Source of the DNA: Tritonibacter litoralis
GTDB taxonomy: Bacteria > Pseudomonadota > Alphaproteobacteria > Rhodobacterales > Rhodobacteraceae
NCBI RefSeq assembly: GCF_009496005.1
Contig: NZ_WIBF01000012.1
Coordinates: 62,001-126,000, forward strand
Length of the DNA stretch: 64,000 bases
Direction of reading: 5' to 3'
Shown: one piece after another, positions 1 through 64,000 of the stretch
Numbering within the stretch: position 1 is the stretch's first letter
Layout of the letters: each line of letters begins with the position of its first letter
Notes under the pieces: model-generated
Databases searched by the model: none
What the model was told of the DNA's origin: nothing
The model's input: the letters and a program-made list of their open reading frames with translations, nothing else
Program-made: the position numbers and the translations under genes

Positions 1-1283
1 TTGGTCTGACCCGCGCGCGCCCCAACCGAGAAGGGCTGCGCCGGTGACAGTTCGATCAGGGGGGCGTGTTCATTGGGGCTGAGATGCAGCACATTGCCGC
101 CCGCGTCCATGTAATCCACGTACACAAAGGCCGGGTAATCCGGCCCTGTGAGGTCCAGAAACAACAGATCCCCTGCGCGAAAGTCAAAGACGCGCACATG
201 GGTGTCCGCCCCCAACAGCGCGGGGTTGGTGATCTGATCGGTGCTTTGCGGCAGGCCCACGTTTTCAATGGCTTGCAAGGTGCCGCATTGGGGGCGGGGC
301 AGCAGCGCCATCTGGTCCGAGACGGCGATATTGCCGCCCATCTGCTGCTGCAGCAAATCCAGAACCGGCGCTTTGAGGTTCGCGTCGGGCACATGACCGC
401 GCAAGGCCAGTGTGGCGGTATCAGGATCAAATTCCACCTGCAGCCGGGCGCAGGGCACCTGCGACAGGATCCGCGCGACCCCGTCTCGCAGTGGATCCCC
501 CTCGGCCTGCAGATCGCCGGGACGGGTGAAGCTTTGGAAGGCGGCCAGAGATTGCGCGTCGATGTCCTGGCTGGCTCCCATAAAGGCCAGCTCTGCGGTG
601 ATTGCCTCAGCGGGGGGGCGCTGAACAACCAGGGTTTCAGAAGGGGCAGGCGCGTCGGACAGGGCGGTGCTGGGGGTCGTGATCAGAGCGGCCGGGGTGG
701 ACGGCGCTGCAGCAACCGGCAGGGGTGCGGGGCTGCTTGTTACCGCTGCGAGGCTGGGTGTGAGAGGTGCGGCGGTACTGACAAGCAGGGTTGTCTGTGA
801 TGTGGTGGCCACGAGTGTGGCGGTGGGTGGAACGGCTGCGGCGGTGGCAACAGTGGGAAGGGGGGCCGCATTTGCGGGCGCGGACGGCGGCGTGCTGGCC
901 GCCAACTGTGCAGCTGTCGGTGTGGCAGCGGCAACCGGATTGGCGGACGGGCTGGCTGCGGCAACAGGCGTGGCGGCGTCTGGCACATCGCGCAGGGGGG
1001 TGACAGTGGCCACAACCGGGCGGGCGGTGGATAGCGGCACGGTGCCTGCCGCCAGGCTTTGACCGCTGGCCGGTTGATCCGGCGTGGCCTCGCCGCTGGC
1101 ATCCCCCGATTTAGCGGCGGTTTGGCGGACGGGTTCGGATTGGACCGACATCTGGCTGGTCACGGTGGGTTGTGGCGGAATGGGGCGCGCGGTGAACTGA
1201 TGTTTGACCCAAAGGTAGCCGCCCAGATGCAGCAGCGCTGACCCCACAAGGGCCAGGCCCCAGGTCGCCAGCCGTCCCGTCAT
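1..1283 (-). CDS. TonB-like anchored periplasmic protein with PpkA-like sensor domain (partial, runs off left edge)
   Basis: About 427 codons are visible and the 3' end lies outside the window. The start at 1283 overlaps the stop of the upstream exbD-like gene as ATGA, so the two are coupled. Residues 1-30 hold one N-terminal membrane segment. About 180 residues rich in Ala, Pro and Thr follow, as expected for a periplasm-spanning TonB/TolA-like arm. The C-terminal part (from about base 600 down) is globular, with two cysteines (in PCARL and RPQCG) around a beta/alpha unit ending in a strand and an HLSPN motif. The same pattern, cysteines included, occurs at the end of the PpkA kinase (32664-34784), which has HLLPN. 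Position after exbB-exbD-exbD fits a proton-motive-force-driven arm. That it acts with the T6SS is inferred from neighbourhood and the shared domain. Confidence 0.75.
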   Translation of the reverse strand, partial: MTGRLATWGLALVGSALLHLGGYLWVKHQFTARPIPPQPTVTSQMSVQSEPVRQTAAKSGDASGEATPDQPASGQSLAAGTVPLSTARPVVATVTPLRDVPDAATPVAAASPSANPVAAATPTAAQLAASTPPSAPANAAPLPTVATAAAVPPTATLVATTSQTTLLVSTAAPLTPSLAAVTSSPAPLPVAAAPSTPAALITTPSTALSDAPAPSETLVVQRPPAEAITAELAFMGASQDIDAQSLAAFQSFTRPGDLQAEGDPLRDGVARILSQVPCARLQVEFDPDTATLALRGHVPDANLKAPVLDLLQQQMGGNIAVSDQMALLPRPQCGTLQAIENVGLPQSTDQITNPALLGADTHVRVFDFRAGDLLFLDLTGPDYPAFVYVDYMDAGGNVLHLSPNEHAPLIELSPAQPFSVGARAGQT

Positions 1284-1678
1284 GGTTGGGCCTCGGGGGT
1301 GACAACCAGCACCACCTCAGCAAAGCCAAGGTCTTCGCCCAGGGTCATCAGCGGCAGCACATGGCGGGTTGGGGTCTGGCTGTGCGCATTGATGCGCAGG
1401 CGCTGGCTGTCGCTGTCCGGTTTCAGCACCGTGGCCAGATCCGCCAGGTTGTAGGTTACGCCAGCAAAGGCAAGATCGCCGGTTTGGGACACGGAAACCG
1501 TCAGCCCGCCGGTGGGCATATCCTGACCGCTGACCGCCACAGGTGGTGTCACGTCAAACGGCGCGGTGGCATCCATGCGCCCGATCAGCATAAAAAAGAC
1601 CAAGAGGAAAAACACCACATCGATCAAAGTGATGATGGTTTCCGAATGGGGTGACCGGGGCGGGCGGCGTAGCTTCAT
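1280..1678 (-). CDS. ExbD/TolR family protein (second copy)
   Basis: 132 residues. A short basic cytoplasmic N-terminus is followed by one membrane segment whose start reads TLIDVVFFLLVFFML; the aspartate is the residue that carries protons in ExbD/TolR. A small periplasmic domain follows. In this family the protein pairs with an ExbB/TolQ/MotA-type channel to turn proton flow into movement of a TonB/TolA-like partner. It overlaps the upstream exbD copy by 4 bases (ATGA) and the downstream TonB-like gene by 4 bases, so all three are likely translated together. Two different ExbD paralogues in tandem may form a mixed dimer in the ExbB ring; this is inference. Confidence 0.85.
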   Translation of the reverse strand: MKLRRPPRSPHSETIITLIDVVFFLLVFFMLIGRMDATAPFDVTPPVAVSGQDMPTGGLTVSVSQTGDLAFAGVTYNLADLATVLKPDSDSQRLRINAHSQTPTRHVLPLMTLGEDLGFAEVVLVVTPEAQP

Positions 1679-2085
1679 GGGCGCCCCTCCAGCCGCAGGA
1701 CGCGCAGATCCGAAAGGCCCGATTGCGCCGCAAGGTCCATAATCGCCACCATGGATTGCAACGGCGCGGCGCCTGAGGGCAACAGGAACAGCCGGGTTTC
1801 CGGCGCGGCTTTTGCGGTCTGGGTCAACAATGCGCGCAGATCCTGCGATGTCAGCGGTTGGCCGCGTGCGGTGACACTGCCGTCGGCGGCGATGCGGATC
1901 ATCAGCGCGGCGCGTTCGGTTGAGGCGGTTGTGCTGGCAGGGCCTGCGGGCTGGACCACCGGGATCATATCCAGGTTCAGATAGGTCGAAGTCACCATAA
2001 AGAAGACCAACAGGATCATCATCACGTCGATCATCGGAACGAGTGAGATCAGAGCCTGCGGTCGGTGGCGACGTTTCAGCTGCAT
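1675..2085 (-). CDS. ExbD/TolR family protein (first copy)
   Basis: 136 residues. The N-terminal MQLKRRHRPQ is basic and is followed by the family motif SLVPMIDVMMILLVFFMV, holding the proton-carrying aspartate. A periplasmic alpha/beta domain of about 90 residues follows (strand near RIAADGSVTARG, helix near LRALLTQTAK), as in ExbD. It lies five bases after the exbB-like gene and overlaps the second exbD. The system could serve outer-membrane import, Tol-like envelope upkeep or gliding-type motion. No TonB-dependent receptor is in the window, and the neighbours are T6SS genes. Confidence 0.88.
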   Translation of the reverse strand: MQLKRRHRPQALISLVPMIDVMMILLVFFMVTSTYLNLDMIPVVQPAGPASTTASTERAALMIRIAADGSVTARGQPLTSQDLRALLTQTAKAAPETRLFLLPSGAAPLQSMVAIMDLAAQSGLSDLRVLRLEGRP

Positions 2086-2090
2086 GGCGG

Positions 2091-2708
2091 CTACCGGGTG
2101 CTTTGGATCAGCATCAGCTCACTGACGGCGCTTTCGATGGATTGGGCGGCGCGGTCGATCCGGGCGGCGAACAGCCCTGCGGCCACCGCCGCCGGAATCG
2201 CCACCAAGAGCCCCGCCGCCGTGGTCAACAGCGCCTGCCAGATGCCGCCCGCCAGAACGGAAGCATTGGCGGCACCCTGGGCCAATTCCAGATCCTGAAA
2301 GCTTTGGATCATGCCCAGAACCGTGCCCAACAAACCCAAGAGCGGCGCGACCATGGCGATCAGCTCTAACAGGCGGATAAGACTGTTGAGGCGGATCAGC
2401 TCCTCGTTGCCGCGCCGTTCCAATTCGCGTTCCAAGGGCGCGGTGGGAATGCCCTGGGTCAGGGCGGTCATGGCGTAATGCAGCACCCGGTCGGCGGGCA
2501 CTTTGGAGCTGGCAATCCGCCGTTCCGCGGCCGTGCGGTCACCGCCGCGCCAATCCTGCAGCGCAGCTGTGCGATTGCTGCGCCCGGCGGTGGCGGGCCA
2601 AAGCTGGATCAGTTTGGCCAGGATCACCCCGACCGACATCAGTGACATCAGGGCCAAAAGCACCAGAATCGCGGCGCTGTTTCCAAAGCTGTCAAATGGC
2701 GTGCCCAT
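2091..2708 (-). CDS. MotA/TolQ/ExbB family proton channel protein
   Basis: 205 residues with three predicted membrane segments: residues about 12-35, then a conserved pair beginning near [19 protein letters not shown] and ending near [21 protein letters not shown]. This arrangement, with a cytoplasmic loop between the first and second segments, is typical of ExbB/TolQ. The TxAGLxVAIPA element is a family hallmark. It should form the pentameric proton channel for the two ExbD proteins encoded next. The start lies three bases after the stop of the upstream secreted protein gene, so co-transcription is near certain. Confidence 0.9.
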
Positions 2709-2711
2709 GGG

Positions 2712-3146
2712 TTACTGCACCAATTGCGCATCAGCGTGTGAGCTCAGCGACAAGAGCGGGAAACAATCCATAGGCTCTTCGTTTTGAGGGGTGCAGGCCG
2801 GGAGGTCATGCAGCAGCATTTCCGAGATATCGGCGCAGGCGATGTCGGGAATTTCAAACAGTTTCAGCGTGGTGCGTTTGACCGGCAGGGGGGCCGCGTT
2901 GATCGACAGCAGCCGGTCAATCACGCCACCCGCATCCAGAATGGCGAGCGACATTTCAAAGGCCTCAAAGGATTTGCCGGTCTGGTTGCGAAACAGAAAG
3001 AAGGCGCGGCAACCGCCGGTTTCGATCTCTTCGGTTTTGTTGAGTTCAACGCCCAATGTGGTCTCTTGGGCCTGGGCGGCAAAAGGGGCCAAGGCGGGCA
3101 GGGCAGTGGCCAGGATCAGGGCAGATAAACGGTTCAGAAATGGCAT
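2712..3146 (-). CDS. Small secreted cysteine-containing protein of unknown function
   Basis: 144 residues. A clear Sec signal peptide ends at about AAQAQ (residue 27). The mature part starts ETTLGVELNKTEE and has four cysteines (GGCRAFF, IACADI, PACTP, MDCFP), suggesting two disulfide bonds in the periplasm. The region around FFLFRNQTGKSF looks like a small beta sandwich. The start follows a GGAGAG ribosome site. I do not recognise a named family; similar short secreted proteins are common in Rhodobacterales. It lies directly before exbB, so it may be an accessory of that motor. Confidence 0.7.
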   Translation of the reverse strand: MPFLNRLSALILATALPALAPFAAQAQETTLGVELNKTEEIETGGCRAFFLFRNQTGKSFEAFEMSLAILDAGGVIDRLLSINAAPLPVKRTTLKLFEIPDIACADISEMLLHDLPACTPQNEEPMDCFPLLSLSSHADAQLVQ

Positions 3147-3170
3147 AAAACTCTCCGGCGAGATGTGACG

Positions 3171-3947
3171 TCAGCTAAGTTGAGTGAGGGCGGCTTCGAC
3201 CTTGTCCATGACGGCGTCGGCCTCATCGGTGTTTTTGTCTTTGAGCAGGCGGGCGGCCTGATGGATGGCGCGTTCCAGCTTGTCCCGTGCTGGGCTGCCG
3301 GGGGTGCGGGCGATATTGGCGCTGAGGGCGCGAGCCCGTTCGACGCTGGAGCGCAGGGCGCGCCCCTGTTGCTCGCGCGCGGCGCGGTTCATGGCGGTGT
3401 CTTCATCCTCGCGGTCTTGGCCGATGCGGGCGATGGCGCGTTCGATGACGGTCAGAGTTGTCTCTGCCATTTGCAGATCGCCGGTGTTGATTTGGCTGAC
3501 ACATTTGGCCAACGCTTTGCGCATCTTCAGCTCCAGCTCGCCGGGGGCCAGCGCAATGCGCGGTTCGATCCGTTTCAGCCGTTTGATCAGCGGGCCAACC
3601 GCCTGGGGATCCTGGCCGGTGACATCCAGATCATCAGAATCCTCGACCGGGGTGGCGGCAGCCGTGGGTTTGAGACTGTCGAGCGTATTGCCGCCGCTGT
3701 CCGTAAAAACCACATTCACGCCGGGGCGGTTTTGTTGGAAGAACCGTTTGAGCTGCGACAGTACCGATTTTGCGTATTCTTCACAGACAAATTCGGCCAC
3801 ATCCGAGCGCACCGTGTAGGTGCCCCAGATCATCGGCATCTTGCCACCGGACTTTTTCATTAAAGGTCTAAGGGTTTCCGGCTTGTTGCCGGGTTGGATC
3901 ATCACCAGAGGATCGCGGTTCTCATCCATGGAAAATGCAAAACTCAT
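3171..3947 (-). CDS. Conserved protein of unknown function, first gene of the exb-like operon
   Basis: The chosen start gives 258 residues (MSFAFSM...), preceded by GAAGG 13 bases upstream. An upstream in-frame ATG at 4013 would add 22 residues but has no ribosome site. No signal peptide or membrane segment is seen. Residues 1-90 look alpha/beta and end near a DSGGNTLDSL motif, followed by an acidic link. The C-terminal 150 residues are helical and rich in Arg, Glu and Ala, with two helical-hairpin regions (KMRKALAKCVSQ and DKLERAIHQAARLL) reminiscent of TPR-like repeats. It is divergent from tssA and likely leads the exb operon. Function unknown; a cytoplasmic regulator or T6SS accessory role is only a guess. 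Confidence 0.65.
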   Translation of the reverse strand: MSFAFSMDENRDPLVMIQPGNKPETLRPLMKKSGGKMPMIWGTYTVRSDVAEFVCEEYAKSVLSQLKRFFQQNRPGVNVVFTDSGGNTLDSLKPTAAATPVEDSDDLDVTGQDPQAVGPLIKRLKRIEPRIALAPGELELKMRKALAKCVSQINTGDLQMAETTLTVIERAIARIGQDREDEDTAMNRAAREQQGRALRSSVERARALSANIARTPGSPARDKLERAIHQAARLLKDKNTDEADAVMDKVEAALTQLS

Positions 3948-4184
3948 GCTTTTTTTTGCGCCTTCGCGCATCATTATACGTATATCTGCGCCTTCAATCC
4001 GCGTCGCGGCCATACTGTGTCACTCATATAAACTCGTGAAAGCAATTGACTTTAGGATGCCGATAAGGCTCACTCTCGGTCAAGTTATTGTTTTCGATCT
4101 GCGGGTTTCTGATGTGTGTTGGGGCACCTTGGCTCTGCAGCTAGAACCCGAAATTGGTAAGGTACGAGTTGGAGGGGCTGTTGC
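3948..4184. promoter_or_regulatory. Divergent intergenic region controlling the T6SS and exb-like operons
   Basis: This spacer separates the minus-strand exb-like operon from tssA and must hold promoters for both. It is more AT-rich than the flanking genes, with AT-rich stretches around 3950-4100. A strong ribosome site (GGAGGGG, 4171-4177) precedes the tssA ATG. I could not place convincing -35/-10 pairs. A GGGCAC stretch near 4122 resembles half of a sigma-54 site but the second half is out of phase. Confidence 0.5.
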
Positions 4185-5240
4185 ATGGATCCTGAGATCC
4201 TATTGCAATCAAAAAGTGACACCGCGCCCAGCGGTGAGAATCTGGAATACGACCCAGTCTTCACAGAAATGGAATTGGCGGCCCAGCCGGGCGAAGAGTC
4301 TGTGATGGGCGATGAGCGCATCGAGGCGAGCGATCCGGATTATCGGGAGGTGCGCGTCAAGGCCTTGGAAGTGCTGGAGCAAAGCCATGAGATCCGCGCC
4401 GCCGTGTTTTTGGCGGATGCGGTTTTGAACATGGATGGTCCCGAGGAATTTGCCAAAGCCACCACATTGGTGCGGGGCTGTCTGGAGCAATTCTGGGACA
4501 CATGCCACCCAGAGCTGGATGAGGACGACGGCGATGCTACCATGCGCATCAACGCGGTGCAAGGCCTGTGTGGCCAGCCTGATGGTATGGGGGGACCCTC
4601 GCCGATTTACCGCTCGCTGCGCCGGGTGCCGTTGACGAACAGCCGGGGTTTTGGCCGGTTTTCGTTGCGTGACATTGAAGTGGCCGAGGGGCTGGTTGCC
4701 GCGCCCGAGGATATGGAAAACCCGCCGGATGCGGCGACGGTCAGCGCGGCGTTTCAGGACAGTGATAGCGATGAGCTGGAGCGCTGGCTGGCGGCTTGGG
4801 ATCAGGCCGAAGCAGATGTGCGCGCAATCTCGGCCGTGTTTGATGACAAGACGCCGGGCGAAGGGCCCGAGCTGGACCCGCTGATCAAGCTGCTGCGGAC
4901 CCTGTCGGGGAAGATGCGCAGTCTGGGCGGTATGGCGGCGGGCGATGAGGCCCAGGCCGAGACCGGCGACGAGACTGCGGTGGCTGCATCTGGAGCTGGT
5001 GCTGCGGCTCCGGCGGTGGCTGCGGTGCCGGGCGCGATCAATACGCCTGCGGATGTGATCAACGCTTTAGATAGAATTATTTCATATTATCAACGTGTTG
5101 AGCCTTCCAGCCCCTTGCCTATTCTGTTAGAGCGGGCAAAGCGTTTGGTGGGGGCGGACTTCCTGACGATTGTAAAAGATATGGCACCTGAGGGGATGGA
5201 CAATGTCCAGATCGTCGGTGGCCTGGATGACGATGATTGA
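4185..5240 (+). CDS. tssA: T6SS baseplate-associated protein TssA (ImpA family)
   Basis: 351 residues, ImpA N-terminal domain family. The early section (PSGENLEYDP, then FTEMELAAQP) and the later VRGCLEQFWDTCHPELDEDD are the usual ImpA signatures, followed by a linker rich in Ala and a short C-terminal helical domain (INALDRIISYYQRVEPSSPLPILLERAKRL, where PSSP is typical). TssA helps start sheath and tail-tube growth at the baseplate and may follow the growing end. It is the first gene of the long plus-strand T6SS operon and has a good ribosome site at 4171-4177. It is of the short TssA class. Confidence 0.93.
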   Translation: MDPEILLQSKSDTAPSGENLEYDPVFTEMELAAQPGEESVMGDERIEASDPDYREVRVKALEVLEQSHEIRAAVFLADAVLNMDGPEEFAKATTLVRGCLEQFWDTCHPELDEDDGDATMRINAVQGLCGQPDGMGGPSPIYRSLRRVPLTNSRGFGRFSLRDIEVAEGLVAAPEDMENPPDAATVSAAFQDSDSDELERWLAAWDQAEADVRAISAVFDDKTPGEGPELDPLIKLLRTLSGKMRSLGGMAAGDEAQAETGDETAVAASGAGAAAPAVAAVPGAINTPADVINALDRIISYYQRVEPSSPLPILLERAKRLVGADFLTIVKDMAPEGMDNVQIVGGLDDDD

Positions 5241-5276
5241 CCCCTTTGGGGGCATAAAGATTGATCCCCTTTGGGG
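5236..5276 (+). repeat. Two tandem hairpin-forming repeats in the tssA-tssB spacer
   Basis: Two near-identical units, about 24 bases apart, each read ATTGA(T)CCCCTTTGGGG. In each, CCCC and GGGG can pair around a TTT loop. The first unit overlaps the tssA stop codon. They could be small RNA hairpins that protect the tssBC message or a binding site. A similar CCCCTTGGGG occurs at 35450-35459 upstream of the ompA-like gene. No run of T follows, so they are not classic terminators. Confidence 0.45.
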
Positions 5277-5332
5277 ATGGCGACAGGCCTGTGTGCTGAC
5301 GCCAGCAACAGGTGACGAGTAAGGAGAGCTAG

Positions 5333-5845
5333 ATGGCCGACAGTTCACAGAAGTTCATAGCCCGCAATCGGGCGCCGCGGGTCCAGATTGAATATGATGT
5401 GGAACTTTATGGCGCTGAGAAGAAAGTCCAGCTGCCGTTTGTCATGGGCGTGATGAGCGACCTGGTGGGCAAATCCGAGGTGGAGCAGCCCGCAGTTGCG
5501 GATCGCAAGTTCCTGGAAATCGACGTCGACAACTTCGATGATCGGATGAAATCCATGGCGCCGCGCGCGGCCTTTACCGTGCCTAATACGCTGACGGGCG
5601 AAGGCAATCTGGCGGTGGATATCACCTTTGAAAGCATGGATGATTTCAAACCGGCCGCCATCGCCGCCAAGGTTGAACCGCTGCGCGAGCTGTTGGAAGC
5701 GCGCACCCAGCTGTCGAACCTGATGACCTATATGGACGGGAAAACCGGTGCGGAAGATCTGATCTCCAAGATCATTCAGGATCCGAGCCTTCTGAAAACC
5801 CTTGCTGCGCAGCCGAAACCCGGCGGCGACGAGAGTGAAGAGTAA
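5333..5845 (+). CDS. tssB: T6SS contractile sheath small subunit TssB
   Basis: 170 residues, the normal TssB/VipA length. It carries the family signatures RVQIEYDVELYG, LPFVMGVMSDL, the FLEIDVDNFDDRM segment and the DFKPAAIAAKV-EPLRELLEAR helix. TssB pairs with TssC to form the sheath that contracts to fire the Hcp tube. A strong AAGGAG site (5321-5326) precedes the start. The first 48 residues are nearly identical to the N-terminus of the giant fusion at 16815-20339, with high DNA identity too, which suggests recent duplication or gene conversion. Confidence 0.96.
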   Translation: MADSSQKFIARNRAPRVQIEYDVELYGAEKKVQLPFVMGVMSDLVGKSEVEQPAVADRKFLEIDVDNFDDRMKSMAPRAAFTVPNTLTGEGNLAVDITFESMDDFKPAAIAAKVEPLRELLEARTQLSNLMTYMDGKTGAEDLISKIIQDPSLLKTLAAQPKPGGDESEE

Positions 5846-5859
5846 GAGAGGAGCGCGAG

Positions 5860-7356
5860 ATGGCTGAACAAGACCTTCAACAGGAAGCGGCTGCTGGCGA
5901 AGCGGCCTTTGGCTCCAATGAATTTGCGAGCCTTCTGCAAAAAGAATTCCGTCCCAAGTCGGATCAGGCAAAGACCGCTGTGGAAAGCGCGGTCAAGACG
6001 CTGGCCGAACAGGCGCTGGCCAATGCCGGTCTGATCTCGGATGATGCGCTGCGCTCGATCGAGAGCATTGTCGCAGAGATCGACAAGAAGCTGACCGAAC
6101 AGGTGAACCAGATCCTCCACAACGAGGAATTCCAGCAGCTGGAAAGCGCGTGGCGCGGTCTGCATTACCTGGTGAACAACACTGAAACCGACGAAATGCT
6201 CAAGATCCGGGTGATGCCTGTCACCAAAAAGGAACTGGGCAAGACGCTGAAGAAGTTCAAAGGCACCGCCTGGGACCAGTCCCCGATCTTCAAGAAGATC
6301 TATACCGAGGAATTCAGCCAGCTGGGGGGTGAACCCTATGGGTCCCTTGTGGCGGATTTCCACTTTGATCATTCGCCGCCAGATATTGAGCTGCTGGGGG
6401 AGATGTCCAAGATCGCTGCCGCCTCCCATGCGCCGCTGATCACCGGTGCGAAGCCGACATTGTTTCAAATGGACAGCTGGTCGGAGCTGTCAAACCCGCG
6501 CGATCTGACCAAGATCTTCCAGACGCCGGAATACGCCGCCTGGCGCAGCTTGCGTGACAGCGAAGATGCGAAATACGTGGGTCTGGCGATGCCACGTTTC
6601 CTGGGCCGTCTGCCTTATGGCTCCAAAACCGATCCGGTTGAGGAATTTGCCTTTGAGGAAGACACCGCAGGAGCAGGCAGCGAGAAATATGGCTGGGTCA
6701 ACGCGGCCTATGGCATGGCGGTGAATATCACCCGTTCGTTTAAAATGTACGGCTGGTGTTCGCGGATCCGTGGCGTCGAAAGCGGCGGTACGCTGGAGGA
6801 TCTGCCATCGCATACCTTCCCGACCACCGATGGTGGCGTGGATCAGAAATGCCCGACCGAGATCGCGATTGACGACCGTCGCGAGGCGGAACTGGCGAAG
6901 AACGGTATGATGCCGCTGATCCACCGCAAGAACACCGATGTGGCCACATTCATGGGCGCGCAGTCCTTGCACAAGCCTGCGGAATATGACGATCCGGATG
7001 CAACCGCCAACGCGAACCTGGGCGCGCGCTTGCCCTATCTGTTCGCGACCTGCCGGTTTGCCCATTACCTGAAGTGTATGGTGCGCGACAAAGTCGGCTC
7101 CTTCAAAAGCCGTCAGGATATGGAAAACTGGCTGCAGGAATGGATCAACAACTATGTAGATTTCAACGCTGACATTTCGTCAGAGGCTGAAAAGGCGCGC
7201 AAACCACTGGCTGCGGCGGAAGTGGTTGTGGAAGAGGTCGAAGGCAACCCGGGCTATTACAGCTCGAAATTCTTCCTGCGCCCGCATTACCAGTTGGAAG
7301 GCCTGTCGGTCTCGCTCCGTCTGGTATCCAAATTGCCTTCAGAAAAGGGAGGTTAA
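5860..7356 (+). CDS. tssC: T6SS contractile sheath large subunit TssC
   Basis: 498 residues, full TssC/VipB length. An N-terminal helix (NEFASLLQKEFRP) resembles the ClpV-binding helix of the family. The core includes EFQQLESAWRGLHYLV, DFHFDHSPPDIELL, PRFLGRLPYG and the C-terminal sheath-forming part YLFATCRFAHYLK through FFLRPHYQLEGLSVSLRLVS. The gene follows tssB by 14 bases, so the pair is expressed in balance. Comparison with the fusion at 16815 is useful: that protein lacks this C-terminal third. This TssC is therefore the subunit expected to build the working sheath. Confidence 0.97.
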   Translation: MAEQDLQQEAAAGEAAFGSNEFASLLQKEFRPKSDQAKTAVESAVKTLAEQALANAGLISDDALRSIESIVAEIDKKLTEQVNQILHNEEFQQLESAWRGLHYLVNNTETDEMLKIRVMPVTKKELGKTLKKFKGTAWDQSPIFKKIYTEEFSQLGGEPYGSLVADFHFDHSPPDIELLGEMSKIAAASHAPLITGAKPTLFQMDSWSELSNPRDLTKIFQTPEYAAWRSLRDSEDAKYVGLAMPRFLGRLPYGSKTDPVEEFAFEEDTAGAGSEKYGWVNAAYGMAVNITRSFKMYGWCSRIRGVESGGTLEDLPSHTFPTTDGGVDQKCPTEIAIDDRREAELAKNGMMPLIHRKNTDVATFMGAQSLHKPAEYDDPDATANANLGARLPYLFATCRFAHYLKCMVRDKVGSFKSRQDMENWLQEWINNYVDFNADISSEAEKARKPLAAAEVVVEEVEGNPGYYSSKFFLRPHYQLEGLSVSLRLVSKLPSEKGG

Positions 7357-7423
7357 CATTTCACAAATCACCCTTGGTTCTCAACTCACGTAAACGGTTA
7401 CTGATTTTTGAAAGGACAGCACA

Positions 7424-7927
7424 ATGGCTGCGAACATGTTTATCGAGATCTCCGACATCGAAGGGGATTCGATGGAGCAAAAACACGAAAAGTGGATTGT
7501 TATTGAATCGGCGAGCTGGAACGTTGAACGTTCTGTCGAGATGAGCGATCTGGGCTCTACCCAGCGTATGCATGCCAACTCCAACTTTGGTAAGGTTGAG
7601 CTGACGTCGCAAATGGGCAAAGCCTCCAACGAGATCGCCAAATCGGTGGCCAACGGCACGGTTCGTCCTGAGATCACCATGCACTGGTGTCGTTCGGGTG
7701 ACGCACAGGCTGATGGCCTGCTGGAATATTCCGTATGGAAGTTCAAGGAAGTGGTGATCGACAGCTATTCCCTGTCGGCCAGCGCGGATGGCATCCCGGA
7801 AGAGACATGGTCGCTGGCTTATGCCGCGATTGAGCACACGTATAAGTCCACCAACCAGAAGACCGGTAAGCTGGAAAGCCCAATCGTCTTTAAGTGGAAC
7901 GTACAAAAAGGCAAGTTCGAGTATTGA
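7424..7927 (+). CDS. hcp: T6SS inner tube protein Hcp
   Basis: 167 residues, Hcp1 family. It starts MAANMFIEISDIEGDS, and the segments KWIVIESASWNVER and ALPEI-like PEITMHWCRSGD, ending in FKWNVQKGKFEY, match the Hcp beta-barrel. Hexamers stack into the tube that is pushed out by the sheath and that can carry small effectors. A GAAAGGA ribosome site precedes the start. A hairpin with a T-rich tail lies directly after the stop (7938-7979), consistent with higher expression of hcp than of later genes. Confidence 0.96.
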   Translation: MAANMFIEISDIEGDSMEQKHEKWIVIESASWNVERSVEMSDLGSTQRMHANSNFGKVELTSQMGKASNEIAKSVANGTVRPEITMHWCRSGDAQADGLLEYSVWKFKEVVIDSYSLSASADGIPEETWSLAYAAIEHTYKSTNQKTGKLESPIVFKWNVQKGKFEY

Positions 7928-7937
7928 TCCGGCCTTG

Positions 7938-7979
7938 GCCATGTCCCGGCGCTGTCTGGGGCATGGCATTCTTTTGATT
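7938..7979 (+). terminator. Hairpin after hcp, probable partial terminator/attenuator
   Basis: A 10-base stem, GCCATGTCCC with GGGGCATGGC (one G-T pair), encloses a 10-base loop and is followed by ATTCTTTTGATTT. The genes downstream are clearly part of the same locus, so it probably lets only some transcription through and also protects the hcp 3' end. Confidence 0.65.
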
Positions 7980-8004
7980 TACCAGTGTCTCCGGAGCCCT
8001 TGCC

Positions 8005-8805
8005 ATGACCGCAGAAGAGTATTTGAAAGCTGGCGAGCCGACCCAGGCGCTTGCGGCCTTGCAGGACAAGGTGCGCAAAGACCCGTCCAATGCCAAGCTG
8101 CGGATCTTTTTGTTTCAGCTTTTGTGCGTGTTAGGGGACTGGAAACGGGCAATTGCCCAGTTGAAAATCAGCGCGGAGATGGATGAGAGCGCCACGATGA
8201 TGGCGCAGACCTACCGTGAGGCGATTATTTGTGAAGTCTACCGTGAGAAAGTGTTTGCGGGTGACAAGGCTCCGTTGATCCTGGGCGAACCGGAACCCTG
8301 GCTGGCCCATCTGATTGAGGCACAAAAGCTGTTGGCGGCCGGTCAGGTGGAACAGGCAGCCACCCTGCGCGGGCAGGCTTTTGAGGCCGCGCCCACCACC
8401 AGTGGTACGTTAAATGGTGTGTCTTTTGAGTGGGTTGCAGATGCGGACATGCGTCTGGGCCCGGTGTTGGAAGTGCTGATCAACGGCAAATATTACTGGC
8501 TGCCGTTTTCGCAGATCAAATCCCTTGAAATCGAAGCGCCGAGCGATCTGCGTGACACCGTCTGGATGGCGGGTGTGCTGACGTTGGTGAACGGGGGTGA
8601 GCTGGCGGCCTTGATCCCCACCCGGTATCCGGGGTCGACCCAGGGGGATGAGGCGGTCAAAATGGCGCGTTCGACCCAATGGCAGGATTTGGGACAGGGC
8701 ACATTTGTGGGTCTGGGGCAGCGGCAGCTGGCCACCGATCAGGCGGATGTTGCGGTGATGGATGTGCGGTCTCTGGTTCTGGGAGATGCCGACACCGATG
8801 GCTGA
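8005..8805 (+). CDS. tagJ: T6SS accessory protein TagJ (ImpE family)
   Basis: 266 residues, ImpE family. The N-terminal third is a helical repeat region (AEEYLKAGEPTQALAALQDKVRKDPSNAKLRIFLFQLL). The C-terminal part contains the family block FEWVADADMRLGPVLEVLINGKYYWLPF and ends with VMDVRSLVLGD. Known relatives (HsiE1 of Pseudomonas) bind the small sheath protein and assist ClpV-driven sheath recycling. Since the giant fusion begins with an almost identical TssB N-terminus, TagJ might bind both. It overlaps tssE by 8 bases. Confidence 0.93.
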   Translation: MTAEEYLKAGEPTQALAALQDKVRKDPSNAKLRIFLFQLLCVLGDWKRAIAQLKISAEMDESATMMAQTYREAIICEVYREKVFAGDKAPLILGEPEPWLAHLIEAQKLLAAGQVEQAATLRGQAFEAAPTTSGTLNGVSFEWVADADMRLGPVLEVLINGKYYWLPFSQIKSLEIEAPSDLRDTVWMAGVLTLVNGGELAALIPTRYPGSTQGDEAVKMARSTQWQDLGQGTFVGLGQRQLATDQADVAVMDVRSLVLGDADTDG

Positions 8806-9295
8806 CAAGACGCTTGCAGAACGGCTGCAACCGTCCTTGTTGGACCGGTTGACGGACAATGAGCCCGGCAATCTCAAAGAGTCTCGTGACAGCCGGGTGA
8901 TTGATTTGCACCGGCTGCGGATGATTATCCAGCGGGATCTGTCCTGGTTGCTCAACACGCAGAACGCCGAAAGCCATCTGGATGTAGAAAAATACCCAAG
9001 CGCTGCGGCCTCGGTGTTGAACTTTGGTCTGGCGGAAGTGTCGGGCAAATACACCGGACCCGAACGGGCCGAGGCGATCCGCCGGTCGATTGCCAATGCG
9101 ATCAGCCAGTTTGAGCCGCGGATTATCGAAGGTTCGGTGGATGTGGAGCTGCGCGAGGGTGATGACCCCAATGATATGACCGTGGGTCTGGATATTCGCG
9201 CCGATATGTGGGCGCAGCCGATGCCGCTGGAGCTGTATTTGCGCAGCAAGGTCGACCTGACCACCGGCGAGGTTGATGTGGATCGGGGGGGCTGA
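8798..9295 (+). CDS. tssE: T6SS baseplate protein TssE (gp25-like)
   Basis: 165 residues from the ATG at 8798, which has GGGAG 12 bases upstream; an ATG at 8786 is possible but poorly spaced. It has the gp25-like lysozyme-fold domain without catalytic role: LRMIIQRDLSWLLNT, the NFGLAEVSGKY stretch and a QFEPRIIEGSVDV strand. TssE is a baseplate wedge part that nucleates the sheath. The start overlaps the tagJ stop by 8 bases, showing coupling. Confidence 0.93.
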   Translation: MADKTLAERLQPSLLDRLTDNEPGNLKESRDSRVIDLHRLRMIIQRDLSWLLNTQNAESHLDVEKYPSAAASVLNFGLAEVSGKYTGPERAEAIRRSIANAISQFEPRIIEGSVDVELREGDDPNDMTVGLDIRADMWAQPMPLELYLRSKVDLTTGEVDVDRGG

Positions 9296-9298
9296 TCA

Positions 9299-11176
9299 TT
9301 GGATACGCGTCTTCTGGGCCACTATGAAAACGAGCTGAATTTCCTGCGCGACATGGGCGCGGAGTTTGCCACGGCCTACCCCAAGATCGCCTCCCGCCTG
9401 GGCATGGAAGGGGTCGAGGTTCTGGACCCCTATGTGGAACGTCTGCTGGAAGGGGTGGCCTTTTTGTCGGCACGGGTGCAGCTGGAGTTGGAGCTGCAAT
9501 ATCCCAATTTTACCTCGAACCTGTTGGAAATCATCTATCCCCACTATCTGGCGCCGACGCCGTCGATGATGATTGCGGCTTTTGAGCCGGACAAGGCAAA
9601 TTCCGCCGTGAAATCCGGGTTCAGACTGCCGCGGGGCTCGGTGCTGCGCTCGCGGTTGACGGATGGGGCGCAGACACCTTGTGAGTTCCGCACTGCCGCC
9701 GATACCGTCATGTGGCCGATCGAGATTACCGAGGCGCAGTATATCGACGGGCGGGGCGATCTGGTGGCGGCGGGTGTGGCCGCCAATGTGGACGCGCGCG
9801 CGGGCATTCGGCTGCGACTGAAACGCACCGATGGGGATCCGATCCGCGAATTGGCCATGGATCAGCTGACGCTGTTCCTGTCTGGTGCGGCGGGCAATTC
9901 CTGGCCGTTGTTAGAGCTGTTGTGCACCCAGGTGCAGGGGGTGACGGCGAAATCCACCAATCGGCGTGCGGATTGGACCTTTCCTTTGCCTGCGGGTCAG
10001 CTGGTGCAGAAGGGCTTTAGCCCGGATGAGGCGCTGTTGCCGCTGCCGCGCCGGGTGTTTGATGGGTATCGGCTGCTGCAGGAATTCTTTGCCATGCCGG
10101 AACGGTACCGGTTTGTGGAGCTGCAGGGCTTGCAGGCCGGACTGGAACGCGCCGAAGGGGCCGAGGTCGATATCTATATCCTGCTGCGCGACGGGATGAG
10201 CGCGGTGGCGCCTTTGGTTGTGCCCGAGACGTTTATGTTGAATGCGGTGCCAGCGGTGAACCTGTTTGAAAAGCGCTGCGACCGGGTGCGGATCAGTTCG
10301 ACCGAGACCGAGCATCACGTGGTGCCCAACCGCACAGCGGGGCTGGATTACGAGCTTTATGCGTTGAAATCCGTCACCGGGATCAGCGCGGCGGGTGCCG
10401 AGGATGTGGAATTCCGTCCGTTTTACTCGGCTGATGATTTTACCGCTGCGGGCGAAACCCACCCGGCCTATTACAGCATCAAGCGGCGGATGCGGCAGCG
10501 GTCGGAAAAGGAACGGCTGCGCGGCGTGCGCAGTTCTTATCTGGGCTCCGAGGTCTATCTGTCGTTGGTGGATCGGGCTCAGGCCCCCTATAGCGCGCAG
10601 TTGGAACAGCTGGCGGTGACCGCGCTTTGTACCAACCGGGATCTGCCCCTTCTGTTGGCCACGGGTGATGCGGATGTGTTTCACCTGCCCGAAGGGGGGC
10701 CGATCAAACGGATCACCCTGCCGGTGTCGCCCACACGGCCCCATCCGACATTGGCCCAAGGGGACACCGCCTGGCGGCTGATTTCGCATCTGAGCCTGAA
10801 TTACGCATCCATTGCCCAGACGGATCGTGGCCAATCGGCAGAAGCGCTGCGCGAGCTGATCGGCCTTTATGCGCCATTGGGCAACCGGGTGACGGAAAAG
10901 CAGCTGGAAGGCATCGTCGCGGTCAGCTCGCGCCCCATTGTGCGGCGGATGAGCGATCAGATCCTAGCCACGGCTGTGCGGGGGATCGAAATCAAGCTTG
11001 GCTTTGATGAGAGCTTTTTTGAGGGGACCAATATCTATGCGCTGGGGGCCGTGCTGGAGCGGTTTTTCCGGGGCTATGCCACCATCAACAGCTTTACCGA
11101 AACGGTACTGACAACAGAAAAACGGGGAGAGATTGCGCGATGGCGTCCGACGGTGGGCCTCGGCCGGATGATATAG
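9299..11176 (+). CDS. tssF: T6SS baseplate protein TssF
   Basis: 625 residues with a TTG start preceded by a G-rich ribosome site (9284-9290). The N-terminus LLGHYENELNFLRDMGAEFA and the block YPKIASRLGM...DPYVERLLEGVAFL are standard TssF signatures; LELQYPNFTSNLLEIIYPHYL follows. TssF forms the baseplate wedge with TssE, TssG and TssK. The gene overlaps tssG by 37 bases, typical for this pair, whose products bind in a 2:1 ratio. Confidence 0.96.
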   Translation: MDTRLLGHYENELNFLRDMGAEFATAYPKIASRLGMEGVEVLDPYVERLLEGVAFLSARVQLELELQYPNFTSNLLEIIYPHYLAPTPSMMIAAFEPDKANSAVKSGFRLPRGSVLRSRLTDGAQTPCEFRTAADTVMWPIEITEAQYIDGRGDLVAAGVAANVDARAGIRLRLKRTDGDPIRELAMDQLTLFLSGAAGNSWPLLELLCTQVQGVTAKSTNRRADWTFPLPAGQLVQKGFSPDEALLPLPRRVFDGYRLLQEFFAMPERYRFVELQGLQAGLERAEGAEVDIYILLRDGMSAVAPLVVPETFMLNAVPAVNLFEKRCDRVRISSTETEHHVVPNRTAGLDYELYALKSVTGISAAGAEDVEFRPFYSADDFTAAGETHPAYYSIKRRMRQRSEKERLRGVRSSYLGSEVYLSLVDRAQAPYSAQLEQLAVTALCTNRDLPLLLATGDADVFHLPEGGPIKRITLPVSPTRPHPTLAQGDTAWRLISHLSLNYASIAQTDRGQSAEALRELIGLYAPLGNRVTEKQLEGIVAVSSRPIVRRMSDQILATAVRGIEIKLGFDESFFEGTNIYALGAVLERFFRGYATINSFTETVLTTEKRGEIARWRPTVGLGRMI

Positions 11177-12177
11177 GCCTTTTTGGCCGTCTGGCGGCTG
11201 ATCCAAAGGCACATCATATCTTTCAAGCGTTGCGCATCCTGGAAGCGCAGCACGCTGACGCGCCGCGGCTGGGTGAAAGCCGCCGCCCGCGTCAGGATCA
11301 GGTGCGTCTGGGACAGGAGGCCGAGCTTGCCTTTCCGCCAACCACAATTGCGGATTTCAAACCGGGGGGTGGGGGCGCTCCGGCGCAGCTGACCAACCGG
11401 GTCTTTGGCCTGTTTGGCCCGCAGGGACCGCTGCCGCTGCATTTGACCGGCTATGCACGCGACCGCAAACGCAACCACCGCGACGGGGCGATGGTGGCTT
11501 TTGCGGATATGCTGACGCATCGGCTCATGAGCCTGTGGTATCGCGCCTGGTGTCAGGGATCCCTGACCCATAGTTTCGACCGCGCGGATGATCCGATGGC
11601 GGCGCGGGTGGCGGCGGCCTGTGGGTATAACGCCGATACCTTGGCCAATCGGGATGATTTTCCCGATCTGGCGCGGCTGCATTTTTCCGGCCTGCTGTCC
11701 CAAGGCGCGCGCAACCCCGAAGGGCTTGAAACCATTCTGGAAGAGTTTCTGGGCGTGCCGGTGACCTTGCAGGAATTTGTCGGCAGCTGGCTGCATCTGG
11801 AGCCGGATGATCTGTGGCAATTGGGGCGTGGCAGCCTGGGGCAGACCACCAATGTGGGGCAAAAGGTTTGGTCCCGCAGTGCCAAGTTCCGGTTGCGCAT
11901 TGGACCGCTGTCCCTGGCGGATTACGAACGTCTTTTGCCGGGCGGTGCGTCACTCAACCGGCTGCGCGCGATTGTGCGGACCTATATTGGCGACCAGCTT
12001 GACTGGGACGTGAACCTTGTGCTTGCGGGCGATGCGGTCCCGCGCGCGCAATTGGGCGGCTCTACCCGGCTGGGACACACCAGCTGGGTCCGCTCGCGCC
12101 CGGATCCCGATGCGGATCAGGCGGATGTTGATGATCTTTACCTATACCCTGGCACAGCCCAGTGCACAGCTCAGTGA
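11140..12177 (+). CDS. tssG: T6SS baseplate protein TssG
   Basis: 345 residues, TssG/VasB family. Landmarks are FQALRILEAQHAD near the N-terminus, FGLFGPQGPLPLHLTGYARDR, and the LGQTTNVGQKVWSRSAKFRLRIGPL block near residue 230. TssG joins two TssF chains and contacts TssK in the baseplate. A GGGGAGA ribosome site lies inside the end of tssF, and the start is within that gene. The last residues are rich in Asp and do not look like a separate domain. Confidence 0.95.
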   Translation: MASDGGPRPDDIGLFGRLAADPKAHHIFQALRILEAQHADAPRLGESRRPRQDQVRLGQEAELAFPPTTIADFKPGGGGAPAQLTNRVFGLFGPQGPLPLHLTGYARDRKRNHRDGAMVAFADMLTHRLMSLWYRAWCQGSLTHSFDRADDPMAARVAAACGYNADTLANRDDFPDLARLHFSGLLSQGARNPEGLETILEEFLGVPVTLQEFVGSWLHLEPDDLWQLGRGSLGQTTNVGQKVWSRSAKFRLRIGPLSLADYERLLPGGASLNRLRAIVRTYIGDQLDWDVNLVLAGDAVPRAQLGGSTRLGHTSWVRSRPDPDADQADVDDLYLYPGTAQCTAQ

Positions 12178-12190
12178 GGAGTAGCGAGTT

Positions 12191-14911
12191 ATGACCGAAA
12201 TCAGCCGTGTTGCGCTTTTTGGGAAGTTGAACAAACTGGGCTATCAGGCCGTCGAAAGCGCGACGGTCTTCTGCAAGATGCGCGGAAACCCCTATGTTGA
12301 ACTGGTGCATTGGTTGCATCAGCTTCTGGCGGGGCAGGACAGCGATATGCATCGGATTATCGCCCATTACGATCTGGACACCGGTAAAATCGCGGCCGAG
12401 ATGACACGCAATCTGGATGGGCTGCCGCGCGGGGCGTCCACCATTTCGGATCTGTCGGACCATCTGATGGACGCAATGGAACGCGGCTGGGTCTGGGGCT
12501 CGCTTCTCTATTCCGCCAATCAGGTGCGGTCGGGGCATCTGCTCTTGGGCATCCTGAAAACACCGGCACTGCGCAATATCCTGACGTCGATCTCACCAGA
12601 GCTGGCCAAGATCGGGGCCGATGATCTGGCCGATAACTTTGCCGAGGCCACGGGTGGTTCACCCGAAGAAGGTCTGGCGCCGCAGGATGGCTCTAACGTT
12701 GGTGGCGGCGCGGAACCGGGTGAGGCTTCGGGGGCGATGGCACCGGGCGCGATGGGCAAGGGGGAGGCGCTGGAGCAGTTCTGCACCGACCTCACCGAAC
12801 AGGCCCGCAACGGAGAGATTGACCCCATCGTGGGGCGCGACGAGGAGATCCGACAGATCGTTGATATCCTGATGCGTCGCCGCCAGAACAACCCGATCCT
12901 GACCGGTGAGGCGGGTGTGGGTAAGACGGCGGTGGTCGAAGGGTTTGCCCTGCGGATTGCGCGCGGTGATGTGCCGCCGTCGCTGCAGGATGTGCGCCTG
13001 TTGGTGCTGGACGTGGGTCTGTTGCAGGCGGGTGCCAGCATGAAGGGTGAGTTTGAGAACCGCCTGCGTCAGGTGATTGACGAGGTGCAGGCCAGCCCCG
13101 TGCCGATTGTGATGTTTGTGGATGAAACCCACACGTTGGTCGGCGCAGGGGGCGCTGCGGGCACCGGTGATGCGGCGAACCTGCTGAAACCGGCGCTGGC
13201 GCGTGGCGCCCTGCGCACCATCGGGGCCACCACCTGGGCGGAATACAAGAAGTACATCGAGAAAGACCCCGCCCTGACCCGGCGTTTCCAAGTCGTCAAG
13301 GTTGATGAGCCTGACATTCCCAAGGCGATCCTGATGATGCGCGGCATTGCCACCATGCTGGAAGGTCACCACCGGGTGCAGGTCCTGGACGAGGGGATCG
13401 AGGCGGCGGTAACGCTCTCGGCCCGCTATATTCCCGCGCGCCAATTGCCGGATAAATCCGTGAGCCTTCTGGACACCGCCTGCGCCCGTGTGGCGGTCAG
13501 CCAGCACGCGGTTCCGGCAGAGGTTGACGACTGCCAGCGCCGGATTGAGGCGTTGACCACCGAGCTTGAGATCATCGGCCGTGATGAAACCGCGGGTTAC
13601 GAGGTCGCGGACCGTCGCGAGGCCGTCACGGCGGCCAAAGAGGCGGAAGAGGCCCGGCTGGTGGATCTGACGGCCCAATGGGACAAGGAAAAGGCCTGCG
13701 TTGACGCGATTCTGGACCTGCGCGCCAAACTCCGGGAGGGGGCCGCGCCCGTGGATGCACCGGTTGATGCTGGGGATGAGCCTGCGGAGGGCGCCACCGA
13801 GAGCCCGCTGTCGGACGCGGACCGCGCCAAGCTGATGCAGGCACTCAAGGATAAGAATGCCGAACTGGAAACCCTCCAGGGAGATCGCCCGCTGATCCTG
13901 CCGATTGTGGATCATCAGGCCGTGGCCTCGGTTGTGGGCGATTGGACCGGCATTCCCGTGGGCCGCATGGTCAAGGATGAGATCGAGACCATCCTGAACC
14001 TCGAAGAGCATCTGGCCAAACGCGTCATCGGTCAGGATCATGCGATGCAGATGATCGCCAAACGCATCCAGACCAGTCGGGCGGGTTTGGACAATCCCAA
14101 CAAACCGATCGGTGTCTTTATGCTTGCAGGCACCTCGGGCGTGGGGAAAACCGAAACCGCGCTGGCCCTGGCTGAGGTGCTGTATGGCGGTGAGCAGAAC
14201 GTCATCACCATCAATATGAGTGAATACCAAGAGGCCCATACCGTCAGCTCGCTGAAAGGTGCGCCTCCGGGCTATGTCGGCTATGGCGAAGGTGGCGTGT
14301 TGACCGAAGCGGTGCGGCGCAAGCCCTATTCCGTTGTCCTGCTGGATGAGGTCGAGAAAGCCCACCCGGATGTGCATGAGATCTTCTTTCAGGTCTTTGA
14401 CAAGGGCATCATGGAAGACGGCGAAGGTCGCCTGATTGACTTCAAGAACACGCTGATCCTTCTGACGTCCAATGCCGGATCCGAGCTGATCATGGATCTG
14501 TGCAGTGACCCTGATCTGATGCCCGAGCCGGATGGCATCGCCAAAGCGCTGCGCGAACCCCTGTTGAAAATCTTCCCGCCCGCGCTTTTGGGGCGACTGG
14601 TGACGATCCCCTATTATCCGCTCAGCCCCGATATGCTGTCCGAGATCACCAAACTGCAGCTGGGTCGGATCAAGAAACGGGTGGAGACCGCGCATAGCGT
14701 GCCGTTTGAATACACCGATGCGGTGGTCGAAGAGATCGTCAACCGCTGTCAGGAACTCGACAGCGGCGGCCGCATGATCGACGCGATTGTGACCAATACC
14801 ATGCTGCCGGAGGTCTCAAACGAATTCCTACGCCGCCTGATCGAAGGCAAGCACGCCGAGAAGGTTGCCATCGATGTGGCCGACGGTGATTTCACCTATA
14901 GTTTTGAATAA
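12191..14911 (+). CDS. clpV: T6SS sheath-disassembly ATPase ClpV (TssH)
   Basis: 906 residues. The N-domain (residues 1-160) is of ClpV type. The first AAA+ module has Walker [10 protein letters not shown] (about residue 239) and Walker B VMFVDETH; the second has GTSGVGKTE (about 647) and [12 protein letters not shown] middle coiled coil with an Ala/Asp/Pro-rich insertion lies near residues 510-545. ClpV hexamers pull contracted TssB/TssC sheaths apart for reuse by gripping the TssC N-terminal helix. The gene follows tssG by 13 bases with a GAGGAG site. Confidence 0.96.
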
Positions 14912-14951
14912 TTTGCGCTGTTTCCACTTGCGCGCATGAGGAGAGTATTAA

Positions 14952-15905
14952 ATGGCCGAAGTAAATAAGTCATTCGATCTGATCACGGTGAATGCCAAAA
15001 ATATGGATCTGCCAAATGGGAAGATCACTCTGAAGGTGTCGGGCAAAGAGATCGACACCTCCCTGCTCGCGCGGATTATGGAGCCGGTCTATTCCTATCT
15101 GAATGACTATCGCAAAATGGCGATTAACCCGGCGATCCAGAAATACGACAAACAGTTCGAGGGGATGAGCGACAAGAAAGAGGTCGAAAAGCTGGCCAAA
15201 CTTGTCAATGACGAGCTGAAGAAGCTGGTCGCGAACCTTGAGAAGGAAGCCCAGAACCGGATCAAGGCCTCCTGGGAAAAGATCAAGAAAGAGAACAAGG
15301 AATACACCAAGTGGAAGCTGAAGATCGCGGCCAATATCACCTGGGGTGTGGTCAAGATCGGCAAATCCATTGCGGCTCTTGTGGCCAGTTCCGGCGCGAA
15401 GCTGGATGAATATTACAAGGTTGCCAAATCCGTTTATAGCATCGCCAAAGAGGTGAAAAAGGCCATCGCGACCGAGACCAAAGTGCGCGAAGACCTGATG
15501 AAAGCCCTGGAAAAAATGGCCAAGGCGACCAAGGACGGCAAGGTTGGCAAAAGCCATATCACCAAGGTCGAAGACACGGTGAAGGAATATAAGGTCAAGC
15601 TGACAGCGGCGCGTCAGAAGGCCTCTTCCATGGCGAAACCCTTGGAAAAACTGCTGCAGCTTCAGGATGAGGGCGTTGCCGTCACCAAGAAACAGGAAGC
15701 GGCGATCAACAATATGATCAGCCAGATCATCGAATTTAACACCACCGAACAGAATGGTCGCAAGTTTGCTGATTTTGCTCTGAAAAAGGCGCAGGATGCC
15801 CAGGGGACATTGGATCTGAAAACCATCAAAGCGCATGCTGAGAAGGTCAAAAAGGCCATCGATATTGCGATCAAAGTGTTTGAGGTCGCAGCCGATATCC
15901 TGTGA
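14952..15905 (+). CDS. Lysine-rich helical protein of unknown function in the T6SS operon
   Basis: 317 residues with a strong GAGGAG site. After a short beta-like start (FDLITVNAKNMDLPNGKITLKV) the protein appears almost wholly helical and very rich in Lys and Glu, with long heptad-like stretches (for example VEKLAKLVNDELKKLVANLE). One less charged patch, NITWGVVKIGKSIAALVASS (about residues 129-148), may be an amphipathic or membrane-touching helix. No signal peptide, cysteine or catalytic motif is seen. The Lys bias stands out from its neighbours. It lies between clpV and a sodium channel gene. Candidate roles are a T6SS structural accessory or a helical membrane-active effector; neither is shown by the sequence. 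Confidence 0.75.
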   Translation: MAEVNKSFDLITVNAKNMDLPNGKITLKVSGKEIDTSLLARIMEPVYSYLNDYRKMAINPAIQKYDKQFEGMSDKKEVEKLAKLVNDELKKLVANLEKEAQNRIKASWEKIKKENKEYTKWKLKIAANITWGVVKIGKSIAALVASSGAKLDEYYKVAKSVYSIAKEVKKAIATETKVREDLMKALEKMAKATKDGKVGKSHITKVEDTVKEYKVKLTAARQKASSMAKPLEKLLQLQDEGVAVTKKQEAAINNMISQIIEFNTTEQNGRKFADFALKKAQDAQGTLDLKTIKAHAEKVKKAIDIAIKVFEVAADIL

Positions 15906-15961
15906 CGGATGTCACAACCACTGGCACGCGGCGAACCTGAACCAGAACGGGGAGACAGGGG

Positions 15962-16822
15962 ATGAACGTAGAGACGACGCAGACCGAGCCTGTAACGCTG
16001 CGCGACAAGGTGCGCGCTTTTGTTGAGACCGATTGGGTCGGCAATGCCATTCTCGCGATCATCATCTTCAACGCCATTATGCTGGGGCTGTCGACCTCGG
16101 ATAATGTGATGGCGGTTGCGGGCGGGTTTATCTCGGTTCTGGACGATATTGTGCTGGCGATCTTTGTGATCGAGCTTTTGATGAAGCTTTATGCCTATGG
16201 GCTGCGGTTCTTTACCTCCGCCTGGAACATCTTTGATCTGGTGGTTGTGGGTCTGGGTCTGTTGCCCGATCGTCAGGGTTTGTCGGCGCTGCGCGGCCTG
16301 CGTGTGATCCGGGCCATGCGTCTGTTGTCGGTGATCCCGCAGATGCGGGCGGTGGTGCAGGCCTTGCTGGATGCGCTGCCGGGCATGGGCGCGGTGATCA
16401 TTATGATCTCGATCGTCTTTTACGTCTTTGGCGTGATGGCCACCCTGATGTATGGGCCGGAGTTTTATGAATGGTTCGGCACCCTTGGCCGGTCCTTGTA
16501 TTCGCTGTTTCAGATCATGACGCTGGAAAGCTGGTCGATGGGGATCGTGCGCCCGGTGATGGAGACCTATCCGGCGGCCTGGGCGTTTTTTGTCCCCTTT
16601 ATCATCATCACGGCCTTCTCCGTCTTGAACCTGTTTATCGGTCTGCTGGTCAACACCATGCAATCGGCGGTGGAGGAAGAGGCCGAGCAGGAGTTTGAAA
16701 AGCTGCGGGATCTGGTGAAAAGCGAGACGGATCTTGTCGATGCGCATGTACTGGCGCTGCACGATGAGATCAAGGCGCTGCGGGCCGAGGTGGCTGCGTT
16801 GAAAGGGGGCAGCGATGGCTGA
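15962..16822 (+). CDS. Voltage-gated sodium channel (NavAb/NaChBac type)
   Basis: 286 residues with six membrane segments. S4 carries arginines at every third place (111, 114, 117, 120, in LRGLRVIRAMR). The pore loop reads FQIMTLESWSM, with filter residues T187-M193 identical to the TLESWSM filter of the sodium channel NavAb. S6 is followed by an acidic neck and a C-terminal coiled coil (VLALHDEIKALRAEVAALK) that holds the four subunits together. Such channels occur in marine roseobacters. What is odd is the place: it sits inside the T6SS operon, 56 bases after the helical protein gene, and its 3' end overlaps the TssB-TssC fusion start by 8 bases, so the two are translationally coupled. Confidence 0.93.
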   Translation: MNVETTQTEPVTLRDKVRAFVETDWVGNAILAIIIFNAIMLGLSTSDNVMAVAGGFISVLDDIVLAIFVIELLMKLYAYGLRFFTSAWNIFDLVVVGLGLLPDRQGLSALRGLRVIRAMRLLSVIPQMRAVVQALLDALPGMGAVIIMISIVFYVFGVMATLMYGPEFYEWFGTLGRSLYSLFQIMTLESWSMGIVRPVMETYPAAWAFFVPFIIITAFSVLNLFIGLLVNTMQSAVEEEAEQEFEKLRDLVKSETDLVDAHVLALHDEIKALRAEVAALKGGSDG

Positions 16823-19800
16823 CAGTTCGCAGAAATTTATCGCCCGCAATCGCGCGCCTCGGGTCCAGATTGAATATGATGTCGAGCTTTATGGCGCCGA
16901 GAAAAAGGTGCAGCTGCCTTTTGTCATGGGGGTGATGAGCGATCTTGTGGGCAAGTCCACGGTGGCGCAGCCCTCGGTGGCCGAGCGGAAGTTCCTTGAG
17001 ATCGATGTGGATAATTTTGACGAACGCATGCGAGCCATGGCCCCGCGTGCGGCCTTTACCGTACCCAATACCTTGACCGGAGAGGGCAATCTGGCGGTGG
17101 ATCTGACCTTTGAGAAGATGGAGGACTTCAGCCCCGGTGCCATCGCCGCCAAGGTCGACGCGCTGCGCCCGTTGCTGGAGGCGCGACAGCAGCTGACGAC
17201 ATTGATGGCCTATATGGATGGCAAGACCGGGGCGGAAGCTTTGGTGGAGAAGGTGCTGCAGGATCCAAGTCTGTTGTCGGGGTTTGAACCGGCGGCGGCA
17301 ACCTCTGCGGATATGACAGCCGTTCTGGATGAGCTGCGCGAGCAAGCCCCGGAAGAGGCGGGCGAGGATCAGACTGCTGCGGCGCTTGCAAGCCTTGGGT
17401 CGGTGGCACCTGCGGAAGCGCCGCCGGAAACCGACGCGCAAGCGGTGCTGGATGGATTGGCGGCGGCCGCACCTGAGGCGCTTGTGGCGGGCGATGCCAT
17501 GGCGGATGTTCTGGGAGATCTCGCAGCCGCCGCGCCGCAGGGGACGTCTGAAACAGGGGATGCGGCGCAACGTGTTTTGGATGGGCTGAGCGCGGCAGAA
17601 GCTGACGTGGAAACGCCAGAGGACAAGACGTCTGATGTTCTGGCGGAACTGGCCAATGTCACGGTGCAAGAGGTGACAGATCAGGATGCTGCGGGAGAGG
17701 TCTTGGATGCGCTGACGGCGGCTGCTCCTGCGGAGGAGCCCTCCGCCACAGATGAGGCGGCAGCGGTGTTGGATCAGCTGAGCGCGACCGCACCTGAGGG
17801 CGATGCGTCGCAAACGGATGGTGTCGCGGATATTGATCTGAGTGATCTGTTGCCTGAGCCGGAGCAGCCTGCAGAGCAGGGCGATGATCTGGACGATGTT
17901 CTAGCCGGGCTGGAAGCCGCTGCGCCTGCGGAGGTGGAGAGCGGTGTTGAGGATGTTTTGTCCGAATTGGCGGAGGTGCCGGTAGGGGATGATGACCCGA
18001 CTGACACCGTGGATGCGGCCCTGGCCGGTTTGGCAGGGGCGACACCAGATGACCCTGTGGCGGATGACATTGACCTGAGTGATCTGCTGCCCGAGGCGGA
18101 GCAACCTGCAGAACAGGGCGATGATCTGGATGATATCCTAGCCGGGCTTGAGCCAGAGGATGTGAGCGCGCCGGTTGGCGATGATCTGGGTGATATTCTG
18201 GAGACTGTCGCAACGCCGCCCGCACCAGAGGGCGGATCCACCGATGATTTGGACGATATCCTGGGGGATCTGGCGGATTTGGATGACCCAGTGCCGGACT
18301 CAGACGGCTCGGCTGCGGCATTGGCCAGCCTACCTACTGAGGACGTGCCGACGGAGGCTGCGGACCCCGACCTTGGCGCCTTGCTGGGCGAGTCGGACGG
18401 CACCGGCGATCTGGATGATATTCTAGCGGATTTGGGGCTGGAGGATGATCCGGCAGAGGCAGATGACGCGGCAGCTGCTGCGGTTGTCGACGACAGCGCG
18501 GATTTGGATCTGGATGATCTGTTGAGCGATTTGGATCCTGCGGCAAACAGTGAGGATGGGGCGGCCCCGACATCAGAGGGTGCGGCGTCGGCGGACACAG
18601 AAGCGGCAGTCGAAAGTGCGGATCCGGTCGAGATCGAGTTTCCCTTTGGCACGCTTTCTGCGGATCGCCCAACGCCCGAAGTTCTGACACGGCGTCGGTT
18701 CCGGATGGCGGTCTTTGGCGATTTTTCGGGTCGGGCGGCGCAAGGCCGGGTGGAGATCGGCGATGATCTGGCGGCGCGGACCGGGCAGCTGTTGGATGTG
18801 GATACGGTTGAGGATGTGATCGAAGGGTTCGCCGGGGATCTGATGCTGCCGATTGGCAAGGAAGGTACGGTGGTTCAGGTGCCGCTGGGGGGGCTGGATG
18901 ATCTGCATCCCGACGAGCTTTATGAAAAAATGCCACTGTTTGCTGAGCTGGAGTCGCTGCGCAAGCAATTGGCCAGTGGCGCAACGGCCGGGTCTGCGGC
19001 GGCATCGCTTTCGGCCTGGGGGGAGAAATACGGCACACCGGCCGCAGCTCCGCGCCTGTCATCTTCGGCGACAGCGGTGCCTGCGGATCTGCGGCTGAGC
19101 GATTTTCAACGTCTGATCGGGGATGTGTCACCGCAGCCCAGTGAAGCCTCTCCCGTGGCTGAGCTGATGGAACGGGTGGTGGGGCCGCATATTCGCCGTT
19201 TGCCGGATCCCAACACCACGGCGATGCAAGAAGCCGTGGGAGACGCGCTGAGCCATGCGATGCGGATGGTGCTGCACCATCCAGAGTTTCAGGCGATCGA
19301 GGCGCAATGGCGCACGCTGGACCTGATGGCGCGGTCGATTGAGACCAATGATAAGCTGGAACTGGTGCTTTATGACATTTCCGCGCAAGAGCTGGCAGCG
19401 GATCTGGCGGCCGAGGAAGACCTGACCCAAAGCGGTCTGATGCGGTTGTTGACCGAAGGGCCGTTGGACCCCGAAGAGGGGCGGGGTGGATATTCCGCCA
19501 TTATCGGACTGTATCAGTTTGAGGAAACGCCGCCCCATGCAGAGCTGCTCGGGCGGTTGGCGCGGGTTGCGGCGCATGTGGACGCGCCGTTTATGGCGGC
19601 GATTTCGCCTGCTTTCCTGACCACGCCCAAGGAGGAACGCCCAAAATTGGTGGCCGAGGCCTGGGATACATTGGCCGCGATGCCAGAGGCCGTGCATCTG
19701 GGGCTGTTGGCACCACGTTTTCTTTTGCGGCGTCCCTATGGGGCCAAAACAGATCCGATTTATGAGTTTGACTTTGAAGAATTCACCGAGGCGGAAGGGC

Positions 19801-20339
19801 TGAAGGGCATGTTATGGGGCAACCCTGTTGCCTTGGCTGCCATCCTGATGGGGCGGTCCTTTGCCAAAAACGGGGCCGCGATGGACCTTGGCTCGATTAT
19901 GTCGCTGGGGGACATGCCCTATCATTACGTTTTGGACCGGTTTGGTGATCAGGTGGCGCTGCCCTGTACCGAGCGCAACATTGACCTGGATAAAATTGCG
20001 ACGGCCAAGGAGCGCGGGTTTATGGCGGTGTCCGCCGTCAAAGGGCAGGATGTGGTGCGGTTGACCTCATTCATGGCGTTGAACGGCGGTGATCTGTCAG
20101 GACCGTGGAGCGATATCCCGGTGCCGCCGCCATCACCACCTGAGGTCACGGCAGCACCAGAACCTGAGGCCGCGCCTGCTGCGCCTGCACCGGTTGAAGC
20201 GGAGGCTGACAGCGACAGTTTGGACGATGAGCTGGACGCGCTGTTGGCTGGATTTGATGATGAGACGCCGGATCAGGATGCGGCGTCTGAAGATGATTTT
20301 GACGCAGAGCTTGCGGCTTTGTTGGATGATTTGCGATGA
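16815..20339 (+). CDS. Giant TssB - acidic repeat linker - TssB' - TssC fusion protein
   Basis: 1174 residues. Residues 1-165 are a TssB domain nearly matching tssB (5333-5845). Residues about 165-595 are a low-complexity acidic linker of about twenty short repeats. Residues about 605-735 look like a second, divergent TssB fold (FRMAVFGDFSGRA, DVDTVEDVIEGF, LDDLHPDELYEKMPLF). Residues about 760-1100 match the N-terminal two thirds of TssC (HPEFQAIEAQWRTLDLMA, AELLGRLARVAAHVDAPF, PRFLLRRPYGAKTDP). The TssC C-terminal core present in the real TssC is missing; a Pro-rich and acidic tail with two more repeat-like units replaces it. It probably cannot build a normal sheath alone and may cap, space or regulate it. 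The start lies within the sodium channel gene end. Confidence 0.9.
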   Translation: MADSSQKFIARNRAPRVQIEYDVELYGAEKKVQLPFVMGVMSDLVGKSTVAQPSVAERKFLEIDVDNFDERMRAMAPRAAFTVPNTLTGEGNLAVDLTFEKMEDFSPGAIAAKVDALRPLLEARQQLTTLMAYMDGKTGAEALVEKVLQDPSLLSGFEPAAATSADMTAVLDELREQAPEEAGEDQTAAALASLGSVAPAEAPPETDAQAVLDGLAAAAPEALVAGDAMADVLGDLAAAAPQGTSETGDAAQRVLDGLSAAEADVETPEDKTSDVLAELANVTVQEVTDQDAAGEVLDALTAAAPAEEPSATDEAAAVLDQLSATAPEGDASQTDGVADIDLSDLLPEPEQPAEQGDDLDDVLAGLEAAAPAEVESGVEDVLSELAEVPVGDDDPTDTVDAALAGLAGATPDDPVADDIDLSDLLPEAEQPAEQGDDLDDILAGLEPEDVSAPVGDDLGDILETVATPPAPEGGSTDDLDDILGDLADLDDPVPDSDGSAAALASLPTEDVPTEAADPDLGALLGESDGTGDLDDILADLGLEDDPAEADDAAAAAVVDDSADLDLDDLLSDLDPAANSEDGAAPTSEGAASADTEAAVESADPVEIEFPFGTLSADRPTPEVLTRRRFRMAVFGDFSGRAAQGRVEIGDDLAARTGQLLDVDTVEDVIEGFAGDLMLPIGKEGTVVQVPLGGLDDLHPDELYEKMPLFAELESLRKQLASGATAGSAAASLSAWGEKYGTPAAAPRLSSSATAVPADLRLSDFQRLIGDVSPQPSEASPVAELMERVVGPHIRRLPDPNTTAMQEAVGDALSHAMRMVLHHPEFQAIEAQWRTLDLMARSIETNDKLELVLYDISAQELAADLAAEEDLTQSGLMRLLTEGPLDPEEGRGGYSAIIGLYQFEETPPHAELLGRLARVAAHVDAPFMAAISPAFLTTPKEERPKLVAEAWDTLAAMPEAVHLGLLAPRFLLRRPYGAKTDPIYEFDFEEFTEAEGLKGMLWGNPVALAAILMGRSFAKNGAAMDLGSIMSLGDMPYHYVLDRFGDQVALPCTERNIDLDKIATAKERGFMAVSAVKGQDVVRLTSFMALNGGDLSGPWSDIPVPPPSPPEVTAAPEPEAAPAAPAPVEAEADSDSLDDELDALLAGFDDETPDQDAASEDDFDAELAALLDDLR
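17290..18600 (+). repeat. Coding repeats: about twenty 18-22-residue acidic units in the fusion linker
   Basis: Each unit has a short amphipathic core of the type xVLDxLxxAAP or DDLDDILAGL, separated by Pro/Asp/Glu/Thr-rich spacers. The first half favours AVLDGLAAAAPE-like units, the second half LDDILAGL-like units. One longer stretch is duplicated almost exactly at the DNA level: 17829-17914 and 18066-18151, 237 bases apart, showing growth by internal duplication in frame. Confidence 0.85.
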
Positions 20340-20394
20340 AAAATAATATGTTACGCGTACCGCACAAGACCCTCCGGTGCCGAAAGGAGGCGAG

Positions 20395-22506
20395 ATGGTA
20401 GTCAGTAAATCTCATGAAAGCGATATGGTCTGGATGTCCGGTAGCTATACCGTGCGCGACCTGTTCCTGAAGCGGGCGATTGTGCGCGAAGGCTTTAGCA
20501 AGCTGACCGAGACCACGATCGAAATCCAGTCCAAGAACAAAGCGGTGAAGCTGGATCAGCTGGTTGGCAAGACCATGAACCTGCATGTGCAGACCGCCGG
20601 TGAGACGGACCATAAATTCTCGGGCCTGTGTATCTCGGTCGAGAACATGGGGTTTCGGGATGGCTATTGCCATTATGTGGCTGAGGTCCGCCCCTGGTTG
20701 TGGCTGCTGACGCGCACAGCGGATTGCCGGGTGTATCAGGAGAAATCCGCGGTTGAGATCATCAAACAGATCTTTAACGAATATGGATTCAGCGATTTCA
20801 AAGACCGGTTGAGCGAAAGCTATGAGGCGCGGGATTACTGCGTGCAATACCGTGAGACGGATTATGACTTCATCTGTCGATTGATGGAGGAAGAGGGGAT
20901 CTATTTCTATTTCGACAGTGCCACCGACAAGAATGCGCCGGAAAAGATGGTGCTGTGTGATGGGATCAGCGCGCACTCTCCGGCCACGGGGCATGCCAAT
21001 ATCGAATTCCATGCGCGTGACGACAATGACCGCCGCCGTGAAGATCACATTTCAGAGCTGGCCTTTGGCGAAACCCTGACAACTGGCAAGGTCACGTTGA
21101 ATGATTTTGACTTCCTGACGCCGACTGCGGATCTGAAATCCAACAGCGCCATCCCAAAAGGGTCGCACAGTCACAAGTCTTTTGAGGTTTATGACTATCC
21201 CGGTCATTACCGGAAGAATTCAGGACTGGGCAGCAAACAAGCGCGGGTGCGGATGGAAGCAGAGGCGATCCGGCACAAAGTTTGGCGCGGGGCCTCCAAT
21301 GTGCGCACCCTGGGCACGGGCAATACGTTCAAGCTGAAGGAGCACCCCGAGAAGGCGTTGAATGCCGAATATCTCGTGACCGATGCGATCCATTACCTGC
21401 AGATCTCGGGCGATTATGGCGAACGGGAGCAGCGCAAGACCAAAGACGGAGACAAGGGCGAGATGCGCCGCGATGTCAAACCGATGAATGTGGATTTCCC
21501 CGAAGAGGTGGGCGGTGATGCTTATTCCGCGACCTTTGGGGCGATTGAGAAGGCAGAGCAATACCGCGCGCCCTTGGAGACGCCTTGGCCTGAGATCAGC
21601 GGGCTGCATACGGCCACTGTGGTGGGCAGCAGCGGCGAGGAGATCTGGACCGATGAACATGGGCGGATCAAGATCCAGTTCCATTGGGATCGCGAAGGCA
21701 AGAAGGATGATAAATCATCCTGTTTTGTGCGGGTGGTGACTCCGTGGTCCGGCAGCGACTGGGGGATGGTTGCGGTGCCGCGCATGGGTCAGGAAGTGGT
21801 GATCCAGTTTGAAGAAGGCGACCCCGACCGGCCCATCTGTACCGGCATGTTGTTCAACAAGGACACGATGCCGCCCTATAAATACCCTGATGATCAGACA
21901 CAATTGGGGATCAAGACCAACTCCTCCAAAGGGGGAGGGGGCTACAATGAGCTGATGTTTGACGACAAGAAAGACAGCGAGCTGATGCGGGTTCAGGCGC
22001 AAAAAGATCATCAGATGTTGATCAAGGACCGGTCCGCTGTGACCATAGGTCTGGATGCGCCAAGCCCTGAAGTGACCAGCGCGGATGAGAAATCCTATGT
22101 GATGACGGTGGAACAGCATGTCACCGAAACGGTGAACAAGGGCGACCGGACCGAGACGGTGAAAACCGGGGACAAGATCGAGACAATCGAAAAAGGGGAT
22201 ATGACCGAAACCATCAAGATGGGCGATAAAACCGAGACCATCGAGATGGGTGATCACAAGGAAACCGTTAAGCTTGGGAATTTAACGGTGGATGTGACAG
22301 CCGGAAAGATCAAGATGACCGCGGGAATGGAGATCTTGCTGCAGGTGGGGGCCTCGTCCGTGAAGATCGACAATTCCGGTGTGACCATCAAAGGTCCGAT
22401 CATCAAGGTCGAAGGCAGTGGGATGGTTGAAGCCAAAGCGCCGATGACCACGGTCAAAGGTGATGCGATGCTTACCCTCAAGGGTGGGCTGACAATGATT
22501 AACTAG
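20395..22506 (+). CDS. vgrG: T6SS spike protein VgrG
   Basis: 703 residues from the ATG at 20395, preceded by AAAGGAGG; a GTG at 20377 overlaps that ribosome site and is unlikely. Gp27-like and gp5-like domains are clear: DLFLKRAIVREGFSKLTE at the start, YCVQYRETDYDFICRLMEEEGIYF, HGRIKIQFHWDREG, and the PWSGSDWGMVAVPRMGQEVVI block. The C-terminus is a needle of short GDxTETIxxGDK repeats (bases about 22100-22275), then beta-helix strands ending at LKGGLTMIN. No extra effector domain is fused, so cargo probably rides by way of PAAR, Hcp or the next gene. Confidence 0.96.
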   Translation: MVVSKSHESDMVWMSGSYTVRDLFLKRAIVREGFSKLTETTIEIQSKNKAVKLDQLVGKTMNLHVQTAGETDHKFSGLCISVENMGFRDGYCHYVAEVRPWLWLLTRTADCRVYQEKSAVEIIKQIFNEYGFSDFKDRLSESYEARDYCVQYRETDYDFICRLMEEEGIYFYFDSATDKNAPEKMVLCDGISAHSPATGHANIEFHARDDNDRRREDHISELAFGETLTTGKVTLNDFDFLTPTADLKSNSAIPKGSHSHKSFEVYDYPGHYRKNSGLGSKQARVRMEAEAIRHKVWRGASNVRTLGTGNTFKLKEHPEKALNAEYLVTDAIHYLQISGDYGEREQRKTKDGDKGEMRRDVKPMNVDFPEEVGGDAYSATFGAIEKAEQYRAPLETPWPEISGLHTATVVGSSGEEIWTDEHGRIKIQFHWDREGKKDDKSSCFVRVVTPWSGSDWGMVAVPRMGQEVVIQFEEGDPDRPICTGMLFNKDTMPPYKYPDDQTQLGIKTNSSKGGGGYNELMFDDKKDSELMRVQAQKDHQMLIKDRSAVTIGLDAPSPEVTSADEKSYVMTVEQHVTETVNKGDRTETVKTGDKIETIEKGDMTETIKMGDKTETIEMGDHKETVKLGNLTVDVTAGKIKMTAGMEILLQVGASSVKIDNSGVTIKGPIIKVEGSGMVEAKAPMTTVKGDAMLTLKGGLTMIN

Positions 22507-22515
22507 GTGGTGGGT

Positions 22516-23109
22516 ATGAGTGGTCGTTTTGAAAATCTGGTGAAGGTTCCGCCAGATCCTGTGGCCAAAATGTTGTCGCATGCCAATGTGTTACTAAAAA
22601 CTCCGCTGGAGGCTCCGCCAACAGCAGATGCGGCAACCGTATTGGAAGAACTGGAGCGTAAAGGCGCGTTGATCGATTTGTTGCGGGTTCTGGCCGTTGT
22701 GTTGCCCGCGCGGGAACGGGTGTGGTGGGCTTGTTTGGCGGCGCGCGATTACATTGGTCCACGGGGACCGGATGATCCGCCGTCATTGGCGAAATCAGAG
22801 GCCTGGGTGTTAGATCCTTCCGAGGAAAACCGCGATGCGGCGCGGATCACGCTGGATCATGCCTATGTGGATGATGACACTGTGAATTGCGCGTTGGCGG
22901 TGCTGTATCACGATGGGACCCTGGGGCCTGGAGATCTGCGGCAATATCCGGCGCCGGCCGGGGCTGCGGAAACTGCGGCCTTTGCCATGAATATGGTAGC
23001 CTTGGGACAATTGTCTGATAAGTTTGAAGAACACGGCCGCTTGCTGGTCGACCGTGCTTTGGATATTGCCAAGGGAGGTCGCGGTTTGGTTGCGGCTGCA
23101 GGTGAGTGA
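22516..23109 (+). CDS. DUF6931-type protein between vgrG and PAAR
   Basis: 197 residues from the ATG at 22516, which follows a GGTGGTGGG site; vgrG ends 9 bases earlier. It is helical, with segments ATVLEELERKGALIDLLRVLAVVLPARERVWWACLAARDY and AFAMNMVALGQLSDKFEEHGR. The ARERVWWA block recalls DUF6931 proteins, which are often found beside VgrG or PAAR genes. No signal peptide or catalytic motif is seen. Role is unknown; an adaptor that helps load cargo on the spike is possible from context only. Confidence 0.72.
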   Translation: MSGRFENLVKVPPDPVAKMLSHANVLLKTPLEAPPTADAATVLEELERKGALIDLLRVLAVVLPARERVWWACLAARDYIGPRGPDDPPSLAKSEAWVLDPSEENRDAARITLDHAYVDDDTVNCALAVLYHDGTLGPGDLRQYPAPAGAAETAAFAMNMVALGQLSDKFEEHGRLLVDRALDIAKGGRGLVAAAGE

Positions 23110-23167
23110 CACAGGCGTGTCGGACCTGTGTTGATTGGACACGTTTGAAGAGTAGGTGAGGTAACCC

Positions 23168-23467
23168 ATGACAATGCCCCAGGCCCGAGTCTCTGATTTG
23201 CACGCCTGTACGTTGCCTTCTATTCCGCCGCCGCCGGTTCTGCCGGTGCCCATTCCCATTATGCCGCCCTGTGCGGTGCAGGTTCTGGTGGGTAAACTGC
23301 CTGCCGCGCGGATGACGGATATGTGCGCCGCCGCCCCGCCGCATCCGATTATCAAAGGGTCCGCCACGGTTTTGATCCAGAAACTGCCCGCCGCGCGGAT
23401 GATGGATAATGCGGCCTGTGGTGGCGTGATCGTCAAAGGTGAATTCACCGTCTTGGTGGGCGGGTGA
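23168..23467 (+). CDS. PAAR-domain spike tip protein
   Basis: 99 residues, the size of a stand-alone PAAR protein. The family pattern is present, with Pro-rich strand turns (PPPPVLPVPIPIMPP) and two related units each containing KLPAARM (residues about 43 and 75) and GSATVL or GEFTVL strands. It should sit as a sharp cone on the VgrG trimer. It has no C-terminal toxin extension. Ribosome site TAGGTGAGG. It lies 7 bases before the FHA gene. Confidence 0.92.
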   Translation: MTMPQARVSDLHACTLPSIPPPPVLPVPIPIMPPCAVQVLVGKLPAARMTDMCAAAPPHPIIKGSATVLIQKLPAARMMDNAACGGVIVKGEFTVLVGG

Positions 23468-23473
23468 TCACGG

Positions 23474-24889
23474 ATGGGCGTGCGACTGAAATTTCAAAGC
23501 TCTGGTGCGGTGCCTGGCAATGGCACCCCGGTGGTGATGAACGGGCCCAGCCTGACGGTGGGGCGCGGCGCGGGCTGCGATCTGGTTCTGCCGGATCCGG
23601 ACCAGCAGCTGTCGCGCAACCATTGTGTGATCGAAGATCACAACGGCAATGTCGTGGTGGTTGATCTCAGCGCCAATGGCACGTTTTTGAACTATGCCAA
23701 GATCCCGCTGGGACGCACGCCGACGCCGTTGAACAATGGCGATGTGCTCTGTGTGGGCAATTACGAGCTGGTGGTGGAAATCGTGGAAACCGCGGCGGCT
23801 GATCCATTGGATCTGGCTCCGGCTGCGATGCCTGCGGCCTCTCCGGGGGTGGCGGAACATGCGCCGGACCCGCTGGCGCTTTTGGATGATGTGGGTCCCG
23901 GTGGCGATTTCCTGGATGATCTCCTCGGCGAAGGGCCAACCGGGCCGTCCCAGTTAAAACCTGCAGACCCCATTGATGATCTGTTGCCGCCGATGGGCGA
24001 AGAGGAAGATCCGTTTTTCACCAAACCCCAGGATGGGCGCGAAGGGGAGGGGGCCAGCCTGCCTCATCACGCGCCTTCGGCTGCGGACAGTTTTCACGCG
24101 CCGGGGGCCACGTCTTCGGTGATCCCGGATGATTGGGATGATGAGTTTCTGTCCGGTGTCGGGGATGCGCCACAAACAGAGCCTGCCCACGCCGTAGAAC
24201 CGGACCCCGTTGCGCCGCCTGAGCCCGCGCCGCTTCCCGTTGCGGAGGAAGAGCCCGCAACGCCCGAGGCCGAACAGCCTGCTCCGCCTGCACCGACGCA
24301 GGCGCATGCGGATGCCATGGCGGCGATCCTGCAGGGGTTGGGGGCAGAGGATCTGAATATTGCGCCCGAGGATCAGCACAATACCTTCCTGCGCATGGGG
24401 CGGGTGATGAAGACATTGATCACGGGCCTGCGCGAGATTTTGATGACGCGCACCACGATCAAATCGGAATTCCGCATCGAACAGACGATGATTTCCGCTG
24501 GGGGCAATAACCCGCTGAAGTTTTCGATCACGCCGGAACAGGCGATCGAGGCGATGGTGCGCCCCACCACCAAAGGATACCTGAGCCCCGAAAGCGCCGC
24601 CCATCAGGCGCTGGAGGACATCAAAGCCCATGAGGTGGCGATGGTGACGGGGATGGAGGCCGCGCTCAAAGGGGTGTTGGCCCGTCTCGACCCGAAATCG
24701 CTGGAAGCCCAGTTCGAACAACGTGGCCGGATGTCTGGCCTGTTGCGGGGCAAAAAGGCGCAATATTGGGACGTCTATGAGAAGCTTTATGCTGAAATCT
24801 CGGATCAGGCAGAGAACGATTTTCACGAGCTCTTCAGCCGCGAATTTGCCAAGGCCTATCAGGCCCAGTTGGACCGGCTGAAGACTTAA
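23474..24889 (+). CDS. tagH: FHA-domain T6SS regulator (TagH/Fha)
   Basis: 471 residues. An N-terminal FHA domain (residues about 10-95) has the phosphothreonine-binding signatures VGRGAGCDLVLPD, LSRNHCVIE and LSANGTFLN. An acidic, Pro-rich middle part contains LDDVG, FLDDLLGE and IDDLLPPMG, echoing the LDDIL units in the giant fusion. The C-terminal 170 residues form the helical domain common to T6SS FHA proteins (MGRVMKTLITGLREILM, KAQYWDVYEKLYAEIS). In the known circuit PpkA phosphorylates such a protein to start assembly, PppA reverses it and TagF restrains it; all three are encoded downstream. Confidence 0.93.
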   Translation: MGVRLKFQSSGAVPGNGTPVVMNGPSLTVGRGAGCDLVLPDPDQQLSRNHCVIEDHNGNVVVVDLSANGTFLNYAKIPLGRTPTPLNNGDVLCVGNYELVVEIVETAAADPLDLAPAAMPAASPGVAEHAPDPLALLDDVGPGGDFLDDLLGEGPTGPSQLKPADPIDDLLPPMGEEEDPFFTKPQDGREGEGASLPHHAPSAADSFHAPGATSSVIPDDWDDEFLSGVGDAPQTEPAHAVEPDPVAPPEPAPLPVAEEEPATPEAEQPAPPAPTQAHADAMAAILQGLGAEDLNIAPEDQHNTFLRMGRVMKTLITGLREILMTRTTIKSEFRIEQTMISAGGNNPLKFSITPEQAIEAMVRPTTKGYLSPESAAHQALEDIKAHEVAMVTGMEAALKGVLARLDPKSLEAQFEQRGRMSGLLRGKKAQYWDVYEKLYAEISDQAENDFHELFSREFAKAYQAQLDRLKT

Positions 24890-24927
24890 AGCGCGCGCAA
24901 AGCGCTTGATTAGAGAAGGAGAGGCAT

Positions 24928-26268
24928 TTGTCCTGGGACAGCAAGGTGCTTTGGACCGAGGGGCTGTTTTTGCAACCCCATCACCTGCAGCAGCAGGACC
25001 GTTATGCCGAGGGGTTGGTATCCGGCCTCGCGCGGCGCATTCGCCCCTATGCCTGGGGGGTGACCGCGCTTGAGATTGATCACGAGGCGTTGAAAATCGG
25101 CCAGTTTGCGGTGAAATCCTGCGAAGGCTTGACCCAGGACGGCACCGTGTTTCGCGTGCCCATGGCGGATGCCCATCCGCCTGCGCTGGAAGTGCCACAA
25201 ACGGTCAAAGATTGCGTGATTTACCTGACAGTGCCGCAACGTCGCCAAGGCGCGGTTGAGGTGGATCTGACGGGGGCCGAACGCTCTGCCAGCCGCCTGC
25301 GGCCGGCCACGCAAGAGATCACGGATGTGACCTCAACCGAGATGAAACCGGTTGAGATCGACGTGGGCAAGCTACGGCTGCAATTCGCGCTGGAGGTGGA
25401 TGATCTGGCGGATCTGTTGGCGATCCCAATTGCGCGGGTCATCGAAGTGCGCGCAGATCAGGAAATCATCCTGGATCAGGCCTTTATCCCCTCGTGTTTG
25501 GACATTCGCGCCGCACCTGCGCTGTCCGGTTTCCTTCGGGAGCTTGAAGGGTTGTTGGGGCACCGTATGGAGGCGCTGGCTGGACGTCTGGCCGAAGCGG
25601 GTGGCGCGCGGGGCGTGGCCGATATCTCGGACTTTATGTTGCTGACAGTGGTCAACCGGATCCTGCCACTGACGCGTCACATGGCGCAGGTGGAAAACCT
25701 GCATCCCGAGGATTTGTATGCGGCCTGTGGCATGCTGGCGGGGGAGTTGTCGACATTTATGGCGGCCGACAAACAAGCGCCGGTTCTGCCGCCCTATACC
25801 CATGCGGATCTGACCAATTGTTTTGCGCCGGTGGTGCGGGTGCTGCGCCAGTATCTGAGCGCGGTGTTGGAGCAGACCGCGATTTCGATCAAGCTGGAGC
25901 CGCGCAAATACGGCATCTCGGTTGGGGTAATCGCGGATCGCAAGCTGATCGGCAGTGCCGGGTTTGTGCTGGCCGTCAGCGCCGATATCCCGGCCGAAGA
26001 TGTACGCCGCCATTTTGCGGGTCAGACCAAGATCGGACCCGTCGAAGAGATCCGGCAATTGGTGAATTCGGCCCTGCCGGGGATTACGCTCAGGCCCTTG
26101 CCAGTGGCGCCGCGCCAGATCCCGTATCATGCGGGCGTGGTCTATTTTGAACTTGATGCAGACAGCCCCTATTGGGGCAAGATGACAACTTCGGGCGGCG
26201 TGGCCGTCCATGTGTCTGGACAGTATCCGGGGCTCAAACTTGAGCTTTGGGCGATCCGGAACGGGTAA
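24928..26268 (+). CDS. tssK: T6SS baseplate-membrane connector TssK
   Basis: 446 residues with a TTG start after a GAGAAGGAGAGG site. The N-terminus, VLWTEGLFLQPHHLQQQDRY, is the diagnostic TssK motif. Other family blocks are VNRILPLTRHMAQVENLHPEDLY and LPGITLRPLPVAPRQIPYHAGVVYFELD. TssK trimers link the baseplate wedges to TssL and TssM in the inner membrane. It is followed 12 bases later by tssL. Confidence 0.96.
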   Translation: MSWDSKVLWTEGLFLQPHHLQQQDRYAEGLVSGLARRIRPYAWGVTALEIDHEALKIGQFAVKSCEGLTQDGTVFRVPMADAHPPALEVPQTVKDCVIYLTVPQRRQGAVEVDLTGAERSASRLRPATQEITDVTSTEMKPVEIDVGKLRLQFALEVDDLADLLAIPIARVIEVRADQEIILDQAFIPSCLDIRAAPALSGFLRELEGLLGHRMEALAGRLAEAGGARGVADISDFMLLTVVNRILPLTRHMAQVENLHPEDLYAACGMLAGELSTFMAADKQAPVLPPYTHADLTNCFAPVVRVLRQYLSAVLEQTAISIKLEPRKYGISVGVIADRKLIGSAGFVLAVSADIPAEDVRRHFAGQTKIGPVEEIRQLVNSALPGITLRPLPVAPRQIPYHAGVVYFELDADSPYWGKMTTSGGVAVHVSGQYPGLKLELWAIRNG

Positions 26269-26280
26269 GCGGGAGCCGGT

Positions 26281-27693
26281 ATGGCTGATTTTGACGATCC
26301 ATTTGCAGAACCCGGAGATACCGACAAGACGGTGATCAAGCCCAATCCGGGTGGGCGACGACCGATGTCTGCGCCATCTCCGGCAGCGGCCCCGACACCA
26401 GCCGAGCCTGCGCCAGAGGTGCCGGAAGTGGATTCCTTTGGTGTGCCGCAGCCGGCGGCGGCCGCAGCGCCCACGCAAGCGGGCCCAAAACCTGCGCAAA
26501 TGGCGCTGACGGGGATGAACCAGCTGACGGCTTGTGCGACGTCCTTGTTTGCCCTGATCAGCCGCATTCGCAACCGTGCCCAGCATATGGACCCCGACAA
26601 GCTGCGCCAAAGCGTGGTGGCCGAGGTGCGTGCCTTTGAAAACCGGGCGCTCAAGGCGGGGATCACGGCGCAGACCGTGAAGGTTGCGCGCTATGCGCTT
26701 TGTGCGACCTTGGACGATGTGGTGTTGAACACCCCCTGGGGCGGGCAGTCCTCGTGGGGGTTGCAGTCGATGGTGGGCACCTTCCATCGCGAGACGGTGG
26801 GCGGCGACCGGTTTTATGACCTGTTGGCGCGACTGGAAAAAGAACCAGCGGCCAATATCGATATGCTGGAGTTCCTTTATATGTGCATGTCCCTTGGGTT
26901 TGAGGGACGTCTGCGTGTGGAACAGGGCGGCAGTGAGAAACATCTGCAGATCCGCGCGGCCCTGGCCCGGATCATTCGCGGCCAGCGTGGCAACGTCGAA
27001 CGGGACCTGTCCCTGCGGTGGAAAGGGTTGGAGCGCCCGTTCAAAGCGCTGTCGGCCTGGCGTGTGGTCTGGCTGACGCTGGCGGTGCTGGGCACCATCC
27101 TGGCGCTGCAATTCGCGGGTCTCAGCTGGGCGCTGTCACGCGATACAGAAAACGTGGTGGGACAGCTCTCTGTTGTGGAAAGCGGTCCGGTGGCCGCGTT
27201 GGAACGGCGCGCACCGCCCCCACCGCCGCCGCCGCCAACCCCAACGATCGAGGAACAGGTGGCCAAAGTGTCCGGCTTCCTTGAGACGGAGATTTCCGAT
27301 GGCGTGGTCGAGGTCTTCCAAAAGGGCAATACGTTGATCATCCGTCTGGTCGGCTCTGGCATGTTTGGATCGGGTTCGGACCAGCTGCAAAAGGCGTTTT
27401 TGGATCCGGTGAACCGGGTGGCCCGGTCCCTGAATGATGAAAAAGGGCGGCTGATTGTGGTTGGGCATTCGGACAATATCCCGATCCGCTCGTCCCGCTT
27501 CCCGTCCAATATGGCATTGTCGCTGGCGCGGGCCAAATCGGTGATGTCCGGCATGGCCAAGGTGATGGATGATCCCAGTCGCCTGTCCGCTGAGGGGCGC
27601 GCTGAAAAAGAGCCCATTGCGGACAATGGAACCAAAGCGGGCCGGGCCCGGAACCGACGGATCGAAGTGTTGTTGATCCAGGAGGCTGAGTGA
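26281..27693 (+). CDS. tssL: T6SS inner-membrane protein TssL with OmpA-like peptidoglycan-binding domain
   Basis: 470 residues. An N-terminal disordered, Pro/Ala-rich stretch of about 75 residues precedes the helical DotU/IcmH domain (MNQLTACATSLFALISRIR; LCATLDDVVLNTPWG). One membrane segment lies around VVWLTLAVLGTILALQFAG. After a poly-Pro hinge (PPPPPPPPTPT) comes an OmpA C-terminal domain (VVGHSDNIPIRSSRFPSNMALSLARA, then NRRIEVLL). The fused OmpA domain anchors the complex to peptidoglycan, which fits the absence of a TssJ lipoprotein gene here. Confidence 0.96.
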   Translation: MADFDDPFAEPGDTDKTVIKPNPGGRRPMSAPSPAAAPTPAEPAPEVPEVDSFGVPQPAAAAAPTQAGPKPAQMALTGMNQLTACATSLFALISRIRNRAQHMDPDKLRQSVVAEVRAFENRALKAGITAQTVKVARYALCATLDDVVLNTPWGGQSSWGLQSMVGTFHRETVGGDRFYDLLARLEKEPAANIDMLEFLYMCMSLGFEGRLRVEQGGSEKHLQIRAALARIIRGQRGNVERDLSLRWKGLERPFKALSAWRVVWLTLAVLGTILALQFAGLSWALSRDTENVVGQLSVVESGPVAALERRAPPPPPPPPTPTIEEQVAKVSGFLETEISDGVVEVFQKGNTLIIRLVGSGMFGSGSDQLQKAFLDPVNRVARSLNDEKGRLIVVGHSDNIPIRSSRFPSNMALSLARAKSVMSGMAKVMDDPSRLSAEGRAEKEPIADNGTKAGRARNRRIEVLLIQEAE

Positions 27694-30600
27694 TGCTGAG
27701 GCGTTTTGTGATCCCTTTCTTTAGCTCGATCTATACGGTGATGCTGCTGTTGGCGACGGTGCTGTCGGCCTGTATCTGGTTCTTTGCCCCCTTTATCGGC
27801 AATGACGCCTGGCGCCCGTTTGATGGTGTCACGGCGCGGGTGATTGCCATTGTGGTGGTCTGGGTGCTGATCCTGGCGATCCTGTTGACCGTCTTTTTGG
27901 TGCGGCGCAAACGCGACAAGGCGATGACCGAAGAGATCGTCGAAGCCGTTGATACCCAAAGCGATGATGACGAATGGGCCGAGGAAATCGTCGAGCTGCG
28001 CGGCAAGTTCAAAACCGCGATGAGCGAGCTGCGCAAATCCAAAAACGGACGCCGCCATCTGAAAGAGTTGCCGTGGTATGTGATCATCGGCCCGCCGGGT
28101 GCGGGTAAGACGACGGCGATTGTAAATTCCGGGCTGCAGTTCCCGCTGGCGGATAAAATGGGCAAGGCCGCGATTGGCGGCGTGGGCGGTACCCGCAATT
28201 GCGATTGGTGGTTCACCAATAACGCCGTTCTGATCGACACGGCCGGACGGTATACGACGCAGGACAGCGATGCGACCGGCGATAATGCGGCCTGGGTCGG
28301 GTTCCTGAGCCTGTTGAAGAAATACCGCAAACGTCAGCCGATCAATGGCGCGATGATTGCGATTTCCCTGTCGGATCTTTCCTTGCAGGACGAGATCACC
28401 CAGAAAGCACACGCACAGGCCATTCGCCGCCGCCTGTCTGAGCTGCGCGAACAATTGGGCGTGCATTTCCCGGTCTATGTGCTGTTCACCAAGGCGGATT
28501 TGATTGCCGGTTTCCAGGAGTATTTCGACGGGCTTGGCAAAGAAGACCGCGAACAGGTCTGGGGCTTTACGCTGGATCTGCCCAAGGGCAAATCCGACAG
28601 CAGCCCCATTGCGCGGTTTGATGAGGAATTTGCAGGTCTTCTGGGGCAGCTGAATGCGCAGCTCTTGGAGAAGATGCAGGTAGAAACCGATCCGCAGCGC
28701 CGGGCGCTGGTGGCGGGCTTCCCGGCGCAAGTGGCATCCATGCGGGGTGTTGCGCGGGATTTCCTGACGGAAGTGTTTCAGGACAACAAGTTTGAACGTC
28801 GTCAGATGCTGCGTGGGATCTATTTTACCTCGGGCACCCAGGAAGGCACGCCGATTGACCGGCTGATGCTGGGCATGGCGCAGACCTTTGGCATTGGTCG
28901 CCAGGCGATTGGCACAGGGTCTGGGTCGGGGCGGTCCTACTTCCTGACGCGGCTGTTTGAAGGGGTGATGTTCCCCGAAGCAGGATTGGTCTCTGCCGAT
29001 GACCGGGTCGAGCGGCGCTATCGCTGGACCCGGCGCGCGGCGATTGCCGCAACGGTTCTGGTGTCGCTGGCGACCGGGGGGCTGTGGGTCAACTCTTTCC
29101 TAAAGAACCGGGACTTCACGGCTGAGGTCGGCACAGAGCTGGATGCGTTTCAGGCGGCTGCTGCCACTTTGCCGCCCAGCCCAATTGGCGACACCGATCT
29201 GGTGCCCGTGGTTGAGGCGCTGAATATCCTGCGGGATATGCCCGGCAACCCGGTTGTGAGCTCGCCAAAACCTGCACGCGCCATGACCTATGGCCTGTAT
29301 CAGGGCGACGTCATTGGCACCCAGGCCGCGCAGACCTATCGTGCGGCCCTGAACCAGCGTCTGCTGCCCCGGCTGCTGGTGCGGCTGGAAGAGCAGATCG
29401 CGGGCAATGTGAACAACCCCGATGTGTTGTATGAAGCGCTCAAGATCTATCTGATGCTGGGGCTACAGGGTCCGATGAACCCGGATCTGGTCAAGGAATG
29501 GCTGCGGCTGGATTGGGAGCTTGTGCAATATCCGGGCGCGGCGCGGATCACCCTGCGCGACGATCTGATGGCGCATCTGGAAGCGTTGTTGGACCAGCCG
29601 ATGCAAGAGATCGCGCTGAACGGTCCATTGGTGCAGCAGGCGCAGGACATCCTGTCGGAAATGCCGCTGGCGCAGCGGGTCTATACCGGGATTATCAACT
29701 CCAACAAATCCACCAGCCTGCCGAAATGGCGGCTGACCGATATTGGGGGACCTTCGGTGAAACGGGTGCTGGTCCGCAGTTCGGGCAAACCGTTGAACGA
29801 CGGGATCGAGGGGATTTTTACCTATGATGGGTTCAACAATGTCTTCCTGCCCGAAGCGGTCAGCGTGGCCAAACGGGTACAGCGCGAAAGCTGGGTGCTG
29901 GGGCAGACGGCTGAGGAAAACCAGAGCCAGGCGGCGCTGGTAGCGCTGAGCCGCGATGTGCTGGACCTTTATTATAACGACTATATCACCCGGTATGATC
30001 AGATCCTGGGGGATATCGACATTATCCCCTTGGAATCCTTGAGCCATGCGGTGGAGGTCACAAATGTTCTGTCAGGGCCAACGTCACCGATCACCAATAT
30101 TCTGACCGCGGTCTCAAACGAGACCAAACTGACCGAGGACCGGTCGTTGTTGGATTCAGGTGCGATCAACGAAGGCGTCGGCAATGTGGCCGCGATCGAG
30201 GCGCGCTCGGTTCTGAGTGTGGAGGCGCAGATCCTGATGGAGGCGCTGGTGGCATCCGCCCAAAACGCGCCGGGGCAGCCGTCGGCGGTGCCCGGTGAAT
30301 ATGTGGAGAACCGGTTCCAGTGGCTGCATGATCTGGTGGCGCGCCCTGAAAGCCAGCCCTCGCAGTTGGATGATCTGATGAACGCGCTGCAACTGGTCTA
30401 TCAAGAGCTGAACAAAATGTCGTTCAGCGGCATTACATCAGGCGAAGGCGGACAGGCGCTGCTGCAGTTCCAACAGGCCGCATCGCGGGTGGATGGGCCG
30501 CTGCAACGCTGGGCCAAGCAGATCACCGTGGGCTCTTCTGGGATTACATCCGAGGGGACACGCGCCACAATCAACGCCAGCTGGCAGGCCAATGTGCTGC

Positions 30601-31265
30601 CGTTCTGTCAAAAGGCGCTGGACAACCGATACCCGTTTAACCGCCGTGCGCGGGCCGATGTGGCGATGGCGGATTTCTCGAAACTGTTTGCACCGGGCGG
30701 GTTGATTGACGCCTTTGTCGACGACCACCTGTTGAAACATATCGACACCCGCAGCCGTCCCTGGACCTGGAAACGGGTGAATGATGTGGATCTGGGCATC
30801 AGCCAGTCCGTGTTGCAGCAGATGCAATATGCCGCCGAAATCCGGGATGCGTTCTTTGCAGGAGCGGCTACTCCCAAGGTGCAGTTCCAGATCACAACAA
30901 AAGCGCTGGATCCAAAGGCGAAGCAGGTTGTGTTGGAAATCGACGGGGCCAAAGTGAACTATGGCCACAAAGACGGCCAGCCGACACCTGTAGCCGTGAC
31001 CTGGCCGGGCTCTGTTGGGTTGGCGCGGATTTCGCTGTTGCCAGAGAAACGCGATGTGGAAAACAGCCTGTCGCGGGATGGGCCCTGGGCGTGGTTCCGT
31101 CTGCTTGATGCAGCCGAGGTGCGGCGCACCAATGTGTCGGATCGGCGGCGGGTGAACTTCCGAGTGGGCGGCCGGCTGGCGCTGTTTGAGATGCAGTCGG
31201 GCTCTGTGGTGAACCCCTTTGCCCTGCCTGCGATGGCAAAATTTAGCTGCCCGACGTCGATGTAA
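27693..31265 (+). CDS. tssM: T6SS inner-membrane core protein TssM (IcmF)
   Basis: 1190 residues from the ATG at 27693, seven bases after AGGAGG; the start overlaps the tssL stop by one base (TGATG). Two N-terminal membrane segments (about residues 8-30 and 45-70) and a third near residue 450 flank a cytoplasmic NTPase-like domain with Walker A GPPGAGKTT (residues 133-141) and a DTAGRY motif. The rest is the periplasmic IcmF-related and TssM C-terminal beta domains. TssM forms the trans-envelope channel with TssL. It is full length. Confidence 0.96.
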   Translation: MLRRFVIPFFSSIYTVMLLLATVLSACIWFFAPFIGNDAWRPFDGVTARVIAIVVVWVLILAILLTVFLVRRKRDKAMTEEIVEAVDTQSDDDEWAEEIVELRGKFKTAMSELRKSKNGRRHLKELPWYVIIGPPGAGKTTAIVNSGLQFPLADKMGKAAIGGVGGTRNCDWWFTNNAVLIDTAGRYTTQDSDATGDNAAWVGFLSLLKKYRKRQPINGAMIAISLSDLSLQDEITQKAHAQAIRRRLSELREQLGVHFPVYVLFTKADLIAGFQEYFDGLGKEDREQVWGFTLDLPKGKSDSSPIARFDEEFAGLLGQLNAQLLEKMQVETDPQRRALVAGFPAQVASMRGVARDFLTEVFQDNKFERRQMLRGIYFTSGTQEGTPIDRLMLGMAQTFGIGRQAIGTGSGSGRSYFLTRLFEGVMFPEAGLVSADDRVERRYRWTRRAAIAATVLVSLATGGLWVNSFLKNRDFTAEVGTELDAFQAAAATLPPSPIGDTDLVPVVEALNILRDMPGNPVVSSPKPARAMTYGLYQGDVIGTQAAQTYRAALNQRLLPRLLVRLEEQIAGNVNNPDVLYEALKIYLMLGLQGPMNPDLVKEWLRLDWELVQYPGAARITLRDDLMAHLEALLDQPMQEIALNGPLVQQAQDILSEMPLAQRVYTGIINSNKSTSLPKWRLTDIGGPSVKRVLVRSSGKPLNDGIEGIFTYDGFNNVFLPEAVSVAKRVQRESWVLGQTAEENQSQAALVALSRDVLDLYYNDYITRYDQILGDIDIIPLESLSHAVEVTNVLSGPTSPITNILTAVSNETKLTEDRSLLDSGAINEGVGNVAAIEARSVLSVEAQILMEALVASAQNAPGQPSAVPGEYVENRFQWLHDLVARPESQPSQLDDLMNALQLVYQELNKMSFSGITSGEGGQALLQFQQAASRVDGPLQRWAKQITVGSSGITSEGTRATINASWQANVLPFCQKALDNRYPFNRRARADVAMADFSKLFAPGGLIDAFVDDHLLKHIDTRSRPWTWKRVNDVDLGISQSVLQQMQYAAEIRDAFFAGAATPKVQFQITTKALDPKAKQVVLEIDGAKVNYGHKDGQPTPVAVTWPGSVGLARISLLPEKRDVENSLSRDGPWAWFRLLDAAEVRRTNVSDRRRVNFRVGGRLALFEMQSGSVVNPFALPAMAKFSCPTSM

Positions 31266-31948
31266 TGACACAAGGGTTTGGCGCATATGGCAAGATCCCG
31301 GCGGTGGGCGATTTCTTTCGCCTGTCGCCGCCTGCGGGTTTTGTGCGCGTCTGGGATGCCTGGCTACAAGAGGTTCTGTCCGACGGCCAAGCCGCCTATG
31401 GCGCGGAGTTTGACGCCTTTTACATGTCGGCGCCGATCTGGCGGTTCACCTTGCCAAGAGGGGTTGCGGGCCAGGCCAAGATGTTGGGCGTTTTGATGCC
31501 TTCGGTTGATCGGGTGGGGCGTCGGTTTCCGCTGACCTTGATGCAGGCGGTGGCAACGCCCGGATCGGCCCCCACGGATCATCTGGGTGCCGAGGCGTTG
31601 TTCCAGCAGATGGAGGAGCTGGCGCTGTTGGCGCTGGAGGATAGCACCACGCTTGACGTGCTGAGTGACGGGCTGGCGCAGCTTGTGCCGCCGAACACAC
31701 CCGATGCGCCGCCCCTGCGCGGGGCAGGTGGGGCAATTGTTGCCACAGGCATCGCCGCTGGGGACAGTCTGGCGCGGGTGCTGGGCGGGCAGTTGATGGC
31801 GCAGAAAATGCCAGATGCCGCCGTGTGGAGTGCGGTGTTAGATGGGGTGCCACGGTTTCTGGCCAGCCCCGGTTTGCCACGCGGGGCGGTGGCAGCAGCC
31901 TTGTTTGATATGCATGCGCCCCTGTGGAGGGAGGCCGCACCATTATGA
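31265..31948 (+). CDS. tagF: T6SS negative regulator TagF (ImpM family)
   Basis: 227 residues. It starts GFGAYGKIPAVGDFFRL, the TagF/ImpM hallmark, then LQEVLSDGQAAYG and WRFTLPRGVAGQAKMLGVLMPSVDRVGRRFPLTL. TagF represses T6SS firing by holding the FHA protein, independently of phosphorylation. It overlaps tssM by one base (TAATG) and pppA by four (ATGA), so the regulators are made together with the membrane complex. Confidence 0.94.
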   Translation: MTQGFGAYGKIPAVGDFFRLSPPAGFVRVWDAWLQEVLSDGQAAYGAEFDAFYMSAPIWRFTLPRGVAGQAKMLGVLMPSVDRVGRRFPLTLMQAVATPGSAPTDHLGAEALFQQMEELALLALEDSTTLDVLSDGLAQLVPPNTPDAPPLRGAGGAIVATGIAAGDSLARVLGGQLMAQKMPDAAVWSAVLDGVPRFLASPGLPRGAVAAALFDMHAPLWREAAPL

Positions 31949-32667
31949 CCAACCCAAGTGATTTTCGCTATACGGTTCAGACCCATACAGGTCTGGTGCG
32001 CAAGGTGAACGAGGATGCGGTGCTGGCACTGCCGGATCATCAAATCTGGCTGGTGTCAGATGGGATGGGCGGCCATGCCGCGGGGGATTTTGCCAGCCGG
32101 TTGATTGCAGACAGTGTGGCGATGATCCCGGTCGGGCTGGACCCGGCGGCGCGGATGCATGCCCTGCGTGAGGCGATCCAATCCGCCCATCGCGCCATTG
32201 TGGCCGAAGCGGAGCGGCGGGGTGGGGGCACCATTGGCGCCACGGTTGCGGCCCTGTTGGTAGCAAACGGTCATTTTGTGGTGCTGTGGGCCGGGGACAG
32301 CCGTATTTACCGGCTGCGTGGCGGTCAGTTGGAGATGTTGACCACGGATCATTCCGCCGTGGCGGAATATGTTCTGGCGGGCAAGATGACCTGGGATGAA
32401 GCCGATCAACACCCGCAATCCAACGCCATCACCCGTGCGGTTGGCGTTGGCGAAGAGGTTGAGATCGACAAAATCCGGGGCGAGGTCGCAGCCGGTGACC
32501 GGTTCCTGATCTGTTCGGATGGGCTGACAAAATACACAACCGAAGCGATGTTGCAGCAGATGTTATCCGCAACCGCGTTGGAGAATGCGGGCGACGCGCT
32601 GATGCAGGTCGCGCTGACCGGCGGCGGGGCCGACAATATCTCGATCATTCTGGTGGATGTGGTTTAA
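31945..32667 (+). CDS. pppA: PPM/PP2C-type protein phosphatase PppA
   Basis: 240 residues from the ATG at 31945, in a GGAGGGAGG context. Metal-binding motifs of PP2C phosphatases are present: VRKVNEDAVL, VSDGMGGHAAGDFAS, GATVAALLV, and the final ADNISIILVDV. It should remove phosphate from the FHA protein and from PpkA itself, switching the T6SS off or letting it be re-aimed. Its 3' end overlaps the convergent kinase gene by a few bases. Confidence 0.94.
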   Translation: MTNPSDFRYTVQTHTGLVRKVNEDAVLALPDHQIWLVSDGMGGHAAGDFASRLIADSVAMIPVGLDPAARMHALREAIQSAHRAIVAEAERRGGGTIGATVAALLVANGHFVVLWAGDSRIYRLRGGQLEMLTTDHSAVAEYVLAGKMTWDEADQHPQSNAITRAVGVGEEVEIDKIRGEVAAGDRFLICSDGLTKYTTEAMLQQMLSATALENAGDALMQVALTGGGADNISIILVDVV

Positions 32668-34784
32668 GGCTGCGCGGTGATCAACATCCGCGTATCCAGC
32701 GAGGTGATCCGGTCCGTGTCCGCGGCGGCGCTGGTTTGCAGGGCTTCGGCAAACCCTGTGGCGCTTTCGGTGGTGGGGCGCATGCCTTCGAACAGGGGCG
32801 CATTGGAATGGAGCACCAGAACCTTGCTTTTGCCCAGCGATGTGTCGTCGACCTGAAAGGCGATGCCGCCGTTGGTCTGTGCCTCCTCCAGATCAAAGGC
32901 GACGCGCACCGGCACGGCACCGGTCTGCCCTGCGCGCAGATCCGCCACCGCATTGTCGGGCCGACCGATATTGGGCAGCAGGTGGAAGACGTTGCCAGAG
33001 ACATCCAGGATTGAAACCGTCAGGAAACCGTCAGTCATATCCGCGGGCATCACCACGTCAATCACCGGGTTTTCACCTACGTAAAACCGCCCCGATGGGT
33101 TTGGATTGCCTTCACCACCCACGGAAAAGGCAAAATCCACCGTGCTGGGCGGCGCTTTGGGCAGATGTTGTTCGATCACACACAGCGCCGGGTTCAGCAC
33201 ATCCACATCCAGGATCACACGGCGGGCCCCGGCCTCAGCCCGGAGCGCGTCAAACAGGGTGACGCGGGTGGCGGTATCGGCGACGGGACCTTTGATTTGC
33301 AGCGGCTCAGCCTCGGCATAGCCGATGCCAGAGGCGGGCGCATTGGCAAACAGCGGGCCGCAATTGGCGTGTTGGTCCAGGATTTCGGTCACTGTCTCTT
33401 GGGTCAGGACCGGCAGTTTGAACGCAACCTCAATCGGGCCCTCTAGCGCGCCGGGAAGCTGCCCGCCAAAGGCCTGTTCCAGCATCGCGGCCTGATTTGC
33501 ATCTGTGGCCGAGGCGGTCAGCGTACCGCTGTTGCCCGAAAGGCTGAGTTTCCAGGTAGGCAGCGGCGCGACGGCGGCCAGAACGGTTTCGATATCCAGG
33601 GCCCAGCTGTCGGCAATATCTCCGCGGGCAATTGCCAGATCGGTTTGCGTTGCGATGTCTGCAAGCGTGGTGCGGCTGGTCTCATCCGGGACAAAACCGC
33701 TGGCAGAGATGGTGCCGTCGGCCTTTTCCACCACCAGCGCAAAGGGGTCTGCGACGGGCAGTTTTTCCCCAATCACGCCGTCAAGCGTACCGGACACATA
33801 GGCGCCAACACCGCCGCCCACCAGAACAACAGCCGCCAGCACCAGCGGCAGGCGGGACTTGGGTTTGGGTTCTTGTGTCGCTTCCGGCTTGGGCGTTGGT
33901 TTGCTGGGCGGTACGATGATGGTGGCTTCTTCAGCCTCCGGTTCTGGCGCGGCATCGGCAACCGGATTGTCGATGAACCGCACAACCTCAGCGGCGGATT
34001 GGAACCGTTTGGCCGGATCCGGGTCGCACATGCGGTTGATCAGCGTTTTCAGCGGTTCCGGCAAACCGTCGGTGTCGAGCGGGTTTTTCTTGTTCTCGAC
34101 CACCTCCATCGGGTTGTTGCCTAGCTTGGGGGCAGCGCCGCGGAAGTTGGCAAGGATCAGCGCCCCCAGCGAATAGATATCTGAGCGCGCATCTGTCTGA
34201 CCGCTGAGCTGTTCGGGCGCGGCATAGGAATATTTGCCCGCAAATTCATTGCCAACGATGGTTTCCGCACCGGGGTTGGTGTCTTTGGCAATGCCAAAAT
34301 CGATAATCACCGCCTGGGCCGGGTTGCCGCCGCGCAGGATGATATTGTCGGGGCTAAGGTCACGGTGAACGATATTGCGACCATGCGCCGCCTCAAGCCC
34401 CTGGGCGACGCGGCGGCAGACGATCAACAGATCCTCCTTCGCCATCGGCCCCTGTTTCAGCTTTTTATCCAGCGCCGGACCATCCACAAAGTCCATCAGC
34501 AGATAGATATGCCCATCTGGCGTGCGGTGGTTTTCGGAATAGCGCACCACCGCGTCATGGCGGATCTCGCGGATGTTTTCCTCGCGCGCCAACAGGACAT
34601 GGAAATCCTCATTGGCGGCATGTTCGCGTTTCAAAACCTTAAGCGCGACCAGATTGCCAGAAATCTCGGACCGGGCCTTGTAGACATCAGAGGTGCCGCC
34701 GCGCCCCAAAAGACCTTCGATCCGATAGGTATTGTTCAGAAGGTCACCCGGTTGAAACAGGTCACCGGGCAGGGATTCCAACAT
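32664..34784 (-). CDS. ppkA: Membrane serine/threonine kinase PpkA with periplasmic sensor domain
   Basis: 706 residues. The kinase domain (about 20-280) has the glycine loop LLGRGGTSDVY, Lys49, His140-Arg-Asp142 and Asp162-Phe-Gly. An acidic/Pro linker leads to a membrane helix near residues 310-330 (LVLAAVVLVGGGVGAYV). The periplasmic part has three BON-like units (GTISASGFVPDE, GTLTASATDAN, LQIKGPVADTA), a cysteine pair, then a beta domain with an HLLPN motif. The last two match the exb-linked protein at 1-1283. In known T6SS circuits this kinase phosphorylates FHA. It is convergent with pppA rather than in its operon. Confidence 0.93.
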   Translation of the reverse strand: MLESLPGDLFQPGDLLNNTYRIEGLLGRGGTSDVYKARSEISGNLVALKVLKREHAANEDFHVLLAREENIREIRHDAVVRYSENHRTPDGHIYLLMDFVDGPALDKKLKQGPMAKEDLLIVCRRVAQGLEAAHGRNIVHRDLSPDNIILRGGNPAQAVIIDFGIAKDTNPGAETIVGNEFAGKYSYAAPEQLSGQTDARSDIYSLGALILANFRGAAPKLGNNPMEVVENKKNPLDTDGLPEPLKTLINRMCDPDPAKRFQSAAEVVRFIDNPVADAAPEPEAEEATIIVPPSKPTPKPEATQEPKPKSRLPLVLAAVVLVGGGVGAYVSGTLDGVIGEKLPVADPFALVVEKADGTISASGFVPDETSRTTLADIATQTDLAIARGDIADSWALDIETVLAAVAPLPTWKLSLSGNSGTLTASATDANQAAMLEQAFGGQLPGALEGPIEVAFKLPVLTQETVTEILDQHANCGPLFANAPASGIGYAEAEPLQIKGPVADTATRVTLFDALRAEAGARRVILDVDVLNPALCVIEQHLPKAPPSTVDFAFSVGGEGNPNPSGRFYVGENPVIDVVMPADMTDGFLTVSILDVSGNVFHLLPNIGRPDNAVADLRAGQTGAVPVRVAFDLEEAQTNGGIAFQVDDTSLGKSKVLVLHSNAPLFEGMRPTTESATGFAEALQTSAAADTDRITSLDTRMLITAQP

Positions 34785-34820
34785 CGCGGCCTCGTCCTTT
34801 GTGTGGGTCTAAGCCGGGGA

Positions 34821-35402
34821 TTAGCCGAGCGCCTGGAATTCAACGCGACGATTTTCATCGGCGCGCGGATCCGCAGCGTTAAAGGGCGCGGTTTCTCCCA
34901 GGCCGATCGCCTTGAGCATGGTTTCCGCAATCCCGCATGAGCTGATCAGATGCCGCCGCACCTCTTGGGCGCGCAACAGCGACAGACGCTCGTTATATGC
35001 GGCAGAGCCGGAGGAATCCGTATGGCCGATGATCTGGAACACGGTGCCATCCATCAGTTTCATCGAGGTGCACATGTTGGCCAGCTTTGGTTCCTGATCG
35101 GCGCGCAGCGCGGCGCTGTCGAAATCAAAGGAGATCTGAACGTTGATCTGAGTTTCCCGTTCAACCGGGGTATATTCCTCGGTTGCGGCGGCGATGGTGG
35201 TGCCCTGAACCGCTTCGGTTGTCGCGGTGCCAACATTGGTATTGGGCACAATCACCAGGCCGCGGGTCTTTTGCTTGCGGAAGGCTTCGGTGATCTCTTC
35301 AACGCTCAGCTCTTCTGTTGCGGCCTCCTGGGCGTGCGCGGGCACGATCCCTAAAGACAAAATAAAAACAGTGGCTTTTGAAAATTGGCTGAGACGGAGC
35401 AC
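34821..35402 (-). CDS. OmpA-family peptidoglycan-binding protein
   Basis: 193 residues from a GTG at 35402, seven bases after GAGGAGGG; longer upstream reading has no ribosome site. A Sec signal peptide ends at about PAHAQ. The middle is a short linker (EELSVEEITEAFRKQ, which resembles a motif found in related lipid-free OmpA proteins). The C-terminal OmpA domain has FDFDSAALRADQ, GHTDSSGSAAYNERLSLLRA and ADENRRVEF. It should tie to peptidoglycan in the periplasm. It lies 36 bases upstream of ppkA on the same strand, so it may be co-transcribed and could take part in the kinase's envelope sensing. Confidence 0.88.
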   Translation of the reverse strand: MLRLSQFSKATVFILSLGIVPAHAQEAATEELSVEEITEAFRKQKTRGLVIVPNTNVGTATTEAVQGTTIAAATEEYTPVERETQINVQISFDFDSAALRADQEPKLANMCTSMKLMDGTVFQIIGHTDSSGSAAYNERLSLLRAQEVRRHLISSCGIAETMLKAIGLGETAPFNAADPRADENRRVEFQALG

Positions 35403-35569
35403 GTGCCGACCCTCCTCGTTAACAACACAGTTGAGCCAAGTGTATACCACCCCTTGGGGGCTGCCAATGGGAAGTGCCGATAATGCAATTCACATTTTCA
35501 GTTCTCTCTCTTTACCTCGCTTATGCTTCTCGCGCAAAGTGGGGCCGTTACACGTGACTGAGGGTATCG
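35403..35569. promoter_or_regulatory. Divergent spacer between ompA-like/ppkA and the M15-like peptidase gene
   Basis: A 167-base AT-richer spacer that must carry promoters for both directions. It contains CCCCTTGGGG at 35450-35459, able to form a tiny hairpin and resembling the pair of CCCCTTTGGGG units between tssA and tssB. A GAGGG site precedes the ATG at 35570. No clear promoter hexamers could be fixed. Confidence 0.4.
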
Positions 35570-36412
35570 ATGAAGCTTCTTCCTGCCATCATTCTGGCAA
35601 TTGGGCTGGTTCTGGCGCCGGTGATCTGGTTTGCCCTGTCTTGGGTGATGACACCCGAGGATGGTTTTCAGGGGGCCTCGATTGATTCTGGGGCCCGGAT
35701 TGATATCGAATTGCTGCGCCAGCAGATCGAAGACCTGCAAATCCGTACCGAAGAATTGGAAAGCGAACTGGCCCGCCTGCCCCAAGGAGGGGGGGCGGCC
35801 CCGGGCCCTTTCGTCCCTGACGAAGACGCCGAGCAGCAGATCCTGGATCAGACCGAAGGGGCGGATCTGGACTATGCCCAAGTGGTTTTGATTGCGGATC
35901 GGTTGAACGTCAATCGCGGACTCAAAGTGACCGGCGGGCGTTATTTGACCGAACGTCTGGGCCGCCCGCGTGAGGATCTGAGTGACACCTGTCAGCCGAT
36001 GACAAACCCCGATCTCAAAGAGAAGCTGGTCACCGAACGGGTTGGGCCCATCCGCGTCAGCATGCTGCGCCCGGCAATCGAGAGCTTGAAGGTGGTGTTT
36101 GACAACATCCGCCGGGCGGATCCGGATCTGTACAACCGTATCAATACGGCCGGCGCCCTGTGTGTTCGGCGTATTCGCGGCACGCAAAATGCGCTGTCGA
36201 CCCACAGCTATGGTCTGGCGGTCGATCTGAACATTGACGGCAAGCTGGACAACTTCACCGATGGCAAGACCCAGCTGGGCCTGACCATTATGGCGGATTT
36301 CTTCTATGACGAGGGCTGGGTCTGGGGCGCAGGGTTCCGGCGCGAAGACAGCATGCATTTTGAAATCAGCCGCCGCCAGCTGGACGCCTGGATTGCCGAA
36401 GGCAAACTGTGA
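35570..36412 (+). CDS. Membrane-anchored M15/extensin-like peptidoglycan peptidase
   Basis: 280 residues. An N-terminal membrane anchor (residues 3-26) is followed by a coiled coil (IELLRQQIEDLQIRTEELE) and then an Extensin-like/M15 (VanY-like) domain. The zinc-site pattern STHSYGLAVDL gives His212 and Asp219, and DSMHFEI gives His263, with Asp260 where VanX/VanY enzymes usually have Glu. Cys141 and Cys198 may form a disulfide. It would act in the periplasm on peptide bonds of peptidoglycan. Acinetobacter T6SS loci encode TagX, an M15-type L,D-endopeptidase needed for assembly, so a matching role here is a fair inference. Ends three bases from the convergent caspase-like gene. Confidence 0.82.
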   Translation: MKLLPAIILAIGLVLAPVIWFALSWVMTPEDGFQGASIDSGARIDIELLRQQIEDLQIRTEELESELARLPQGGGAAPGPFVPDEDAEQQILDQTEGADLDYAQVVLIADRLNVNRGLKVTGGRYLTERLGRPREDLSDTCQPMTNPDLKEKLVTERVGPIRVSMLRPAIESLKVVFDNIRRADPDLYNRINTAGALCVRRIRGTQNALSTHSYGLAVDLNIDGKLDNFTDGKTQLGLTIMADFFYDEGWVWGAGFRREDSMHFEISRRQLDAWIAEGKL

Positions 36413-36414
36413 TC

Positions 36415-37920
36415 TTACTCCTCAATCCCATACGCGCGGCGGATGCCACGTTGGGTGCCGGGGCCAAAATCACCGTCAATCGCACCTGAATAGAAGGCTT
36501 TTTCCCGCAGTTTGACCTGCAGCGCCCGGCGTGTGGCAGGTGTGAACATATTGGGCCGTTCGCTCAGCAGGTTCAACACATCCGAACTGCCAGAGCGCAG
36601 CGCAGCATAAAGATACAGAGCCGCATCCTCCGGTCCCTTGGACGGGATCAGCCCATCGTCAATCAGGGCCGCAAAGTTAAACTGCGCCTGTGGATGGCGC
36701 AGGTCGGCGGCGCGTTCAAACAGACGCAGGGCCTTTTGCGGATCCGCGGGCAGGCCCAGTCCCCCCTGATAGTGCAGGAAGCCCAGATCATTGATTGCAT
36801 CGGCAAAATTCTGGTCTGCCGCCGCCCGATAGAGGGCCAGCGCTTTTTCGTGGTCGGGCTCGACACCGGTGCCGCGTTCATAAAGCTTGGCCAGTTCGAA
36901 CTGTGCCTCGGGTGAGCCGGCATCTGCCGCACGCTGCAGGAATGAAACCGCCGCTGCGGGATCAAACCGCCCTTCGTTGGGGTTCAGCCGCATATAGGCC
37001 AGACCCAACATCGAGCGGGTGTCGCCCAGATCCGCCAAAGCCAACAGCTGCTCTTCTTGGTCGGGGCGAATGGCGGCCCAAGCTTCGCTGGCTTTGCTGG
37101 ACAATTCCGGCTGTCCTTCGGCGGCACCGGCTAGGTAAAACGGGATCCCGGTGAGCGAGCCATAGGTATGCGGTTCCTGCAAATTCCCGGTCTGGCGCAA
37201 AACGCTGTCGCGAACCTGTCGGAACATCAGGCTGATCTCCAGCCCGGGCTCAACCATCTTGTCCATCAGGGCCAATGCAAAGGGGCTGTTTTTACCGCTG
37301 CCATCCAGGGCAACCTGCCCATCCTTGGCGGCAAAGGCCACCAGGGTGCCGCGGTCCGGGTCCGCCGGGGCAAGCCCGCCACCACCACGGGTGGTTTGCG
37401 TGCTGGCCACTTCGGTGGTCAAAGCCTGTACCGGATCGATGGCATCACCCAGCGGGTTGTCGCGGCAACTGTCCAGGATCACGATCCGCATTTTGCGGGC
37501 CCGATCGACGGCCGCCAGCAGTTGTTTCAGCGATACGGATTGGCGTTGAACGTCCTTGTTGCTTTGCACCTGCGCATCGACGGGGATCAGGAAGTTTTCG
37601 CCCTGAACTTCGATCCCGTGGCCGGCAAAATAGACCAGCGCCAGATCGGCGACCTCAGACCGAAAGGCGAAATCATCCAAAAGCTGGTTGATCTCGGCAC
37701 TGCTGGCATCCACGGCAAGGGTGACATCAAACCCAATCGATTGCAGCGTGGCGGCCATGTCTTTGGCATCATTGGCGGTGTTTTCAAGGCTTGGCAGTGC
37801 TTCGTAACTGGCCATGCCCAGAACCAGTGCGACACGGTCCGGGGCGGCTGAGCCTGCCTGCACCAGGACCACAAAAAAGAAAACCGCCGCACGGCAGAGA
37901 GAGAATAAGCGAGAAACCAT
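36415..37920 (-). CDS. Secreted caspase-like (C14) protein with Sel1 repeats and C-terminal peptidoglycan-binding-like motif
   Basis: 501 residues from the ATG at 37920, giving a clean signal peptide (MVSRLF..., cleavage near QAGSA). A TTG 18 bases upstream is possible. The caspase-like domain (about 27-250) has the catalytic His101 in YFAGHG and Cys152 in ILDSCRDNP. Then come several Sel1 repeats (for example SPEAQFELAKLYERGTGVEPDHEKALALYRAAADQ-type units). The end, KAFYSGAIDGDFGPGTQRGIRRAYG, looks like a peptidoglycan-binding-1 unit. It is thus probably a periplasmic protease tied to the cell wall. The link to the T6SS is only positional. Confidence 0.85.
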   Translation of the reverse strand: MVSRLFSLCRAAVFFFVVLVQAGSAAPDRVALVLGMASYEALPSLENTANDAKDMAATLQSIGFDVTLAVDASSAEINQLLDDFAFRSEVADLALVYFAGHGIEVQGENFLIPVDAQVQSNKDVQRQSVSLKQLLAAVDRARKMRIVILDSCRDNPLGDAIDPVQALTTEVASTQTTRGGGGLAPADPDRGTLVAFAAKDGQVALDGSGKNSPFALALMDKMVEPGLEISLMFRQVRDSVLRQTGNLQEPHTYGSLTGIPFYLAGAAEGQPELSSKASEAWAAIRPDQEEQLLALADLGDTRSMLGLAYMRLNPNEGRFDPAAAVSFLQRAADAGSPEAQFELAKLYERGTGVEPDHEKALALYRAAADQNFADAINDLGFLHYQGGLGLPADPQKALRLFERAADLRHPQAQFNFAALIDDGLIPSKGPEDAALYLYAALRSGSSDVLNLLSERPNMFTPATRRALQVKLREKAFYSGAIDGDFGPGTQRGIRRAYGIEE

Positions 37921-38062
37921 GTGCCCAACCCAAAACAATGACCTGCTGCCATCTTATCTTGGAACGCAGCCATTACCAATACGATGTATAACGTAAAAGG
38001 GATCCTCTGATCGGTGTGTGTTGCCGACAGAGGGTGTTTTGGGCTGGGATATCACCACAAAT

Positions 38063-38095
38063 GAAACAGCCGCCTGCGGGGCAAGCGGCTGTCGC
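38063..38095 (-). terminator. Rho-independent terminator of the minus-strand chemotaxis operon
   Basis: Read on the minus strand, ACAGCCGC and GCGGCTGT pair around a loop that itself can extend the stem (TGC with GCA), and are followed by TTCATTT. It starts a few bases after the stop of the last gene at 38098. Confidence 0.8.
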
Positions 38096-38097
38096 TT

Positions 38098-38424
38098 TTA
38101 GACTTCAGCAGGGTCGCTTTGGGTGCGCAAACGTTTGCGCAGCTTTTCCAAAGTTACACTTTCGCTGGCATGTTCCAGGTCAGCGATGCCGACCTCTTCG
38201 TTATGAGCCCGCAATTTTTCAAAGAAATCCGACATGCCCGCCAGAGTTTGGGACACAAGGTCAAAATCTTGCAACGCGCGGATTTCCTGGCTGTTTGGCT
38301 TGGTGCCACGCTCAAAAACCGTCAGAACAACGTCTTCGAGCACCTGCACTTTTTCTTGGAGCTGGCGCATCTCTCGTGCTGAAACAGCACAAAGATCATT
38401 GATGGCGTTTTCTGATTGTTTCAT
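38098..38424 (-). CDS. Small coiled-coil protein at the end of the chemotaxis operon
   Basis: 108 residues, predicted mostly helical: an N-terminal coiled coil (EMRQLQEKVQVLEDVVLTVFE), then IRALQDFDLVSQTLAGMSDFFEKL, where QDFDLVSQ recalls the QDLTGQ motif region of CheZ-like phosphatases but lacks its exact form. The C-terminus is basic. It follows cheY by two bases. I do not recognise a named family. A small CheY-interacting or CheZ-like helper is possible. Confidence 0.72.
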   Translation of the reverse strand: MKQSENAINDLCAVSAREMRQLQEKVQVLEDVVLTVFERGTKPNSQEIRALQDFDLVSQTLAGMSDFFEKLRAHNEEVGIADLEHASESVTLEKLRKRLRTQSDPAEV

Positions 38425-38426
38425 CG

Positions 38427-38813
38427 TTACAAACGACCCACAACTTGCTCAATCGACTGTTTCATCGTCGCAACCGTAAAGGGCTTGCGGATAATGTTGT
38501 TGAGGCCCAGGCGTTTGCCGACTTCGATCACCTCGGGGGTGGGTTTCCCTGTAACAAGGATGAAACCGACCCGTTGAGTCACGCGGTGTTCGCGCAACGC
38601 TTTCAGCAGGCCCAAACCATCCATGCCGGGCATGTTGTAATCTGAAAGCACCAGGTGCACGGGTGTTTTGGTCAGCTTTTCAAAAGCCGACTGCCCGTTG
38701 TTTTCCACCATGTAATTGCTGATGCCCAACTCGTCCAAACATTGAGTCAGGATGCCACGGCTAGTGGACATGTCATCAACGACCATTACTCTCAACTGAT
38801 CTTTCAGGCTCAT
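38427..38813 (-). CDS. cheY: Single-domain response regulator CheY
   Basis: 128 residues, one receiver domain. All key residues are visible: acidic pair Asp13-Asp14, phospho-acceptor Asp58 (LSDYNMPGMDG), Thr88 and Lys110 (IRKPF). It should take phosphate from CheA and act on the flagellar motor or as a phosphate sink. It is one of two cheY genes in this cluster. The two differ in length and sequence, so they likely have separate jobs. Co-transcribed with cheR upstream (36-base gap). Confidence 0.93.
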   Translation of the reverse strand: MSLKDQLRVMVVDDMSTSRGILTQCLDELGISNYMVENNGQSAFEKLTKTPVHLVLSDYNMPGMDGLGLLKALREHRVTQRVGFILVTGKPTPEVIEVGKRLGLNNIIRKPFTVATMKQSIEQVVGRL

Positions 38814-38849
38814 GTTTTTTCCTCATTTGCTCGCTTTTTGCCGTAACGC

Positions 38850-39704
38850 TCAGGTGTCTCCACCGGCTGGCGTGTTGATGTAAGTTGTAATTCCTGCAGT
38901 CTTGAAATGGGCCGATGCGGGACCCGACATGCGTTCAGAATGGCCAATGAACAAGTACCCGCCAGGGTTCAACGCACGCTGGAATGCGCTCCAGACTTTT
39001 TGCTGGGTTGGATTGTCGAAATAGATCGCGACATTCCGGCAGAAAATGGCGTCGAACTTTCCCTTGAAGGGGAACGGCTGGATCAAGTTCAGGGTGCCAA
39101 AAGTGACCATCGATGTGATGCTGGACGGCATCGTATCACCAGTCAGATCCTTGGGTCGGTATTCGTGTGGCAGCTGCGCCAATTCATCCATTGGGTATTT
39201 CGCCGTCTGCGCCTTGCGCACAATCACCGGATCGATATCGGTTCCCAGGATCTTGGCGTCCAGGCGATCCACATCGGGACACATGGATCGCAGCAGCATG
39301 GCAATGGAATACGGCTCTTGTCCCGAAGAACAGCCAGCCGACCAGATCCGCAACCGTCCACCACTGCGGGCTTTGGCTAGAACAGGAGGCAGCACATCAT
39401 TCTTGAGGGTTTCAAAGTGATGCGGTTCCCGGAAGAAATGGGTTACATTTGTCGTCAGAAGCGACAGCAACTCATTCTTTTCGTTTTCCGCATTCGGACC
39501 ATCAAGCTGTTTGATGTAATCTTTAAATTTATCGATCTTCAAATGCCGCAAGCGCCGCGCCAGCCGGGATGAGACCAGTGGTTTTTTGCTGCTCGACATC
39601 GCCAGCCCAAAATGCTTGTGGGCATATTGGGAGACGATCTCGAAATCGGCGTCGGTCATGGACAAATCCTGACCTTTGGGATCGATAGGGCTTGCTATTG
39701 TCAC
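38850..39704 (-). CDS. cheR: Chemotaxis protein methyltransferase CheR
   Basis: 284 residues. The N-terminal helical domain (DADFEIVSQYAHKHFGLAM; SRLARRLRHLKI) is followed by the methyltransferase domain with TTNVTHFFREPHHF, the SAM-binding RIWSAGCSSGQEPYSIAM, and FDAIFCRNVAIYFDNPTQ. It adds methyl groups to receptor glutamates, opposing CheB. The start overlaps the cheW stop by four bases. No C-terminal pentapeptide-binding extension is obvious. Confidence 0.95.
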   Translation of the reverse strand: MTIASPIDPKGQDLSMTDADFEIVSQYAHKHFGLAMSSSKKPLVSSRLARRLRHLKIDKFKDYIKQLDGPNAENEKNELLSLLTTNVTHFFREPHHFETLKNDVLPPVLAKARSGGRLRIWSAGCSSGQEPYSIAMLLRSMCPDVDRLDAKILGTDIDPVIVRKAQTAKYPMDELAQLPHEYRPKDLTGDTMPSSITSMVTFGTLNLIQPFPFKGKFDAIFCRNVAIYFDNPTQQKVWSAFQRALNPGGYLFIGHSERMSGPASAHFKTAGITTYINTPAGGDT

Positions 39705-40189
39705 AGTATCACCTGTTCCGGGGCGGTGATGACCGCATCAAGGTTGATGATACGCACCATGGTGTCATTGTGGGAAATAATCCCTTGGATGTATTCCATG
39801 GTGTTGCGGCTATCGACCTGTGGCGTATCCTGAATTTCTTCCGGGTTGATCGAAATGATCTCGGACACAGATTCCGCCAGCAGACCCACTTGTTTGCCGT
39901 GAACCGCTACAACGATGACAACGTTGCGCTCGGTGGCTTCGGTCTGATGCAGTCCGAAACGTGCCGACAAATCATAAATTGGGATCACCGCACCGCGCAG
40001 GTTCATTACACCCAGCACATCGGATGGTGCATGTGGCAGAATGGTGACCGGCGACCAGCGACGGATCTCTCGGATCTGAGTGATTTTCAGACAGAAGGCC
40101 TGGCCCGCGACAGCAAAGCTCACGAACTCGCTGTACTGGGTGTGTTTGACCTCGTGATCAGACTGTTTAACTTCAGCTTGCGATGGCAT
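39701..40189 (-). CDS. cheW: Chemotaxis coupling protein CheW
   Basis: 162 residues. Family blocks: EFVSFAVAGQAFCLKITQIREI, the conserved VMNLRGAVIPIYDL, and VGLLAESVSEIISINPEEIQ. CheW links CheA to receptors in the array. It overlaps the end of cheA (17 bases) and the start of cheR. Its N-terminal 20 residues are polar and extended relative to E. coli CheW. Confidence 0.95.
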   Translation of the reverse strand: MPSQAEVKQSDHEVKHTQYSEFVSFAVAGQAFCLKITQIREIRRWSPVTILPHAPSDVLGVMNLRGAVIPIYDLSARFGLHQTEATERNVVIVVAVHGKQVGLLAESVSEIISINPEEIQDTPQVDSRNTMEYIQGIISHNDTMVRIINLDAVITAPEQVIL

Positions 40190-42317
40190 TACTCATTCTC
40201 CGCTCGGTGTCAAAGGCGGCTGCTGTGGGCGAGGCCGCAATGATGCTTTCAGGATCCAGGATCATGGCGATTTTGCCGTCGCCCAGAATGGTTGCTGCAG
40301 CGACGCCGGGAATATTTCCACAAACGCCATCCAGGCTTTTGATCACAACCTGGCGTTGATCAAAGATATCGTCGACGGCCAGTGCACTGCGTTGACCAGT
40401 CTCTGTTTCCACCAGAAGGTAAACACCCGGCGGTTGGTCATTGCAGTGGCGCAGACCCAATGCTCCGGCGACATCGCAGATGGGTACAAAATTACCGCGA
40501 ATGGACAACAAGGTGCCATCAGCGCCCAGGCTGTTGATCATATCGTCGCTGCCACGCATGGTTTCGACAATTGATGTGATCGGCACAACCATGGTTTGGT
40601 CCGCAACCGAGACAACCATCCCATCCATCACCGCCAATGTCAGCGGCAGGATAATGGTAAAGGTCGATCCCTGACCTGGTGTCGAAGAGATGTTGATCCG
40701 CCCACCAAGGCCGGTCACGGCGTTTTTCACCACATCCATTCCGACGCCGCGGCCAGACAGGTTGGACACTTCTTTGGCCGTGGAAAACCCTGGCATGAAC
40801 AGGAGGTTATCGATTTCAGCGTCCGTCAGCTCGGCGTTTTCCGGGATCAGGCCTTTTTCGATCGCGATCTGTTTGACACGTGGGCGGTTCACACCCGCAC
40901 CATCGTCCTTGATCTCGATACAGACGCTGCCGGAGCGGTGTGATGCCGTCAGGCGAATTTCGCCGGCCGTTTCCTTGCCTGCCGCTTCCCGATCTTCGGG
41001 TTTTTCAATCCCGTGATCCACAGCGTTGCGCAGGATGTGTGTCAACGGATCCGACAAACGTTCGATGACGGTCTTGTCGACTTCTGTTGCCTCCCCTTCG
41101 GTCACCAGTTTGGCTGTTTTGCCAGTGGCCGATGAGGCTTCGCGTACAATCCGTGCCATCCGCTGGAACAACGGTTTCACGGGTTGTGCGCGAATAGACA
41201 TGACACCTTCCTGAATGTCACGCGCCAGGTTTTTAAACCCTTCCAACTCGGTCTCGACGTCGCGCACATCGCCAGCATCCAAATTGGCAATTTGCTGTGC
41301 CAGCATCGAGTGGTTGATGATCAGTTCCCCAACGGCATTAATCAACCGGTCTACCCGCTCAAGATCGACACGAAGCGTGGGCTTGGGGCCGCGTTGCTCC
41401 GACTTGGCGGTCTCTGCCTTTGGGGAGGAAGCTTTCTCTTCGACGACGGCCGAAGGTTCTGCTTCTGGTGCGGGAACCGGCGCTTCAAAAGGGGCTGAGG
41501 GCTCCAGTGCGGGACCCGCGTCATCACCTGTTCCAAATGCCGCGTCCAGGGCCGCCAAAGCATTGACTTCATCCGCGGCGTCACTGTCTGAGGAGATCGA
41601 CAGCTCACACAGACCTTCGACAAATTCAAAGATCGCCTCGATGGACGAACGTCCTTCGGTGGATTTCAGTGTCAGATCCCAAGAGATGTAGCTTTCGGCG
41701 ACATCGATGGCGTCAAAGCCTGGCAATTCGGCATCGTTCAGTTTGACCTCAAGCTCGCCGAGTTCGGAGAGCGCCTGGAATAAAAAGAACGGCTCGTTTC
41801 CGGTGCCATACATTTCTTTCAGCGGGTGGAAGCGGATCTCATAAGTCCGTTCCTTATCCTCGATGATTGGCGCGGGGGCAAAGCCGCCGCCCATACCGCC
41901 ACCTAGACCCATGGGTTCAAAGGTGAGGTCTTCCTCCTCCTCGGGAATGTATTTCTGCAGCGCTTCGATCAGCACATTATGATGGGCCTCATCCGTGGAG
42001 CCCCCATCGCGTGCCGTTGCCACCAGATCCGCAAGGTGATCGCTGGATCGTAGCAACAGTTGGATTAACGCCGAGTCAAACTGCAGTTTACCACTGCGCA
42101 ACTCATCAAACACGGTTTCGAATTTATGCGCAAAGCCCACCAATTCGTCCAAACCAAAGGCACCGGCGCCACCCTTAATCGAGTGCACAGCTCGGAAGAC
42201 CGCGTTTACAACCTCTTGGTCGTGTTCGCCACCTTCGATGGCGGTCAGACCCTCGTCCATTGCTTCGAGGAGGTCTTCACACTCCTCAAAGAATGTATCT
42301 TGAATCGACCCAGACAT
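40173..42317 (-). CDS. cheA: Chemotaxis histidine kinase CheA
   Basis: 714 residues. The N-terminal HPt domain has the phosphorylated His45 in AVHSIKGGAGAFG. A middle domain (about 155-245, EIRFHPLKEMYGTGNEPFFLFQAL) takes the place of the usual P2 region. A Pro/Glu-rich linker leads to the dimer helices (VDRLINAVGELIINHSMLAQ), then the ATP-binding domain (DPLTHILRNAVDHGIE, GDGAGV-like DDGAGVNRPRV, GRGVGMDVVKNAV), and a C-terminal CheW-like domain. All catalytic parts are present. It is the main kinase for the two CheY proteins. Confidence 0.96.
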   Translation of the reverse strand: MSGSIQDTFFEECEDLLEAMDEGLTAIEGGEHDQEVVNAVFRAVHSIKGGAGAFGLDELVGFAHKFETVFDELRSGKLQFDSALIQLLLRSSDHLADLVATARDGGSTDEAHHNVLIEALQKYIPEEEEDLTFEPMGLGGGMGGGFAPAPIIEDKERTYEIRFHPLKEMYGTGNEPFFLFQALSELGELEVKLNDAELPGFDAIDVAESYISWDLTLKSTEGRSSIEAIFEFVEGLCELSISSDSDAADEVNALAALDAAFGTGDDAGPALEPSAPFEAPVPAPEAEPSAVVEEKASSPKAETAKSEQRGPKPTLRVDLERVDRLINAVGELIINHSMLAQQIANLDAGDVRDVETELEGFKNLARDIQEGVMSIRAQPVKPLFQRMARIVREASSATGKTAKLVTEGEATEVDKTVIERLSDPLTHILRNAVDHGIEKPEDREAAGKETAGEIRLTASHRSGSVCIEIKDDGAGVNRPRVKQIAIEKGLIPENAELTDAEIDNLLFMPGFSTAKEVSNLSGRGVGMDVVKNAVTGLGGRINISSTPGQGSTFTIILPLTLAVMDGMVVSVADQTMVVPITSIVETMRGSDDMINSLGADGTLLSIRGNFVPICDVAGALGLRHCNDQPPGVYLLVETETGQRSALAVDDIFDQRQVVIKSLDGVCGNIPGVAAATILGDGKIAMILDPESIIAASPTAAAFDTERRMSNAIAS

Positions 42318-42318
42318 C

Positions 42319-42693
42319 TTATGCCGCTGCTCCTGTCACACGCTTCAGAGCAAAGATCAGGGATTGGTCGTCAAAAGGTTTGGTAATCCAGCCAGTTGCG
42401 CCTGCACTCCTGGCGCGGGCTTTCAGTTCAGGCGCGCTTTCGGTGGTTAGAACCAGGATCGGGACCTTGGAGTTGATGCCAGTGCCGCGCAGTTCTTCAA
42501 TCACGCCAAAACCATCCAAGTTCGGCATGTTGATATCGGTGATCACGACGTCCGGAGCGACGCTTGGATACATGTCGACCCCTTCGCGGCCGTCAACGGC
42601 GCTGTGATATTCAAAGCCAGCCTCTTCCAGGGCGGCCGCAAGCAGATTCCGGATGGTGCGGGAATCGTCGATTGCCAGAACTTTGGTCTTCAT
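42319..42693 (-). CDS. cheY: Single-domain response regulator CheY (second)
   Basis: 124 residues. Acidic pair Asp9-Asp10, phospho-acceptor Asp53 (ITDINMPNLDG), Thr83/Thr84 and Lys105 (ITKPF) are all visible. It sits directly upstream of cheA, one base apart, and its start overlaps the STAS gene end by four bases. A GVIEELRGTG stretch is close to the CheY type found next to cheA in many alphaproteobacteria. Confidence 0.93.
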   Translation of the reverse strand: MKTKVLAIDDSRTIRNLLAAALEEAGFEYHSAVDGREGVDMYPSVAPDVVITDINMPNLDGFGVIEELRGTGINSKVPILVLTTESAPELKARARSAGATGWITKPFDDQSLIFALKRVTGAAA

Positions 42694-42977
42694 GCTGTTT
42701 CCTCGTCTTCAAATCGGGTGGGCTCCAAACCCAGGAGTGTCAGGGATTTGCGGCAAGTTTCGCCAATGTTGACGACAGCAAAACCAAGCCCTTCTGAACG
42801 CCACTGCTGTTCTGCGCTAAGCAGAAGCTGCAGACCGCGAGAAGGCATTACCTTTACGTTGCCGCAATCAATTTCCACCGCTTGGGCCTGGGCCCCGCGC
42901 AAGAAATTGGTGAGCGGTTCAAGCTCCGAAAATGGATTCGGCAAATCCAGTGAGAATTTTTGTATTTCCATCGACAT
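42690..42977 (-). CDS. STAS-domain protein, first gene of the chemotaxis operon
   Basis: 95 residues, a STAS (anti-sigma-antagonist-like) fold: AVEIDCGNVKVMPSRGLQLLLSAEQQWRSEG matches the phospho-site helix, with Ser56 (in PSRG) where the acceptor serine normally sits. STAS proteins often start such chemotaxis operons, but their role there is unclear. A second ATG at 42971 is possible. It faces cheB across an 816-base spacer. Confidence 0.85.
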   Translation of the reverse strand: MSMEIQKFSLDLPNPFSELEPLTNFLRGAQAQAVEIDCGNVKVMPSRGLQLLLSAEQQWRSEGLGFAVVNIGETCRKSLTLLGLEPTRFEDEETA

Positions 42978-43793
42978 GTCCAGCGATTCGCACCCCCGTT
43001 GTTGGCGACAGATTGACTTTCGATGAGATATTCCTAGAGCGCGGGCCTTAATATTTGATTGCCGCCCCGAGACAGCGTGGCGTATTTTTTCACAAGAGGC
43101 GCTAGCGGTTCATTTTCAATTTTTCAAAAATCTCAGCTAAATGCACCCATGCTTCTGCAAGAACGCCCACAATATGAATATATGTGCCAGTTTGAAAATA
43201 GACGGGTGGCAATGGGATCGGTCTGCCTGCGAAACGAAACCAAATTCTGATTCTTCTAGTTTGTTGTTTGTTGCGCGAGGAACTGGATAAGAAAACCCGC
43301 AGTAAAATATCTACATCGGCCAATGTGCCTGTTGATGACACGAATCCTGCGGGCATGGGCCAAGGGATTCTGGTATCGCCGCTCCTGACATACTTAATAT
43401 GCATATCAGAGGCTTATTTTACGACGCAACTCTCTTGGGCGACGCAACAAAGCCTGTAAGCCCGTCATATGTAGTGTCGCGCTGCGCAGTGATGACGAGA
43501 AATTGCGTAATTTCCATCTTGCGTAAGGGTTTGCTTTACCACTGACTTCTATTCTCAGTGCAGTATTAAAGCGCACTGGAGGGTGTTAAAGACCGTGGGG
43601 TAAGTCAATCGCGAGCTATACTGCATGTTCGCAATAAGAGTAAACTTCGACTTATATCCTGCTTAAGAAGAACAATCAGGAAACTCTTCCGAAAGCTTTT
43701 TAATCGAATCTCCGGCCAAGGGCGATAGCTCTTTGGTCCTGGGAAATGGACGAGGCTTATAACTGGCCAATTCGATAATGGACGACCAGCGGC
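42978..43793. other. 816-base intergenic region without a supported gene
   Basis: The stretch between the divergent STAS and cheB genes is clearly richer in A and T than its neighbours. Short reading frames exist (for example 43102-43404 minus and 43268-43459 plus), but they lack ribosome sites, recognised motifs and the codon bias of this genome. Around 43500-43640 there are repeated TTGCGTAA-like elements (near 43503 and 43518) and short AT-rich tracts that could be promoter parts. It probably holds promoters for both operons and perhaps decayed sequence or an undetected small RNA. Confidence 0.55.
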
Positions 43794-44828
43794 ATGCGTG
43801 CCGAAAAAAGTAAAGGTGCTAAATTGCCGTCTTCTTGCATTTTGATTATTACGACCGATAGAAATTTTGCGCGCACTCTGCAGAGCAATCTGCAAGCGGC
43901 CTACGCTGGTATGCAGGTCCTTTTGGCGAATAATCTGATGATGGCCTATAATCAGGCCGAAGCAGGGCAGCCCACGTTTGCTTTTGTCGAAGACGGGTTC
44001 ACCAAACTTCCAGAATTTGAGATGATGCTGGCCTTGTTCAACGCGCTGGATGTGCGCTGGGTCTCGGTTATGGATGATATGAACTCGGATCCGGCGCGGC
44101 GGTCGTCGCCCCTGTTGAATGTTGGCGCAGGTATCTTTGAGCTGACAAAATCGGACAGTCCACGCCAGTTCATTCAATACTATGACATGATGGTCAATGC
44201 ACCGCGTCGCAACCAACCTGCGTCGCGCAGTGCAGCCCCGGCGCAACGTGTGGCGCCGAAATCTAACAAGATGATCTTGATCGGCTCTTCCACTGGCGGT
44301 GTCGAAGCGCTGCGCAAAGTGTTGGGCGGTTTTCCCATCGACTGTCCGCCGACGTTGATTGTTCAGCACACCGGCAAGAACTTTGGACAAGGCCTTGTCT
44401 CATTGCTGGATAGAATTTGCCCGGCCAAAGTTGTGTCGGCGCAGGACAATCTGCCGATCGAAGCAGGCTGCGTCTATGTCGCCGCGGGCCAAACCCGCCA
44501 TTTTGGCATGTCCCAGCGCAAACCGCTGCGCACACGTCAGAAGGACGGGCCGCCGATTTCCGGGCATATGCCCTCTGTTGACGCGCTGTTTACCTCTGCG
44601 GTGCCTTTTGCACGGGATGTGGTCGCAACCATCCTGACAGGCATGGGACAAGACGGAGCCAAAGGTCTGTTGGAGCTGCGCAAAGCAGGTGCCAGGACCT
44701 TTGCCCAAGATGAACAAAGCTCTGTCGTTTACGGCATGCCCCGGGTGGCGTGGGAAAACGGTGGAGCTGAGAAACAAATCTCGTTGTCGCGCATGGCGAC
44801 CACGCTTCTTCAAGCCTGCAAGACATAG
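43794..44828 (+). CDS. cheB: Chemotaxis methylesterase CheB with degenerate receiver domain
   Basis: 344 residues. The catalytic triad is clear in the C-terminal part: Ser166 (GSSTGG), His192 (VQHTGKNF) and Asp288 (GMGQDGAKG). The N-terminal 130 residues have a receiver-like order of strands, but the usual acidic pair is changed (TTDRNF) and no clear DxxMP phospho-site is present, so control by phosphate may be weak or lost. It removes methyl groups from receptors. It forms a two-gene operon with cheD. No strong ribosome site is seen, so the start is less certain. Confidence 0.9.
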   Translation: MRAEKSKGAKLPSSCILIITTDRNFARTLQSNLQAAYAGMQVLLANNLMMAYNQAEAGQPTFAFVEDGFTKLPEFEMMLALFNALDVRWVSVMDDMNSDPARRSSPLLNVGAGIFELTKSDSPRQFIQYYDMMVNAPRRNQPASRSAAPAQRVAPKSNKMILIGSSTGGVEALRKVLGGFPIDCPPTLIVQHTGKNFGQGLVSLLDRICPAKVVSAQDNLPIEAGCVYVAAGQTRHFGMSQRKPLRTRQKDGPPISGHMPSVDALFTSAVPFARDVVATILTGMGQDGAKGLLELRKAGARTFAQDEQSSVVYGMPRVAWENGGAEKQISLSRMATTLLQACKT

Positions 44829-44852
44829 AATGAATTCGGGAAGGAACCTATC

Positions 44853-45413
44853 GTGAGCTCTGTTTTTATGAATAAGAAGACCGTTACGGTTCTTCAAGGC
44901 GAGTTCCAGCTGACGTCGGACTCCAATATAATTTTGTCGACTGTTCTGGGCTCGTGCATCGCTGCATGTATCTATGATGAAAAAACGGGTGTGGGGGGGA
45001 TGAACCACTTCCTGTTGGCGCAATCCAATGGTGGTGCGGCCAGTGCCCGTTACGGTGTTCACGCGATGGAGCTGCTGATCAACGGTCTTATGAAAAAAGG
45101 AGCCGAGCGGCGTAACCTTCAGGCCAAAGTCTTTGGCGGGGCAAAAATGTCCGTGAACCTGTCTGATATCGGCGCGAAAAACACTGCCTTTATCCAGAGC
45201 TTTTTGCGCGATGAAGGGATCCAATGTGTGTCGTCTAGCGTTGGTGGCACCTCAGCGCGACGCGTGCGATTCCATCCGGTGAGCGGCGCGGCGCAGCAAA
45301 CGCGGGTTCAAAACGACCAGACACTGGAGAATATGGAACGCGCAGTGGCACGGCCAACACCGGCGCCAGCACCAAAACCAGCGGCAGCGACTGGCGACGT
45401 TATGTTGTTCTAA
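44853..45413 (+). CDS. cheD: Chemoreceptor glutamine deamidase CheD
   Basis: 186 residues with a GTG start after a GGGAAGGA site. The active-site region TVLGSCIAACIYDEKTGVGGMNHFLLA holds the conserved Thr, Cys and His. The core is full length, and the C-terminal 35 residues are an Ala/Pro-rich tail. It deamidates receptor glutamines to make methyl-accepting sites. It lies 24 bases after cheB. A terminator follows. Confidence 0.93.
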   Translation: MSSVFMNKKTVTVLQGEFQLTSDSNIILSTVLGSCIAACIYDEKTGVGGMNHFLLAQSNGGAASARYGVHAMELLINGLMKKGAERRNLQAKVFGGAKMSVNLSDIGAKNTAFIQSFLRDEGIQCVSSSVGGTSARRVRFHPVSGAAQQTRVQNDQTLENMERAVARPTPAPAPKPAAATGDVMLF

Positions 45414-45474
45414 GCATAGCTGCCACCGTATGGTCCGGGTCTGTCATGCAGATCGGATCCCAAAAATTCCAGGT

Positions 45475-45500
45475 CGCACTCTTTGGAGTGCGGCTTTTCT
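45475..45500 (+). terminator. Rho-independent terminator after cheD
   Basis: A 7-base stem, CGCACTC with GAGTGCG, encloses a TTTG loop and is followed by GCTTTTCT. It separates cheBD from the mod operon. Confidence 0.8.
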
Positions 45501-45574
45501 CGTTATTGACTTGCAGCAAGGGATACCGCACCCATTTATGATCCCGTGACCCAGGCCAATTGGTTCGACACAAC

Positions 45575-46384
45575 ATGAGCAAACCCGCAAAACCCCATTC
45601 CACTTGTGTCGCAGGTTGGATCCATCGCCGCATTGCTATGGCGCTGATGATGCTCAGCCTTTTGTTCGGTGCTCCGGCGGTGGTGTTGGCGGAAACGGTG
45701 ACGGTCTTTGCAGCCTCTAGCCTGAAACCGGTGTTGGACAGTCTTGCGCCAGACTTTGAAGCGCAGACGGGCCACCAAACCCAGATGAGTTTTGCAAGTT
45801 CTGCGCTGATCGCGCGCCAGATTGAACAGGGCGCGCCCGCGGATGTCTTTGTCTCGGCCAACCCGCAGTGGATGACCTATTTGGTGGACAAGGGGCGGGT
45901 GCACGATACGCATCGGGTTACTCTGGCGGGCAATCGCCTGGCTTTGATCTCTGCCCGGTCTGAGGATGCCAATCAGAACATCTTGGACATCCTCAATACC
46001 ATGACGGCGGGCGACAAGATTGCGATGGGGTTGGTGTCCGCCGTACCTGCCGGGCAATATGGCAAGGCGGCTTTGGAACATTTGGGCCTGTGGGATGAGG
46101 TTGCGCCATTTGTCGTTCAGATGGACAATGTTCGCGCGGCCCTGAACTTGGTGGCGTTGAATGAGGTGCGGTTGGGGATTGTCTATGCCAGCGATGCGAT
46201 CAGCACGCCCCACGTGCATCTGGTCGGAACCTTTCCAGCTGAAAGCCATCCGCAGATTGTCTATCCCATGGCGGCGGTTGGCCCTGCGCCGTCAGATGCG
46301 ACACTGGGATTTTTGGCGTTCATGCAATCTGATATGGCCCGCGCACGGCTGGACCGTTTTGGCTTTTTGCCGATCAAACCATAG
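45575..46384 (+). CDS. modA: Molybdate ABC transporter substrate-binding protein ModA
   Basis: 269 residues from the ATG at 45575. A start at 45638 would leave a shorter signal peptide; neither has a strong ribosome site. A signal peptide ends near VVLAE. The mature part starts TVTVFAASSLKPVLDSLAPDF, then SFASSALIARQIEQGAPADVFVSA, the signature of ModA oxyanion-binding proteins. It binds molybdate (or tungstate) in the periplasm and hands it to ModB. First gene of modABC. Confidence 0.94.
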   Translation: MSKPAKPHSTCVAGWIHRRIAMALMMLSLLFGAPAVVLAETVTVFAASSLKPVLDSLAPDFEAQTGHQTQMSFASSALIARQIEQGAPADVFVSANPQWMTYLVDKGRVHDTHRVTLAGNRLALISARSEDANQNILDILNTMTAGDKIAMGLVSAVPAGQYGKAALEHLGLWDEVAPFVVQMDNVRAALNLVALNEVRLGIVYASDAISTPHVHLVGTFPAESHPQIVYPMAAVGPAPSDATLGFLAFMQSDMARARLDRFGFLPIKP

Positions 46385-46392
46385 GGACAGGT

Positions 46393-47088
46393 ATGGATTT
46401 CTGGCTTAGCCCTACCGAGTGGCAGGCGGTGTTCTTGTCCGCCAAGATCGCCATGTGGGCAACACTTGTCATGGCGCCCATTGCGATGGTGACGGCATTT
46501 TTGCTGGTACGGAGAGAGTTCCCCGGCAAAGCGGTGCTGAATGGGTTGGCCCATTTGCCGTTGATTCTGCCACCCGTGGTTACGGGCTATGTTCTGCTTT
46601 TGCTGTTTGGCACCCAGGGGCCGATTGGCGCAGTGCTTCAGGACTATGGCATTGTTCTGGCGTTTCGCTGGACCGGTGCGGCCTTGGCTGCGGGGGTGAT
46701 GGCGTTTCCGCTGATGGTGCGGGCATTGCGGTTGTCATTGGAATCGGTTGATGCCCGTCTGGAACAGGCTGCGGCCACATTAGGGGCATCGCCAGCGTGG
46801 ATCTTTGTGACCGTGACCCTGCCGTTGATGCTGCCGGGCATTTTGACGGGAACCATCCTCGCCTTTGCCAAAGCATTGGGCGAGTTTGGCGCGACGATCA
46901 CATTTGCCGCCAATATTCCCGGCCAGACACAGACCATCCCATCCGCGATTTATGCGCTGTTGCAGGTGCCCGGACAGGAGAATGCGGTGGCCCGCTTGGT
47001 TCTGATCTCGGTAGTCATTGCGTTGACGGCCCTGTTCCTGTCCGAAGCCTTGGCCCATCGCGCCCGAAAAAAGCTGGAGGGCAAGTGA
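46393..47088 (+). CDS. modB: Molybdate ABC transporter permease ModB
   Basis: 231 residues with about five membrane segments. The EAA-type loop is visible as LEQAAATLGASPAWIFVTVTLPLMLPGI, then FAKALGEFGATITFAANIPGQTQT, the ModB hallmark. It follows modA by eight bases and its stop shares one base with the modC start. Function is clear: the channel for molybdate. Confidence 0.95.
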   Translation: MDFWLSPTEWQAVFLSAKIAMWATLVMAPIAMVTAFLLVRREFPGKAVLNGLAHLPLILPPVVTGYVLLLLFGTQGPIGAVLQDYGIVLAFRWTGAALAAGVMAFPLMVRALRLSLESVDARLEQAAATLGASPAWIFVTVTLPLMLPGILTGTILAFAKALGEFGATITFAANIPGQTQTIPSAIYALLQVPGQENAVARLVLISVVIALTALFLSEALAHRARKKLEGK

Positions 47089-48164
47089 TGCTGACGGTGG
47101 CCGCCCGCCATGAATTTTCTGGCTTTGAGCTCGATGCGAAATTCTCTTCTGATCATGGAATAACGGTGCTCTTTGGCGCGTCGGGATCCGGGAAATCTAC
47201 AATTGCCCATGTGGTATCCGGTCTTTTGCGACCGATGGCCGGACATGTGGCGCTGGGGGATCACGTTCTGTTTGATGGCGACACACGGATCTGGGTCCCG
47301 CCGCACAGGCGCCGGATCGGTTACATCTTTCAGGACGCGCGGCTGTTTCCTCATTTGACGGTGCGCGCCAATTTGCGGTTTGGGGCCTGGTTCGCGCGCC
47401 ATCGCCCGTCGGCGGATGAGTTTTCCCGGATTACAGAGATGCTGGGTCTGGGCCCCGTCTTGGACCGTCGACCGGCGCATCTTTCGGGGGGAGAAAAACA
47501 GCGGGTCGCGATTGGCCGGGCTTTGTTGAGCAATCCAAGGCTGATTATTGCAGACGAACCGCTGGCCGCATTGGATCAGGCCCGCAAAGCAGAGATCTTG
47601 CCCTATTTTGAGCGACTGCGGGATGAGGTCAAAGTTCCGATGCTTTATGTCAGCCATTCCAGCGCTGAGGTGGCGCGTTTGGCGACAACGGTTGTGGCCC
47701 TGTCTGATGGCAAAGTCCTGCGACAAGGGGAGCCAAGTGTGATTTTTGGCGATCCTTCGGTTCTGCCACTGGGGCCACGCGGGGCCGGCTCCGTGTTGGA
47801 CGCACTTGTAAAGGAACAACATCCCGACGGACTGACAGAGCTTGTGGCAGGGGGGCAGCCGTTGTTTGTGCCACAGATCCCACATCCCGTTGGGGGGCAG
47901 GTCAGTCTGCGCATCTCGGCTCATGATGTGATTTTGGCGCGCAGCCGGCCGTTGGACATTTCGGCCCTGAACGTTGTGCCATGCACCATCACAAAGATTC
48001 GCGCAGGCGATGGCCCCGGTGCGATGGTAGCCCTTCACAGCGCGGCTGGTTCGTTCCTAGCGCGGGTCACCAAACGCAGCATCCAACGGCTGGGCCTGTC
48101 GCAAGGGGTGGATTGTTTTGCGATTATCAAATCCGTGGCAATCGCTCCCAAAGACATCAGCTGA
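47088..48164 (+). CDS. modC: Molybdate ABC transporter ATPase ModC
   Basis: 358 residues. Walker A GASGSGKST (30-38), signature LSGGEKQRVAIGRAL, Walker B LIIADEPLAALD. The C-terminal part is a molybdate-binding-like TOBE domain (LNVVPCTITKIRAGDGPGAMVALH), which in this family can sense molybdate inside the cell. The start overlaps modB by one base, with GGAGG upstream. Ends just before a bidirectional hairpin. Confidence 0.95.
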   Translation: MLTVAARHEFSGFELDAKFSSDHGITVLFGASGSGKSTIAHVVSGLLRPMAGHVALGDHVLFDGDTRIWVPPHRRRIGYIFQDARLFPHLTVRANLRFGAWFARHRPSADEFSRITEMLGLGPVLDRRPAHLSGGEKQRVAIGRALLSNPRLIIADEPLAALDQARKAEILPYFERLRDEVKVPMLYVSHSSAEVARLATTVVALSDGKVLRQGEPSVIFGDPSVLPLGPRGAGSVLDALVKEQHPDGLTELVAGGQPLFVPQIPHPVGGQVSLRISAHDVILARSRPLDISALNVVPCTITKIRAGDGPGAMVALHSAAGSFLARVTKRSIQRLGLSQGVDCFAIIKSVAIAPKDIS

Positions 48165-48189
48165 ATAACGGTGTGCCATTCTGAGTCGG

Positions 48190-48216
48190 AACGGGCGCTA
48201 TCAAGCAGCGCCCGTT
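48190..48216. terminator. Hairpin between modC and the convergent phosphodiesterase gene
   Basis: A perfect 10-base stem, AACGGGCGCT with AGCGCCCGTT, around a 7-base loop. It lies 26 bases after the modC stop and downstream of the minus-strand operon, so it can serve both. The T tail is short. Confidence 0.72.
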
Positions 48217-48322
48217 TAGGTTGCAATGGTCGTTCCCGACGTATTGTACTGCCATCGAGTGCAGAGCGAGAACCCCGCAGCTCGGTCAACGGTCCCACGG
48301 GAACATCGCGCTTGCCAGTGTC

Positions 48323-49162
48323 TTAGGACCAGGCAAACAAATCTGGTGCCAGAACCAGGTGGCGATCCAGGAAGTTCTCCATATGGACAACCACGGAATC
48401 CGCGTCACATAGGACAACTGCCATCTGGCCGGGGCCTTCGCGCCGTGGCACCGGGCTGACATAATGCCCGCGTGTTTCGGGGACGGGCCCGGATTGGGAG
48501 GTCAGCATCGGCTCGATCGCGTAGTGACCGCCGCCAAAGGTGCAAAACGGCACGCCTTTGTAAAAGCCCGATGTAGACATATGCACATGGCCTGAAATCA
48601 CCTGACGGACATTGCCATGGGTCAGAACAACCTCGGCAAACGCGGCGTTGTTTTCCAGAATGATAAAATCAGTCTGTACGGAAAACGGCGCGATATTGTG
48701 GTGCAGGACGATCACAACCGGCGTGTCCGGCACTTCGCCCAGACGCGCGGACAACCAGTCCAGCTGTGCCTGGCTGAAGCGACCGCCGCCAAACAGCTCG
48801 GGGTCGTAGCTGTCCAGTACAATGGTCCGATAGCCACCGGCATCAATCACATGGTCGATACAGCCCGTTTCGGAGTTCGCCATACCCTCGAAGTGTTCCA
48901 GGAACGTCGCGCGGTTGTCGTGGTTGCCCAGCGTCAAAAAGGACTTGGGCTCAAGTGCGGCAATTGCGGTTTTGAACCGCGTATAGGCTGCGGCCTCGCC
49001 GTGATCCGCAAGGTCACCTGCAAACACCACAAATTCGGCATCGCCATGTGTCTTGTTCACATAGGCCACCGCCTGCTCCAGCCGGTCATAGGTATCCAAC
49101 CCGTGGCTCAGCTGGCCTTCGGGCACAAGGTGAATGTCGGCAAGGACAACAAATTTAAGCAT
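48323..49162 (-). CDS. Calcineurin-like metallophosphoesterase (class III phosphodiesterase, GpdQ-like)
   Basis: 279 residues. All metal-site motifs are present: Asp9-x-His11, Asp50 (GDLADHG), Asn80-His81 (GNHD), His154 (LHHNIAP) and His192/His194 (GHVH). The layout matches class III cyclic-nucleotide/glycerophosphodiester phosphodiesterases such as GpdQ. It has no signal peptide, so it acts in the cytoplasm, fitting hydrolysis of an imported diester. It is the last gene of the ABC operon and shares one base with the upstream permease gene. The true substrate is not readable from sequence. Confidence 0.88.
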   Translation of the reverse strand: MLKFVVLADIHLVPEGQLSHGLDTYDRLEQAVAYVNKTHGDAEFVVFAGDLADHGEAAAYTRFKTAIAALEPKSFLTLGNHDNRATFLEHFEGMANSETGCIDHVIDAGGYRTIVLDSYDPELFGGGRFSQAQLDWLSARLGEVPDTPVVIVLHHNIAPFSVQTDFIILENNAAFAEVVLTHGNVRQVISGHVHMSTSGFYKGVPFCTFGGGHYAIEPMLTSQSGPVPETRGHYVSPVPRREGPGQMAVVLCDADSVVVHMENFLDRHLVLAPDLFAWS

Positions 49163-50031
49163 TAGCCTTTAACTCCGGTCATAGTGATGCCGCGAATAAA
49201 CAGGCGGCGGGCAAATAGGAATGCGATGACCATAGGCGCGGTCACAACAGTTGCCGAGGCGTAAGTGCGCCCATAGTCCGTGTCGAATGCGGATTGATAC
49301 TGCATCATCGACAGGGTGGCCGTCATCTTGTCCTGGCTTTGCACCACAATCAGCGGCCAGTAGAGGTCGTTCCAATGAGCCACAAAGCTAAAGACGCTGA
49401 AGGCCGCCATGGCAGGCACGGCCGAGGGCAGGATCAGGCGCAGGATAATCTCGATCTCGGAGAACCCATCCACGCGGGCGGCCTGGATAATGCTGTCTGG
49501 AAAGCCGCGGAAGAACTGTCGGAACAAAAAGATCGCAAAGACCGAGACGATGAACGGGAACATCATCGCAAAATACGTGTCCAGCAAGCCAACCTTGACC
49601 AGCCCGATATAAAGCGGGATCGAGGTTACGTTGATCGGGATGGTGATCGCCGCAATCACGGTGCCAAACAGGATGGTGGAGCCTTTGAATTTCAGTTTCG
49701 CCAATGCATAGGCCGCCGGGATTGCTGTCAGCAGTTGGATCACCAGGATGCCGATGCAGACAATCAGCGAGTTCATCAAGAAGATCAGATAGGGCTGTTC
49801 AAAGATGACCGCATAGTAATTCTCCCAGCCTTTGAAGGTCTTGGGAATAATGGTGAAATCGCTGTCATAGACTTCGTCCGTGGGCTTTAGGCTGGACGAA
49901 ATCATCCAGATGAAGGGAAACACCATAACCCAAGCGCCCAGAAACAGCAGGAGGGTTCCCAACAGCCCGCGCAGGCTTTTGGGGCGGATACGGTCAGACC
50001 AATGCGGGGTGGGAGCAGCGAGATCAGCCAT
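49162..50031 (-). CDS. ABC sugar/glycerol-phosphate-type permease (UgpE-like)
   Basis: 289 residues, six membrane segments, MalG/UgpE-type. The EAA-like loop is AARVDGFSEIEIILRLILP. The N-terminus is cytoplasmic (PKSLRGLLGT). It pairs with the permease encoded directly upstream (shared base at 50031). Together with the ATPase and the binding protein it forms a CUT1-type importer, the group that includes UgpABCE for glycerol-3-phosphate and its diesters. Confidence 0.92.
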   Translation of the reverse strand: MADLAAPTPHWSDRIRPKSLRGLLGTLLLFLGAWVMVFPFIWMISSSLKPTDEVYDSDFTIIPKTFKGWENYYAVIFEQPYLIFLMNSLIVCIGILVIQLLTAIPAAYALAKLKFKGSTILFGTVIAAITIPINVTSIPLYIGLVKVGLLDTYFAMMFPFIVSVFAIFLFRQFFRGFPDSIIQAARVDGFSEIEIILRLILPSAVPAMAAFSVFSFVAHWNDLYWPLIVVQSQDKMTATLSMMQYQSAFDTDYGRTYASATVVTAPMVIAFLFARRLFIRGITMTGVKG

Positions 50032-50918
50032 CAGTAATGCACATTCCGGTCGGTGAACAGCGCCTGGATCAGCGCAAAGATGAAGATGATGACAAGGAAG
50101 AACAGCGACAGCGCGGCAGAATAGCCCATGTTGAAATATTCAAACCCTTCCAGAAACGCGAGGTACAGGAAGACTTCGGACGCCCGATCTGGTCCGCCCT
50201 GGGTCAGGATGGCCACTGTGTCAAACAGCTTGAACGCGGTGATTGAACTGGTCACCGCAACAAACATCGCGGTGGGGCCCAGCATCGGCCAGGTCACACG
50301 AAAGAACTTGTCGATGGGATGATCGGCCCCATCCATCGCCGCCGCCTCATAAAGGTTCTGTGGAATGGCCGTCAGCCCCGCCAGAAACAGCACCATATTA
50401 AAGCCAATGATGCTCCAGAGAGAGATAATCGCCAGCGAATACAGCACCACATTTTCATTGCCGAACCAATTGACGCCGGGGATGCCAAAGGTCTCTAACG
50501 TACCGTTGATTACGCCCTGACCACTGTCCATCAACGCAGCCCAAACCAGCGCCATCGCCGCCAGGGTGGAGGTAACAGGCAAGAAATACAGTACCTCAAG
50601 AAGGGAGCGGAACTGTTTCTGCTCCTGAATGGCGATGGCCAGTACCAAGCTGATAATAAAGGCCCCCGGCAGGAACAGCAGCGCGTAAAAGAACGTATTG
50701 CCAAGCGCATTGGCAAAGGCTTCGTCCTCAAACATCTTGCGGTAATTCTCGATCCCCACAAATTCATAATAGTCACTGACCAGCGTGTAATCCGTCAGGC
50801 TCGCCGCAAAGACAAAGAGGATCGGGATGATGTAGATCGCCAGGATCAGAACCGTTGCCGGCAGCACCAGCCAATAGGCCAGTCGGGTTTGCGCGCATTG
50901 CAGGGTTGACGAGGTCAT
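50031..50918 (-). CDS. ABC sugar/glycerol-phosphate-type permease (UgpA-like)
   Basis: 295 residues, six membrane segments, MalF/UgpA-type. A clear EAA motif, EAAAMDGADHPIDKFFRVTWP, contacts the ATPase. The first segment is WLVLPATVLILAIYIIPILFVFAA. The start shares its base with the ATPase stop, showing coupled translation. Same transporter as the neighbours. Confidence 0.92.
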   Translation of the reverse strand: MTSSTLQCAQTRLAYWLVLPATVLILAIYIIPILFVFAASLTDYTLVSDYYEFVGIENYRKMFEDEAFANALGNTFFYALLFLPGAFIISLVLAIAIQEQKQFRSLLEVLYFLPVTSTLAAMALVWAALMDSGQGVINGTLETFGIPGVNWFGNENVVLYSLAIISLWSIIGFNMVLFLAGLTAIPQNLYEAAAMDGADHPIDKFFRVTWPMLGPTAMFVAVTSSITAFKLFDTVAILTQGGPDRASEVFLYLAFLEGFEYFNMGYSAALSLFFLVIIFIFALIQALFTDRNVHY

Positions 50919-52105
50919 TACGCCACCTCAGCCGCGATCTGGGCGCGCGCCTCCAAACGCTGCCCTTGCGCGTCAAAGAACAACAGCTGCTGTGGGTTCA
51001 ACATCACCTGAAGCGATTGCGCCCGCGTTAGGTCGTCTGATGCGCCATAGGCATCGCTTTTCTGCGCCCTCACACGGATCAACGCATCGGGCGCATGGTC
51101 AAAGGCGCCATGGATCAACACTTCGGGGCCCAGATCCTCGATCATGCGCTTGCGCAGCGTCAGCTTTGGCAAATGGGCGGACGGGCCTGGGTTGATCAGC
51201 CCCGGCGCATCGGCAACGGACAAGGTTTCGGGCCGGATGCCAATTTGCACAGGCCCTTGGCCCGTGACCGACACAGGCAGCAAGGCCTGTCCAAGCCGCA
51301 CGCCGTTGTCTTCACGTTCACCGGCCGCGATGTTGATTTCCGGGCTTCCGATGAACCGTGCAACATCCAGGCTGGCGGGATCAGAATACAGCGCATTGGG
51401 CGCGCCCACCTGCAGCAGATGCCCGGCTTGCAACAGCGCGACGCGATTGGACATGGTCATCGCTTCGACCTGATCATGGGTCACATAGACAAATGTCAGA
51501 CCCGAACTTGCGTGGAGCTCGGTAATCTCAGTCCGAACCTGCACCCGCAATTTGGCGTCCAGGTTCGACAGCGGTTCATCCATCAGGAAAACCTGCGGAT
51601 TGCGCACCAAAGCGCGGCCCAAAGCAACCCGTTGACGCTGACCACCGGATAGCTGTGCGGGTTTGCGATCCAGCAGGTGATCGATGCGCAGCTGGCGCGC
51701 GACCTTTTCCACCTCGCCCCGGATCTCGGGCTGGGTTCTGCGCCCCACGGGGATGACAGAGCGCATCCCCGGCAAACGCGCATAAAGCGGCAGGCGCGCC
51801 ATCACCAGCGGCATTGCCATGTTTTCCCCGACACTCATATGCGGGTAAAGCGCGTAGTCCTGAAACACCATCGCGATATTGCGATCCTTGGGGGCACTGT
51901 CGCGCACCGATACGCCGTCAATCAAAATGTCGCCGCTGTCCGGGCTTTCCAACCCAGCGATGATCCGCAACAGGGTCGATTTCCCACAGCCGGACTGGCC
52001 CACCAGAGAGACAAACTCGCCGTCCGCGACATTCAATGAGATGTCGTGCAATACAGGCGTCTCGCCAAAGGATTTCTTGATATTACTCAGGTCTAGCCGC
52101 GCCAT
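50918..52105 (-). CDS. ABC transporter ATPase (UgpC/MalK-like)
   Basis: 395 residues. Walker A GQSGCGKST, signature LSGGQRQRVALGRALV, Walker B VFLMDEPLSNLD and the His-loop VYVTHDQVEA are intact. A MalK-type OB-fold (TOBE) regulatory domain follows (VQIGIRPETLSVAD). A 20-residue insertion between Q-loop and signature (LPLYARLPGMRSVIPVGRRT) is longer than in E. coli UgpC. The hairpin at 52129-52153 separates it from the binding-protein gene. Confidence 0.93.
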   Translation of the reverse strand: MARLDLSNIKKSFGETPVLHDISLNVADGEFVSLVGQSGCGKSTLLRIIAGLESPDSGDILIDGVSVRDSAPKDRNIAMVFQDYALYPHMSVGENMAMPLVMARLPLYARLPGMRSVIPVGRRTQPEIRGEVEKVARQLRIDHLLDRKPAQLSGGQRQRVALGRALVRNPQVFLMDEPLSNLDAKLRVQVRTEITELHASSGLTFVYVTHDQVEAMTMSNRVALLQAGHLLQVGAPNALYSDPASLDVARFIGSPEINIAAGEREDNGVRLGQALLPVSVTGQGPVQIGIRPETLSVADAPGLINPGPSAHLPKLTLRKRMIEDLGPEVLIHGAFDHAPDALIRVRAQKSDAYGASDDLTRAQSLQVMLNPQQLLFFDAQGQRLEARAQIAAEVA

Positions 52106-52124
52106 AATATGCCTCGGATCATTG

Positions 52125-52154
52125 AAAAGCCCCGGACCAAAGCGGCCCGGGGCA
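52125..52154 (-). terminator. Attenuator hairpin after the binding-protein gene
   Basis: On the minus strand GCCCCGG pairs with CCGGGGC around an 11-base loop and is followed by TTTTC. It lies between the binding-protein gene and the ATPase gene of the same operon, so it likely reduces transcription of the membrane parts relative to the binding protein. Confidence 0.78.
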
Positions 52155-52167
52155 AAAGGTCAGCGCC

Positions 52168-53442
52168 TTAGCGCGTCATCAGTTTTTCGGCGATGGCCTT
52201 AAGCTCTTCCGCACCTTCTTCTGGTGTGGTTTTGCCTTCCATCACGGCGCGGATGGTCGAAGCCTGCTCGCGCCAGATCTTTTCAGACTGGGTGCCAGGG
52301 TAACCAGACCAAGGGCCCGCGCGGTCGTATTGCTTGACCGGCGTCGCATAATAAGGCTCTGCCTCATAAAACGCGCCCATATACTCGGTCTTCAGAACTT
52401 GACGGTTGGTTGGCAGGTAACCGGTGATCTCAGCCGTAACCTGTTGACCCCGTGGGCCGGTCACGAATTTGATGTATTCCCAGGCTGCGGCGATCTTTTC
52501 AGGATCCTGTGTGGTGATGATGGCCGCGTTGCCACCGGTTGGCAGCTTGCCCTTGGCGTCGTCCCAAACGGTGAACGGATGCGAGCGCAGGTCGAACTGC
52601 TCACCCACACGTTCCGCCATATTGCGGGCACCCGCAGGGGACAGACCCCACAGACCCATGCGACCTTCGGTGAAGGCAGCAAACTGAGTCTCACGATCCA
52701 GATCGGTGCGCAGGCCGCCTTCGTCGTGCAGACGCTTGGCCATCTTCATGGCTTCAACCGCATGGCCGTCCTCGTGGAATGCAACCTCTTGGCCGTCCTC
52801 GGACATCATACGACCGCCCTGTTGCAAGATCAGTGTCTGAAAGCCCCAGTCGTCGCCGTTGATCAGCCACATGAACATCGGCAGGATATTATCCCCCAGA
52901 CCATCGATTTTCTGGGCTGCGTCAATCAGACCATCCCAGTCGGACGGGAATTTGTCGGGGTCCAGACCGGCTTGGCGGAACAGATCCGCGTTGTAATACC
53001 ACTGGATCACAGAGGCGTTGAACGGCATGCCGTATTGGACGCCATCAATGTTGCCCAGATCCAGCATCGCGCCAGAATAGTTTTCTTCGATCCAACCTTC
53101 ACCTTCGGCTTCCATCAACGGGCCCATGTCAACGATCTGGCCACGTTCAGCCAGCGCGCGCGCCAAAGAGGGCAGCTGGTTATAAGCCTGAAACGCGCAG
53201 TCCGGCAGGGTGTTTGTGGCAGAGCCGCGGAACAGCTTCAGGTGGGTGTCGCCATAGTTTTTGGCCGGGGCCGCATACTGGACTTCGATCTCGTCCTGCA
53301 TGGCGTTAAATTCTTTCATCAGCGGCTCGTGCTGACGGGTCAGGTGACCGGCGTTGGTGAGGCAGGTGATTGTTACCTTGGCATGGGCCGCAGTGGTCGC
53401 GAGCGCCAACGCCATCGCGGAAGCGAGAGTAAAGCGAAACAT
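52168..53442 (-). CDS. ABC transporter solute-binding protein (UgpB-like)
   Basis: 424 residues from the ATG at 53442, with a GGAGAAA site. A signal peptide ends at about AAHAK. It has the extracellular solute-binding family 1 layout: NTLPDCAFQAYNQLPSLARALAERG, then GMPFNASVIQWYYNADLFRQAGLDPDKFPSDWDGLI and GLSPAGARNMA. The GKTTPEEGAEEL end is also typical. The overall plan is close to UgpB, which binds glycerol-3-phosphate or glycerophosphocholine. With the cytoplasmic phosphodiesterase in the operon, a diester ligand is more likely than a plain sugar; this remains inference. Confidence 0.88.
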   Translation of the reverse strand: MFRFTLASAMALALATTAAHAKVTITCLTNAGHLTRQHEPLMKEFNAMQDEIEVQYAAPAKNYGDTHLKLFRGSATNTLPDCAFQAYNQLPSLARALAERGQIVDMGPLMEAEGEGWIEENYSGAMLDLGNIDGVQYGMPFNASVIQWYYNADLFRQAGLDPDKFPSDWDGLIDAAQKIDGLGDNILPMFMWLINGDDWGFQTLILQQGGRMMSEDGQEVAFHEDGHAVEAMKMAKRLHDEGGLRTDLDRETQFAAFTEGRMGLWGLSPAGARNMAERVGEQFDLRSHPFTVWDDAKGKLPTGGNAAIITTQDPEKIAAAWEYIKFVTGPRGQQVTAEITGYLPTNRQVLKTEYMGAFYEAEPYYATPVKQYDRAGPWSGYPGTQSEKIWREQASTIRAVMEGKTTPEEGAEELKAIAEKLMTR

Positions 53443-53574
53443 CAGTTTCTCCATCAAATCATAGATCAAGCAAGTGTTCTGCCTGCGGCCGCTGGGCTGT
53501 ACGTGGGCACTTGATCAATCTTGTGTGAAACAACTTTGACAGATCCGCGGTGGTCCAACGGGGTCACAATTTCT
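53443..53574 (-). promoter_or_regulatory. Spacer upstream of the ABC operon
   Basis: 132 bases between the GntR gene and the binding-protein gene, both on the minus strand. It is the expected place for an operon promoter and an operator for the GntR protein, but I see no convincing inverted repeat or promoter pair. The bases contain no gene. Confidence 0.35.
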
Positions 53575-54309
53575 TCACGCCAAGTCGCGGATTTGGTGCG
53601 GCTGAATCTCAAGGCGTACGGTATCTGTGCGCACCACCGCCTCGGTCACTTCGATTGGGTTGCCGCTGTCATCCACATTCTTGCCCAACAGGCTCAGCAC
53701 CGGTTGTGACGGCGGAATGTCCAACGCCAGCGCTTCATAAGCGGTGGATTTGCGCACCTCAATCAACGTCGAGGCCCGATAGTAATCTTCAATTCCACTA
53801 CGGGAAAAGGCCTCTGGCACAGAAGGGTCCGGGCGCGTTGCCTCTTGCAGAATATCCGGCACGCGTTGCGCATTAAAGAAATGTCGCCCCAAGGCGGTTG
53901 GAACGCCATCCACCTCATGCATGAACTCGGCAAAGGGCACACGGTCCTGAAACGACAAGCCCAACATCCCCGCCACAACCGGCGGCAAGACCCGATGCGT
54001 TTGTGTTTTGAGCGCGCGGATCTCAACAGCATGCCCCTGTTCCCGCAGACATGTGGCCAGCCGTGTTTTATGACCGATCTGATACAAAACCGGGCGCGAC
54101 ATCACGGTGGCGCCACGCCCTTGCACGGTTGAGATCATCCCATCATCGGCCAGTGCTTTCAGCGCGCGGCGCACCGCATGCCTTGAGCTTTTGTAGCTGC
54201 GGCACAATTCACATTGCGTGGGAAGTCTGGATCCTGCTTGGAAATGGGAAAGGCGAATTTCTTCTCGCAGCGCATTGTATATGTCACGCCAGTCCTGTGC
54301 TGCATCCAT
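53575..54309 (-). CDS. GntR-family regulator (HutC/PhnF type)
   Basis: 244 residues from the ATG at 54309, with GGAGAAAAGG upstream; longer upstream reading includes a tandem repeat and no ribosome site. The winged helix-turn-helix (residues about 5-75: GSRLPTQCELCRSYKSSRHAVRRALKALADDGMI) is followed by a UTRA effector domain (PFAEFMHEVDGVPTALGRHFF). UTRA proteins sense small molecules such as sugars or phosphonates. It sits just upstream of the ABC operon and probably controls it. Confidence 0.9.
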   Translation of the reverse strand: MDAAQDWRDIYNALREEIRLSHFQAGSRLPTQCELCRSYKSSRHAVRRALKALADDGMISTVQGRGATVMSRPVLYQIGHKTRLATCLREQGHAVEIRALKTQTHRVLPPVVAGMLGLSFQDRVPFAEFMHEVDGVPTALGRHFFNAQRVPDILQEATRPDPSVPEAFSRSGIEDYYRASTLIEVRKSTAYEALALDIPPSQPVLSLLGKNVDDSGNPIEVTEAVVRTDTVRLEIQPHQIRDLA

Positions 54310-54378
54310 CGCCTTTTCTCCTGCAAGACGGTTTAGCGAGCTTATGTAACAGCTTTCGCATGGCTTCGGCCCCTGTGA

Positions 54379-54418
54379 AAGGCGAATTACCTCGCGACAA
54401 GGCGAATTACCTCGCGAC
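54379..54418. repeat. Perfect 20-base tandem duplication at the 3' end of the yeiH-like gene
   Basis: The unit AAGGCGAATTACCTCGCGAC occurs twice in a row. The copy nearer the gene holds its stop codon and last residues; the other lies just outside. This looks like a recent slippage duplication in the spacer before the GntR gene. No reading frame is harmed. Confidence 0.9.
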
Positions 54419-55432
54419 AAAGGCAAGCACAAACAGCGCCAGACCGATGGTTTGTGCCACGATCATGCCAACGGATACCTTCCCAACCGAGCGCAGTTCC
54501 CGGATCGATGTCTTCATCCCAACGGCCGCCACTGCGGTGACCAGCGCTGCACGGGACAGGGTGTCAGCAGGCTTCATCACCACTTCGGGCACCAGATGCA
54601 TGGAATTCAGCGCGGCAAAGATCAGAAAGGCGATCACAAATCCCGGGATCAATGGCGGGCGTTTTGCGCCTGCCGGCACTTTGCTGCGCAGAGCCAAAGC
54701 GCCCAGAAATACGATTGGAGCCAACAGCGTGACGCGAAACAGTTTCACAACAGTGGAGAAATCCCCGGTCTCTGTATCGATGGAGTAACCTGCGCCAACC
54801 ACCTGGGCGACGTCGTGGATTGTCCCGCCCAGAAACACGCCGGCGTGGCGCGCATCCAGACCAAGGCTTTCGGAGAGGATCGGATAGAAAATCATCGCCA
54901 CGGTGGACATGATGGTCACCGAAATCACAGTAAAGCTCAGGTTGCGTTCGCTGTCTTTGTCCTTGGGCAGGATCGAAGAGATCGCCAAAGCCGCTGATGC
55001 CCCGCAGATGGCAACCGCGCCACCGGTCAGGAAGCCGAACATCCGGTCTTTGCCCAGCATCGGGGCCAAAATGATCGAGAGTGCGATGGTCAGAAGGACG
55101 GCGGCAAAGACGACCAAAATGAACTCAAGTCCAAGGACGCCGATCATCTCGACGCTCACCCGCAGCCCCAAAAGGGCAACACCGACGCGCAGCACCACAC
55201 GGGCGGCAAATTGAATACCTGGACCTGTGCGCTCTTCTTCGGACAGGAACTGGAACGGGATCCCCAACAGGATCGCCATCAGCATCACGGGCGCGCCATA
55301 ATGGTCCGAAATGAACTGTGCCGCCATGGCGATCATCGCCGCCAGCGCCAGGCCAGGGCCAATCTCATAAGCTTTGGCTTGCAGACCGTTCAAAAAAGAG
55401 CGCGGGTTCCGCGCTGTGCCGGGGTGTTCCAT
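54407..55432 (-). CDS. YeiH/UPF0324 family putative sulfate/sulfite exporter
   Basis: 341 residues with about ten membrane segments. Family blocks include RVGVALLGLRVS, GGAVAICGASAALAISSIL and HAGVFLGGTIHDVAQVVGAGY. The family is annotated as putative sulfate exporter, but direct proof is limited. The start lies six bases after the stop of the MauG-like gene, so they are likely one transcript. A possible link to sulfite made by the desulfonation operon nearby is inference. Confidence 0.88.
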   Translation of the reverse strand: MEHPGTARNPRSFLNGLQAKAYEIGPGLALAAMIAMAAQFISDHYGAPVMLMAILLGIPFQFLSEEERTGPGIQFAARVVLRVGVALLGLRVSVEMIGVLGLEFILVVFAAVLLTIALSIILAPMLGKDRMFGFLTGGAVAICGASAALAISSILPKDKDSERNLSFTVISVTIMSTVAMIFYPILSESLGLDARHAGVFLGGTIHDVAQVVGAGYSIDTETGDFSTVVKLFRVTLLAPIVFLGALALRSKVPAGAKRPPLIPGFVIAFLIFAALNSMHLVPEVVMKPADTLSRAALVTAVAAVGMKTSIRELRSVGKVSVGMIVAQTIGLALFVLAFVAR

Positions 55433-55438
55433 TGGGTA

Positions 55439-56752
55439 TTACCTGTCTACAGCAAGGCCGCTTGGCACGGTCTTGGGGATTTCGGAGGCTTGGGCCTTGG
55501 CCTTGGCACCGGTCAGACTGTGCAGGAACGCAACCAGATCGGTCACTTCTGCATCTGTGCGCGGCGCAAGGTATATGTCACGGGCTGCCGCTTGGCGCGC
55601 CATTTCACGCCTGTCCTGTTGGATCACAAAGTCGATCTCGCGCAGCCACGGCACATCTGGCAGACGCAGCATCCGCGGCGACCACGCAGCGCGAGACGCA
55701 ACCGGGTCAAGGTGATGGCGGATCATCAAATCCAACGTCGGAAATGCTCCATTATGTCCAAAAGGGGCGGTGAGGGCGACGTTGCGCAGCATAGGCGTGC
55801 GGAAGCGATAGGAATCGACCAAAGCGTCACTTTCGCCAACACGCCCGACATCCCGCGCATAGGGATCGAACTTGCGGGTTCGTCCGGGACCAAAGGCCGG
55901 CAGGCCAAGCGCATGGAACCTTTGATCCGTAAACAGCGCGCCTGTGTGACAACCGCTGCACCCGGCCTCCCCAAAGAACAAGGTCGCCCCCCGGATCTGT
56001 GCCGCCGTCAATGCGGACCTGTCCCCTGCAAGATAGGCATCAAACGGGCTGTCAAAAGAGGTGAAATCCTGCGCCATAAAATGCGCCAGCGCGTTGGCAA
56101 TATGGGTGATATTGACGTCGGATGCGATTTCAACCTCATCAAAAGCCGCAACAAACAGATTGCCATAGGCAGGGATCACACGCACCCGTTTCGCCAGAAT
56201 GGGCCAGGCGGCATCAATTCGGTCGCGGGTTGCCCCGATGATCTCGTTTTCACCCACATTGCCGGCCATCTCAATGCTGGAGGTCATCGGAAACAGGGCC
56301 TGCGCCGCAAGGAGAGAGCCCAAGCCCTGCGGCAGCCATTCTTCGGCAGGCGTGTTAAACCCGTTGCCATAGATCGGATCGCGGCTGATCCGACCGTCAT
56401 GCATGACATGTTTCAGATCATGCGCCCCCACATTCCACAAGGCCGGCGCATTACGTGGAATACGTTTTTGCACCCGGTTTTTGCCCAGAAGGCTTTTGCG
56501 ATCAAGCCCCAGCCCGTGACCGCCTTCGCCAAGGCCCAAGGACAACCCATCTGACGTGCCGTGCCGCGGATGATGGCAAGTTCCACAGCTGATATTTCTG
56601 TTCCCTGACAGTATTTTGTCATAAAATAGCAGCCGACCAAGCTCGGCTTTGGCCGGGTCGGGCGTGAGAAAATCCTGAGGTGTCAGCGCTGGCGGGAGAT
56701 CTGCAGGAGCGGCGCGCACAAAGGGAGCACTGATGGCAAAATAGGCCGTCAA
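55439..56752 (-). CDS. Di-heme cytochrome c peroxidase / MauG-family protein
   Basis: About 437 residues from a possible TTG at 56752; the start is uncertain because no ATG or GTG near the signal peptide is in frame and no ribosome site is clear. The segment TAYFAISAPFVRAAPA looks like the end of a signal peptide. Two heme sites are visible: SCGTCHHPRHG after LGRLLFYDKILSGNRNI, and GCSGCHTGALF later. These are the marks of bacterial cytochrome c peroxidase/MauG. It acts in the periplasm on peroxide or as a cofactor-forming oxidase. Its 5' end faces the Sel1 gene almost head to head. Confidence 0.82.
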   Translation of the reverse strand: MTAYFAISAPFVRAAPADLPPALTPQDFLTPDPAKAELGRLLFYDKILSGNRNISCGTCHHPRHGTSDGLSLGLGEGGHGLGLDRKSLLGKNRVQKRIPRNAPALWNVGAHDLKHVMHDGRISRDPIYGNGFNTPAEEWLPQGLGSLLAAQALFPMTSSIEMAGNVGENEIIGATRDRIDAAWPILAKRVRVIPAYGNLFVAAFDEVEIASDVNITHIANALAHFMAQDFTSFDSPFDAYLAGDRSALTAAQIRGATLFFGEAGCSGCHTGALFTDQRFHALGLPAFGPGRTRKFDPYARDVGRVGESDALVDSYRFRTPMLRNVALTAPFGHNGAFPTLDLMIRHHLDPVASRAAWSPRMLRLPDVPWLREIDFVIQQDRREMARQAAARDIYLAPRTDAEVTDLVAFLHSLTGAKAKAQASEIPKTVPSGLAVDR

Positions 56753-56767
56753 CAGGAGTGAGACAGG

Positions 56768-57259
56768 ATGAGGAAAATTACGGCCCGCACGGGGTTTGGC
56801 GCCGCGTTGTTGGCACTGGTTGCCACCGATGGTCTGGCCGAAATTGAAGCGGCGCGTGATTTGATGGAGGCTGGGGAGTTTCAAGCTGCCAAGGATGAAC
56901 TTTGGCCTGCCGCGCGCTCTGGCAATGCGGACGCCGAGGAGCTGATCGGCGTGATGTATGCCATGGGGCTGGGGGTTGAGCGCGACGACATCCGCGCCTT
57001 TGAATGGTATCTGCGCAGCGCGATGAAAGGCCACCCCGGTGCGCAATCCGGCATCGGCTGGTATTACGAAATCGGCCGCGGCATGCCCGCGCCGGATCTG
57101 GTGCGGGCCTACATGTGGTATACGCTGTCTGCCATCGGCGGTGACCCCGATGCCGCGATCAGCCTTGAACAGGTGTCGCAGAAGATGACGGCAGAAGAGA
57201 TCGATAAGGCGCATGTTCTTGTCGAAGATTACAAAGTTTGGATGTACCCGTTCCGGTAA
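56768..57259 (+). CDS. Small secreted Sel1-repeat protein
   Basis: 163 residues with an AGGAGTGAGACAGG site before the ATG. A signal peptide ends near DGLAE. Sel1-type repeats follow: AKDELWPAARSGNADAEELIGVMYAMGLGVERDD and AFEWYLRSAMKGHPGAQSGIGWYYEIGRGM, then WYTLSAIGGDPDAA. Such proteins work as binding scaffolds, in this case in the periplasm. Divergent from the MauG-like gene with overlap of control regions. Partner unknown. Confidence 0.88.
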   Translation: MRKITARTGFGAALLALVATDGLAEIEAARDLMEAGEFQAAKDELWPAARSGNADAEELIGVMYAMGLGVERDDIRAFEWYLRSAMKGHPGAQSGIGWYYEIGRGMPAPDLVRAYMWYTLSAIGGDPDAAISLEQVSQKMTAEEIDKAHVLVEDYKVWMYPFR

Positions 57260-57274
57260 CGACGGGGCTGTGTC

Positions 57275-57586
57275 TTAGGGCAGTTGCAGATCAAACACCA
57301 TTAAACCATCCGCGCCGCCATTGCACAGGCTGCACAGGCGGGTGCCCAGAACCACATGATCGGGATGTTTGGCATAGGCGTGCAAAGCCGCCACGTTTTC
57401 AAAGCGAATAACAAAACCCGCATCATAGGCTGGGGATTTCTGTTCAAAATCCAGATTGGGGCCATGTTCAAACCCAAAAACCCCATCCAATGTGCCGCAG
57501 AACTGTTCCAGTTGATGAAGGATTGCGGTGCGGTCCCGCGCGGGCACGTCGTCTTTGAAGTTGCAAAAGACGCAATGCAAGATCAT
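57275..57586 (-). CDS. Dabb-domain (stress-responsive alpha-beta barrel) protein
   Basis: 103 residues. It has the Dabb pattern: ILHCVFCNFKDDVPARDRTAILHQLEQF at the start, then a central FGFEHGPNLDFEQKSPAYDAGFVIRFENVAALHAYAKHPDHV, where the final YxxHPxH is typical. These small dimers occur in stress response or act as small enzymes. The substrate is unknown. It converges with the Sel1 gene. Confidence 0.9.
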   Translation of the reverse strand: MILHCVFCNFKDDVPARDRTAILHQLEQFCGTLDGVFGFEHGPNLDFEQKSPAYDAGFVIRFENVAALHAYAKHPDHVVLGTRLCSLCNGGADGLMVFDLQLP

Positions 57587-57655
57587 TTCGGCCCTCCATT
57601 CTTTTGGTGAGAGGGCACCACCGCGCCCCCTCGGATGACCCTTATGGCCGCGCGA

Positions 57656-58714
57656 TCAGTTCAGATCCGCAGCACGAGCCGCGTTCACTTCTGCTTCTGC
57701 CGCTGCAACCGCATCGGTCAGCGCGGTGAAAATCTCTTCGCCGCGACCAACGTTGCCTTTGAACCAATCGTAAACCGGGGCCGCTGCCGCTTTGAAGGCC
57801 GCTTTTTGGGCTGGTGTTGGCACATAAAGGTCACCGCCACCGGCAACGAATTCTTCATAGGCTGCGATGGATTTGCGTTTGGGGGATGCAAATGTCGCCT
57901 GTTGCAGCGCATAGAAACCATCCACCACAACGCGGCGCATATCTTCTGGCAGGTTCAGGAAATTCTGGTTCGACATCCACCACATCGCACCCATATACGC
58001 GTGACCGTCCAGAGTGACATATTGCAAGCCTGCATCCGGGAACTTCATGCCCATAATGTCGGTGATGCCGTTTTTAGAGCCTTCGACAACGCCGGTCTGA
58101 AAGGAGGTAAACAGCTCTGGCCATGGGATCGGAGTGGGCGAGGCGCCCAACGCTTTGACCAGCTCTTGCGGCAGATCGGCAACCACGGTGCGGATCTTCA
58201 GACCGTCCAGATCCGCAGGCTCCGCAACGCGGCGTTTTGTATTGGCAAAATTGCGCCAGCCGCCGGTATTGCCGATGGTCATCAGACGGATGGTGTCGCC
58301 GCTGTCTTCCAAAGCCATCTCACGCATTTTGCGGGTAAAATCGCCGGACAGAACATGTTCGGCAATCCGATCGTCCGCCATCAGATAGGGCAGATCCAGA
58401 ACCTGCACATAAGGGAACAGGCCAGACGCGCCGCCGGAGGTTGAAATATAGACGTCAATTGACCCGTCCGCAACGCCCTGCAGACATTCCGCACCATTTG
58501 AGCACAGCTGGGTGCCGATGAACAGTTCCACTTCAATCGCGCCGTTGGACGCGGCTTCGACGTAGTTTTTGAAAACGACAAGACCATCATAGTCCTCGTC
58601 GTTTTCATTGGAGTTTGCTGTCGCCCGGATCGTGTAATCCGCCGCGCTTGCGGTCAGGGCGGTGCCTGCCAAAAGCGCGGACACCGCGACTGTTTTAACC
58701 AAAGACTTGAGCAT
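57656..58714 (-). CDS. dctP: TRAP transporter solute-binding protein DctP
   Basis: 352 residues with a signal peptide (ends near LTASAADY). The DctP fold is shown by VELFIGTQLCSNGAECLQGVADGSIDVYIST, RTVVADLPQELVKALGASPTPIPWPELFTSFQTGVVEG and the conserved Arg in GLKIRTV, which usually binds an acid group of the ligand. It serves the two membrane parts encoded upstream in the same operon. The position with an SsuD-like enzyme suggests a sulfonate or sugar-sulfonate ligand. Confidence 0.93.
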   Translation of the reverse strand: MLKSLVKTVAVSALLAGTALTASAADYTIRATANSNENDEDYDGLVVFKNYVEAASNGAIEVELFIGTQLCSNGAECLQGVADGSIDVYISTSGGASGLFPYVQVLDLPYLMADDRIAEHVLSGDFTRKMREMALEDSGDTIRLMTIGNTGGWRNFANTKRRVAEPADLDGLKIRTVVADLPQELVKALGASPTPIPWPELFTSFQTGVVEGSKNGITDIMGMKFPDAGLQYVTLDGHAYMGAMWWMSNQNFLNLPEDMRRVVVDGFYALQQATFASPKRKSIAAYEEFVAGGGDLYVPTPAQKAAFKAAAAPVYDWFKGNVGRGEEIFTALTDAVAAAEAEVNAARAADLN

Positions 58715-58750
58715 TTGTGTCTCCTCCTATTATGCTCTTCTTCTTGTTTA

Positions 58751-60226
58751 CTAGTTCAAAAACCCGGTAAGCCTCGGAACTGTAAGGGAAATGGCGGGAA
58801 CAAATGTGATCAGGAAGATCACCGCAATCTCAATCGCCAAAAACGGCAAGATCGCCCGCGCAATGGTTGTGACCCGTTCCTGAGAAACCGAGGCGGCCAC
58901 AAACAGCACCAGCCCCATCGGCGGGGTCGCCAGACCAACGGTCAGGTTTACACACATGATGATTGCGAAATGCACCGACTCGACCCCGAGATCCGCAAAG
59001 ACCGGACCCAGGATCGGACCCAGGATGATGATCGCCGGGCCTGCATCCAGAAACATGCCGACAATGAACAGCAGCAGGTTGATCAGAAACAACAGGATCA
59101 GCGGGTTCTCGGACAGGGTCAGGATAAAGGACGCCAATTGCTCTGGCGCGTGGCTCAGGCTGACGACGGTTTTGAATGACATCGCAGCCCCCACCAGCAG
59201 CAGAACCACCGCAGATGTGATGCCCGCCCGAGTCAGAACATCCGGCAGATCCGACAGTTTCATCGTGCGCAGGACGCCAAAGCCGATCAAAATTGCATAG
59301 GCCACGGCAACAGCGGCGGCCTCGGTCGGGGTGAACACCCCCGCCAGAATGCCACCCAGGATCAGCACCGGTGTCTGCAGTGGCACAACCGCACGTTTGC
59401 ACACCAGGCGGAATTCACGGCTCACCAGGCGCCGCAGACCCAGCATCAGCCCATGGGCCGCCAGAACACTGCCGACAAAGACCAGCCATTTGGTGGTGGC
59501 GCTGGCTTCCGTGCCGGTGGGCACCAAGAGCGACAACACCAGACCAAGGTTCAACCGTACCAGGATAAAGGAGACCACCGATTCCGTGACGCCGATTTCG
59601 ACATTTTCAAACACCACACGTTTGGCTTCGGGCAGTTGATATCGGTTGGCCATGGCGCGCACGGCAACCATCAGACCAACACCCACCAGAACGCCAGGCA
59701 CGATGCCAGCTAGAAACAGCGCCGCGACGCTTTCTCCCATCACATAGGCATAGATGATCATAATACCCGATGGCGGAATGATCGGCCCAATCACCGAACT
59801 GGCAGCGGTGATGGCAGCGGCAAAGCGGCGGGAATAGCCCTCTTTCTCCATCGCGGGGATCAGCATGGAGCCAAGCGCCGAAGTATCGGCAACAGCCGAG
59901 CCAGACAGGCCCGCGAACAGGATCGACGACAGGATGTTCACCTGCGCCAGACCACCACGCAGATGGCCCATCAGAGCCTGCGAGAATTCAACCAGGCGCA
60001 GGGTGATACCGCCGCGGTTCATCAGCTCACCTGCCAGCATGAAAAACGGGATCGCCATCAATGGGAAACTGTCCATGCCGTTGTACAGATTGCGATAAAG
60101 CAGCGTCAGATCGCGTTCCTGACCATTCAGCAGCAATAACGCACCCGGTGCCGCCAGCAGGCTGAAAAACACCGGCAGGCCGATCATCAAAAGCACCAAA
60201 AAGACCGGGAGGAACCAAATCAACAT
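58751..60226 (-). CDS. dctM: TRAP transporter large permease DctM
   Basis: 491 residues, twelve or more membrane segments. Family blocks: GLPVFFSLLAAPGALLLL, FMLAGELMNRGGITLRLV, SILFAGLSGSAVADTSALGSMLIPAM, GPIIPPSGIMIIYAY and the final LGLATPPMG-like VGLATPPMGLVLFV. A loop of about 70 extra residues near residues 200-290 (NVEIGVTESVVSF to LVCKRAV) makes it longer than usual (about 425). It shares one base with dctQ. Confidence 0.94.
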   Translation of the reverse strand: MLIWFLPVFLVLLMIGLPVFFSLLAAPGALLLLNGQERDLTLLYRNLYNGMDSFPLMAIPFFMLAGELMNRGGITLRLVEFSQALMGHLRGGLAQVNILSSILFAGLSGSAVADTSALGSMLIPAMEKEGYSRRFAAAITAASSVIGPIIPPSGIMIIYAYVMGESVAALFLAGIVPGVLVGVGLMVAVRAMANRYQLPEAKRVVFENVEIGVTESVVSFILVRLNLGLVLSLLVPTGTEASATTKWLVFVGSVLAAHGLMLGLRRLVSREFRLVCKRAVVPLQTPVLILGGILAGVFTPTEAAAVAVAYAILIGFGVLRTMKLSDLPDVLTRAGITSAVVLLLVGAAMSFKTVVSLSHAPEQLASFILTLSENPLILLFLINLLLFIVGMFLDAGPAIIILGPILGPVFADLGVESVHFAIIMCVNLTVGLATPPMGLVLFVAASVSQERVTTIARAILPFLAIEIAVIFLITFVPAISLTVPRLTGFLN

Positions 60227-60816
60227 TATTCTGCGCCTCCAAGTGTAAACCGTTCCCGTGCGGGCAGGCGGCTGCCTTGCCCAAACAGATGTACAATGCG
60301 TTCCAGCATCAACTCGACACAGACCGAGATCAAAAGGATGATGCCAACCAGCAGCGACAGCATCATCCAGCTGCGCGGCACACGGTACCAGTTGTCAAAA
60401 CCAAAGGATGTGGGCACATAAAGCGAGGCCGTCGCAAAGCGGCCGCCAATACCTGTGACTTCCTTGTAGCCGATCTGAACCGAGACAATCAGAACCATCA
60501 GCGCTATGGCCAGCAGCACAAACTGCAACAGATGCGCCGCCACACCGCGCAGCATCGCTTCCAGCACATCAATGGCAACAAACCCACCACGTCGGAGCGC
60601 GGTGGGGGCCATCAAACCGGTCATCCACAGCATGCAAAAGCGCGCCGCCTCATCGGGCCAAGGTAACGCATTTCCCAAAACGTAACGAAAGAAAACCTGC
60701 ACCAGAATTGCAACCACCATGGCGGCAATGGCGACCATTCCGATCCATCGCCCAACCGCCAATAGCCCGCTGTTGAGCGGGCGCAATACGTTCAGGATAG
60801 CCAAGATTGGCTTCAT
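60226..60816 (-). CDS. dctQ: TRAP transporter small permease DctQ
   Basis: 196 residues, four membrane segments. The hallmark EAARFCMLWMTGLMAPTALRRGGFVAIDVL is present in the middle. It works with DctM in sodium-driven import. The gene follows the flavin reductase by 57 bases and shares a base with dctM. Confidence 0.93.
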   Translation of the reverse strand: MKPILAILNVLRPLNSGLLAVGRWIGMVAIAAMVVAILVQVFFRYVLGNALPWPDEAARFCMLWMTGLMAPTALRRGGFVAIDVLEAMLRGVAAHLLQFVLLAIALMVLIVSVQIGYKEVTGIGGRFATASLYVPTSFGFDNWYRVPRSWMMLSLLVGIILLISVCVELMLERIVHLFGQGSRLPARERFTLGGAE

Positions 60817-60873
60817 ATGTTATTTTCCTCCCTTGATCCGCCCCAGCATTTGCAACCGGGACGGACTGTCGTC

Positions 60874-61395
60874 TTAACTTGCTGCGAACTGGCCCATTTG
60901 ACCTTTGAAGAACGTCAGCGCCTCCCCATCATCGCGCATCGTCGCCCGGTTCACCTGACCCAGCATGATGGCATGATCCCCACCTTCATAAATAGCGGTG
61001 CGGGTGCATTCGAACCGCGCCAAGCATCCGTCCAGCACCGGCACCCCTTCGGCGTTGACCGCCAGATCTTTTTCCTTCAGACCAAATGCATCTTTTGCCA
61101 CAAGCCAGCACAGATCGTCCTGCTCGGCCGAGAGCACATGGATGGCGTAATGCTCTGCCTGTTCAAAATAGGGGAAGCGGCGTGAATTTCGGTCCGGCGA
61201 CCACAGAACCAGCGGCGGTGTCAGCGACACCGAAGAAAAGCTGTTCGCGGTGATCGCAACCGGGCCCTCGTGCGTGGCGGCGGTCACAATGGTCACGCCC
61301 GTGGCAAACCGCCCAAACGCGTCCCGCAACAGTCGGGTGTTGGAAGGATCCGGCACAAAGCTTTGGGTCAGGTTTGGCCCATCAATGGACATCAT
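60874..61395 (-). CDS. Flavin reductase (FMN, HpaC/SsuE-partner type; SmoA-like)
   Basis: 173 residues, flavin-reductase-like family. The key blocks are LRDAFGRFATGVTIVTA, ITANSFSSVSLTPPLVLWS and FECTRTAIYEGGDHAIMLGQV. It should supply FMNH2 with NAD(P)H to the SsuD-like monooxygenase encoded two genes upstream. The start overlaps the reductase gene at 61392 by four bases (ATGA). In the sulfoquinovose oxidative pathway this is the SmoA position. Confidence 0.92.
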   Translation of the reverse strand: MMSIDGPNLTQSFVPDPSNTRLLRDAFGRFATGVTIVTAATHEGPVAITANSFSSVSLTPPLVLWSPDRNSRRFPYFEQAEHYAIHVLSAEQDDLCWLVAKDAFGLKEKDLAVNAEGVPVLDGCLARFECTRTAIYEGGDHAIMLGQVNRATMRDDGEALTFFKGQMGQFAAS

Positions 61396-62282
61396 GGCAC
61401 CTCCTTGCCAAGCGCGGCTTCATAAAGTTTGAACCAGGTCTCGCGGTCCAATTCGACCTTGGTTGCGTCCGAAATCGACTGGATCCGCTGCAGATTGTTG
61501 GTGCCAAGCACCGGCAGGATCTGTGCCGGGTGCCGCAGCAGGAAGGCCACGGCAACAGCGGCGCGATCAACGCCCTGGGCCTGCGCGATCGCATCCATTT
61601 GCTCTGCCACAGCCCCGGAACCGGTCATCAGCTCACCGCCACCCAGCGGCGACCAGGCCATGATGGGGTGATTGTGCTGCTGGTGGAACGCCAGATCACC
61701 ATTGGTAAAGGCCGAGATTTCCCCCAGCGAGATTTCGATCTGGTTGGTGACTAGCTGCGATTTCATTGCCGACTGCAGCAGCGACCAATCCCAGGGGCGG
61801 AAGTTCGACACACCAACGGCGCGCACCTTGCCCGATGTCACCAGCTCATCCAGCGCCGCGCCGGTCTCATTATGGTCCATCAACGGATCGGGGCGGTGGA
61901 TCAACAACAGGTCGATCTGCTCAATCCCCATTTCGGTCAGCGAGGTCTCGACCGATTGCATGATATGCGCGCGCGAGGTGTCGTAGTATTTGACCGACTT
62001 ATCCGAGTAGCGACCGATGGGCGCGACGATATCGCATTTGGTCACGATCTCCATCTGGTCCCGCAAGGCAGGGTTTGCCTTGAGCGCGCCCCCCAAAATG
62101 GCCTCAGCGCCGTAGTCACCATAGATATCCGCCTGGTCAAAGGTGGTGATCCCCTGTTCCAGACAGGCTGCGATCTTGGCTTCCACATGGGCTGGCGACG
62201 TGTCATCCACATCGCCAATGCGCCACATGCCATAGACCAGGCGGCTGAAAGACAGGTCAGAAGTCAGATTTACGCGATCCAT
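61392..62282 (-). CDS. Aldo/keto reductase (YdhF-like; candidate SmoB-type aldehyde reductase)
   Basis: 296 residues, start overlapping the monooxygenase stop by one base (TAATG). The barrel has the AKR tetrad: Asp and Tyr in FDQADIYGDYG, Lys in VTKCDI and His in LLLIHRPDPL. NADP-binding loop near LPVLGTNNLQRI. It is closest in plan to the YdhF-type group. In the known SMO pathway SmoB, an NADPH reductase of this class, converts 6-oxo-glucose to glucose after sulfite release; position between monooxygenase and flavin reductase supports, but does not prove, the same step. Confidence 0.9.
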   Translation of the reverse strand: MDRVNLTSDLSFSRLVYGMWRIGDVDDTSPAHVEAKIAACLEQGITTFDQADIYGDYGAEAILGGALKANPALRDQMEIVTKCDIVAPIGRYSDKSVKYYDTSRAHIMQSVETSLTEMGIEQIDLLLIHRPDPLMDHNETGAALDELVTSGKVRAVGVSNFRPWDWSLLQSAMKSQLVTNQIEISLGEISAFTNGDLAFHQQHNHPIMAWSPLGGGELMTGSGAVAEQMDAIAQAQGVDRAAVAVAFLLRHPAQILPVLGTNNLQRIQSISDATKVELDRETWFKLYEAALGKEVP

Positions 62283-63436
62283 TAGCGGCGTTCTCCTACG
62301 GCCAAAGGTGTCGCTGGGGCAGTGGCGGGGACACGGCCATATGCCTCGGGCAGCGAACAGGTTTTCAGATGCGGCATAACCCGCGCGCCAAAGTGCTTGG
62401 CTTCGTCCAGATGCGGATAGCCCGAGAAGATAAAGGCGCGGATGCCCATCTTTTGATACGCTTCCAGCTTGCTCATGACCTGATCGGTCGAGCCCACCAG
62501 CGCCGCACCACAGCCCGAACGCGCCCGGCCCACGCCGGTCCACAGGTTCGGCTCGATAAAGCCCGCATCATCCGCAATCTCACGGTTCTTTGCCTGATGG
62601 CTCACACCCAGCGATTTGGCATCCAGCGCCCGTTCGCGAATGGCGGTGCCTTGGTCCGCATCCAGTTTGGACACGATGTATTCAGCATATTCCCGCGCTT
62701 CGGCTTCGGTGTCGCGCACAATCATGTGGACTCGCAGACCGTAATCCAGGGTGCGGTTGTATTTTTCCGCAACTGCATTGACCGCCTGCATCCGGCCCTG
62801 CAGCTCTTCCATCTTCTCGGGCCACATCAGGTAGACATCGCAATGCTGGCCACACAGCTCCAGCGCCGCCGGGGAATACCCCCCAAAATACAGCAGCGGT
62901 CCGCCGGTTTGATAGGGGCGGACAGGATCGGTGGTCAGGCCGCTGAAGTTATACACTTCCCCCTGATAGTTGATCTCATCCTGGGTCCAGGCCTGTTTCA
63001 GGATCTCCACCACTTCGCGCGAACGCTGATAGCGATAGGCGCTGTCGGCCTTTTCGCCGGGGAAATCGGACGAGATGATGTTCACCGTCAGGCGACCTTC
63101 AAGCATGTGATCCAGCGTGGCAATGGTGCGTGCCAGCATGATCGGCTGCATCTCGCCGCAGCGTACAGCGGCCAAAAGGTTAATCTTTTCGGTGATCGGC
63201 GCACAGCCCGCGACAAAGCTGAGGGTGTCCTGACCCACCTGATAGGAAGAGGGGCACAGAATGTTGCGAAAGCCTTGCTTTTCCGCCTCTTTCACGATGT
63301 TGGAGCAATGCGCCCAGGATGAACGCAGGTTGCCATCGGGCACGCCCAGAAACTGGTAATCATCAGAGCACAGCGCGGCAAACCAGGACACTTCCACGGC
63401 GTCCAAATCGGCGGATGTCACGGGGACAACGGTCAT
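62282..63436 (-). CDS. FMNH2-dependent LLM monooxygenase (SsuD-like; candidate SmoC)
   Basis: 384 residues from the ATG at 63436, with GGGAGGAA upstream. It aligns along its whole length with alkanesulfonate monooxygenase SsuD: VSWFAALCSDDYQFLG at the start, NLLAAVRCGEMQPIMLARTIATLDHML, NIISSDFPGE, PLLYFGGYSPAALELCGQHCDVYLMW, and the diagnostic NLWTGVGRARSGCGAALVGS and FIFSGYPHLDEAKHFG. It should use FMNH2 and oxygen to cleave a C-S bond and release sulfite. First gene of the operon. The exact sulfonate (alkanesulfonate, sulfoquinovose or other) is open. Confidence 0.9.
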   Translation of the reverse strand: MTVVPVTSADLDAVEVSWFAALCSDDYQFLGVPDGNLRSSWAHCSNIVKEAEKQGFRNILCPSSYQVGQDTLSFVAGCAPITEKINLLAAVRCGEMQPIMLARTIATLDHMLEGRLTVNIISSDFPGEKADSAYRYQRSREVVEILKQAWTQDEINYQGEVYNFSGLTTDPVRPYQTGGPLLYFGGYSPAALELCGQHCDVYLMWPEKMEELQGRMQAVNAVAEKYNRTLDYGLRVHMIVRDTEAEAREYAEYIVSKLDADQGTAIRERALDAKSLGVSHQAKNREIADDAGFIEPNLWTGVGRARSGCGAALVGSTDQVMSKLEAYQKMGIRAFIFSGYPHLDEAKHFGARVMPHLKTCSLPEAYGRVPATAPATPLAVGERR

Positions 63437-63538
63437 CGATTCCTCCCAAAAATGCGATCTCAATTTCAACTTGCATAGACCGCGCTTTGATGTAGATCAA
63501 TGGTGTATCAATTTTTTCTGCAAGGCAAGCTTTACCCG
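63437..63538. promoter_or_regulatory. Divergent control region with candidate GntR operator
   Basis: A 102-base spacer between the monooxygenase operon and the GntR gene. It contains a perfect inverted repeat, TTGAT-GTAG-ATCAA (63487-63500), with another ATCAA at 63507-63511. A small AT-rich palindrome midway between divergent regulator and target genes is the usual setting for an operator. Promoter hexamers were not fixed. Confidence 0.55.
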
Positions 63539-64000
63539 ATGACAGACGCGCCCCTGAACGCCACATCTATTCCGCTGTATCTGCAAATCAGCGAGTCCCT
63601 GATCCGCGAGATTGCAGCAGGTCGGCTGGTGGATGGGGAACGCTTGCCACCGGAACGGCAGTTGGCTGCGCAATATGGAACAACCGTTCGTACATTGCGT
63701 AAAGCCTTGTCAGAGCTTGAAAAACAAGGGATGCTGGACCGGGTCCAAGGGTCCGGGAACTATGTCCGGTCCACGCAAGGGGCTCAAAGCATCTATTCGA
63801 TGTTTCGGCTGGAATTGCATCAGGGCGGTGGCCTGCCACATGCAGATATCCTGAGCGTGGATCACTTGAAAAAACCGGATGACATCCCGTCCTTTGGCAC
63901 TTCGGACTACGGCAACCGAATCCGTCGTCTGCGGTATCTGGATGGTGTCAAAATCGCGGTCGAAGAAATTTGGCTGGATTGCGATGCCGGCCGCATTGAC
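63539..64000 (+). CDS. GntR-family regulator (UTRA type), cut by the right window edge
   Basis: 154 codons are visible. Winged helix-turn-helix at residues about 8-78 (PLYLQISESLIREIAAGRLVDGERLPPERQLAAQYGTTVRTLRKALSELEKQGML), then the start of a UTRA domain (RIRRLRYLDGVKIAVEEIWLD). The start ATG spans 63539-63541. It is divergent from the monooxygenase/TRAP operon and very likely its regulator, sensing the sulfonate or a product. Confidence 0.9.
   Translation, partial: MTDAPLNATSIPLYLQISESLIREIAAGRLVDGERLPPERQLAAQYGTTVRTLRKALSELEKQGMLDRVQGSGNYVRSTQGAQSIYSMFRLELHQGGGLPHADILSVDHLKKPDDIPSFGTSDYGNRIRRLRYLDGVKIAVEEIWLDCDAGRID

Follow-up and report, generated by a model that had tools for sequence, protein, structure and literature searches.

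Locus and domain layout

The window, by which we mean the whole 64,000-nucleotide stretch of Tritonibacter litoralis DNA that was analysed, holds a T6SS operon and a further open reading frame of 1174 codons (Table 1). The original prediction was that this frame encodes, in one chain, a TssB (TssB-N), a repeat linker, a second TssB-like domain (TssB') and a C-terminally short TssC (TssC'), and that a normal tssB and tssC lie in the same operon. The reading frame and the Pfam and TIGR profiles bear out this layout, and both normal genes are recognised by the same profiles. We refer to TssB' and TssC' together as the core.

Table 1. Coordinates of the features described in the text
Feature	Sequence	Position	Strand	Remarks
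Operon tssB	Window	5333..5845	+	Pfam, TIGR03358
Operon tssC	Window	5860..7356	+	VipB and VipB_2; Pfam, TIGR
tagJ/impE	Window	8005..8805	+	Pfam ImpE; candidate partner of TssB-N arm
ORF between clpV and channel gene	Window	14952..15905		
Ion-channel gene	Window	15962..16822	+	Pfam Ion_trans; overlaps fusion start by 8 bp
TssCL-type protein, whole chain	Window	16815..20339	+	Single open frame, 1174 aa
TssB-N, canonical TssB domain	Window	16815..17276	+	Residues 1-154; lacks last 16 residues of TssB
Acidic repeat linker	Window	17277..18611	+	Residues 155-599; 16-17 short hydrophobic motifs
TssB', divergent TssB-like half of core	Window	18612..19178	+	About residues 600-788, including junction to TssC'; no N-terminal arm
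TssC', TssC N-terminal (body) domain	Window	19179..20111	+	Residues about 789-1099; no VipB_2
Acidic C-terminal tail	Window	20112..20336	+	Motifs LDALLAGF and DAELAALLDDL
DUF6931 gene	Window	22507..23109		After vgrG
Second canonical tssC	G000:C11	17885..18793		Outside T6SS cluster
R-body (RebB family) gene run	L004	33232..35331		About 13 kb after Eleftheria terrae core
One-chain TssB-TssC	L098	1201..3123	+	
One-chain TssB-TssC	L104	1111..3099	-	
One-chain TssB-TssC	L119	928..2904	+	

Pfam places two T6SS_VipA stretches in the protein, one of them at residues 10-154, and a VipB match (tail sheath N-terminal domain) at residues 808-1085. VipB_2, the C-terminal gpW/gp25-like domain, gives no match up to E = 1, unlike in the operon TssC, which carries both VipB and VipB_2, so that the TssC C-terminal core is absent as predicted. 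In agreement with this the protein scores 192.9 bits against TIGR03358 (TssB; cut-off 97.25, best stretch 6-155) and 130.5 bits against TIGR03355 (TssC), which is below the cut-off of 271.5 and covers only positions 55-343 of 473. The acidic repeat region, first put at some 430 residues, measures about 445. One point has to be corrected: the chain does not end with the TssC-like part, as an acidic tail of about 75 residues comes after TssC'.

This architecture has been named TssCL in roseobacters (Front Microbiol 2022, PMC9515649) and the window protein fits the definition: its single chain combines two VipA domains with one VipB domain, and its gene lies beside tssB and tssC. The accessible part of that paper gives the VipA domains of the ANG-M7 TssCL as 86% and 26% identical to TssB; the corresponding figure for the window TssB-N is 84%, and both proteins lie beside a normal tssB and tssC. 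Our literature search met the term TssCL in no other paper, and a search on TssB/TssC fusions and on truncated or orphan TssC returned a single match, which in its accessible part concerned a TssB point mutant.

Related loci were gathered by scanning genomes with the core alignment, and the best 80 of 496 relatives, among the matches listed, were taken; seven plasmid loci and the window complete a set of 88, in all of which the core is present by choice, since they were picked by similarity to the window core. The frame is closed at its 5' end in 72 loci and 64 of these, including the window and L038 with its degenerate TssB, have the TssB-linker-core frame. The reading frame in the window is thus genuine and single and not an assembly artefact: a frameshift or assembly error joining separate genes is ruled out by a frame so widely shared, and the split case that was seen is a different locus (L057). 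Nor was a TssC C-terminal domain found, either in the window protein or in seven stand-alone relatives that were scanned.

TssB-N is a conserved TssB

As anticipated, TssB-N lies close to the product of the operon tssB (84% identity over residues 1-154), and it matches the structures of HsiB1. Residues 6-28 are its most conserved part, as they are of the operon TssB, and their consensus is the same as that of TssB at 23/23 positions, 19 of which are invariant (33 sequences; the degenerate L038 was left out of this count and of the 63 linkers below). HsiB1 residues 8-30, which correspond to this segment, bind TagJ/HsiE1 according to the accessible part of PMC4239648; the arm is, however, equally conserved in the operon TssB and in TssB-N, so its conservation does not single out TagJ. 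The alignments show that TssB-N retains the arm of TssB, at the same time the TagJ site, together with most of the remaining TssB.

A TssB tree was built with 34 of the 64 TssB-N sequences (L050, its tssB broken by a contig end, was left out). With the Eleftheria TssB as outgroup the 34 TssB-N sequences form one clade with a FastTree support of 0.995; under midpoint rooting, where the root falls inside the group, they do not. Identities across the 34 genomes are 93.6% among operon TssBs and 78.6% among TssB-Ns, and TssB-N is as close to the operon TssB of its own genome (80.1%) as to that of other genomes (79.6%), on which ground gene conversion between tssB and TssB-N was rejected. The clade and the identity pattern fit a history of one duplication, no gene conversion, and faster yet constrained evolution of TssB-N. 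Values of dN/dS lie between 0.02 and 0.11 in 10/10 pairs, for TssB-N and core alike, with dS near saturation in one pair, and the sampled pairs show purifying selection on both domains.

The core is predicted to be a sheath body without mesh couplings

The AF2 model of the core, from a construct that ended at residue 1104, reaches a pLDDT of 86 and finds its best structural matches among sheath proteins; a Foldseek search against viral structures gave weak sheath matches only. The core profile aligns from its position 16-20 to solved TssB chains, from about TssB residue 23-32 onward, and the core-only forms (seven stand-alone members scanned) are without any arm and without a VipB_2 match up to E = 0.01. 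Profiles and model together show the core to be a predicted one-chain sheath body, TssB' joined to TssC', that would have neither of the two mesh couplings, namely the TssB N-terminal arm and the TssC handshake domain, whose roles in the handshake of the sheath mesh are described in the accessible part of PMC5807055. With both absent, a normal sheath is not expected from the TssB'-TssC' half, which supports the original view on this point. The accompanying suggestion that the fusion may join the sheath holds in outline, in that TssB-N keeps the segments for joining the sheath or binding TagJ. Structure prediction, which had been proposed as a check, gave a well-modelled sheath body for the core and a pLDDT of only 41 for TssB-N with its linker.

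Known sheath proteins differ from the core in several ways. The canonical TssB-TssC protomer (5n8n, 3j9g) is made of two chains, whereas the core is one chain and lacks the arm and the handshake domain. The sheath proteins of pyocin R2, PVC and AFP share with it a sheath body fold in one chain, at about 10% identity, and the aligned part of their chains reaches no further than about residue 291-313, short of the C-terminal part. The core construct aligns to the body only of the phage, pyocin and eCIS chains; in TssCL the arm sits elsewhere, in TssB-N.

Linker and C-terminal tail

The window linker contains 16-17 short hydrophobic motifs, for example VLDxLxxxAP, the count varying with the pattern used, against 2.4 in shuffled sequences; a 21-residue period is among the strongest in it, and residues 155-599 matched no Pfam family. 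The 63 complete linkers are 342-1203 aa long, with 33% D+E and about 9 K+R per linker, and hold on average 27 hydrophobic motifs against 4.5 in shuffles, with no excess in at least one linker (minimum z 0). The model of TssB-N with the linker, made from three sequences and of low confidence, has short helices at 12/17 motif sites. Among the other operon proteins matches to the linker motif are scattered only. At the other end of the chain, [DE]L[AQE]ALLxxL closes all 88 proteins and LDxLLAGF stands ahead of this last motif in 86 of them.

Phylogeny and distribution of the core

In a maximum-likelihood tree of the TssC body region the 18 cores are monophyletic (18/18, bootstrap 100), as are the nine ImpD-type second TssCs (9/9, bootstrap 100), which were assigned by their position after tssC, as in Agrobacterium, Atu4340 itself not being among the sequences compared; the 14 canonical TssCs are not monophyletic. 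By this tree the core is not a recent fusion of local tssB and tssC but an evidently old clade, apart from canonical TssC and from the ImpD-type. The idea that the tssB and tssC of the operon itself were simply joined and cut short is therefore not supported.

Agrobacterium TssC40/ImpD is, like the TssCL core, a second TssC homologue beside canonical TssC; the accessible part of PMC3702570 reports that it is needed for Hcp secretion and that TssB accumulates without it. An identity of the core with ImpD/TssC40 was considered and rejected, the tandem second TssCs being a separate clade and full length, with VipB_2 in 2/2 tested, whereas the core has none.

Among the matches listed, the best 80 of the 496 relatives come from Rhodobacterales-type organisms or are given just as Alphaproteobacteria, the closest by core identity being Epibacterium ulvae (Rhodobacterales) and an uncultured Rhodobacteraceae bacterium. 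In the window's order the sheath profile finds a match in 67/244 genomes, and the core is present in 25, counted at our own threshold of E <= 1e-79, against 4e-58 for the best canonical TssC in that set; 25/25 of these also hold a canonical TssC. Two short cores from the order were read, the core-only L208 (G711) and L209 (G822), which is cut by a contig end, and G896 and G735 were left out. Matches that include the TssB' half were found in 2/289 genomes of the class (the window's own and G148) and, at E <= 1e-42, in 3/398 of the phylum (the window's own, G601 and G394); a fourth phylum candidate, G604, proved to have separate tssB and tssC and was discarded.

We read six divergent cores that stand alone, namely L004 (Eleftheria), L123 (G148), L162 (G601), L163 (G394) and, from the window's own family group, L206 (G722) and L207 (G751). 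That of Eleftheria terrae, a betaproteobacterium, is 592 aa long, has the last C-terminal motif and adjoins tssK; an R-body gene run lies downstream of it (Table 1). The motif is missing from L123, L162, L163, L206 and L207. The L163 core gene sits beside tagH, tssK, tssL and tssM. BLAST with the window's proteins found no other T6SS gene near L123, L162, L206 or L207 within 19.5 kb, about 6-12 kb on each side, and the genomes of these four hold a canonical tssC elsewhere. The window's genome has a second canonical tssC outside its T6SS cluster (Table 1).

Eight of the 72 loci with a closed 5' end are without TssB-N (L019, L067, L078, L085, L086, L087, L091 and the frameshift-split L057). TssB-N and linker are both lost in L019 and in a clade of L078, L085-L087 and L091, while L067 has lost TssB-N and kept linker and core. 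In the core tree this clade is nested among loci with TssB-N, and L019 and L067 stand separately, from which we estimate three or more probable losses, a number that is an estimate only because some deep supports are low (0.31, 0.43). The lineages that lost TssB-N kept the core and the C-terminal motif, and this repeated loss with the core kept (L067, L208 and others) makes core and tail look like the working unit, with TssB-N and its linker as an apparent accessory.

L205, a Pseudophaeobacter leonis record (G675), has the fusion broken into two frames, one of 707 and one of 588 codons, by a real frameshift or a sequencing error. In 7/7 plasmid records (L005, L006, L008, L009, L010, L011, L012) the annotated CDS begins 150-1037 codons downstream and omits all or nearly all of TssB-N; such late starts may hide the TssCL architecture from database surveys.

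Gene neighbourhood

In the surveyed loci the core gene lies upstream of vgrG, the DUF6931 gene and tagH; the DUF6931 gene was found in 87/88 loci. ImpE/TagJ is present in 21/21 related genomes tested, with no difference between those that hold the fusion and those that hold the core only, and in L208, which has the core, no tagJ was detected within the locus. The channel gene is present in 68 of the 72 loci with clpV in view, and in 64/64 of those with TssB-N; the loci without it (L085, L086, L087, L091) are, with L208, all core-only. Its product contains a TLESWSM stretch, which we take to be typical of bacterial voltage-gated sodium channels, and a literature search gave no link between this channel family and T6SS among the matches listed. 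The reading frame between clpV and the channel gene, which has no significant Pfam or NCBIfam match, was considered as a conserved partner and rejected: by genome, this slot holds different ORF groups (longest forward-strand ORF 317 to 532 aa) or lacks any ORF of at least 150 aa.

Complete one-chain TssB-TssC proteins in small genomes

A class scan revealed long frames in ten small alphaproteobacterial genomes (0.6-1.9 Mb), which were picked for this reason. In 10/10 a single frame, 638-698 codons long, contains both the sole VipA and the sole VipB_2 match, and no separate VipA match was found in them; three are listed in Table 1 and the others are G146, G152, G085, G055, G177, G284 and G248. 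Like TssCL these proteins hold TssB and TssC in one chain; unlike it they have no linker, and the three scanned whole have VipA with its arm, VipB and VipB_2 all present. In the tree the same three fall in with canonical TssC (clade support 99) and apart from the TssCL core, and adding them left its outcome unchanged, so that descent of the core from such chains is rejected. We conclude, from domains and tree, that they are complete one-chain sheath subunits without separate genes and a different event from TssCL. For a related endosymbiont, the accessible part of PMC8163844 lists tssB and tssC as genes and mentions no fusion.

Possible roles of TssCL

Our preferred reading, which is tentative and held at somewhat less than even confidence, is that TssCL is a tethered, non-polymerising sheath body, held by TssB-N to the sheath or to TagJ, with a modulating effect on the assembly, contraction or recycling of the sheath. 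With its couplings missing and a long leash from a TssB-type subunit, the protein probably fastens onto the sheath to tune it and takes no part in building it. TssB-N would pair with the operon TssC and so replace some of the TssB copies within the sheath, or dock via TagJ, and the linker would then keep the core close to the sheath. There the core body could pack on sheath bodies and, because the handshake cannot be passed on, may influence how the sheath assembles, contracts or is recycled by ClpV, without itself lengthening it. The roles suggested at first, those of a cap, brake, length controller or sheath-to-membrane tether, are candidates on an equal footing. One common partner probably binds both the linker motifs and the similar motif at the C-terminus, and where TssB-N is lost the core would reach its site through its own body and tail. 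To judge from the orphan cores and from the repeated loss of TssB-N, tethering is not essential. The four cores without a detectable nearby T6SS gene are not predicted by a sheath role and count against this reading, as does the fact that TssB-N can be dispensed with.

A wider proposal, which we consider possible though doubtful, sees in the core a class of T6SS component that had escaped notice: a sheath body of ancient origin, in one chain and without mesh couplings, stand-alone and sometimes unlinked in several Pseudomonadota lineages, that would bind sheaths from outside as a general modulator and that in roseobacters has become leashed to a functional TssB by a motif array.

The positions of the core gene, beside tagH-tssK-tssL-tssM in L163, beside tssK in Eleftheria and, across the loci surveyed, upstream of vgrG, DUF6931 and tagH, would also suit a baseplate or assembly factor acting near TagH/TssK rather than a sheath regulator, with the TssB-N-linker part as a roseobacter addition that recruits the core. 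The dispensability of TssB-N agrees with this, but gene order is weak evidence and the best structural matches of the core are sheath proteins, and we think such a factor unlikely. More improbable again is a decoy or docking platform for sheath recycling, in which TssB-N binds TagJ while linker motifs and tail bind ClpV or another recycling factor: the TagJ site is intact in TssB-N, TagJ occurs in all the related genomes tested and the linkers are rich in motifs, yet TagJ is also present in core-only genomes, L208 has a core with no tagJ detected in its locus, and TagJ systems have, according to the accessible part of PMC4239648, an altered ClpV groove for the LLDEII motif.

TssCL might instead polymerise with TssB and TssC into a mixed sheath, as an alternative subunit in which TssB-N provides the missing arm in the same chain. 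TssB-N does carry the TssB handshake donor strand (described in the accessible part of PMC5807055), giving arm and body in one chain, and the complete TssB-TssC chains of the small alphaproteobacterial genomes indicate that one-chain subunits are possible; the TssC handshake domain would still be absent, however, and the core-only forms have no arm at all, which leaves us with little belief in a mixed sheath. That the gene is a non-functional relic of duplicated sheath genes, as the frameshift in L057 and the degenerate TssB-N of L038 could suggest, is hardly credible given the low dN/dS in every pair, in both domains, and the intact frame in 64/72 loci.

Conclusions

The accessible part of PMC9515649 reads TssCL as a probably recent TssB-TssC fusion of certain Alphaproteobacteria, detected in none outside the class. 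The core described here differs in belonging to an old clade with stand-alone members outside the Alphaproteobacteria (Eleftheria, G394 and G601), which corrects that view; new, too, are the description of the linker and tail motifs and the evidence for the absence of both couplings. How T6SSs control sheath length, contraction timing and recycling is still debated, and a conserved protein with a sheath body but no couplings, which could dock without polymerising, is a natural probe of these questions, for which the stand-alone homologues offer tests of function without the fused TssB.
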